NCBI GenBank assembly: GCA_030682655.1
Contig: JAUXNU010000182.1
Location: forward strand, 1-34,981
DNA from: Actinomycetota bacterium
Lineage (GTDB): Bacteria > Actinomycetota > Coriobacteriia > Anaerosomatales > JAUXNU01
Direction: 5' to 3'
Length of the DNA: 34,981 bases
In this document: positions 1 through 34,981 of the stretch, one piece after another
Layout: the number at the start of each line of letters is the position of its first letter
Numbering within the stretch: the stretch's first letter is position 1
The notes under the pieces: model-generated
Told to the model about the DNA's origin: nothing
What the model saw: only the letters and a program-made list of their open reading frames with translations
Databases searched by the model: none
Made by a program: the position numbers and the translations under genes

Positions 1-1
1 C

Positions 2-112
2 CTGGTTCGCGATGCAGCGGTCATCTACGACGTCCACGGCGGAGATCGCACCGTCATCTGGTCCGGTCCCAAGCGGGAAGAGAGGTCGCGTCCCACCATG
101 TGGTGTAACTAG
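2..112 (+). CDS. 3' end of an unidentified gene, last codons replaced by IS256 end
   Basis: The open frame enters from the left edge and reads LVRDAAVIYDVHGGDRTVIW and a few more residues, then crosses into the left end of the IS element and stops at 110-112. I do not recognise the family. Joining the sequence before the element to the sequence after it restores a frame ending KREEGWD-stop, with the stop at 1483-1485 overlapping the pyrF start codon at 1476. The insertion therefore changed only the last three or so residues. The original overlap suggests it was translationally coupled to pyrF, so it may belong to pyrimidine synthesis, but that is inference from position only. Confidence 0.5.
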   Translation: MVRDAAVIYDVHGGDRTVIWSGPKREERSRPTMWCN

Positions 113-1466
113 GTCGCCCGCTTGAACGGCAGGCGGCCACCGTGTGATTCTTCGAAGCGACCAAGCATTCGGAGAAGGGACACACGATGGCCGACAACAG
201 CATGGAACTGACCGACTTCCTTCGCAAGGCGGTGGGCGGTGGGAATGCCGATTTCCTACGTGAGGGAGTGCGGGTGCTCTCCCAGGCGCTCATGGAGCTC
301 GAGGTATCGGAGCAGATCGGGGCCGGCAGGCACGAACGGTCAGCGGATCGCGTCACGCATCGCAACGGGTACCGGGAGCGGACCTGGGACACCGCGGCCG
401 GCGCGATCGAACTCAAGATCCCGAAGGTACGGGAGGGCAGCTACATGCCCTCGCTGATCGAACCGAGGCGCCGGATCGACCGCGCGATGCTTTCGGTGAT
501 CCAGGAGGCATGGATTCACGGCGTCTCGACCCGCAAGGTCGACGACATCGTCACCGCCCTGGGCATGACCGGGGTGTCGAAGTCGAGCGTGAGCCGCATC
601 TGCGTCGAACTCGACGAGGTGGTGGCCGACTTCCTCTCACGACCGCTGATGTGCCCCTACCCCTACCTGTGGCTCGACGCCACCTACCTGAAGTGCCGCG
701 ACGGCTCACGGGTCGGTTCGGTGGCTGCGGTGGTCGCGATCGGCGTGACTGCGGCCGGTGAGCGTGAGGTGCTCGGTCTCGACATCGGATCGAGTGAGGA
801 CGGGGCATTCTGGACCGAGTTCCTGCGTGGCCTCGTCACGCGCGGACTGACCGGGGTCGAGCTCGTGATCTCGGATGCCCACGTGGGGCTCAAGGCCGCG
901 ATCCCCGTCGTACTCTCCGGAGCGAGCTGGCAGAGATGCCGCGTCCACTTCATGCGAAACGCGCTCGTCCACGTTCCCAAGGGCGAGCAGCACATGGTGG
1001 CAGCGGCGATACGCACGATCTTCGCAGCACCCGACATCGAAGAGGCCCGGACCCAACTCAGATTCATCGCAGACGGACTCGCGAAGAGGTACCCGAAGGT
1101 GTGCGGCCTGCTCCTCGACGCCGAAGACGACGTGATCGCCCACATGGCGTTCCCGCGAGAGCACTGGACCAAGATCGCCTCCACCAACTCGCTCGAACGC
1201 GTGAACAAGGAGATCAAGCGAAGGACCGACGTCGTGGGTATCTTCCCCAACCGGGCCTCCGCGCTCAGGCTCACCGGTTGCGTGCTACTCGAGCAGCATG
1301 ACGAGTGGGCGGTGGGCAGGCGCTACATCGGCATGGAATCCATGACGAGGATCGGGAATCCGGTGAGCGAGACGGAGGTGGTGCTGCAGGCGTTGCTGGC
1401 ACCGGTGAAGTAGACTTCAGGAACAGAGAGTCACGCGGGAGTTACACCACTCCGCGGGACGCGACC
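84..1466 (+). mobile_element. IS256-family insertion sequence (complete)
   Basis: The element is bounded by 27-bp imperfect terminal inverted repeats at 84-110 and 1440-1466. Both outer 11 bases (GGTCGCGTCCC) and inner 11 bases (GTGGTGTAACT) are identical and only the middle 5 differ. The flanks show a likely 8-bp target duplication, GGAAGAGA at 76-83 and GGAAGAGG at 1467-1474, with 7 of 8 matching. The 8 to 9 bp duplication and the single transposase gene fit IS256. It looks intact and possibly recent. Confidence 0.9.
187..1413 (+). CDS. IS256-family transposase
   Basis: This 408-residue protein is the usual length for an IS256 (mutator-type) DDE transposase. The N-terminal part has the family segment THRNGYRERTWDT followed by a basic stretch (IELKIPKVREGSY). 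The catalytic region shows LWLDATYLK (first Asp), VISDAHVGLKAAI (second Asp) and STNSLERVNKEIKRR (the Glu helix), with the CRVHFMRN motif between the last two. The start at 187 follows a purine-rich ribosome site (GGAGAAGGGA). It is the only gene inside the inverted repeats, and no frameshift or missing catalytic residue is visible, so it should be active. Confidence 0.95.
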   Translation: MADNSMELTDFLRKAVGGGNADFLREGVRVLSQALMELEVSEQIGAGRHERSADRVTHRNGYRERTWDTAAGAIELKIPKVREGSYMPSLIEPRRRIDRAMLSVIQEAWIHGVSTRKVDDIVTALGMTGVSKSSVSRICVELDEVVADFLSRPLMCPYPYLWLDATYLKCRDGSRVGSVAAVVAIGVTAAGEREVLGLDIGSSEDGAFWTEFLRGLVTRGLTGVELVISDAHVGLKAAIPVVLSGASWQRCRVHFMRNALVHVPKGEQHMVAAAIRTIFAAPDIEEARTQLRFIADGLAKRYPKVCGLLLDAEDDVIAHMAFPREHWTKIASTNSLERVNKEIKRRTDVVGIFPNRASALRLTGCVLLEQHDEWAVGRRYIGMESMTRIGNPVSETEVVLQALLAPVK

Positions 1467-1475
1467 GGAAGAGGG

Positions 1476-2201
1476 ATGGGACTAGTTGTGGTTGCAGGCG
1501 GACTCAGAGAGAAGATCATCGTCGCGCTTGACACCGACGCACACACGGCGCTCGGGCTTGCGCGCTCGCTGCAGGGCCGTGCCGATTGGCTCAAGGTCGG
1601 CATGACGCTCTTCTACGCCGAAGGACCGGGCATAGTCGCGCGCCTGCGGGACATGGGTTTCCGCATCTTCCTCGACCTCAAGCTCCACGATATCCCGCAC
1701 CAGGTCGAGGGCGCGGCCCGGGAGATTGCGAAGCTGGGGTGCTCGATGATGACGGTGCACGCTTCAGGTGGGGTCGAGATGATGCGCGCGGCCATGCAAG
1801 GGGCCTACGCGGGCTCACGCGAGTGCGGCATCGACACACCGGGCATCGTCGCGGTCACTGTGCTGACGAGTATGGACGAGCGATCCCTTGGGCAGACGGG
1901 CGTGTCCAAGCCGGTGGCAGAACAAGTCCATGGTCTGGCCGGTCTGGCGCGGGAGAGCGGCGTGCAGGGCATCGTATGTTCGCCGCACGAAGCTCGCGCC
2001 ATGCGGGAGCTACTGGGACCAGAGGCGCTCGTGGTGACCCCCGGTGTGCGGCCCTCCTGGGCGTCCGCCGACGACCAGGCACGCATCGCCACTCCGGGGG
2101 AGGCTATTGCGGCCGGGGCCTCACACGTAGTGATCGGTCGACCGATCACCGGGGCCGAGGAGCCGGGCAGCGCAATGGAACGCATCGCCGAGGAGGCGTG
2201 A
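1476..2201 (+). CDS. pyrF: Orotidine 5'-phosphate decarboxylase
   Basis: PyrF makes UMP by decarboxylating OMP, the last step of de novo pyrimidine synthesis, in the cytosol. The protein opens with KIIVALD and carries the family signature LDLKLHDIP at residues 66-74, giving the Asp67-Lys69-Asp72 catalytic set. It ends with the phosphate-binding VTPGVRP and VIGRPIT segments. Length (241 residues) is normal. The ATG at 1476 is chosen because GGAAG lies just upstream; a GTG at 1488 is an alternative. The ribosome site lies in the IS256 target duplication. pyrE follows after 4 bases, so the two form an operon. Confidence 0.95.
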   Translation: MGLVVVAGGLREKIIVALDTDAHTALGLARSLQGRADWLKVGMTLFYAEGPGIVARLRDMGFRIFLDLKLHDIPHQVEGAAREIAKLGCSMMTVHASGGVEMMRAAMQGAYAGSRECGIDTPGIVAVTVLTSMDERSLGQTGVSKPVAEQVHGLAGLARESGVQGIVCSPHEARAMRELLGPEALVVTPGVRPSWASADDQARIATPGEAIAAGASHVVIGRPITGAEEPGSAMERIAEEA

Positions 2202-2205
2202 ACGC

Positions 2206-2787
2206 ATGACGATGAGCCGAGAGCAACTGCTCGAATCTCTGAGCGCCGCCGGGGCTTTGCTGTCGGGACACTTCGTTCTTACGAGCGGTCGGCACTCCGC
2301 CACGTACGTTCAGTGCGCGCGAATACTTGAGGACCCGGCGCTTACCACGCGTCTTGCCGAGGACATAGCCGAGCGATTTCGCGACGACGCGATCGACCTG
2401 GTAGCGGCTCCGGCGGTTGGCGGAATCGTAATCGGGTTCGCGGTAGCGCAGGCGCTGGGGGTCAAGTTCATCTTCAGTGAACGTGAGCAGGGCGAGATGC
2501 GATTCCGGCGAGCCTTCCAGGTTCCGGAGAATGCGCGCGTTCTTATCGTAGAAGACGTGGTCACAACAGGTGGTTCGGTCGCCGAGGTCATCGAACTGGT
2601 GCGCGCTGCCAACGGTATTGCCGTTGGGGTCGCCTCAATCATCGACCGCGGTGGGGAGAAGCGCTTCTCGACTGAGTTCAGACCTCTACTTAGACTTGAG
2701 GTTGAGTCCTGGGAGGCGAATTCGTGTGGCCTGTGTGCCTCCGGAGTCGACATCACATCGCCCGGAAGTCGGCGGACCGGCCAATAG
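2206..2787 (+). CDS. pyrE: Orotate phosphoribosyltransferase
   Basis: PyrE joins orotate and PRPP to make OMP, the substrate of the neighbouring PyrF. The type I phosphoribosyltransferase PRPP loop is clear: VLIVEDVVTTGGS around residues 112-124, with the acidic pair before the glycine turn. The early part, LTSGRHSATYVQ, matches the orotate-binding N-terminus. At 193 residues it is normal length. A GGAGG 9 bases before the ATG at 2206 supports that start; an in-frame ATG two codons later is possible. The gene is 4 bases downstream of pyrF. Confidence 0.95.
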   Translation: MTMSREQLLESLSAAGALLSGHFVLTSGRHSATYVQCARILEDPALTTRLAEDIAERFRDDAIDLVAAPAVGGIVIGFAVAQALGVKFIFSEREQGEMRFRRAFQVPENARVLIVEDVVTTGGSVAEVIELVRAANGIAVGVASIIDRGGEKRFSTEFRPLLRLEVESWEANSCGLCASGVDITSPGSRRTGQ

Positions 2788-2835
2788 AGCTTGGCATCGC
2801 CGCAGGTCAGGCGTAACATCATGACGTCCAGCTGG

Positions 2836-2865
2836 TTGTCATAGACGCGCGAATGTGTCTACAAT
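2836..2865 (+). promoter_or_regulatory. Sigma-70-type promoter for mihF
   Basis: TTGTCA at 2836-2841 and TACAAT at 2860-2865 are separated by 18 bases. They lie about 50 bases before the mihF start in a gap between pyrE and mihF. This is a strong match and suggests that mihF, and perhaps gmk and rpoZ, are transcribed separately from pyrFE. Confidence 0.7.
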
Positions 2866-2913
2866 CGTGTGGCGTGGAGTCAAGCTCCGCCTATGCGAGG
2901 ACGAGGAGGAACC

Positions 2914-3222
2914 ATGGCACTTCCGAACCTTTCCGATGCCGATCGCCAGGCTGCCCTTAAGAAGGCTGCCGAGGCCCGCCAGAAGCGTGCAGAGCTTCGG
3001 GCCAAGATCAAAGCTGGCCAGACGAGCTTCGCCCAGGTCATGGCAAGGAGCGACGATCCCATCGTCGCGCGCATGAAGGTTTCGACGTTGCTCGAGAGCC
3101 TTCCCGGTTTTGGCAAGGCCAAGGCCGCCAAGATCATGGAAGAGCTTGAGATCTCCGACAGCCGTCGCGTTCAGGGTCTTGGCGCCCGCCAGCGCGAGCA
3201 CTTGATGGCGCGGTTGGGATAA
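2914..3222 (+). CDS. mihF: Actinobacterial integration host factor (mIHF)
   Basis: This 102-residue basic protein matches the actinobacterial mIHF family, a nucleoid DNA-binding protein unrelated to HU-type IHF. The N-terminal half is a charged helix (AALKKAAEARQKRAELRAKIK). The C-terminal half has the helix-two-turn-helix segment with LPGFGKAKAAKIMEELEI and ends with the RVQGLGARQREHL segment typical of the family. The ATG at 2914 has GAGGAGGA just upstream; longer in-frame extensions lack such a site. Position before gmk and rpoZ is the conserved actinobacterial arrangement, which is good support for the phylum. Confidence 0.93.
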   Translation: MALPNLSDADRQAALKKAAEARQKRAELRAKIKAGQTSFAQVMARSDDPIVARMKVSTLLESLPGFGKAKAAKIMEELEISDSRRVQGLGARQREHLMARLG

Positions 3223-3259
3223 GCGATCTTCGACTTGTGCACGTGAGAATTCGATCGGG

Positions 3260-3859
3260 ATGCTGCGCCCGGTGACGCGCGCAGGCCATCTCTACATCGT
3301 GTCCGGCCCTTCGGGGGCTGGCAAGGGGACCCTGGTTGAGGCGGTTCGTCACAGGGTCCCCGACATTTGGGTGTCTGTGTCTGCGACGACGCGTCCACCC
3401 CGCCCCGGAGAGCGTGAGGGCGTCGAGTACTTCTTCCTGAGTTCCGAGGAATTCTCCCGTCTTGTCGACAGGGGCGGTTTCCTTGAATGGGCCGAGGTAC
3501 ACGGCAATCGCTACGGAACGCTTCGTGAGCCGGTGGACCGCGCTGTCGTCGAGGGCAGACCGGTCGTGCTAGAGATAGATCCTCAGGGAGCGATGCAGGT
3601 CAAGCGGGCCGTGCCGGAGTCTTCGCTGGTGTTCGTCAAGGCACCTTCCTTCGACGAGTTGAAGCGGCGCCTCGTGGGGCGGGGCAGCGAGACATCCGAG
3701 CAGGTGGAGACGCGCCTGAAGACCGCCGAGGGCGAGATGGCGTTTGCGGGTACGTATGATTTTGTGGTAATCAATGATGACGTTTCCCGTGCAACCGACG
3801 AGCTTGCCGCGATTGTCAGCGGCGAGGTCAGGCGCGAAACCCCTGAGAAAGAGGACTGA
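3260..3859 (+). CDS. gmk: Guanylate kinase
   Basis: Guanylate kinase phosphorylates GMP to GDP with ATP. The P-loop GPSGAGKGT is at residues 16-24, followed by the GMP-binding segment with TTRPPRPGEREGVEYFF and the later EWAEVHGNRYGT. Length (199 residues) is standard. The start at 3260 keeps a short N-terminus before the first strand (HLYIVSGP). It sits 37 bases after mihF and 6 bases before rpoZ, a common bacterial gmk-rpoZ pair. Confidence 0.95.
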   Translation: MLRPVTRAGHLYIVSGPSGAGKGTLVEAVRHRVPDIWVSVSATTRPPRPGEREGVEYFFLSSEEFSRLVDRGGFLEWAEVHGNRYGTLREPVDRAVVEGRPVVLEIDPQGAMQVKRAVPESSLVFVKAPSFDELKRRLVGRGSETSEQVETRLKTAEGEMAFAGTYDFVVINDDVSRATDELAAIVSGEVRRETPEKED

Positions 3860-3865
3860 ATCCGC

Positions 3866-4114
3866 ATGGTCATCAAGCCTGAGATAGACCTGCTGCTAGC
3901 CACGGTCGATTCGAAGTACACGCTTTGCATCGTCTCGGCGCGCCGCGCACGTCAGATCAACGACATGGTGCATCGCGCCAGGGACAAGGCCGTGCTCATG
4001 CTTGCGCCGTCCCAGATCGCGTCGCTCACGAAGACCAAGCCGCTGACGCTTGCCCTCGAAGAGATCGCCAATGGCGACGTGTCATACGACCGGGTCCAGG
4101 ACAGCGTCAAGTAG
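3866..4114 (+). CDS. rpoZ: RNA polymerase omega subunit
   Basis: Omega helps assemble and stabilise RNA polymerase by binding the beta-prime C-terminus. The 82-residue protein has the conserved order: a short N-terminal helix (IDLLLATVDSKYTLCIVSARRARQIND), then the KPLTLALEEIANGDV segment near the C-terminus. Its place directly after gmk is the conserved synteny. In many genomes coaBC comes next; here coaBC is 13 kb away, so the usual gmk-rpoZ-coaBC run has been opened by intervening genes. Confidence 0.92.
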   Translation: MVIKPEIDLLLATVDSKYTLCIVSARRARQINDMVHRARDKAVLMLAPSQIASLTKTKPLTLALEEIANGDVSYDRVQDSVK

Positions 4115-4125
4115 GCGCGCGCGCC

Positions 4126-5352
4126 ATGTTCGAGCGCGCCGCCCTCATCCACTACCACGAGATCGGGCTCAAAGGCCGGAACCGATCGGCTTTCGAGCGC
4201 CGTCTGCAGACAAACATCCAGGCGCTCATCGGCGAGTTGACTTCGGCGTCGGCCGAGTGCGTGTCCAGCAGGCTCCTCGTTCGTGCCACCGATGTGTCGA
4301 AACTCGACGCGCTGTGCGAAGCCATCGCCGCGGTTCCGGGCGTTGCGTACGTAGCTCCGGTCTACATCACCTCGCGGGAGATGCACGATCTGAAGAGTGC
4401 GGCGCTGCTCGCGATCCGTGCCGTCAGCGGGTGGGAGTCGTTCGCCATCGATGCCCGCCGCTCGAACACAGACTTCCCGGTGTCGAGCATGGAACTCAAC
4501 CGGATCCTCGGCCAGCATGTCGTCGACGAGACCGGCGCGCGAGTCGATCTCACCAGTCCGGATGTGACCTGCTGGGTGGAGGTCGTTCAGGGCGACGCGT
4601 ATGTCTTCAGCCGCAAGATCCCCGGAGTGGGCGGGTTGCCGGTTGGCACGGCCGGCAAGGTCGTGGCGCTTCTGTCCGCCGGCATAGACTCGCCGGTGGC
4701 GGCGTGGAGGATGATGAAACGCGGGGCGGTCGTGGTCGGCGTGCACTTCTCCGGCCGCCCGCAAACGAACGACCTTTCGGAACGCTTCGTGACCGAGATC
4801 GCCGGGGCACTTCAGCGCTACGGGGGGCTCGGGCGGGTCTACTACGTGCCCTTCGGCGACCTGCAGAAGGAGATCTCGCTTGCCGCGCCTCCGGACCTGC
4901 GCGTGCTCCTCTACCGGCGTCTCATGATCCGCGTGGCCGAGGAGATCGCCGCCTTCGAGAACGCGAAGGCACTGGTCACAGGGGAGTCCCTTGGCCAGGT
5001 CGCCTCGCAGACGCTGGAGAACATCACCGCTGTGGACGAGGTCGCGACGCTTCCGGTGTTGCGCCCGCTCATCGGCAACGACAAGCTGGAGATCATCGCC
5101 GGGGCCCGTGCGATCGGCACCTACGCGCTCTCCACACAAAGTCATGAGGACTGTTGCACGCTCTTCATGCCGCGCATGCCTGCGACTCACGCCACCGTCG
5201 CCGAGGTGCTCGCCGGCGAGGCCGATCTCGACATACCCCGGATGACGGCCGACGCCGTCGCTTCGCTGACCTTCCGTGATTTCCCGTGCCCCGCCTATCG
5301 TTCGCCGCGGCGGTTGCCGCCCGGTGTCGGACCGGACAGTCGGGACCGGTGA
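4126..5352 (+). CDS. thiI: tRNA 4-thiouridine synthetase ThiI (no rhodanese domain)
   Basis: ThiI adenylates U8 of tRNA and transfers sulfur to form 4-thiouridine; some members also feed thiazole synthesis. The N-terminal ferredoxin-like and THUMP domains cover about residues 1-165. The PP-loop ATP-binding motif SAGIDSP is at about 184-190 and is followed by GESLGQVASQTLEN and the CTLFMPR segment. The protein ends near residue 408 without the C-terminal rhodanese domain of the E. coli enzyme, so an outside sulfur donor is needed. The ATG at 4126 is preferred because upstream frame overlaps rpoZ. The stop overlaps a possible GTG start of the next gene. Confidence 0.92.
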   Translation: MFERAALIHYHEIGLKGRNRSAFERRLQTNIQALIGELTSASAECVSSRLLVRATDVSKLDALCEAIAAVPGVAYVAPVYITSREMHDLKSAALLAIRAVSGWESFAIDARRSNTDFPVSSMELNRILGQHVVDETGARVDLTSPDVTCWVEVVQGDAYVFSRKIPGVGGLPVGTAGKVVALLSAGIDSPVAAWRMMKRGAVVVGVHFSGRPQTNDLSERFVTEIAGALQRYGGLGRVYYVPFGDLQKEISLAAPPDLRVLLYRRLMIRVAEEIAAFENAKALVTGESLGQVASQTLENITAVDEVATLPVLRPLIGNDKLEIIAGARAIGTYALSTQSHEDCCTLFMPRMPATHATVAEVLAGEADLDIPRMTADAVASLTFRDFPCPAYRSPRRLPPGVGPDSRDR

Positions 5353-5357
5353 ACCGC

Positions 5358-6467
5358 ATGCGCATACTCGCTCTCGAGCCGTACTACGGCGGCTCACACC
5401 GGGCGGTGCTCGACGGGCTCGTCGCGCGCACCTGCGCCGAGTGGACGCTGCTCACGTTGCCCGCGCGCAAGTGGAAGTGGAGGATGCGCGGGTCGGCGAT
5501 CACCATGGCCGAGGAGATACGACGGCGCTCAGCGGCAGGTGAAGGATGGGACGTCGTGTTCGCATCGACGTTCGTGAACCTCGCCGAGCTGTACGGTCTG
5601 GCCGGCAAGGCGCTTGCGGGCGTGCCGTCGATCGTGTACTTCCACGAGAACCAGCTCGTCTACCCGAACCGGCACACCGCCGAGTGGGACTTCCAGTTCC
5701 CGCTGACCAACATCACGAGCGCGCTCGCTGCCGACCTGTGCGTGTTCAACACCGGGTTCACCCGGCGGACGTTTCTCGACGAGATCACGCCCTTCCTGAA
5801 GCAGTTCCCGGACCATCACCCGGAGGGCGTTGCGGAGCGCATCGCTGCCAAGTCCGAGGTCATCGCGCCGCCGTTCGATCCGGCACCGTTCGACAGCGTG
5901 CTTGGCTCTGAGGGTGTCGCGGCTGCTGTTCGCGGCCAGCGCCCACGCATCGTGTGGCCACACCGTTGGGAGCACGACAAGGACCCCGACACCTTCTTCC
6001 GCGCGGTGACTCGCCTTGCCGCGGAGGGGCTCGACTTCGAGGTCGCCGTCGCGGGGCAACCGTTCCGCGAGACCGCCGAGGAGGTCCGCGCCGCAGCCGA
6101 TGCGCTCGGTGACCGCCTGGTGCATGTGGGCGAGCCAGCCGGGCGAGAGGTGTATGCCGGGCTGCTGGCGGGAAGCGACATCGCGGTCTCTACCGCCGAC
6201 AACGAGTTCTTCGGCCTCGCGATGATCGAGGCGTGCTACGCGGGGTGTGCGCCGGTAGTGCCGGACCGTCTCGCGTACGTGGAGCTGTATCCGGTCGAAT
6301 GCAGGTATCGTGACGAGAATGGCCTCGTGGCCCTCTTGCGGTCACATATCACCCATAGGCCTGCGCCGGGGCAGGGGAGGGCGCTGGCCGAGGAGTACAC
6401 GTTCTTGCGACTTGTCGGCGAGTACGAGCGCACGTTCGCGGAGGTTGCCGTTCGCGGTCGCCGCTGA
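5358..6467 (+). CDS. tRNA-queuosine alpha-mannosyltransferase-like glycosyltransferase (DUF3524)
   Basis: The N-terminus MRILALEPYYGGSH, then LTLPARKWKWRMRGSA, is the hallmark of the DUF3524 family, whose human member (GTDC1/QTMAN) mannosylates queuosine in tRNA-Asp. A GT4-type C-terminal half follows, with IVWPHRWEHDKDP, then VHVGE and the acidic donor-site stretch DNEFFGLAMIEACYAGCAPV. Length (369 residues) fits. The ATG at 5358 matches family starts; a GTG at 5349 overlapping the thiI stop is an alternative. Position right behind thiI supports a tRNA modification role. That the bacterial enzyme uses queuosine-tRNA is inferred from the family, not shown here. Confidence 0.85.
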   Translation: MRILALEPYYGGSHRAVLDGLVARTCAEWTLLTLPARKWKWRMRGSAITMAEEIRRRSAAGEGWDVVFASTFVNLAELYGLAGKALAGVPSIVYFHENQLVYPNRHTAEWDFQFPLTNITSALAADLCVFNTGFTRRTFLDEITPFLKQFPDHHPEGVAERIAAKSEVIAPPFDPAPFDSVLGSEGVAAAVRGQRPRIVWPHRWEHDKDPDTFFRAVTRLAAEGLDFEVAVAGQPFRETAEEVRAAADALGDRLVHVGEPAGREVYAGLLAGSDIAVSTADNEFFGLAMIEACYAGCAPVVPDRLAYVELYPVECRYRDENGLVALLRSHITHRPAPGQGRALAEEYTFLRLVGEYERTFAEVAVRGRR

Positions 6468-6539
6468 TCTGCGGCTCCGTAGGTCGCTAGGTATCGCGCG
6501 GGCATGAGGCTCGCGCGCCACGGAGGAGGAGACGTCACC

Positions 6540-6839
6540 ATGCAAGAACTCCTGAACCTGCCCACACCTGCGCTCGTTGCGATCGTGGTGCTCGGCACAG
6601 CGCAGATCGCGCTCGAACTCTACGCCGTGATCGACATCGTTCGCAGGCCGGCGGACCAGATCGCGGGCACGAAGGTCATGTGGATACTGATCGTGGTGTT
6701 CGTGAACCTCATCGGCGCGATCGTCTATCTGCTCGTCGGACGCAAGCCCGCGACCGTCACGCAGTCCGAGGCTGCAGTGGCGCAGGGCGACGCGGCGCGC
6801 ACTGCCGTCGACACCCTCTACGGGGGTGACGACCGGTGA
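6540..6839 (+). CDS. PLDc_N domain membrane protein
   Basis: This 99-residue protein has two predicted membrane helices (about residues 10-30 and 43-65) separated by a short loop with DIVRRPADQIAGTKVMW, which matches the phospholipase-D nuclease N-terminal (PLDc_N) domain found alone in small transporters' partners. GGAGGAGGAG upstream supports the ATG at 6540. It overlaps the next ABC ATPase gene. The order PLDc_N protein, ABC ATPase, ABC-2 permease matches yxlE-yxlF-yxlG of Bacillus, so it is likely an accessory subunit of that transporter. Confidence 0.75.
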   Translation: MQELLNLPTPALVAIVVLGTAQIALELYAVIDIVRRPADQIAGTKVMWILIVVFVNLIGAIVYLLVGRKPATVTQSEAAVAQGDAARTAVDTLYGGDDR

Positions 6840-7783
6840 CGCCCGCCGCTCCCGCAACTGCTTCTACTGCCATCGAAGTCCGTGGACTCACGAAGGTCTA
6901 CAAGGAAGCCCGCGCACTCGATGGGGTCGATATCACCGTGTCAGAGGGCTCCGTGTTCGGGTTCCTCGGTCCGAACGGGGCAGGCAAGACGACGACGCTG
7001 CGGATCGCGACCGGTCTTGCCCACGCCACCGCAGGTGAAGTGCGGGTCTTCGGGCTCGACACGACCGCCGGCGAGACGCGCTCACAGATCGGCTTCCTGC
7101 CCGACGTTCCCGGCTTCTACCCATGGATGACGGCCAACGAGTTCCTGCGATTTGCCGGCGGGCTATTCGGCATCAGCGGAAAGACGCTCGATGCGCGCGT
7201 CGCTTCACTGCTCGACCTCGCAGGACTCGCCGATGTGAAGACGCGCGTCGGCGGCTACTCTCGTGGCATGAAGCAGCGCCTCGGCGTCGCTCAGGCACTG
7301 ATCAACGCACCACGGCTGCTCTTGCTCGACGAACCTACGAGCGCACTCGACCCACTTGGGCGCAAAGAGGTGCTCGACATGATCGCTTCGCTGCGCGGGC
7401 GCACGACGGTGTTCTTCTCGACCCACATCCTGGCCGACGTGGAGCGCGTGTGCGACACGGTAGCGATTCTCGATCGGGGACGGGTCGTGACCCAGGCTCC
7501 CATCGACGAGCTCAAGGCGCGCTATGGAGCGCACAGACTCATCGTGGAAGTGGACCGCGATTCGGATTCGTTCGCCAAGGAGCTTCTCGACCTTGAGTAC
7601 GTGAGCGCGGTTTCTCCAGGCAGCGATGGGGGTCTCTCGGTGACACTTACCGATCTTCCCCGCGCCCAGCGGGAGGTCCCGGCACTCGTGGTCGAGCGCG
7701 GGCTGGCGCTCAAGCGGTTCGAGAGTGGTGAGGTCGGCCTCGAAGAAGTCTTCGTCGATCTCGTGGGGGGCGATCACCGATGA
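6836..7783 (+). CDS. ABC-2 type transporter ATP-binding protein
   Basis: The Walker A motif GPNGAGKTT is at residues 45-53, the signature SRGMKQRLGVAQAL sits midway, and Walker B is LLLLDEPTSALDP. The C-terminal 80 or so residues are the extension usual in CcmA/DrrA-type ATPases. The protein has 315 residues. A GTG start at 6836 overlaps the stop of the PLDc_N gene, and the end overlaps the permease gene by 4 bases, so the three are translationally coupled. The substrate is unknown; Bacillus YxlF and its relatives are the nearest functional parallel by gene order. Confidence 0.9.
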   Translation: MTPAAPATASTAIEVRGLTKVYKEARALDGVDITVSEGSVFGFLGPNGAGKTTTLRIATGLAHATAGEVRVFGLDTTAGETRSQIGFLPDVPGFYPWMTANEFLRFAGGLFGISGKTLDARVASLLDLAGLADVKTRVGGYSRGMKQRLGVAQALINAPRLLLLDEPTSALDPLGRKEVLDMIASLRGRTTVFFSTHILADVERVCDTVAILDRGRVVTQAPIDELKARYGAHRLIVEVDRDSDSFAKELLDLEYVSAVSPGSDGGLSVTLTDLPRAQREVPALVVERGLALKRFESGEVGLEEVFVDLVGGDHR

Positions 7784-8541
7784 AGGGCTTCCTCAGGTTC
7801 CTTGGCAAGGAGTTCACCGAGATCGTGCGCACGTGGCGGGTGTGGGTCGTGCCGGGCATGTTGCTGTTCATGGCGGTGTCGAGCCCGATCCTGGCCAAGC
7901 TCACGCCGGCGCTTCTCGAATCGGTCGCCTCGGGCCAACAGGGCATCAAGATCACGATCCCCGATCCGACCTATCTGGACGCCTACGCGCAGTGGCTCAA
8001 GAACCTCCAGCAGATGATCGCCATCGCGCTGCTCATCACGACCGGCGGAATGATCGCGGGCGAGCGGGCAAGCGGAACGGCGATCCTCGTGCTGACGAAG
8101 CCGGTGTCGCGCGCCGCATTCGTTGTGGCGAAGTTCCTGTCCCAGACCGCGCTTCTGGTGGTGGCGACCGTGATCGGCGCGGCGGTGTGTTGGGGCGCCA
8201 CGTATGCGACCTTCGGCGAGGCGCCGCCCAAGCTGCTTGTGAGCATGACGGCCGTTTGGCTCGCGTTCGCGGTGCTGCTTGTGGCTCTCATGACGCTGCT
8301 GTCGGCGGGGCTCAAGTCGATCGCCGCAGGCGGCGTGGGTATCGGCGGCTTCTTCGTGATCTCCGTGCTGTCGCTCTGGGGTCCGGCGCTCGACTATTCG
8401 CCCGCAGGGCTGTCGGTGGCGCCGAACGCTCTGCTCGCAGGTACACCTGTCGAGCTGGCGTGGCCGCTCGCGACCACCGCCGTGGCGGTAGTCGCGCTAG
8501 TCGTGGCGGGCGTTCTCGTGTTCAAGACCAAGGAGCTGTAG
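7780..8541 (+). CDS. ABC-2 type transporter permease
   Basis: This 253-residue protein has about six hydrophobic segments and an N-terminal FLRFLGKEFTEIVRTWRVWVVP segment typical of ABC-2 permeases (NosY-like). A large loop with a KITIPDPTYLDAY stretch follows helix 1, and the segment ITTGGMIAGERASGTAILVLTKPVSR is the conserved coupling region. It overlaps the ATPase gene by 4 bases. The substrate is not evident from the sequence. Confidence 0.88.
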   Translation: MKGFLRFLGKEFTEIVRTWRVWVVPGMLLFMAVSSPILAKLTPALLESVASGQQGIKITIPDPTYLDAYAQWLKNLQQMIAIALLITTGGMIAGERASGTAILVLTKPVSRAAFVVAKFLSQTALLVVATVIGAAVCWGATYATFGEAPPKLLVSMTAVWLAFAVLLVALMTLLSAGLKSIAAGGVGIGGFFVISVLSLWGPALDYSPAGLSVAPNALLAGTPVELAWPLATTAVAVVALVVAGVLVFKTKEL

Positions 8542-8567
8542 GTGGCTCTCGCAAGACGACCGGCGGC

Positions 8568-9104
8568 TCAGCACCCGGCGACCTTCTTGGCGAGGTTGTC
8601 GAGGTCGATGTGGTCGACTTCGATGTCGCTAACGGCGGCGAAGACCTCCCGCACGCGGTCGTTCGTCGCTCTGCTCCCGGCTTCGGCGTAGAAGCGCGAG
8701 GCCCTCTGCTCGCGGGCGAGCGACTCGTCGATGTTGGTGCACCAATCGTCCGGCGCGACATCGGGCTCCATGAGGTCGGCGGGCTTTGCGAGCTTCGCGA
8801 GCTTGCAGAAGACCGAACAGTGCTCGGCCTCGATCTTGGCGAGCCTCTTGTACGCCGAGGAGAGCTTCATGTTGTCGCGATGCGCTGCCATGGCGAGGTA
8901 GAAGCGTGTGTTGGCGCGCTCGAGTTCGATGGCCTGCATGATGTCGTTGCGCTCGACCGCGGTCAGGTCGACCTCGTTGATGTCTTCGGGGTACTCAAAC
9001 GTGTCGATGATGAGGTGTGCGTGCGCCCCGCAGAACGGGCAGTGGCTCGGCGGCTCCGAGCCGAGGTAGGTCTCGCCACAGATACGGCAGCGGTACATCT
9101 TCAT
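8568..9104 (-). CDS. Rubrerythrin with N-terminal rubredoxin-like site
   Basis: This protein reduces peroxide in anaerobes using a di-iron site and a rubredoxin-like iron. Residues Cys6-Cys9 and Cys22-Cys25 form the N-terminal Fe(Cys)4 knuckles, the reverse of the classical order in which rubredoxin is C-terminal. A four-helix di-iron domain follows, with ELERANTRFY, KIEAEHCSVF, EQRASRFY and DIEVDHID supplying the Glu and His ligands. It has 178 residues. AAGGAGG just upstream of the ATG supports the start. It lies 38 bases downstream of the DJ-1-like gene on the same strand, so the two probably form an oxidative-stress pair. Confidence 0.9.
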   Translation of the reverse strand: MKMYRCRICGETYLGSEPPSHCPFCGAHAHLIIDTFEYPEDINEVDLTAVERNDIMQAIELERANTRFYLAMAAHRDNMKLSSAYKRLAKIEAEHCSVFCKLAKLAKPADLMEPDVAPDDWCTNIDESLAREQRASRFYAEAGSRATNDRVREVFAAVSDIEVDHIDLDNLAKKVAGC

Positions 9105-9142
9105 GCGGTTCCTCCTTGGACGTGGTGTTCGAGGTGCACCAC

Positions 9143-9658
9143 TCAGGCAGGCAGGCCGAGTGTGTCGCCTATTGCTTCGCCGAAGGCGGTGGCGGCCTCC
9201 GGTCCGGCTGCTGTGATGATGAGTCCATCGATCTCGACCGGCGCCCCCGTGTACGCGGCCCCGTGTGCGACGAGATCGTCCTCCTGCGACGGGAACGACG
9301 TGACCCGTTTCCCGCCAAGGAGCCCGGCGTGCGCCAGTGTCGAGGGAGCGATGCAGATCGCCGCGACCGGCTTTCCGGACTCGTGCACGGCGAGGGCGAG
9401 TGAGTGTGCGTCAGGGTCGTCGAAGAAGACCTTCGACCCCGCACCGCCGATGAAGGCTATCGCGTCGGTCGTTGCGGGCGAGACTTCCCGAAGCGCTTCG
9501 TCCGCCCGTGCGAGAAGCCCGAAACGGCCGCGGCAGGGTCCCGGTGCGACACTCGCGGTGATGACCGTCGCTCCCCGGCGCTCGAGTACCTCCTTGGGCT
9601 CAGCGTATTCCTCGTCGCGGAACTGGTCGGGCGCGATCACAAGCACTACCGTCTTCAC
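9143..9658 (-). CDS. DJ-1/PfpI family protein
   Basis: The 171-residue protein has the DJ-1/PfpI flavodoxin-like fold. The nucleophile elbow is AAICIAPSTLA with Cys102, and the partner acid lies in the early DEEYAEP segment (Glu16 or Glu17). The GGAGS and HGAAYTG segments are also present. Members include cysteine proteases, chaperones and glyoxalase-like deglycases; which applies cannot be told here. It starts with GTG behind GGAGGAG. It sits upstream of rubrerythrin on the same strand, which suggests stress protection. Confidence 0.85.
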   Translation of the reverse strand: MKTVVLVIAPDQFRDEEYAEPKEVLERRGATVITASVAPGPCRGRFGLLARADEALREVSPATTDAIAFIGGAGSKVFFDDPDAHSLALAVHESGKPVAAICIAPSTLAHAGLLGGKRVTSFPSQEDDLVAHGAAYTGAPVEIDGLIITAAGPEAATAFGEAIGDTLGLPA

Positions 9659-9834
9659 GTGCGCTCCTCCGGTTCAACGCGCGGTCCTGCCGCCTGAGGC
9701 GACGTCAAGGAATATACCCGACAGTGCGACTGCCGATGCGGGGAGCGGCACCCGTGCTACGATGTCGCGCGGCACGAGCGCCGCGGTCCCGGCGTCGGAG
9801 CCGTTTGCGTCTGGACCGACCGGAAAGGTGCTCT

Positions 9835-10845
9835 ATGTCCGAGATCGTTCGCATGGTGCGTGATCGCATCACCTCGAGGATGCTCGTGCGCACGGTGTTC
9901 CTTGGCTTCTTCGTGTTTTCGAGCGTGCAACTCTGGCGCTTCGAGCTGTGGGCGAGGGGAGAGGGCACCTACGTCTCCCGCCCGGAATCGGTCGCGGGCA
10001 TTCTCCCGGTCGGGCACTTCACGAGCTTCTTCGCGTGGCTGAAGGGCGGCGGCTGGGACGGTCTCTTGCCCGCCGGCCTCGTCATCATCATTGGGGCGCT
10101 CGCGGTGTCGCTGCTCTTCAAGCGCGGTTTCTGCGGCTGGATATGCCCTCTCGGCACCGTTTGGGAGGGCGCGGCCCTCCTTGGCAGGAAGCTTCTCGGA
10201 GGGCACCGCATCCGCCTTCCGCGCTGGCTCGATCTGACTGGCCGAGGAGTGCGCTACACGATCGCCGCCGCCGCATTCGCCTTCCTGGCGCTGGTCCCAC
10301 TCGCCGAGGCGGTCGAGTTCCGGCAGCTGCCGTACATGTGGGTTGCCGATCTCAAGATCTTGCACGGGTTTGCCCGGCCGGCGTTCCTGCTCGTGTTCTT
10401 GCTGGCGTTCGTGGTGTCTATGCTTCTCGGGCCGGTGTGGTGCCGCTGGTTGTGCCCTCTCGGGGGCCTATACAGCCTTGTCGGGCTAGCATCGCCGTGC
10501 AACGTGCGCCGCGATGAATTGACGTGCATTCACTGCTCGAAGTGCACCGACGTGTGTCATGCCTTCGTCGATGTCGAGAGTGCGCACACCGTACGAGCAC
10601 CGGAGTGCGACGGGTGTATGGACTGCGTGAGGGAGTGTCCGGTAGACGGGTGTCTGAGCGCGTCGGCGTTCGGCCGCGTAGAAATCGCTCCGTGGGCGTG
10701 GCCCGTTCTCGTGGTCGGTGCATGGCTGGCGATCTACTTCGTGGCCCGGGCTACGGGCAACTGGCACTCGACGATACCCGATGAACTGCTGCGCCAGGTC
10801 ATCAACTCCGGGCTGCTGGAGCAGCGCACGCCGGGTGGCTTCTAG
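9835..10845 (+). CDS. NapH/MauN-like membrane polyferredoxin
   Basis: The 336-residue protein has about five membrane helices and two CxxxCP membrane-edge motifs, CGWICPLGT and CRWLCPLGG, as in NapH, NosR and MauN. They are followed by two ferredoxin clusters in the C-terminal half: CIHCSKCTDVCH and CDGCMDCVRECPVDGC. Such proteins pass electrons across or along the membrane, often from quinol to a periplasmic or extracellular enzyme. No catalytic partner gene lies next to it, so its redox partner is unknown. The ATG at 9835 is preferred because the upstream in-frame stretch is arginine-rich and unlike the family; GAAAGG precedes it. Confidence 0.82.
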   Translation: MSEIVRMVRDRITSRMLVRTVFLGFFVFSSVQLWRFELWARGEGTYVSRPESVAGILPVGHFTSFFAWLKGGGWDGLLPAGLVIIIGALAVSLLFKRGFCGWICPLGTVWEGAALLGRKLLGGHRIRLPRWLDLTGRGVRYTIAAAAFAFLALVPLAEAVEFRQLPYMWVADLKILHGFARPAFLLVFLLAFVVSMLLGPVWCRWLCPLGGLYSLVGLASPCNVRRDELTCIHCSKCTDVCHAFVDVESAHTVRAPECDGCMDCVRECPVDGCLSASAFGRVEIAPWAWPVLVVGAWLAIYFVARATGNWHSTIPDELLRQVINSGLLEQRTPGGF

Positions 10846-10880
10846 AATCGATTGGGAACCAGCGTTCCGACCTCTTCTGG

Positions 10881-10905
10881 TATGATGTGTACAAGTTTGT
10901 GTACA
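10881..10905 (+). promoter_or_regulatory. Extended -10 promoter overlapped by a TGTACA dyad
   Basis: TGGTATGAT gives an extended -10 (hexamer 10881-10886). Two copies of the self-complementary hexamer TGTACA follow at 10888-10893 and 10900-10905, separated by 6 bases. A repressor bound there would block transcription start. No good -35 is seen at the right distance. The regulator is not encoded next door. Confidence 0.45.
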
Positions 10906-10959
10906 TCAGTCTCAGGCGGGTGGATGTCGGTTCGCCCGTCCCTTTCGAGAGGTGATCCG

Positions 10960-12177
10960 ATGACCGAGGCCGCCACCATTCTGCGCGACGGGATAGACAG
11001 CAGGGTCGGCGCCTTCATCGAGCGACGCAACGCCCTCAAGAATGCCGACAGGTACTTCTATCTCCAGCCTACGGTCGGGCCCACTAACCATCGCGTGACG
11101 ATGGCCGACGGCCGCGAGATGGTTCAGCTCGCCTCGTACAGCTACCTGGGTCTCATCGGCCATCCCCGTATCGACGAGGCGGCCAAGGCCGCTATCGACG
11201 AGTACGGTACCGGTGCAGGTGGAGTCCGGCTGCTCACCGGTACGACAGACCTGCACGAGCGTCTCGAGGCGCGCATTGCGGCGTTCGCCCACCGTGAGGA
11301 CTCGGCCGTCTACTCGAGCGGCTACGTCACCAACCTCGCGATCATCAGCGGACTTATGGGCCCGGGCGACCTCGTGCTCATGGACAAGCTCGATCACGCA
11401 TCGATAGTCGACGGCTGCCTGTTGTGTGGCGCCAAGTGGAAGACCTACCGCCACAACGACATGGATCATCTCGCGAAACTGCTCGCGGAAGCTGCCGGAA
11501 ACTACAACACCGTTCTCGTGGTGGGTGATTCCGTCTTCTCGATGGACGGCGACATCATGGATTTGCCAAGGACGCGCGAGCTGTGCGACGAGTACGGTGC
11601 CCGGCTCATGGTGGACGAGGCGCACTCTGTTGGTTCGCTCGGCGCCACAGGGCACGGCATCGAGGAACACTTCGACATGGTCGGCTCCATCGACCTGAAG
11701 ATGGGCACGTTGTCCAAGTCCATCCCGTCAGTCGGCGGCTACCTGGCCGGGTCGCACGAGATCGTCGACTACCTGCGCCACATGTCACGCCCGTTCATCT
11801 TCTCCGCTGCCTTGCCGCCCGCCCAGACGGCAGCCGCTATCGAGGCGTTCGACGTGATCGAGGAGGAGCTCTGGCGGGTAGCGCGCCTCCACGAAGTGCA
11901 GCATGCGTACACGCAGGGCCTGAAGGCTCAGGGGTGGGACACGATGTTCGCCTCGACGTGCGTGGTGCCGGTTCTTGTGGGCGACGAGAGCAAGACGATG
12001 GATCTAACGCGGATGCTCTTCGACCGCGGTATCTTTGTGTGTCCGATTGTTCATCCGGCTGTGCCGCGCGGTACGGACCGCCTGCGCACGTGCCTCATGG
12101 CGACGCACACCGACGAGGACATCGCGGCTGCGCTCGACGCCTTCGCCGAGGCAGGCGCGGCTCTCGGGTTGATCTGA
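10960..12177 (+). CDS. Alpha-oxoamine synthase-like PLP enzyme (KBL/BioF/SPT family)
   Basis: The fold and motifs are those of enzymes that condense an acyl-CoA with an amino acid: LASYSYLGLIGHP near the N-terminus, GAGGVRLLTGT, DKLDHASIVDG, the cofactor-ring Asp in MVDEAHSVGSLG, and Lys253 in GTLSKSIPSVGGY as the PLP anchor. Length (405 residues) fits. Biotin synthase BioF, glycine C-acetyltransferase, serine palmitoyltransferase and the CqsA autoinducer synthase all belong here. Nothing nearby (no bio genes, no tdh) chooses between them, so the product is undetermined. GAGGTG precedes the ATG at 10960; the open frame upstream crosses the dyad operator and is rejected. Confidence 0.85.
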   Translation: MTEAATILRDGIDSRVGAFIERRNALKNADRYFYLQPTVGPTNHRVTMADGREMVQLASYSYLGLIGHPRIDEAAKAAIDEYGTGAGGVRLLTGTTDLHERLEARIAAFAHREDSAVYSSGYVTNLAIISGLMGPGDLVLMDKLDHASIVDGCLLCGAKWKTYRHNDMDHLAKLLAEAAGNYNTVLVVGDSVFSMDGDIMDLPRTRELCDEYGARLMVDEAHSVGSLGATGHGIEEHFDMVGSIDLKMGTLSKSIPSVGGYLAGSHEIVDYLRHMSRPFIFSAALPPAQTAAAIEAFDVIEEELWRVARLHEVQHAYTQGLKAQGWDTMFASTCVVPVLVGDESKTMDLTRMLFDRGIFVCPIVHPAVPRGTDRLRTCLMATHTDEDIAAALDAFAEAGAALGLI

Positions 12178-12224
12178 CCGGCAATGCCACCCTGTGTGTC
12201 GGGGGAGTTCGAAAGCCCTGGTCA

Positions 12225-12268
12225 GAACCGCACCTATGGGTGATTTGCGGTTCACGAACGCGTATACT
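12225..12268 (+). promoter_or_regulatory. Hairpin and weak promoter before the HD-GYP gene
   Basis: GAACCGCA at 12225-12232 and TGCGGTTC at 12246-12253 form an 8-base-pair stem. TATACT at 12263-12268 is a good -10, with only a weak -35 (GTGATT) 17 bases upstream inside the stem loop. It may be a promoter-operator for the signalling gene, a terminator for the gene before it, or both. No c-di-GMP riboswitch motif was recognised. Confidence 0.35.
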
Positions 12269-12294
12269 GGTCATGCCGTAACAAGGAGACCCGC

Positions 12295-14451
12295 ATGCGC
12301 CTCGGCGTGACCGACCTGGCAAGACGCTATGCACACCCCAAGGCCGTGGCTGCGATGCTCACGACGCCGCTGTTCGTAGTCGCGTACGCATTGAGCCCCC
12401 GGCATCTGCCGGTCCATTCGGCTGCAGTCATCGCCCAGCAGGTGCTCTATCTCTCACCGTTCGTACTCGCCGCCGTGGGATGCGCGTTGGTGCTCAGAAG
12501 GACCTCCGGTGTCGAACGTCGCGTCTGGTCCCTCCTTGCGGCGTGCGTGACGTTTCTGCTTGTGGCCGAGTTGAACTGGAGCATCCAGGTTACATCCGTG
12601 GGTGGAGTAGAAGACCCTACCGGTCCGGTCGCACTGGTCTTGGCGCTAGTTCCCGCGATTCTCTTCGGCATGCTCCTGTTCTCGCTGAGCAGGCTCAAGG
12701 ACTCCTCTCTTGCGACACGGATGCGTTTCCTATGCGATCTGCTCATTGCGGTCGTGGTGGCTACGGTTGTCGGCTATGCGTATGTGATCGGTCCCTACCT
12801 GCAACACATGGGCGTGACATCGCAGCATGTCATTGGCGGTGTCACGCTCAATACCGTGATCGGGGTCGGGGTACTGACGGGCACCGTCTCCCTGATGCTC
12901 GGGCTTCGCAAAGGCGCGTGGCGCCTCTGGGAGCGGTTGGTCGTCGGCGGAATCGGAATCTACTCGGTCGGCCTGCTTCTGTGGCCGTTGTACTACGTGT
13001 CGACGTTCGTGCAACCCAGCGCCGCAGGCCGCATCTCCGAGTCGCTTTGGGTGCTGGGGATGGCATGGATCTTCATCGGTTCGGTCGCTCGGCTCGAGGC
13101 CGATGGACTCACGGAAGCCTTGCGCAGCCTGCCACCGTTCCAATTCAGGAGCCGATGGATACCGCTTCTGTTCCACGGTACCGCGACACTGGCCATCCCG
13201 GTGATAGCGTTCACCGCATTCCAGTCGGGTCAAAGGACCGACGCTCTCGTAGCGTTCGTCGGGGCAGGCGTCCTTGCAGTATTGCTCGTGAAACGGAACT
13301 TCTGGGTGGCGGTTGAGGGCGGACACCTCTTCGAGCGCGCGGTCATCGATCCGCAAACCGGGCTTGTCAACAAGCGGCACTTCTCAGAATGTTTCGACAG
13401 GGAAGTCGACATGGCGGTTCGGTGCGGTGACCCGGTCAGCCTCATCGTGATGGACGTGGACGACCTGCACGCGGTGAATGCGCTGGGGGGTCATGCGGCG
13501 GGAGATAGGTTGCTGGGGGCGATCGCCCGATGCATCGAACGTCGTGCCTTGGCCGAACACCTTGTAGCGCGCAGCAGCGGGGACGAGTTCTCGGTCCTTC
13601 TTCCGCGAACCGAGCATGCGGAGGCGGCGGTGCTGGGCGAACGTATTCGCTCGGCCATCTCGGTGGAGTGCGACTGCACCGTGTCAGTCGGCGTCGGGAC
13701 GTTCCCGCAGGACGGTCTGTCCGCCCACGAACTCGCGGTCAACGTCCGTGCGGCTGCCGACTGGGCCAAGCGGCACGGCAAGGACCGTCTCGTCGTATTC
13801 AGTTCCAAGCGCGATGAGCTGAAGGGTTCGGGTACTCGCGGCGAGCATCCTACCGCCTCGCACATCTCGGTCGTGCGCGTGCTCGCGATGGCAGTGGACG
13901 CCCGCGACAGGTCGATGCGATACCATTCCCGGTCCGTCGCGGACCTCGCGTGGGCGCTGTCGGAGGATCTCGGCCTGGCCGAGGATCGGCGCGAGCTCAT
14001 CCGCATGACCGCTCTCATGCACGACGTCGGCAAGATCGGCGTGCCCGACGCCATCCTCCAGAAGACGGGGCCGTTGAACTCCGAGGAGTGGGCGCTGATT
14101 CGCGAGCACCCTCTTCTTGGCGAGCAGATCATCTTCGCTGCCGGGCTCGGGTCCGCCGCACGTTGGATACGCTTCCACCACGAGCGTTGGGACGGTGGAG
14201 GCTACCCCGACGGCCTTTCCGCAGCCCAGATACCCGTTGAGTCGCGCATTCTCGCGATCTGCGACTCCTTCGATGCGATGACATCTGACAGGCCGTATCG
14301 GAAGGGTCTCTCGATCCCGGCGGCCCTTCAGGAGATCGATCTCAGCATAGGCACGCAGTTCGATCCCGACATCGCGGAGATCTTCATCCAGATGACTTCG
14401 AGGCGTTTCCCTGTCGGGGGAGGCCTACCGGAAGCTCTCCATAAGGTCTGA
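12295..14451 (+). CDS. Membrane GGDEF and HD-GYP domain signalling protein
   Basis: The first 340 or so residues hold about eight to nine membrane helices. A GGDEF domain follows, with DPQTGLVNKRHF at its start and SSGDEF near residue 426 in place of GG(D/E)EF. The C-terminal HD-GYP phosphodiesterase domain has HDVGKIGVPDAIL (His576-Asp577) and HHERWDGGGYPDGL (around 628). Such proteins hydrolyse c-di-GMP, and the altered GGDEF may be weakly active or regulatory, though SGDEF variants can be active. A transport or light sensor role of the membrane part cannot be told. AAGGAG precedes the ATG. The 3' end overlaps the convergent korB gene by 27 bases. Confidence 0.88.
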   Translation: MRLGVTDLARRYAHPKAVAAMLTTPLFVVAYALSPRHLPVHSAAVIAQQVLYLSPFVLAAVGCALVLRRTSGVERRVWSLLAACVTFLLVAELNWSIQVTSVGGVEDPTGPVALVLALVPAILFGMLLFSLSRLKDSSLATRMRFLCDLLIAVVVATVVGYAYVIGPYLQHMGVTSQHVIGGVTLNTVIGVGVLTGTVSLMLGLRKGAWRLWERLVVGGIGIYSVGLLLWPLYYVSTFVQPSAAGRISESLWVLGMAWIFIGSVARLEADGLTEALRSLPPFQFRSRWIPLLFHGTATLAIPVIAFTAFQSGQRTDALVAFVGAGVLAVLLVKRNFWVAVEGGHLFERAVIDPQTGLVNKRHFSECFDREVDMAVRCGDPVSLIVMDVDDLHAVNALGGHAAGDRLLGAIARCIERRALAEHLVARSSGDEFSVLLPRTEHAEAAVLGERIRSAISVECDCTVSVGVGTFPQDGLSAHELAVNVRAAADWAKRHGKDRLVVFSSKRDELKGSGTRGEHPTASHISVVRVLAMAVDARDRSMRYHSRSVADLAWALSEDLGLAEDRRELIRMTALMHDVGKIGVPDAILQKTGPLNSEEWALIREHPLLGEQIIFAAGLGSAARWIRFHHERWDGGGYPDGLSAAQIPVESRILAICDSFDAMTSDRPYRKGLSIPAALQEIDLSIGTQFDPDIAEIFIQMTSRRFPVGGGLPEALHKV

Positions 14452-15309
14452 GACGTCTCTCGGACCCAGCGCGTGCTTCCAGAGCGGCTCACCGTAGGCC
14501 GGGACCCCATCCTCATACGTCGCGGTCCCTGACTCGCTGTAGAAGACGCCTATGGGCACCCGGCACTCGTCCGGGGTGCACGTCAGATCGTGGAAGGACG
14601 ACATCGAGAGATCGAATGCCGCCGCCCGGTCCGACGTGTCGTGTCCCGCCTCGTCGAGCTTGTAGACGCGCTCGCGGAACCACGAGAACGTGTTGTACTT
14701 GTTCCAGGTCACGCAGGGTTGGAAGACGTCGACGACGGCGAATCCGCGATGCTGGATCGCCTGGCGGTAGAGGTCTGCGAGGTGAGGGATGTCTCCAGCG
14801 AAGCCGCGGGCGACGAACGTCGCGCCCTCGGACAGGGCGAGTCCGATCGGGTTCGCCGGCACTTCGAGGACACCCTTGGGCGTAGAAACGCTCGGCATGA
14901 GATGGTCGGAGGTCGGGGAAGCCTGGCCGGTGGTGAGCCCGTAGATCTGGTTGTTGTGTGCGATGTAGGTCATGTCGAGATTCCGCCGCAGCGCGTGTAC
15001 GAAGTGCCCCATCCCCAGGCCGTATCCGTCCCCGTCTCCCGCTTCGATGAGAATCTTGAGGTCCGGCCTCGCAAGCCGCAGTGCCGTGGCCACAGGGAGC
15101 GTCCGTCCGTGCAGCGCGTGGAAGCCGTGCGCGCGCAGGAAGTCGGCACCGTTGCCGTGGCACCCGATTCCCCAGATGACCGAGTACTCGTGCGGTTCCA
15201 GGTCCAGGGCCGAGAGCGCACGCTTGAGCGCCTCCCACATCCCGAAGTTGCCGCATCCGGGGCACCAGGTCGGCTTGATCGGGGTGACGTACTCCTTGGC
15301 CTCAGGCAT
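14425..15309 (-). CDS. korB: 2-oxoacid:ferredoxin oxidoreductase, beta subunit
   Basis: This 294-residue subunit binds thiamine diphosphate: WCPGCGNFGMWEAL near the N-terminus and GDGDGYGLGMGHFVHALRRN, with HNNQIYGLTTGQ, carry the TPP/Mg site. Size and motifs match KorB/OforB proteins that act on 2-oxoglutarate or a range of 2-oxoacids. It contacts the alpha subunit encoded just upstream; the korA stop and korB start share one base (TGATG). There is no separate ferredoxin-type delta subunit, so the electron path relies on the cluster bound by the Cys residues in this subunit and on free ferredoxin. The substrate 2-oxoglutarate is inferred from subunit layout. Confidence 0.88.
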   Translation of the reverse strand: MPEAKEYVTPIKPTWCPGCGNFGMWEALKRALSALDLEPHEYSVIWGIGCHGNGADFLRAHGFHALHGRTLPVATALRLARPDLKILIEAGDGDGYGLGMGHFVHALRRNLDMTYIAHNNQIYGLTTGQASPTSDHLMPSVSTPKGVLEVPANPIGLALSEGATFVARGFAGDIPHLADLYRQAIQHRGFAVVDVFQPCVTWNKYNTFSWFRERVYKLDEAGHDTSDRAAAFDLSMSSFHDLTCTPDECRVPIGVFYSESGTATYEDGVPAYGEPLWKHALGPRDVSDLMESFR

Positions 15310-17060
15310 CAGCCGAGCACCTCCTTGGCGAAGTCGTAGATCTCCTCGGGCGAGAAGGGCCGTCCGTCATAGCGGTTGTACGCATCGTCGACGTCGCGCA
15401 GACAGCGTTCGCGGATGAGCGATTGCAGCTGCCCCGTCGCGTTGCCCTCGACCACCGCGGTCCGTTTCGCCGCGCCAAGGAAGGCCGCAACCTCATCGGC
15501 GGGGAAGGGCCACACGGTCACGACCTGCATCATGTTCACGGTGATGCCCTCGGCAGCGAGCCACGACATCGCTTCGCGGACGGGCATCTTGGTCGTTCCG
15601 AAGAGCACGATGGAAAGATCGGCGCCCCCCGGCCCGTAGTACTGCGGCGCAGGAACGATCTCGCGGGCAAGTTCGTACTTGCGCATGCGCTTGTCATTCT
15701 GCGCGTTGCGCATCTCGGCTGACTCGGCCGCCCAGCCGTGCTCGTCGTGCTCGTAGGAGTTCACAATCTGCTCGGCGCCCGGTACGCCGGGGAGCACCCT
15801 CGGCGAGACACCGTTTCGCGTGATCGCGTAGCGCTCGTAGTCCTGCACTTCGCCATCGACCTGCAGGTCGCCCCGGTCCACGGTGACCCGCGAGAGGTCG
15901 AAGGGCGCAACCGACTGCCGGTGGTCGGACAGGTACGAATCGCCAAGGATGATCACCGGTGTCTGGAGCCGGTCGGCGAGGTTGAACGCCTGCCAGGTCA
16001 GGTGGAACGCCTCATCGCGGTCGCCGGGAGCGAGCACCACGCGGGGGAACTCGCCCTGGGACGCGTGGATCGCGAAACGCAGGTCGGACTGCTCGGTCCA
16101 GGTGGGAAGCCCCGTGGCCGGACCCGGGCGCGTGAAGAGCCCCACCACGACCGCGGATTCGCTTATCCCCGCGAGTCCTAGCGCCTCGACCATGAGCGAG
16201 AAGCCGCCACCCGACGTCGCGCACATCGCGCGAGCGCCTCCAAAGGCCGCACCGACGACCATGTTCATCGCAGCAAGCTCGTCTTCAGTGTGCTTCACCA
16301 CCACGCCGCGATCCTCGCCGTAGCGAGCCATGAAGTGCAGCAGGCTTGACGCTGGTGTCATCGGATACGCGCAGTACATGCCGATGCCGGCAGCAAGCGC
16401 GCCGAGCCCGACGGCCTCGTTGCCGTCGATGAGGATGCGCGCGGGTCGCCCTTCGAGCGGTGCCATGTCGATCGGGAAGGCGCACCCGTGCTCCTCGGCG
16501 AACCGGTAGCCAGCAGCGGCACACGCACGGTTCTGCTGCGCGATCTCGGGCGCCTTGTGAGCGAACTGCTCGTCGATGGAGTCGGACAGGTAGGACAAAG
16601 GAAACCCGATGTGGCCAAGGACCGCGCCGAGGGCGGCGGTGTTGCGCATGATCTTCTGCCCACCGGCCTCCGATACGATCTCGGCTAGCGGCACGGGGAT
16701 GGCGCATACGCCGTCGCTTGGCCCGACGACGTCGGCGATGTCGAAGTCCGCGGGGTCGTAGATGACCGCCGCGCCCTCCGATAGCTCGCCCGCGTGCAGC
16801 TCCACCGTGTCGCGGTCGAGCGCGACGAGGATGTCCGTCGGGAGCACATGGGAATGGATCGGCTGGTCGCTCACGCGCACGTGGTAGGTGTTGTGACCAC
16901 CTTTGATGAGCGACGGGTATTCGGTCAGGTCGAAGGTATCGTAGCCGGCTCGCACGAATAGCCTGGCCAAGGACTGCCCTGCAGCCTTGATGCCGAAACC
17001 GGCAGGGCCGCCGATACGGATTCGGACCTCCGTGGAACCGTACGGGTAGTCAGGCGCCAT
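15309..17060 (-). CDS. korA: 2-oxoacid:ferredoxin oxidoreductase, fused gamma-alpha subunit
   Basis: The 583-residue protein begins with a gamma domain (residues 1-190 or so: GPAGFGIKAAGQSLARLF and YPSLIKGGHNTYHVRVS), followed by the alpha pyrimidine-binding domain (IDGNEAVGLGALAAG, YPMTPASSLLHF, HTEDELAAMNMVVGAAFGG). This gamma-alpha fusion is typical of KorA-type enzymes. With KorB it makes or consumes acyl-CoA using ferredoxin, a route for anaerobic carbon flow. AAGGAGG 8 bases before the ATG is a strong ribosome site. It is divergent from coaBC, with about 110 bases between. Confidence 0.88.
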   Translation of the reverse strand: MAPDYPYGSTEVRIRIGGPAGFGIKAAGQSLARLFVRAGYDTFDLTEYPSLIKGGHNTYHVRVSDQPIHSHVLPTDILVALDRDTVELHAGELSEGAAVIYDPADFDIADVVGPSDGVCAIPVPLAEIVSEAGGQKIMRNTAALGAVLGHIGFPLSYLSDSIDEQFAHKAPEIAQQNRACAAAGYRFAEEHGCAFPIDMAPLEGRPARILIDGNEAVGLGALAAGIGMYCAYPMTPASSLLHFMARYGEDRGVVVKHTEDELAAMNMVVGAAFGGARAMCATSGGGFSLMVEALGLAGISESAVVVGLFTRPGPATGLPTWTEQSDLRFAIHASQGEFPRVVLAPGDRDEAFHLTWQAFNLADRLQTPVIILGDSYLSDHRQSVAPFDLSRVTVDRGDLQVDGEVQDYERYAITRNGVSPRVLPGVPGAEQIVNSYEHDEHGWAAESAEMRNAQNDKRMRKYELAREIVPAPQYYGPGGADLSIVLFGTTKMPVREAMSWLAAEGITVNMMQVVTVWPFPADEVAAFLGAAKRTAVVEGNATGQLQSLIRERCLRDVDDAYNRYDGRPFSPEEIYDFAKEVLG

Positions 17061-17169
17061 GCGCCGAACCTCCTTCGGGCGTGGGTGCGGGTCGATTGAC
17101 GCGCGCGGGCTTCGCTATCCATTCTTCCCGTTTGGCGGCATCAGGGCGCGCCCGTGCGATAATCCCTGA

Positions 17170-18420
17170 ATGGCAACAGAGAATGGACAAGACTCCTCCG
17201 GGACCAAACGGACCGTGCTGGTCGGCGTCACGGGCTGCATCGCGGCGTACAAGTCGTGTGAGCTTGTGCGCGAGCTGGTGCGATCAGACGCGCGTGTGAA
17301 GGTCGTGATGACAGAGGCTGCGACCAACTTCGTTGGCCCACTGACCATGCGCGCTCTCACAAACGAGCCCGTGGCCGCATCGCTTTGGGACGATCCGGGT
17401 TCCGCCCCGGTCCACCACATCTCGCTCGCGCAGGAGGCGGATGTGTTCGTCATCGCTCCCTGCACGGCGAACGTCATAGCCAAGATCGCGCACGGACGCG
17501 CGGACGACATACTGACGACCACCGCGCTGGCCACAGAAGCCACTCTCGTCATAGCCCCGGCCATGAATACGCACATGTGGCGTGCCGAGGCGACACAGGC
17601 CAACATCGAGACGTTGCGCGCTCGTGGTGCGGTGATCGTGGGACCGGACTCGGGCGATCTGGCCTGCGGAGATGTGGGCGAGGGGCGTCTTGCGCCGACC
17701 GCCGAGATCGCCGAAGTCGTGCGCGCCGAACTCTTGCGCACCGAAGATCTCGAGGGCGCGAGCGTTCTCGTCACCGCGGGTCCGACCTTCGAGCCGATCG
17801 ACGGGGTCCGGTTCCTCGGCAATCGGTCGAGCGGCAAGACCGGCTATGCTATCGCCGAGGAGGCAGCCCGCCGAGGAGCGAAGGTCACGCTCGTGTCGGG
17901 GCCGACCGTCCTTCCGGACCCGTTCGGCGTCACTACATTTCGCGTCACCACCGCGCTGGAGATGCGGGATGCGGTGAGCTCGGCGTACTCCGGCGTCGAC
18001 ATCGTGATCGCCACGGCTGCGGTGTCCGATTTCCGAGCCGAAGCACCGGCGGCCGGCAAGCTCAAGAAGGGCGCTGTCCCCGGCGAGGTCCGCCTGGTGC
18101 CGAACCCTGACATTCTCGCGGAGCTTGGGGCGGACAAGGGCAACCGGGTGCTCGTCGGGTTCGCTGCCGAGACCGAGGACGTCCTTGGCTATGCACGAAC
18201 CAAGCTGGCCGAGAAGAACCTCGACATGATCGTCGCCAACGACGTGTCCGCGCCCGGACTCGGATTCGGAAGCGACGTCAACCGGGTCACGATCGTAGAT
18301 CACGAACATGCCGAGGAACTGCCTGTCCTTGGCAAGAGAGCGATTGCCCGCGAACTGCTCGACAGGGTGGCTGCTGTGTATGGCCGTCGCGGGCGACCGG
18401 GTGGAGAGGAGCGAACGTGA
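17170..18420 (+). CDS. coaBC: Bifunctional phosphopantothenoylcysteine decarboxylase/synthase
   Basis: CoaBC carries out two steps of coenzyme A synthesis: it joins cysteine to 4'-phosphopantothenate with CTP, then decarboxylates the product with FMN. The CoaC half (about residues 15-190) has VGVTGCIAAYK, the active-site His in APVHHISLAQEAD, and PAMNTHMW. The CoaB half has FEPIDGVRFLGNRSSGKTG, TAAVSDFRAEA and the KLKKG loop. Length (416 residues) is standard. In many genomes it follows rpoZ; here it has been separated from it. Its stop overlaps the next gene. A GATAAT hexamer about 10 bases before the start may be part of its promoter. Confidence 0.95.
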   Translation: MATENGQDSSGTKRTVLVGVTGCIAAYKSCELVRELVRSDARVKVVMTEAATNFVGPLTMRALTNEPVAASLWDDPGSAPVHHISLAQEADVFVIAPCTANVIAKIAHGRADDILTTTALATEATLVIAPAMNTHMWRAEATQANIETLRARGAVIVGPDSGDLACGDVGEGRLAPTAEIAEVVRAELLRTEDLEGASVLVTAGPTFEPIDGVRFLGNRSSGKTGYAIAEEAARRGAKVTLVSGPTVLPDPFGVTTFRVTTALEMRDAVSSAYSGVDIVIATAAVSDFRAEAPAAGKLKKGAVPGEVRLVPNPDILAELGADKGNRVLVGFAAETEDVLGYARTKLAEKNLDMIVANDVSAPGLGFGSDVNRVTIVDHEHAEELPVLGKRAIARELLDRVAAVYGRRGRPGGEERT

Positions 18421-18773
18421 ACATGCAGGGACCTGTGAAGAGACTATCCGTCTACATCGGCGAGGCGGACACCTACGATGGCAAGCCTCTACACGAGATG
18501 CTCGTTGAGCAAGCGCGCGTCGCCGGAGTTGCGGGTGCAACGGTGCTTCGCGGCGTAGCGGGATTCGGGGCAACCAGTCGCGAACATGCACGTCACGGCA
18601 TGCGCATGTCGGTGGACCTGCCGCTGGTTGTGACGGTGATCGACGTTGCAGACCGGATCACCGCGCTGGCGGAGGTGTACTCCGAGATGATCGGGGACGG
18701 ACTCATCACGCTGGAGGATGTGGACGTGCTCGTGTACCGGGGCGGCATCACCGGGGGGCCGGGTTGCGGCTGA
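18417..18773 (+). CDS. DUF190 (PII-like) protein
   Basis: The 118-residue protein matches DUF190: RLSVYIGEADTYDGKPLHEMLVEQA, then GVAGATVLRGVAGFGATS, and VVTVIDVADRI with a C-terminal DVDVLVYRGG. The fold is PII-like and family members often sit beside transporters such as fluoride channel genes, where they may sense a ligand. No such partner is visible here. The GTG at 18417 overlaps the coaBC stop; an ATG at 18423 is equally possible. It is the last intact chromosomal gene before the island. Confidence 0.85.
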   Translation: MNMQGPVKRLSVYIGEADTYDGKPLHEMLVEQARVAGVAGATVLRGVAGFGATSREHARHGMRMSVDLPLVVTVIDVADRITALAEVYSEMIGDGLITLEDVDVLVYRGGITGGPGCG

Positions 18774-18829
18774 GCCGGGGTAGCTCGCTGTCCCGGGTCG
18801 GCGTGTCGTGTCAGGGGTCCAGAAGCCTC

Positions 18830-18858
18830 TTGAGCCGGGCGGTTCGGAGCCGTAGCAT
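18830..18858 (+). promoter_or_regulatory. Probable original promoter of tRNA-Pro, now at the island's left end
   Basis: TTGAGC at 18830-18835 and TAGCAT at 18853-18858 are 17 bases apart, placing transcription start about 20 bases before the truncated tRNA. It would fire into the tRNA fragment and stop in or beyond the following hairpin. Confidence 0.5.
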
Positions 18859-18882
18859 ACTGTCTCGTCGCCGGAAGGCGGG

Positions 18883-18925
18883 CATCGGGCTGTGGCGCAG
18901 TTTGGTAGCGCACTTGACTGGGGGT
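18883..18925 (+). repeat. Left copy of 43-bp direct repeat (attL-like), truncated tRNA-Pro
   Basis: This is identical over 43 bases to 34144-34186. It holds the 5' half of tRNA-Pro (from 18886: acceptor 5' strand, D arm, anticodon 5' strand and the GGG anticodon loop). The sequence then turns to TTAACAGTCG and cannot form the anticodon 3' strand, T arm or acceptor 3' strand. The copy therefore cannot make a tRNA. Together with the right copy it marks the two ends of a 15,261-bp island. Confidence 0.93.
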
Positions 18926-18949
18926 TAACAGTCGTCCAGACGGGAACGC

Positions 18950-18983
18950 CCTGGTAGATGAGGAAAGCGACTCATCTGCCAGG
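18950..18983. repeat. Inverted repeat just inside the island's left end
   Basis: CCTGGTAGATGAG (18950-18962) and CTCATCTGCCAGG (18971-18983) pair over 13 bases with one G-T step and an 8-base loop. The recognisable transposase remnant begins exactly at its right edge. It may terminate transcription from the truncated tRNA or be part of a recombination site. Confidence 0.6.
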
Positions 18984-19206
18984 ACTGTCATGTGGCTGAT
19001 TCCGAGATGTTTGCCGAGCAGTCTTGACGACCAGTGCGTCACGCCCAGACGCTCGGGTGGGGGCGAGAGCGTGACCGCCAGGATGTCCTGACGGGTGGAT
19101 GCGGGCAGTCGCGGGGGCACTGCACCACCCGTGCCGGAAAGGGCTTCGCTCGAACGCGTCGCCACAGCACCTCGGCATCGTGCTCCGGCACCGTGAGGAC
19201 ACTCGT
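18980..19206 (-). pseudogene. IS630-family transposase remnant
   Basis: Two frames on the minus strand together give a decayed IS630 N-terminal region. About 19197-19105 encodes LTVPEHDAEVLWRRVRAK followed by a piece resembling the family's PARVVQ segment. About 19105-18980, in another frame, encodes TRQDILAVTL, PPPERLGVTHWSSRLL and KHLGISHMTV, the second helix-turn-helix. Some 60 residues between them and the entire DDE catalytic domain are missing. It is non-functional and suggests past insertion at the island edge. Confidence 0.7.
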
Positions 19207-19308
19207 GTGAGTCCACGGCCCCTTGCCCCAGACCACACGAAACCCGTCAAGATACTCCGGTCACACAACACTGGTCCTCGGTTGCCGTGCGTCGTCGAGT
19301 AACACGCA

Positions 19309-19337
19309 TTGACAACACGTGCTACCGAGACTAGTAT
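19309..19337 (+). promoter_or_regulatory. Near-consensus promoter of the island operon
   Basis: TTGACA at 19309-19314 and TAGTAT at 19332-19337 are exactly 17 bases apart. The predicted start near 19344 leaves a leader of about 115 bases before the first island gene at 19461. It is the best sigma-70-type promoter in the window and faces the ten co-directional island genes. Confidence 0.8.
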
Positions 19338-19383
19338 TGCCGAGGGCGTGGCACGAGTGGTCAATTCGTAGCACGCTGTGTCA
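19310..19383. promoter_or_regulatory. Imperfect dyad flanking the island promoter (candidate operator)
   Basis: TGACAACACGTGCTAC (19310-19325) and GTAGCACGCTGTGTCA (19368-19383) are inverted repeats with 13 of 16 positions matching, including a perfect 8-base core CGTGCTAC/GTAGCACG. The left arm overlaps the -35 and spacer, the right arm lies about 25-40 bases past the start. This is the layout expected for a repressor that blocks or loops the promoter. No regulator gene is seen in the island. Confidence 0.5.
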
Positions 19384-19460
19384 GGGCGGAGGCGCTTCGG
19401 GCTCGCTCGCTGGTGCTGGATGCTTGTACACGCCGACCGTTGCAGCGGGGAGTTCCCCTG

Positions 19461-20546
19461 ATGAGTAGCAGGAGATGGGTGCAGGTCGCCTCGGAATGGG
19501 TTCGGTCCAGACAAGGTCGATCATGTTACCAGGGGCTGGAGCCTCGCCGCGTGTGTGGAGGCATGTGGCTGCTGCTGGCCATCACAGTGAGTGTGAGTGC
19601 ACTGGGTGGGTGTACACCCGATCGCTTTCAAGGGGTCGTAGACGACGCAGGCAGAAGGGTTGAGATACCGAGTGCTCCACAGCGAATCATTGCGTTGGAC
19701 TCATCATCCATCGAGATACTGTTTGGGCTGGGTCTGGGTGACAGGGTCGTGGGCCGCCCGGAGCACCTCGAGTTCCCGCCCGAGGCTCTCAAGGTTGCCG
19801 ACGTCGGCGACATCAACAACCCCGACATCGAGAAGATGGTCGGGCTCAAACCCGATTTCGTCATGATCACAAGCTCAGAGGGCTTCCGGGACTGGGTTCC
19901 TCAGGCGGAAGAATCCGGTCTGAAAGTCCTGACCTTCGACTACCCGTCCGATCTTCATGAGGTCTTCGAGCATATCAAGCAAGTCGGGAAGATGGTCGGC
20001 TCGGGTGACGCTGCTGTTACGCTCGCGAGCGATCTTCAGCACCAAGCCGATGTGGTTGCGAGTCGCGTTGAGGGCCTGTCCGAAGGCGAGAAGCCGCGAG
20101 TTCTTGTCATCACCTACTTCGGAGCCAAGCTCGGTACGTACGGCGACAGATCTCGCGAAGGAGATCTCGTGAGGCTGACCGGCGGACGAAAAGTGCTCGC
20201 CGACAGACTACCCGCCTCCGAGGGGAAGTCCGCCTATTTCGGTTACGTCAGTCCTGAAGCGGTGGTCGAACAGAACCCGCAGGTCGTTGTCGTCCTGTAT
20301 TCGAAGCAGGGCGAAGACGACAAGAAAGCGGCTACCGCGGCAATCGAGCAAGTCGTGAGCACGGCGGGCTGGGGGGAGCTGGACGCAGTCAAGAATCGGC
20401 ACATCTATGCGATCGACCAGCAGCTAACGTGGGCCAATCCTCGAATCGTGCAGGGACTCGAGGCATTCTCGAGCGTCATACAGAAGACCGACAGGGTAAG
20501 GACGACGAACCACAATGAGCAAACGTCGGGGAGCCCAAGACCGTGA
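19461..20546 (+). CDS. BtuF/FecB-type substrate-binding lipoprotein
   Basis: The protein belongs to the cluster of binding proteins for haem, cobalamin and siderophores. The mature part starts VVDDAGRRVEIPSAPQRIIAL and continues with SSSIEILFGLGLGDRVVGR and LKPDFVMITS, all typical of the two-lobed helical-backbone fold. A lipobox LGGC with Cys51 follows a hydrophobic stretch from residue 35. The start at 19461 has GGGGAG 8 bases upstream but gives a long n-region; an ATG at 19563 gives a 17-residue signal with poor spacing. It has 361 residues. It overlaps the permease gene and is paralogous to the protein at 23735. Ligand unknown. Confidence 0.85.
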   Translation: MSSRRWVQVASEWVRSRQGRSCYQGLEPRRVCGGMWLLLAITVSVSALGGCTPDRFQGVVDDAGRRVEIPSAPQRIIALDSSSIEILFGLGLGDRVVGRPEHLEFPPEALKVADVGDINNPDIEKMVGLKPDFVMITSSEGFRDWVPQAEESGLKVLTFDYPSDLHEVFEHIKQVGKMVGSGDAAVTLASDLQHQADVVASRVEGLSEGEKPRVLVITYFGAKLGTYGDRSREGDLVRLTGGRKVLADRLPASEGKSAYFGYVSPEAVVEQNPQVVVVLYSKQGEDDKKAATAAIEQVVSTAGWGELDAVKNRHIYAIDQQLTWANPRIVQGLEAFSSVIQKTDRVRTTNHNEQTSGSPRP

Positions 20547-21679
20547 GTAGGACCGGTTCGCGAGGCACCGACACTGGGTGCTCCTCACAATCCACCGAGG
20601 CGGAGGTCATCCGCACGGCCGAGCCGCGAACCAGATCCGCGACCGTGCGCTGGCTTGGGGCTGTTGCCATCATCGCGATACCAGCGGTCATGATTCCGGC
20701 CATCATGGTCGGCCCGATGAAGATCCAAGTTGCGACAGTCGTCAATATCCTGCTCGGCCACATGCCATTCGTGAAGTCGTTGGTCACGCCTTCTTGGAAT
20801 GCCGAGCAGGTGATCGTGGTCATGAGTTTGAGACTGCCGAGGGTACTGCTGGCCTTCCTGGTGGGCGGGAGTCTTGCCGTGGTTGGAGCCGCGATGCAGG
20901 GCCTGTTTCGGAACCCGCTGGCTGAGCCGTACACGCTCGGAGTATCTGCTGGAGCCCTTTGCGGCGTTGCACTCGCGATGGTGATGGGTGTCGGGGTGGG
21001 GCTCTTCGGCTACTTCGCGGTACAGGGGATGGCCTTCCTTGGCGCCATGGGGGCGATTCTGCTTGTCTACTCCATTGCGAGAACCGGCAGGAGAGTCCGT
21101 TCAGAGACCTTGCTTCTCGCGGGTATCGCTATCGGTTTCTTGCTGCAGGCGGTCGTCTCCTTTCTCAAGTATGTGGCCCCTGCCGAGGTCACTAAGGACC
21201 TTGTTGTCTGGATCATGGGTTCGTTCTCGGCAGCGGGGTGGACGGATCTCAAGATCATGGCATTGCCGGCCATTCTCGGGGCGGGGGGAGTCATGTTGTT
21301 CTCCAAGGAGCTGAACGCTTTGTACTTCGGTGAGGAGACTGCGGCTCACCTCGGGATTGATGTTCAAGTGATCAAGTTGGTGATTATGGTCCTGAGCGCC
21401 ATCGTGACTGCGGCAACTGTTGCGGTCAGCGGAATCATCGGTTTCGTCGGTTTGCTCGTACCCCACCTGCTCAGAATGCTTGTCGGGGTTGACCACAGGG
21501 TCTTGCTCCCGGCGTGCGTCTTGGCGGGCGGTCTGTATCTCGTAGCCATAGACGCGGTGATTCGGGTAATCACGTATCCCGTCGAGATGCCGATCGGCAT
21601 CATCACTTCGCTAGTGGGAGTCCCCTACTTCATTTACCTGCTGAGAAAGAAAAAGACCTTCAGCTGGTGGGGTGAGTAG
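20543..21679 (+). CDS. FecCD-family ABC transporter permease
   Basis: This 378-residue protein has about nine to ten membrane helices and the FecCD/BtuC motifs: SLRLPRVLLAFLVGGSLAVVGAAMQGLFRNPLAEPYTLGVS is the family hallmark region (positions about 94-134), and GIIGFVGLLVPHLLRMLVG carries the loop that contacts the ATPase. It imports iron complexes, haem or cobalamin in relatives. It starts with GTG at 20543 overlapping the previous stop and ends at the start of the ATPase gene. Only one permease gene is present, so it should act as a homodimer. Confidence 0.92.
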   Translation: MSRTGSRGTDTGCSSQSTEAEVIRTAEPRTRSATVRWLGAVAIIAIPAVMIPAIMVGPMKIQVATVVNILLGHMPFVKSLVTPSWNAEQVIVVMSLRLPRVLLAFLVGGSLAVVGAAMQGLFRNPLAEPYTLGVSAGALCGVALAMVMGVGVGLFGYFAVQGMAFLGAMGAILLVYSIARTGRRVRSETLLLAGIAIGFLLQAVVSFLKYVAPAEVTKDLVVWIMGSFSAAGWTDLKIMALPAILGAGGVMLFSKELNALYFGEETAAHLGIDVQVIKLVIMVLSAIVTAATVAVSGIIGFVGLLVPHLLRMLVGVDHRVLLPACVLAGGLYLVAIDAVIRVITYPVEMPIGIITSLVGVPYFIYLLRKKKTFSWWGE

Positions 21680-21681
21680 TG

Positions 21682-22482
21682 ATGCTTGAAGCACAGGGCG
21701 TCGAAATCGGCTACGAATCGCGACCCGTCATACACAACGCGTCCTTCAAGCTGCATGAAGGCGAAGTCAGCGGGGTGATCGGACCCAACGGAACTGGGAA
21801 GACGACACTGCTCAAAGCGCTCAGCGCCGTTCTTCGCATCTCTGTCGGAAAGGTGGTTTGCGGGGCCGGGACCGAGCGTCGCGACTTGCACAGCATGACC
21901 AGAAAGGAAGTGGCCAGGCTCGTCGGCGTGGTGCCACAGCTTGCTGAGTATGGGGGTGCCTTCAAGGTCTTCGATGTCGTGCTCATGGGTCGCTATCCGC
22001 ATCTCGATGGCTTCTTCTCCTTCGAAACGCCGGAAGATGTGAGGATCTGCGAGGCGTCCATGGAGCTCGTGGGCGTCGGCCACCTTCGCGAACGTTCCAT
22101 GGGAGAGCTCAGTGGTGGCGAAAGGCAGCTGGTGGCTCTTTCGAGAGCGCTGGCTCAAGAAACGAAGATCCTCCTGCTTGACGAACCGACGGCTCATCTC
22201 GACCCGAAGTACCAGATGAGGGTGTTGGCTCTCTTGCGGGAGCTGACCCGGGACAGGCAGCTTACCTCTGTTGTTGTCCTTCACGACCTGAACTTGGCAG
22301 TCCGCTTCTGCGACCGGCTGCTTCTCTTGAATCGAGGATCGGTTCATGCCATCGGCACCACGTCAGAAGTCCTGACCCCCGAGAACATCGCCGATGTCTT
22401 CGAGGTCGATGCGGAAGTGACTGAGAGCGCAGACGGGTATCCGCACGTTCTGGTCAAAGGGGTCACGGACCAGCAGGTCTAG
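21682..22482 (+). CDS. FepC/BtuD-like ABC transporter ATP-binding protein
   Basis: The 266-residue ATPase has Walker A GPNGTGKTT, the signature LSGGERQLVALSRAL and Walker B KILLLDEPTAHLDPKYQ, followed by VVVLHDLNLAVRFCDR with the switch His. This is the iron-chelate/B12 type of importer ATPase. An ATG at 21682 is chosen; a GTG one codon upstream overlaps the permease stop. With the permease and either binding protein it forms a complete importer. Confidence 0.92.
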   Translation: MLEAQGVEIGYESRPVIHNASFKLHEGEVSGVIGPNGTGKTTLLKALSAVLRISVGKVVCGAGTERRDLHSMTRKEVARLVGVVPQLAEYGGAFKVFDVVLMGRYPHLDGFFSFETPEDVRICEASMELVGVGHLRERSMGELSGGERQLVALSRALAQETKILLLDEPTAHLDPKYQMRVLALLRELTRDRQLTSVVVLHDLNLAVRFCDRLLLLNRGSVHAIGTTSEVLTPENIADVFEVDAEVTESADGYPHVLVKGVTDQQV

Positions 22483-22514
22483 TAGTGGGTTTGATTGAGA
22501 TAGGAGGACAAGGG

Positions 22515-23681
22515 ATGTCGAGTCGCGTGAGAGCAAGATGGACCGTGTTGGCACTGTTCCTCGTCGGCGTGGTTGCGCCTGTGGCCTCTGGCTGCGCAGG
22601 TTCGAGTGCCAATGCCAGCAAGGAACCGGTTCAGCCGACGATCGAGCTGGTTCTTCCCGATGACTACGTCGAGGCCAACAATCTGGCAATGGGCGCCGTT
22701 ACGGCGGACAAGATCGCAGACACAGCTGTGACAGGCGCCAAACTCGTGGACGGTGCGGTCATAGGCGTGAAGATAGGCACCGGGGCCGTCACCTCTTCGA
22801 AGATAGCCACCGGGGCCGTCACCTACGGGAAGATCGCGGGCGGGGCTGTCACCTCTGGAGAGATCGCGGGCGGGGCCGTCACCTACGGGAAGATCGGCAA
22901 CGGGGCAGTGACGGGATCCTCGATCGTGAGAGGCACTATCGACACAGACAACATTGCCAGCGGTGCCATCACGACCACCGAGATTGAGGACAAGACGATT
23001 CGTCCCGCTGACATCGCTGACGGCGCCGTGACGAGGGCCAAGATCCAGAACAACGCGATCGTAGCGGACAAGATCGCGGACGGCGCCATCACAAGCTCGA
23101 AGATCAAGGCGTGCACGATCGTCGCGGAAGACATCGCTGCCGGTGCCATCACCAATATGGAGATTGCCGAGGGGACGATCCAGACGGCGAACCTCGCAGA
23201 CTACATCATCACACACGAGAAGATCGGTCCCAATGCCGTGAACTCCTATCAGATCCTCGACGGCACGATACAGACCACGGACATCGGCGCGGGTATGGTC
23301 TGGACTATCAACCTAGACGACGCGGCCGTCACGAACGCCAAGCTGGCAACAAGCGCTGTGGCGACCAAGAACATCCAGAATGGGGCAGTCACCAAGGATC
23401 TGTTGGCTGCCAGCATACCCGTCTCGTATACGGGTTCGGTCACCGTGCCGACTGACGCGCTCGGCACCGTGTCAGTGGCGATTGACTTCTCGGCCGCCAA
23501 GTTCACGGCCACCCCGATGATCATCGTCTGCTTGGGCGGCGTCAGTGATGACGACGCCAGCATCGTGAACGTCCAAGGAACGGCAACGAGCAGTGCCGTC
23601 GGCAAGGTGGGCTTCAAGGTCATGGCGTTCAGCGGGGCTGGTTCGACCGCCGTGGTCAACTGGGTAGCTATCGGTCGCTAG
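22515..23681 (+). CDS. Decapeptide-repeat lipoprotein with H-type-lectin-like C-terminus
   Basis: The signal peptide ends in a lipobox VASGC with Cys27. About residues 57-295 consist of some 24 decapeptide units of the form GAVTxxKIAx, a regular beta-solenoid-like stalk of the sort seen in phage and bacterial fibre proteins. The last 85 residues (TGSVTVPTDALGTVSVAIDF, then KFTATPMIIVCLGG and ending VVNWVAIGR) resemble the H-type lectin or fibre-tip fold by pattern; this is tentative. It has 388 residues. AGGAGG 7 bases before the ATG is the strongest ribosome site in the island, hinting at high expression. It sits between the importer and the second binding protein. Role inferred: surface capture of a ligand or surface. 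Confidence 0.75.
   Translation: MSSRVRARWTVLALFLVGVVAPVASGCAGSSANASKEPVQPTIELVLPDDYVEANNLAMGAVTADKIADTAVTGAKLVDGAVIGVKIGTGAVTSSKIATGAVTYGKIAGGAVTSGEIAGGAVTYGKIGNGAVTGSSIVRGTIDTDNIASGAITTTEIEDKTIRPADIADGAVTRAKIQNNAIVADKIADGAITSSKIKACTIVAEDIAAGAITNMEIAEGTIQTANLADYIITHEKIGPNAVNSYQILDGTIQTTDIGAGMVWTINLDDAAVTNAKLATSAVATKNIQNGAVTKDLLAASIPVSYTGSVTVPTDALGTVSVAIDFSAAKFTATPMIIVCLGGVSDDDASIVNVQGTATSSAVGKVGFKVMAFSGAGSTAVVNWVAIGR
22776..22925 (+). repeat. Five tandem 30-bp repeats inside the stalk region
   Basis: Units start at 22776, 22806, 22836, 22866 and 22896. The shared core is GGGGCCGTCACCT and the third base varies little, so these five units are far closer at DNA level than the other decapeptide units. 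Recent duplication or slippage is likely and copy number may vary between strains. Confidence 0.9.
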
Positions 23682-23734
23682 TTACCAGCACGGGGCTTGT
23701 TGTGGCACAGCGTCAACCGAAGGAGGTACTGTTC

Positions 23735-24913
23735 ATGCTTGGATTAACGCTTGCAGGGAAAGGGAAGACAGTCGCTATCTTGGCGGCGATCTGCACAGCT
23801 GTGCTGGCCATCGGGCTCTTCGGATACAGCCGCTTGGCCGGAGGGGGCTCCGCGAGTGAGGCGCCGCAGATTGTTTTCGCCGACAAGAATGGTGGATCAC
23901 TGGACGCGTTTGGGAGCGCTGACGCGCTTGGGAGCGCTGGCACGTCTGGGAGCGCTGGCACGTCTGGGAGCGGCTCCAAAGGAGGCTCCGGGGGTTGGAA
24001 CAACACAGTGGCAGGGGCCGGGAATCAAGGATCTTCGGAGAAGCCCGGTGGTGCGGGTTCGGAAACGAGGGTCGTCACTGACGACAGCGGAAGGGTCGTC
24101 AGGATTCCCGTCCAGCCCCAACGGATAGTCTGCATGGACACTGCGTCGACCGAGATACTGTTTGCCTGTGGACTTGGGAGCAAAGTAGTAGGCAGGGCCG
24201 ACAACCTCTCGTATCCTCCTGAAGCGCTCAGTCTTCCGGCCCTCGGCTCAATGGGCACTCCGAGTCTTGAGAAGATGGTCGAACTCAAGCCGGACTTGGT
24301 CGCGATCTCAGGCTCGACGACCTTCCGTCGCTGGGTTCCGGAGGCCGAGAGGATCGGGCTCACGGTGCTCTCCTACAACTACCCGCTTACCGTAGAGGGC
24401 ATCTTCGACATGATTGAACGCGTCGGTGACATGGGCGGCGCTCCTGACAGTGCGAGTGCCTTGGTAGCCGACCTTCGTGCAGAATGCACCAGGATCACCA
24501 ACGTCACCAACAAGTTGTCGGCCAGTCAGAAGCCCACCGTAGGGATCGTCTACTTCGGCTCAAACAAGATGTACACATGGGGCGATGAGTCCCGCGAAGG
24601 AGCTCTGCTGCGAGCCAGCGGTGGTAGAAACGTCTTCCCGGGCTCCACGCCCATGGGCACGATAGCTCCCGAGTCGCTCGTAGCGCAGAACCCCGATATC
24701 ATCATCGGGCTCTTCACGTTGGGGACCATGACCGAGGCCGAGGCGAAGGCTGCGACCATACAGAAGATCAAGACGCAGACAGGTTGGCAAACCATCAAGG
24801 CCGTGACACAGAACAAGGTCTATGCGATCCATTGGCAGGAGTGCTGGGCAGGTCCCAGGATCAAGCTGGGTATGGGCAATTTCTTCAAGGCCATACATCC
24901 GGAGCTCAACTAG
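23735..24913 (+). CDS. BtuF/FecB-type substrate-binding protein, membrane anchored
   Basis: The mature domain (from about residue 105) parallels the protein at 19461: VTDDSGRVVRIPVQPQRIVCM, STEILFACGLGSKVVGR and LKPDLVAISGS. Here the N-terminus is a single membrane helix (residues 12-31) with no lipobox, followed by a 65-residue Gly/Ser-rich spacer. It has 392 residues and extra Cys in the lobes (IVCMD, FACGLG) and WQECWAG near the end, absent from the paralogue, which could bind metal or haem. The ATG at 23735 has AAGGAGGT 7 bases upstream. One transporter served by two binding proteins implies two ligands or a relay. Confidence 0.85.
   Translation: MLGLTLAGKGKTVAILAAICTAVLAIGLFGYSRLAGGGSASEAPQIVFADKNGGSLDAFGSADALGSAGTSGSAGTSGSGSKGGSGGWNNTVAGAGNQGSSEKPGGAGSETRVVTDDSGRVVRIPVQPQRIVCMDTASTEILFACGLGSKVVGRADNLSYPPEALSLPALGSMGTPSLEKMVELKPDLVAISGSTTFRRWVPEAERIGLTVLSYNYPLTVEGIFDMIERVGDMGGAPDSASALVADLRAECTRITNVTNKLSASQKPTVGIVYFGSNKMYTWGDESREGALLRASGGRNVFPGSTPMGTIAPESLVAQNPDIIIGLFTLGTMTEAEAKAATIQKIKTQTGWQTIKAVTQNKVYAIHWQECWAGPRIKLGMGNFFKAIHPELN
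23912..23965 (+). repeat. Three 18-bp repeats encoding GSAGTS-type spacer
   Basis: GGGAGCGCTGGCACGTCT occurs at 23930-23947 and 23948-23965, with a diverged copy at 23912-23929. They lengthen the flexible spacer between the membrane helix and the binding domain of the preceding gene's product. Confidence 0.85.
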
Positions 24914-24958
24914 TCGCGAGAAGCCGGAAGGTCTCCCGACGACAGAAGGGGTACGCAA

Positions 24959-27334
24959 TTGAGAATCACATGCATAGTTTGGGGCTCTCAGATGCCCTTG
25001 ATGCTTCGAGCTGCGAAGAGAATCAGCGGAATAGAATTCTCCATGTTCTCGTCCAAGATCTTGGGGCGACAACCGGAGCTGGTCGATGAGGCGCTGGCGG
25101 CAATCGATTGTGCTGACCTGGTCATGCTGTATCGCTCGAGTGAGCCGGTCTGGGATCGGATCGAAGCCAAGGTGAGGGAGGTTGGGGAGAAGAAACCCAT
25201 CATCTCTCTCGGGTCCGATCCGGGTCTTTGGCTTCTGTCCACCGTCGAGCCCACTGTGGTGGAGACATGCAGCCTCTACCTCACCCACGGAGGAGAGGAG
25301 AACTGCTTCCAACTGTTCAACTTCCTGGCCAGCGAGGTCTTGAAGACCGGCTGCTACTACCTGCCGCCGAGATCAGAGCCTTGGGAGGGTGTGTGGCATC
25401 CTCGAGCGAAGCTGCACTTCGAGCGGACCGAGGACTACCTGGCTTGGTACCAACCGAAGCCGGCTGCGTTCGTGGGTTTGCTCACGAGTCGCTCGGCCTG
25501 GCTGTCGGGAGACCTGAGTGTGGAGACAGCCCTGATTGAGGAACTGGAACTCAAGGGCCTCAACGTGATACCGGCGTTCTGCTATTCGCTGAGCGACGAG
25601 AGCCTGGGCACTAGATCTATGGCTGGTGTCGTCGAAGACTTCTTCATCGTTGACGGTGAACTTCGGATCGACGCGCTCGTCAAGCTGGTCTTCTTCTTCC
25701 TCGGTTCGGCAAGGGGGGCTTCCGGGAAGCAGGACGGCGCTCTACCTGGAGTGGAACTCTCCAAGCGCATGAACATCCCGATCTTCGAGCCCGTGGCTTC
25801 CTACTATCGGACGGTCGAGGACTGGGCCGACGACCGGCAGGGCTTGTCGTCCGAGGTTGGATGGTCGATCGCGATGCCCGAGTTCGAGGGAGTGATCGAA
25901 CCTCTCATCATCGGTGGCCTGAAGAAGGAGCTCGATGAAGAGACAGGCGCGCAGGTCGACATAAGGGTGCCCGTGGGAGATCGATGTGCCAAGGTCGCTG
26001 CTCGCATCAGCCGGTGGTTGGCGTTGCGCAACAAACCTGTCGAGGAGCGCAAGATAGCCTTCATTCTGCACAACAACCCGTGTGCCAGCGTGGAGGCGAC
26101 CGTCGGTGCGGGAGCACATCTCGACACCCTTGAGAGCGTCTCGCGGATTCTTCACCAGATGAAGAACGCGGGGTATCGGGTCGATCCACCTGCGGACGGC
26201 AAAGCACTCATCGAGATGATCATGGAGAAGAAGGCTATCTCGGAGTTTCGCTGGACGCCCGTGGAGGAGATCGTTGCGAGAGGTGGAGCGCTTGCCTGCG
26301 TCGATGTCGACCGCTACAAAGAGTGGTTCGAACAGCTGGGTCCTGGCGTGAGAGAGAGGATCTGCGAAGCTTGGGGCGATCCCCCGGGCGAGTTGAAAGA
26401 CGGGGTTCCTCCAGCCATGGTGCATGAGGGCCGCATCGTAGTCACCGGCATAGAGCTGGGAAGCGCCGTCGTCTGCGTGCAACCGAAACGTGGATGTGCG
26501 GGCGCCCGCTGCGACGGTCAAGTCTGCAAGATCCTTCACGATCCGGACGTGCCCCCTCCACATCAGTATCTTGCGACCTATCGCTATCTGGAGGACGAGT
26601 TCGGCGCGGACGCAATAGTGCATGTGGGAACCCACGGGAATCTTGAGTTCCTGCCTGGGAAGAGTGTCGGTCTTTCCGCAGACTGCTGTCCCGACATCAA
26701 CATCGGGACCCTGCCGCACCTCTACGTATACAACGCGGACAATCCGCCGGAAGGGACGATAGCCAAGCGAAGGAGCTATGCGACACTCGTCGATCACATG
26801 CAGACGGTTCTCGTCGAAGGCGGGCTCTACGAGGAGTTGGCGGCGCTCGACGAGGCGCTTGCCGAGTACGAGAAGACGCGCCTCGCCGATCCGGGTAGGG
26901 CTCACGTCCTGCAGCACGTGATTCTGGAGGACTTGGAGAACGCTGATCTTCTCTCAGCACTTGGCCCCATCGAGGGACTTCCCTTCGACGAGATTGTGAG
27001 ATGTGCACACGAAGCCCTCTCCCTCATTCGAACGACGCAAGTTCAGGACGGGATGCACATCTTCGGCGATCTGCCGAAGGAAGACCGGCTTGTCGATCTG
27101 ATCGCATCGGTAATGCGGTATGACGACGGCGAGAAGGCGTCTCTGAGGAGTGTCGTGCTGGAGCTGATGGGAATCGATCTCGCCTACGCACTCGAGCACC
27201 AGGGCGAGGTGCACTCAGGGTTCCGGATCAGCTACGGGCGGATTCTGGAGCAGAGCCAGGACCATGCGAAGGCCCTCGTGAGGGAATTCCTCGGGCTTCC
27301 GGGCGCCGAACAAGACTCAGCGATGTTGGGGTGA
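24959..27334 (+). CDS. CobN/HmuS-family metal chelatase, N-terminal and central part
   Basis: This 791-residue protein matches the first 60 per cent of CobN/ChlH large chelatase subunits. The central signature HVGTHGNLEFLPGK (His555, His559, Glu563, Lys568) precedes LSADCCPDINIGTLPHLYVYN and EGTIAKRRSYATLVDH. A Cys-rich stretch (CVQPKRGCAGARCDGQVC, spacing C-x6-C-x4-C-x4-C) lies 30 residues before it, where plant ChlH has GYEGDP. It starts with TTG behind GAAGGGG; no ATG fits. The rest of the chain is the next gene. CobN inserts cobalt into a corrinoid; HmuS relatives remove iron from haem; which applies is unknown. Confidence 0.88.
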   Translation: MRITCIVWGSQMPLMLRAAKRISGIEFSMFSSKILGRQPELVDEALAAIDCADLVMLYRSSEPVWDRIEAKVREVGEKKPIISLGSDPGLWLLSTVEPTVVETCSLYLTHGGEENCFQLFNFLASEVLKTGCYYLPPRSEPWEGVWHPRAKLHFERTEDYLAWYQPKPAAFVGLLTSRSAWLSGDLSVETALIEELELKGLNVIPAFCYSLSDESLGTRSMAGVVEDFFIVDGELRIDALVKLVFFFLGSARGASGKQDGALPGVELSKRMNIPIFEPVASYYRTVEDWADDRQGLSSEVGWSIAMPEFEGVIEPLIIGGLKKELDEETGAQVDIRVPVGDRCAKVAARISRWLALRNKPVEERKIAFILHNNPCASVEATVGAGAHLDTLESVSRILHQMKNAGYRVDPPADGKALIEMIMEKKAISEFRWTPVEEIVARGGALACVDVDRYKEWFEQLGPGVRERICEAWGDPPGELKDGVPPAMVHEGRIVVTGIELGSAVVCVQPKRGCAGARCDGQVCKILHDPDVPPPHQYLATYRYLEDEFGADAIVHVGTHGNLEFLPGKSVGLSADCCPDINIGTLPHLYVYNADNPPEGTIAKRRSYATLVDHMQTVLVEGGLYEELAALDEALAEYEKTRLADPGRAHVLQHVILEDLENADLLSALGPIEGLPFDEIVRCAHEALSLIRTTQVQDGMHIFGDLPKEDRLVDLIASVMRYDDGEKASLRSVVLELMGIDLAYALEHQGEVHSGFRISYGRILEQSQDHAKALVREFLGLPGAEQDSAMLG

Positions 27335-28911
27335 TGAAGGTGTCTGATGGCCTCATGATTCAGCAGGATGCAAGTGACAGTCTGGAAGAGAGCGCGCGCA
27401 AGGTGCTGGGAGAGCGGCTGCTCCATCGCGGCGCGATCTCCAAACTCCATGATCTTCGGGCTCGGGTGCTCGACTTGGCGCGTCGCGTCGATGAGTCGGA
27501 TGAGATTGGCGCTCTGCTGAATGGCTTCTCTGGCGGTTATGTCGAGAGCGGTCCGTCCGGTCTCATAACGCGCGGGCGTGATGACGTCTTGCCGACAGGG
27601 AGGAACTTCTACTCCTTGGATCCCCAGCGTGTGCCAACGAAGGCGGCCTGGCGGGTCGGGCAGAGACTGGCCGAGGCCTTGATCGCCAAACATCTGGACG
27701 AGGAGGGGCGCTATCCAGAGAATGTCGCCATCTACTGGATGTGTACGGACATCATGTGGGCAGATGGCGAGGGTATGTCGCAGATATTCGCCCTCCTTGG
27801 AGTAGAGCCGATTTGGAAACCGAACGGTCGATTGCATGGATTCGAGATCACGCCTTCGTCGGAATTGGGGCGTCCAAGAATCGACGTGACGATCAGGGTC
27901 TCAGGAATAACGAGAGACAACTTCCAAGTCTGCATGGATGTCGTCGACGATGCCGTGCAGGCAGTTGCTGCCCTGGATGAGCCACCTGAGGACAACTACG
28001 TTCGAAAGCACGTGCTCGAGAGAGTGCTGCGTGACAAGGACAGTGCTCCCTCCGAAGCAGAATTGAGAAAGGCCGCACGGCGCATCTTCTGTGCCAGGCC
28101 GGGGTCCTACCAGGCGGGAGTCCAGCTCGCGGTCTATGCCTCCGCTTGGAAGGAAGAGAAGGATCTTGCTGAGATCTTCATCAAGTGGAACGGCTATGCG
28201 TACGGACGTGGTGTCTGGGGCGAGGAGTCCTTCCTCGAGCTTGCCCAGAGTCTGCAGACCGTGGACATCACCTTCAACAAGGTTGTCACCGATGAGTCAG
28301 ACCTCTTCGCCTGCTGCTGTCATTTCGGCACACATGGTGGACTGACCGCGGCCGCACGCCACTTCTCAGGAAGAGAGGTGAAGGGCTACTACGGTGACAC
28401 GAGGGATCCGCAGCACACCGAGGTGAGGGACCTTGCGGACGAGATCCGCCGGATTGCCAGAGCCAAGCTGCTCAATCCGAAATGGATCGAGGGGATGAAG
28501 CGGCACGGCTACAAGGGTGCGGGCGACATCAGCAAGCGAGTCGGTCGAGTCTACGGATATGCGGCTTCGACCCGTGAGGTCGACGACTGGATCTTCGATG
28601 ACATCGCGAAGACCTTCGTGATCGATCAGGAGAACAGGGAGTTCTTCGAAGAGAACAATCCATGGGCGATGGAGGAGATTGCACGGAGGTTGCTCGAGGC
28701 GAAAGAGAGAGGTCTGTGGGATGCGGATCCCGACGTGCTTGACGAACTGAGGAGCCAGTACCTGGAGATCGAAGGCTGGATCGAGGATCGCATGGATGGG
28801 ATAGAAGGTGACTTCCAAGGTGGTGCGACCGATATCGTTGAGTTCGACGATGCAGAGGGCTGGGGAGAGCAGATAGAGGCGATTAGGGATGTGCTAGATG
28901 CCAGGGAATGA
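27334..28911 (+). CDS. CobN/HmuS-family metal chelatase, C-terminal part
   Basis: The 525-residue protein corresponds to the C-terminal third of CobN: PTGRNFYSLDPQRVPTKAAW, then FHGG-like region, then NPKWIEGMKRHGYKGAGDIS and EVDDWIFDDIAKTFVID, ending RLLEAKERGLWDAD. Together the two genes make about 1,316 residues, the length of one CobN. Start and stop share TGATG, so translation is coupled and the split looks genuine, not a frameshift. In place of the usual YYQ-HGG, this has ACCCHFGTHGG with Cys327-329 and His330, a striking metal-ligand candidate. It overlaps the next gene by 14 bases. Confidence 0.88.
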   Translation: MKVSDGLMIQQDASDSLEESARKVLGERLLHRGAISKLHDLRARVLDLARRVDESDEIGALLNGFSGGYVESGPSGLITRGRDDVLPTGRNFYSLDPQRVPTKAAWRVGQRLAEALIAKHLDEEGRYPENVAIYWMCTDIMWADGEGMSQIFALLGVEPIWKPNGRLHGFEITPSSELGRPRIDVTIRVSGITRDNFQVCMDVVDDAVQAVAALDEPPEDNYVRKHVLERVLRDKDSAPSEAELRKAARRIFCARPGSYQAGVQLAVYASAWKEEKDLAEIFIKWNGYAYGRGVWGEESFLELAQSLQTVDITFNKVVTDESDLFACCCHFGTHGGLTAAARHFSGREVKGYYGDTRDPQHTEVRDLADEIRRIARAKLLNPKWIEGMKRHGYKGAGDISKRVGRVYGYAASTREVDDWIFDDIAKTFVIDQENREFFEENNPWAMEEIARRLLEAKERGLWDADPDVLDELRSQYLEIEGWIEDRMDGIEGDFQGGATDIVEFDDAEGWGEQIEAIRDVLDARE

Positions 28912-29893
28912 CCCGGTCGTGAAGGTGACGAATCTGACCAGGAGATTCAAGGACTTGGTTGCGGTCGACGGAGTCAGTTTCGACATTGCGTCGGGTGAGA
29001 TATTCGGTCTCTTGGGCCCGAATGGCGCCGGCAAGACGACCACGGTCCTGATGCTTGCAACCCTCTTGAGGCCGACCTCCGGCGAGGCTTTTGTGGCTGG
29101 CCTGGATGCCTTCCGACGTCCCAAGGAGGTCAGGCGAAGGATCAGCTATGTCCCCCAGGGGATGGCGGTTGATTTCGCACTCACTGGTCGTGACAACTTG
29201 GACTACTACGCGTCGCTCTTTCGGATTCGGGGTCGAGACAAGATCGCCCGAATCGATCAGGTCATCGAGTTCCTTGGCCTCGAAAGCGTGATCGATCAGA
29301 GGGTGCAGTTCTTCTCTGGGGGGATGAGGCGGAGACTCGAACTCGCTCAGGCCATGCTCACCAGACCGAAGGTTCTCTTCTTGGACGAGCCGACCCTTGG
29401 CCTAGATGTCGCCGCTCGCCGTCGGCTGTGGGAGCTGATCGGAAACATGACGAGCGACGGGATCGCATGTTTGCTGACGACACACTACATGGATGAAGCC
29501 GAGGCGCTATGCAATCGAGTTGCCTTCATCTCGCATGGCAAGATCGCGCGATGCGGCACTCCAAGCGATCTTGTTGCCGAGATCGGGGGTGAGGCGATTC
29601 AGATCGATCTTTGCCGCCCCTTGTTCTCAGACAGTGTCATGAAGGATGTCGCGCGAGTCGCTGATGTCAGTGTCGAAGGACTGCGGCTGACGCTCGTTGC
29701 CAATGGTGGAAGGCACGCCTTGCCGAAGATCGCCGGAATCCTGCACTCGCATGATGTCGAGGTTGAGAGCATCTCTATCAGGCGGCCCAAACTCGAAGAC
29801 GTGTACTTAGAGTGTGTCGACGGTTCGCAGGAACTCGTGAGCGCCTCAGAAGGGGCGGAGCTCAAGCGGATGGCCAGAAGGAGCATGAGTTGA
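28898..29893 (+). CDS. DrrA-like ABC-2 transporter ATP-binding protein
   Basis: The 331-residue ATPase has Walker A GPNGAGKTT at residues 40-48, signature FFSGGMRRRLELAQAML and Walker B VLFLDEPTLGLDV, with the C-terminal extension of DrrA/CcmA exporters. Its start overlaps the end of the chelatase gene and its stop overlaps the permease start, so it belongs to the same operon. Members export antibiotics, lipids or haem-like compounds; the substrate here is not shown. Confidence 0.9.
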   Translation: MPGNDPVVKVTNLTRRFKDLVAVDGVSFDIASGEIFGLLGPNGAGKTTTVLMLATLLRPTSGEAFVAGLDAFRRPKEVRRRISYVPQGMAVDFALTGRDNLDYYASLFRIRGRDKIARIDQVIEFLGLESVIDQRVQFFSGGMRRRLELAQAMLTRPKVLFLDEPTLGLDVAARRRLWELIGNMTSDGIACLLTTHYMDEAEALCNRVAFISHGKIARCGTPSDLVAEIGGEAIQIDLCRPLFSDSVMKDVARVADVSVEGLRLTLVANGGRHALPKIAGILHSHDVEVESISIRRPKLEDVYLECVDGSQELVSASEGAELKRMARRSMS

Positions 29894-30636
29894 TTGCCGC
29901 ACTCGATGTCGTGAGCCATGTCTGGCGCAGGGACAGAACCATCCAATTCAGGAACAAGACAGGCTTGGTGGCGGCGATCGTCACGCCTGTGGCCTGGCTT
30001 GCGGTCGTGGGCTCCCTGCCCATACACATGGAGGGCATACGTTATCTCGACTATGTAGCGCCAGCGATCGTCGTGATGTCCGTGCTATTCCCTTGTCTGC
30101 AAGGAGGCTTGCTGACCTCCTCGGACAGACAACTGGGTCATCTCAAGAAGGCATTCGCCACGCCCGCGCCCAGGTATCTGATGGCCATCGGCAAGACGCT
30201 GGCGGCCAGCACCAAGGCGTTCTTGCAGTTCGGGGCCGTCCTGTTGACCGCCGTTTTGCTCGGCGTGAAGTTCAGCGGTGGGCTTGCTGGCTTCTTGGTC
30301 ATCTTGGTCTACACGATGTGCATTGCGCTGGGTCTCTCGGCGCTGTCCGTATCGATCGCTTTCGTGGTGGGAGACATGCACGCTTTTGGCTCGACCATGA
30401 GCCTGATCAGCCTCCCGCTCTTCATGGGAAGTTCGGCTCTCATGCCGATCGATAAGATGCCCTGCTGGCTGGCCTCCTTTGCCAGGGTCAATCCGCTGAC
30501 ATACGCAATCGGCGCGACCCGGGACATCATGCTCTCGGGGGACACCTCCAACGCGGTCTGGGGAATCTGCCTGGCCTGTGTCTTCTTGGTCGCAGCGATG
30601 TCCCTGTGCGCCTATCTGTTCGAGAGGGACAACTGA
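29890..30636 (+). CDS. ABC-2 type transporter permease (DrrB-like)
   Basis: The 248-residue protein has six hydrophobic segments and the ABC-2 pattern, including LKKAFATPAPRYLMAIGKTLAAS and, near the end, MPCWLASFARVNPLTYAIGATRD. A TTG start at 29890 is chosen: it has AAGGAG 6 bases upstream and overlaps the ATPase stop. The longer open frame upstream lies inside the ATPase gene. It pairs with the preceding ATPase as an exporter. Its stop and the next start share TGATG. Confidence 0.85.
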   Translation: MIAALDVVSHVWRRDRTIQFRNKTGLVAAIVTPVAWLAVVGSLPIHMEGIRYLDYVAPAIVVMSVLFPCLQGGLLTSSDRQLGHLKKAFATPAPRYLMAIGKTLAASTKAFLQFGAVLLTAVLLGVKFSGGLAGFLVILVYTMCIALGLSALSVSIAFVVGDMHAFGSTMSLISLPLFMGSSALMPIDKMPCWLASFARVNPLTYAIGATRDIMLSGDTSNAVWGICLACVFLVAAMSLCAYLFERDN

Positions 30637-32699
30637 TGAGTGAACGTGTGAATCCGAGGGCGGATGCTGGATTCAGTTCGATGTATCCGTTCACAGCCAT
30701 CGTGGGACAGGGGTCGATGAAGAGAGCTCTGATCCTCAATGCCATCGATCCCAAGATAGGCGGCGTTCTGATCAGAGGTGACAAGGGGACGGCCAAGTCG
30801 ACGGCAGCGAGGGCTTTTGCGGGCTTGCTTCCGGATATCGAGGTGGTTGACGGTTGCTCGTACGGCTGCGACCCCGCGAGTCGTACGAGCATGTGTCGTG
30901 ACTGCGCGGAAGAAATGGGGCGGACTGGACGCGTGACCGCAAGCAGGAGAAGGGTGAGTCTGATCAACCTGCCCCTGAATGCCACAGAGGACAACGTTGT
31001 GGGCAGTATCAACCTCGAGCTTGCCATCAAGGAAGGCGTGAAGAGCTTCGAGCCAGGGGTTCTCGCTCTCGCTCACCGGGGCGTTATCTACATCGATGAG
31101 GTCAACCTCTTGGACGATCACATCGTTGACGTCCTGCTGGATGTCGCGTCCAGCGGCGTGAACAGGGTCGAACGCGAGGGAGTCTCCTTTGCGCATCCCG
31201 CTGAGATCGTCCTTGTGGGGTCGATGAATCCCGAAGAAGGGGAGTTGAGACCGCAACTCCTTGACCGCTTTGGCCTCTGTGTCCAAGTCGAAGGTGTCTT
31301 CGAGCTTGACGGGCGTGCAGAGCTCGTGAGGCGACGAGAGGCCTACGACGCAGAGCCCGCGGGTTTCGCCGAGAGATGGGAGACCGATGAGGCGGCGTTG
31401 AGGGAGAGGATCGTCCGTGCTCGCCAAGCAGTCGCGGCGGTCACGATTGCCGACGAGCTCATCAGTCTCATTGCCGCCGTCTGTTTGGAGAACTCGGTGA
31501 GCGGTCATCGGGCCGATGTCGTCATGGAACGTACCGCGAAAGCGATTGCGGCCTGGGAAGGCCGAGTTCGAGTGGCCGAGGAAGATATCTTGGCGGCGGC
31601 AGAGCTGGTGTTGCCTCACCGGCGGCGTGACCATGCTCCGTCTCAGCCGCATCAGGAGCATCAGCACGAGCATCAGGATGAAGACCAGCAGCAGGAAGAG
31701 GAGGAAGCGGCGAAGGGTGATTCAGCGCCCCGCGAGGAAGCCGCGGCTCCCTCTAGTCAAGACCGTGATGCACAAGGCGAGATGGAACAGTCGCGGGATC
31801 CGCAAGGCGCGAAGGGCGAAACGGAATCGTCCGATGGTCAGATGCAGGACAAGGTCTTTTCGACAGGGAAGCCGTATCAGGTACGAAGAATCGCTCCCAA
31901 GGAGAAGAGGGCGCTTCGTCGCGGCTCAGGCCGAAGGAGTAGAGCCAGGACGGCCTCGAAGTCGGGGCGGTACGTCAAGGCCGTCCAGAGAAGAGACAGC
32001 CGGGACATCGCAATCGATTCCACGCTGCGAGCGGCTGCACCCTATCAGCTCGCGAGGAGAGAGAGGGCGCTCGAGAAGGGGCTTGCCGTTCTGATCGAGA
32101 CTGCCGACATTCGCGACAAGGTCAGAGAGAAACGGGTGGGCAATTTCCTCATCTTCGTTGTCGATGCGAGCGGCTCAATGGGAGCGCAACGCAGGATGAT
32201 TGAGACGAAAGCTGCGATCCTCTCTCTTCTCATTGATGCATATCAGAAGAGGGACAGGGTGGGAATGGTGGTCTTCAGGGGCAATTCCGCCGAACTCCTG
32301 CTGCCGCCTACCAACAGCGTGGAGCTGGCACTGAGGAAGCTGGAAGAGATGCCTGTTGGCGGGAAGACCCCACTGTCATCTGGGTTGGCAAGGGCCTATG
32401 AGGTAGCCAAGACGCACTTGCGGAAGGACCCCGACACTCCACCACTCCTCGTCCTCATCACGGATGGAAGAGCCAACGTCAGCATGAGTGACATGAAGCC
32501 CCTTGATGAAGCCCGGAAGGTCGCGATAGCCATCGAGGAGGAGGAAGACATCAAGACCTTGGTGATTGACACCGAGAAGGACGGGTTGATCAGGCTTGGG
32601 ATGGCTGCGGAAATCGCTCGCGTGCTTGGGGGTCAATACGCCAAGGTCGAAGAGCTTAGAGCTGAGGGCATCGTGGGTGCGGTGATGAGTGTCATCTAG
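30636..32699 (+). CDS. ChlI-ChlD fusion: AAA+ and VWA domain chelatase subunit
   Basis: Residues 1-330 or so are a ChlI-type AAA+ ATPase: Walker A RGDKGTAKST (about 47-56), Walker [13 protein letters not shown], arginine finger region [14 protein letters not shown] Cys motif at 74, 78, 87 and 90 (C-x3-C-x8-C-x2-C) is inserted after Walker A. Then comes an acidic and His/Gln-rich linker (about 335-390: HQEHQHEHQDEDQQQ) and a VWA domain with the MIDAS DASGSMG starting at Asp510. It has 687 residues. It is the D-type subunit that couples ATP hydrolysis to the CobN-like chelatase. TGATG couples it to the exporter gene. Confidence 0.9.
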   Translation: MSERVNPRADAGFSSMYPFTAIVGQGSMKRALILNAIDPKIGGVLIRGDKGTAKSTAARAFAGLLPDIEVVDGCSYGCDPASRTSMCRDCAEEMGRTGRVTASRRRVSLINLPLNATEDNVVGSINLELAIKEGVKSFEPGVLALAHRGVIYIDEVNLLDDHIVDVLLDVASSGVNRVEREGVSFAHPAEIVLVGSMNPEEGELRPQLLDRFGLCVQVEGVFELDGRAELVRRREAYDAEPAGFAERWETDEAALRERIVRARQAVAAVTIADELISLIAAVCLENSVSGHRADVVMERTAKAIAAWEGRVRVAEEDILAAAELVLPHRRRDHAPSQPHQEHQHEHQDEDQQQEEEEAAKGDSAPREEAAAPSSQDRDAQGEMEQSRDPQGAKGETESSDGQMQDKVFSTGKPYQVRRIAPKEKRALRRGSGRRSRARTASKSGRYVKAVQRRDSRDIAIDSTLRAAAPYQLARRERALEKGLAVLIETADIRDKVREKRVGNFLIFVVDASGSMGAQRRMIETKAAILSLLIDAYQKRDRVGMVVFRGNSAELLLPPTNSVELALRKLEEMPVGGKTPLSSGLARAYEVAKTHLRKDPDTPPLLVLITDGRANVSMSDMKPLDEARKVAIAIEEEEDIKTLVIDTEKDGLIRLGMAAEIARVLGGQYAKVEELRAEGIVGAVMSVI

Positions 32700-32769
32700 C
32701 GACGTGCCTGGTTGCAGGTCGCGAATCGAAGAGCGTTGGCGAGCTGAACACAAGTCGAAGGGCAGACGA

Positions 32770-33807
32770 ATGTCATACCACAACCGAGTGACGTACCCGT
32801 TCACCGCGATCGTCGGTCAGGAGGGAATGAGAAGAGCCCTGATTCTGAATGCGATCAACCCAAAGATAGGTGGCGTTCTGATCAGGGGCGAGAAGGGAAC
32901 TGCCAAGTCCACCGCAGCCAGGGCGCTGGCAGATCTTCTTCCCGAGATCGAGGTGGTTGAGGGGTGTGTCTACGGCTGCGATCCAGCTGACGCGAACAGC
33001 ATGTGTGAGGAATGCAGGGAGAAGACCACAGATGGCTCACAGCCGAACTCCACTTTCCGGAAGACGCGTGTAGTCGATCTGCCGGTCAGCTCCACGGAGG
33101 ACCGTGTGGTTGGGACGCTCGATATCGAGCACGCGATACGAAGGGGAGAGAAGAGGTTCGAACCAGGAATACTGGCTGAGGCACACAGGGGCATCCTCTA
33201 CGTCGATGAGGTGAATCTTCTCGACGACAGCCTCGCTGACCTGATGCTCGACACCGCGGCGATGGGCGTGAACGTGGTGGAGAGGGAGGGAGTCTCCCAC
33301 TGGCACCCCGCTCGATTCATGCTCGTGGGCACGATGAATCCCGAAGAGGGCGAGTTGCGACCACAGCTTCTGGATCGCTTTGGTCTGTGCGTCGAGATCG
33401 AGGGCATAGTTGATGCCGACCTGAGGGTGGAAGTCGTCAAGCGGCGCTCGCGATACGAAGCAGATCCGGTCGCGTTCGCCATCGAGTGGGAGGAGGCCCA
33501 AGAGGCGGAACGAGGGAGAATCCTATCGGCTACGCGGATGCTGAACGATATCGAGATCTCTGATGAGATGCTGAAGTTGGTCGCAACGATAGCGATAGAA
33601 TCGGGGGTTCAAGGTCACCGGGCGGACATTGTCATGACGAAGACGTCCAAGACGCTCGCGGCGCACCATGGGCGCGCCGTCGTTTCCAAGGAAGACGTGA
33701 GGGAAGCGGCGGATCTCGCGCTGCTTCATCGCACGAGAAGGAAACCGTTTGAAGAGATGGGTCTGGATCGTCGACAACTCGACGCGGTCGTGTCCGAAGC
33801 ATCCTAG
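32770..33807 (+). CDS. ChlI-type AAA+ chelatase ATPase
   Basis: This 345-residue protein is the separate I subunit. Walker [11 protein letters not shown] is at about 39-48, Walker [13 protein letters not shown] and [19 protein letters not shown] follow. It has the same Cys motif as its neighbour (Cys66, 70, 79, 82). Its sequence closely parallels the AAA+ half of the preceding gene, so the two are paralogues and could form a mixed ring. The ATG at 32770 follows GAAGG; an upstream GTG overlapping the previous stop is less likely because it adds residues outside the family. It is the last gene of the island operon. Confidence 0.9.
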
Positions 33808-33917
33808 AGCCCGTGTCGGTCTGACTCCCTGGACGCCACGGCCGGTGCTGTGGTTTCCTGACTGTCTGTCCGTTTCGAGATCCTTCGTTATGCCGAGTGC
33901 TTCCACGACTGTGCAGG

Positions 33918-33974
33918 TGGCACTTGTCGCTGGGCGACATGTCTCCAGCCGAGGTCGAGCGGAGACTGGAGTAG
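33918..33974 (+). pseudogene. Possible IS3-family transposase tail remnant
   Basis: An 18-residue stretch ending at a stop reads WHLSLGDMSPAEVERRLE, which resembles the conserved C-terminal segment H-S-x-L-G-x-x-S-P-x-E-F-E of IS3-group transposases. The rest of 33808-34045 has no recognisable gene. The match is short and could be chance. Confidence 0.3.
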
Positions 33975-34045
33975 GGTTGGCTCTTGGCCGCCGTGTCATG
34001 GTCCTAAGGTATCAACGAGAACGGGGCAACTCCATCGTCAGGGGA

Positions 34046-34075
34046 TGGACACGAAGGTTGTACCGCCCCTATACT
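34046..34075 (+). promoter_or_regulatory. Promoter now driving the intact tRNA-Pro
   Basis: TGGACA at 34046-34051 and TATACT at 34070-34075 are 18 bases apart. The predicted start near 34082 lies about 65 bases before the tRNA. It lies inside the island, so the tRNA is transcribed from imported DNA. Confidence 0.55.
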
Positions 34076-34088
34076 TCCCCAGGCGGCA

Positions 34089-34128
34089 GGAAACGCTGGC
34101 TGATTCCCCAGCAGCCAACAGCGTTTCC
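34089..34128. repeat. Hairpin upstream of the intact tRNA-Pro
   Basis: GGAAACGCTG (34089-34098) and CAGCGTTTCC (34119-34128) pair perfectly, and an inner GGCTG/CAGCC pair extends the stem with a small bulge. It lies between the putative promoter and the tRNA, so it would be in the tRNA 5' leader or act in recombination. It has no T tract, so it is a poor terminator. Confidence 0.6.
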
Positions 34129-34143
34129 GCAGGCAGAACGTAT

Positions 34144-34223
<80 letters not shown>

Positions 34224-34236
34224 TTGCTTCAATCTT

Positions 34237-34262
34237 GGAACCGGTCCCCATGGGCCGGTTCC
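34237..34262 (+). terminator. Hairpin after tRNA-Pro
   Basis: GGAACCGG (34237-34244) and CCGGTTCC (34255-34262) form an 8-base-pair GC-rich stem 14 bases past the tRNA. Only a short T run follows (TGCGTTTCC), so it may be a weak terminator or a processing barrier. Confidence 0.5.
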
Positions 34263-34389
34263 TGCGTTTCCGGCAAGGGAGGCAACCGCCAAGAGACCGA
34301 AGTCCCGCGGATTCGGTCCCCGGCCCAACGCATGTCGGCGGTATCGATATACTGTTGTTCAAGCAGCGACGTCTGCCCGGGAGGCACGT

Positions 34390-34683
34390 ATGACTGACAC
34401 GGATGAGATGATCAGGGCGATTGGCCAGCACGCGGGGGAGATACGGCGTGACTTCGGCGTTGCGCGCCTCGGTGTATTCGGTTCGCGCGCTCGCGGAGAT
34501 GCCGCGGTCGATAGTGATCTCGATGTGCTCGTGGAATTCGAGCGCCCGACATTCCGGAACTACATGGGTCTCAAGCACTATCTCGAGCAGTTGCTTGGCG
34601 TGACAGTCGATCTCGTGAGTGCGGCTGCCCTGAAGCCGATGCTGAAGGAGCATGTGATGCGCGAGGTCAAGTATGTCGCGTGA
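34390..34683 (+). CDS. mntA: MNT-type nucleotidyltransferase (antitoxin)
   Basis: The 97-residue protein has the minimal nucleotidyltransferase signature GSRARGDAAVDSDLDVLVEF, with the G-S-x-x-R-G and D-x-D motifs. MntA-type proteins inactivate their HEPN toxin partner by attaching nucleotides. The start at 34390 follows a GGGAGGC sequence. A TATACT hexamer at 34348-34353 may be part of its promoter. It overlaps the hepT gene by 11 bases, the standard MNT-HEPN arrangement. Confidence 0.88.
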   Translation: MTDTDEMIRAIGQHAGEIRRDFGVARLGVFGSRARGDAAVDSDLDVLVEFERPTFRNYMGLKHYLEQLLGVTVDLVSAAALKPMLKEHVMREVKYVA

Positions 34684-34981
34684 CATTCGTGTGTACCTCG
34701 CCGATATCGCTGAGCGCTGTGAGAGGATTTCTCGCTACGTCGAGGGCCTTGATGACATCGCCTGGTCGACGGATGAGCGAACCCAGGACGCCGTATTGCG
34801 CAACCTCGAGGTCATCGGCGAGGCGGTCAAGCGTCTTCCACTAGGAGCCTGTCGGGAAATAGCCTGCGATTCAGGTGGCCGACGGAGGTCGATCGTTTCT
34901 AAGGCCCTTGAACTCGCAACATCGGGCGCTGGACGCTCTTTCGCGGCGCGGAAGGTCGCCATCGGCGTCTCTTCGGCGTTG
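34673..34981 (+). pseudogene. hepT: HepT-like HEPN toxin, interrupted
   Basis: The first 56 or so residues match HepT/DUF86: RDIRVYLADIAERCERI and then RNLEVIGEAVKRLP. After 34840 the expected continuation with the RxxxxH ribonuclease motif and the IPW segment is missing, and the frame runs on with unrelated sequence to the window edge. The break comes at CTAG followed by GAGCCTGTCGGGAAAT, which looks like the edge of an inserted element. The active site lies beyond the break, so the toxin is probably dead while the antitoxin gene remains intact. The interpretation as an insertion needs the right-hand sequence. Confidence 0.65.
34841..34981. mobile_element. Suspected edge of a mobile element inside hepT
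   Basis: HepT similarity stops sharply near 34841 and the remaining 141 bases match nothing I recognise. No inverted repeat or transposase can be seen because the window ends. The call rests on the clean break alone. Confidence 0.35.

Follow-up and report, generated by a model that had tools for sequence, protein, structure and literature searches.

A fibre-like lipoprotein gene within a probable tetrapyrrole importer island at a tRNA-Pro gene of an actinobacterium

The window, that is, the whole stretch of 34,981 nucleotides that was analyzed, comes from a bacterium of the class Coriobacteriia and includes an island of 15.3 kb (18886-34223) located between a half-copy and an intact copy of a tRNA-Pro gene. 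All features of the island described here are on the forward strand. The left boundary is the 5' half of tRNA-Pro (18886..18928, attL-like), and the right boundary is the intact tRNA-Pro(GGG) gene (34147..34223, attR-like), at whose 3' end the similarity to another genome stops exactly. No integrase gene was recognized inside the island, and it includes no phage genes. Outside of the island, the window encodes a Mutator-family transposase at its left end (187-1413), and a small nucleotidyltransferase (NTP_transf_2) just past the tRNA gene (34393-34683), which together with the frame after it is perhaps an MNT/HEPN pair.

A second copy of the island was found from the MAG E21_maxbin.048 (genome G058, locus L003), which belongs to another family of the same order. 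It has the same gene order, including the gene analyzed below, and is flanked by the same half-tRNA and the same tRNA. Orthologues flanking the island are about 0.65 identical to those of G058, and this value jumps to 1.00 directly past the left boundary. At the DNA level, the two genomes are nearly 100% identical over the left end of the island (18929-20500), which suggests a recent local recombination or transfer. The first gene of the operon shows zero synonymous changes between the copies while the rest of the island mostly differs by 10-20%; thus, the island is a mosaic. Directly beyond tRNA-Pro in G058, a large serine recombinase is encoded (L008:2486-4009); it is absent at that position in the window.

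The genes of the island are arranged as an operon with intergenic gaps of -82 to 53 bases. Their order is substrate-binding protein 1, a FecCD permease, an importer ATPase, the stalk lipoprotein which is the subject of this analysis, substrate-binding protein 2, a CobN-like chelatase in two parts, an ABC exporter pair, ChlID, and ChlI. Binding protein 1 (19413..20546) is a lipoprotein with a Peripla_BP_2 domain and about 100% DNA identity with its counterpart in L003. Family matches identified the FecCD/BtuC-type permease (20543..21679) and the importer ATPase of the heme/corrinoid type (21679..22482). Binding protein 2 (23735..24913), whose likely start is the ATG at 23735, consists of an N-terminal membrane anchor, a tether of about 80 residues rich in Gly, Ser, Ala, and Asp, and a BtuF/HmuT-like Peripla_BP_2 domain. 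The tether region (23735-24090) is repeat-rich and differs in length between the copies, and DASGN-like units are observed in the relative. Family matches also identified the N-terminal part (24959..27334) and the C-terminal part (27331..28911) of the CobN-like chelatase, a DrrA-type ABC ATPase with an ABC-2 permease (28898..30636), and the ChlID-type (TIGR02442, over its cut-off) and ChlI-type AAA+ chelatase subunits (30606..33807). In both copies, the chelatase (24959-28911) is divided at the same point, where its two parts overlap by GTGA, either as a split gene or at a frameshift site. The DrrA-type exporter, encoded between CobN and ChlID, perhaps exports the ring or the metal.

Several candidates for the ligand of this importer were considered. 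The binding proteins resemble BtuF, HmuT, and IsdE, with no equivalog cut-off reached, and no riboswitch or other RNA that could name the ligand was found upstream of the operon. The two chelatase parts match CobN with e-values of 1.8e-69 and 1.9e-104, and HmuS with 1.3e-44 and 2e-55. An identity as the haem de-chelatase HmuS, which acts without ATP (PMC12583661), was rejected because the chelatase is nearer to CobN among the relatives with solved structures and is accompanied by ChlID and ChlI. CbiC is absent from the four genomes checked, and it is therefore unlikely that CobN-ChlID takes part in making corrinoids de novo; a role of CobN in de novo B12 synthesis was rejected on this basis. 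Haem auxotrophy as a motive was rejected because ferrochelatase is present. The best guess for the ligand is a metal tetrapyrrole acquired from outside, whether corrinoid, haem, or another tetrapyrrole. CobN of this type was found from 3 of the 69 genomes of the order. As judged from the sequences, the gene set is most likely a mobile tRNA-Pro island that serves to import a tetrapyrrole-type compound and to handle its metal.

The stalk gene (22515..23681) starts with ATG and is free of stop codons over 388 residues. Its position between the ATPase and binding protein 2, within the importer operon, agrees with the original prediction. The homologue in the second island copy (L003:10001-11200) is 77% identical, and these two are the only readable copies, as the contig of a third genome breaks before the stalk gene. 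AGGAGG is located 7 nt upstream of the ATG. The Shine-Dalgarno pairing is strong, as had been noticed from the sequence, although it is not the single best in the operon: it reaches -13.1 kcal/mol for the stalk gene and -13.8 kcal/mol for binding protein 2, with -1 to -9 kcal/mol for the remaining genes. Both copies begin with a signal peptide and the lipobox cysteine of bacterial lipoproteins (residues 1-27; 22515..22595). By inspection, the predicted lipidated residue is Cys27, preceded by VASG in the window copy and by AASG in the L003 copy. The lipobox is plausible, with A instead of L at position -3, which is allowed but less usual. The whole protein matches no Pfam or NCBIfam family, and the Pentapeptide repeat profile of Pfam has no match in it.

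Downstream of the signal peptide, residues 53-302 (22671..23420) comprise decapeptide repeats with the consensus T-x-x-K-I-A-x-G-A-V. The array itself had been recognized earlier with an estimate of about 24 units; the exact count is 25 in the window protein and 26 in the homologue, and one whole unit has been gained or lost between the two island copies. The 25 units are in one register with zero indels. Position 5 is I/L in all 25 units and position 10 is V/I in 24 of them. A column with I/L in 24 or more of the 25 units arose in none of 2000 shuffles. The identity autocorrelation at lag 10 is about 0.33 against 0.09 in shuffled sequences (z = 13). The identity at lag 20 (0.387) exceeds those at lag 10 (0.338) and lag 30 (0.300), with P = 0.015 as estimated by shuffling whole units, and the homologue shows a similar excess at lag 20 (P = 0.047). 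The full-length structural model is of low confidence (pLDDT 47), and its strand spacing is 20 residues. A coil of 20 residues is thus weakly favoured by the period-20 signal together with the spacing in this low-confidence model.

The repeats match tail fibre families of PHROG, with the best e-value 3.6e-37, and were matched in 153 phage records. Phage tail fibres (PHROG 892, 28766, and 21412, and cyanophage fibres) contain the same repeat, in which I/L and V/I are spaced by five residues, and the window protein shares with them both this repeat and a tip of the fibre type. It differs from them in that it is lipid-anchored, bacterial, and encoded among importer and chelatase genes without phage structural genes. 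In a PDB sequence search with the window protein, orf16 of the entry 9eg4 weakly matched the repeats (E 0.006), and no paper naming this entry was found in the literature. The best structural matches of the full-length model were tailspike beta-helices, which are compatible with, and no stronger an argument for, a beta-solenoid stalk. If each coil holds 20 residues, the 250 residues at 0.48 nm per coil would form a solenoid only about 6 nm long. Gram-positive walls are 20-40 nm thick. Whether the stalk reaches through the wall would depend on its fold; an extended trimeric fibre would exceed 6 nm.

The C-terminal 86 residues (303-388; 23421..23678) constitute a tip assigned to the H-type-lectin/gp53 group by profiles and fold search. 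The PDB sequence search with the window protein alone gave no meaningful match for the tip. At the profile level, the window tip reaches only 13.3 bits for Gp53-like_C (PF21882), below the Pfam cut-off, and the L003 tip reaches 15.6 bits for H_lectin (PF09458), below its curated cut-off of 24 bits, while the homologous tip in L046, a relative from another actinobacterial genome, exceeds that cut-off with 25.6 bits. Tip homologues were gathered by a phylum-wide search, and a profile built from five tips matched only four H-type lectins among the PDB sequences, each of them individually weak. A class-wide profile search with the two island tips yielded only marginal further matches. The structural model of the tip (pLDDT 72) was more confident than the full-length model. 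The top three PDB matches of the tip model with Foldseek were SLL-2, Helix pomatia agglutinin (HPA), and HAA (probability 0.98-1.00, E 0.0066-0.013, TM 0.44-0.56), followed by phage fibre tips, pyocin fibres, and discoidin. Among viral models, those ranking high included, by model name, an H-type lectin, a minor tail protein, and a tail fibre. The support for the H-type lectin beta-sandwich fold is moderate and not decisive, and the assignment of the tip to an H-type-lectin/gp53-type domain has good but not final support. With these results, the lipid anchor, the fibre-like repeats, the lectin-like tip, and the likeness to phage tails that had been proposed for this protein are supported by the Cys27 lipobox, the PHROG matches, and the predicted fold.

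The window tip shares its fold and tip-group profile with the PF09458 and PF21882 proteins, such as SLL-2, HPA, and PA6 gp17. It differs in that its own scores are below the Pfam cut-offs and in that the aromatic/His loop of HPA has no counterpart. The TWHN of this loop, which presumably represents the sugar-binding residues, aligns with AFSGAGST in the window protein, and no residues of a GalNAc/Gal-binding loop are present there. No ligand-binding residues could be assigned.

The likeness to phage fibres also bears on whether the protein derives from a phage and hinders the adsorption of phages, as a decoy or receptor mask. The stalk and the tip both resemble phage fibres, and one related tip matches minor tail proteins of Cutibacterium phages, namely PA6 gp17, at its lectin domain, and the relatives of gp17. 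This explanation is nevertheless highly improbable, since the island lacks phage genes, the stalk gene has its own lipobox and strong Shine-Dalgarno site, and no direct phage relative of the window tip was found in phage records or viral contigs.

The operon context resembles the Hmu system of Bacteroidota (HmuY, HmuS, and HmuTUV); both include a FecCD-type importer, a chelatase of the CobN superfamily, and a surface lipoprotein in the operon. A role like that of HmuY, in which the tip itself would bind haem or another tetrapyrrole and pass it to the binding protein, could draw on the BtuF/HmuT-like binding proteins and the CobN/HmuS-superfamily chelatase of the operon, and on Met335 and Met370, which are kept in both island copies. 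HmuY of P. gingivalis binds haem via two histidines (PMC12106395). The tip contains no histidine and the repeats a single one (His234), the predicted fold of the tip is that of H-type lectins, and the HmuY family of Pfam gave no match up to E 1 with the whole protein or up to E 10 with the tip. The present system further differs from the Hmu system in its chelatase, which is nearer to CobN than to HmuS and has ChlI and ChlD as partners, in its monoderm host, and in the lack of a TonB receptor in the operon. The comparison with HmuY in the original prediction is therefore not upheld, and there is very little chance that the tip acts as a haemophore.

Proteins of similar architecture are encoded by other actinobacterial genomes. 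The secreted proteins L045, L046/L047, and L044 also combine the repeats and a related tip with a signal peptide or lipobox, but they are not part of an importer operon and their repeat number varies widely. In genome G601, two contig ends (L047:1-1089 and L046:3-1325) share repeat units and apparently represent one gene, which encodes a lipoprotein with many more repeats than the window protein and a related tip. L047 shows a weak match to Pentapeptide_4. Because lipoproteins with the same repeats and tip lack an importer nearby, the architecture alone does not imply uptake, and the G601 protein is the strongest counter-evidence to a role of the stalk in docking for the importer.

The main rival to such a role is that the protein is a general surface adhesin travelling with the island, which attaches to surfaces, cells, or wall glycans and whose place in the operon serves expression only. 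It is a plausible if less favoured explanation. Same-architecture proteins such as L047/L046, with far more repeats, are located beside unrelated genes, and many secreted proteins of actinobacteria carry these repeats together with other C-terminal domains. An adhesin merely travelling along is less expected from the position of the stalk gene, which is in the middle of the importer between the ATPase and binding protein 2 in both copies rather than at its edge, and from the rarity of such proteins in the order (2 of 61 genomes).

The comparison of the two island copies revealed different rates of evolution. The dN/dS is 0.62 for the tip, 0.37 for the repeats, and 0.30 for the binding domain of binding protein 2, while it is 0.12-0.16 for the permease, the ATPase, and CobN (Fisher P against these three, about 1e-5 for the tip and 3e-5 for the repeats). 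The stalk and binding protein 2 are the fastest-evolving proteins of the island and have its strongest Shine-Dalgarno sites. The rates are thus raised jointly in the exposed parts, in agreement with either changing surface partners or weaker constraint; the raised dN/dS of the tip, still below 1, may mean relaxed constraint only. The rates are also relevant to the possibility that the stalk is a wall-embedded spacer or scaffold of about 6 nm, which arranges both binding proteins around the permease and whose tip is a trimerization knob without an external ligand. Trimers are common among H-type lectins and fibre tips, and the estimated solenoid is short if the coils hold 20 residues. Such a scaffold is improbable, since a purely structural knob would not be expected to be the fastest-changing part, as the tip is.

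The favoured, still tentative, reading is that the stalk is an accessory docking component of a tetrapyrrole-type importer island. The export signal, the repeats, the tip family, the membership in the operon and the island, and the co-inheritance with the importer, all readable from the sequences of the two copies, are consistent with it. In this mechanism, the lipoprotein would be exported and stay anchored to the outer side of the monoderm cell's membrane, where it is presumably exposed at the surface. The repeats would form a beta-structured, fibre-like stalk, in whatever oligomeric state, presenting the H-type-lectin-like tip. The tip may dock onto a glycan, a glycoconjugate, or a carrier near the cell, and the docking would raise the local concentration of the ligand, putatively a tetrapyrrole, around the flexibly tethered binding protein 2. 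This protein would then load the FecCD permease, and CobN-ChlID would act on the ring inside the cell. A more specific version, in which the importer island recruited a phage-fibre-like receptor that uses its variable tip to capture a carrier or surface and so supplies the tethered binding protein, is rather doubtful.

No description of a fibre-assisted ABC importer was found in the literature. What is new here is the genetic setting, a fibre-like lipoprotein inside an uptake island. The island combines importer, chelatase, and exporter in one compact mobile unit, carried by genomes in which corrinoid synthesis lacks the CbiC step. Should the stalk take part in uptake, a monoderm bacterium, which has no outer-membrane receptor, would be using a phage-type receptor-binding fibre as the capture arm of its ABC importer.
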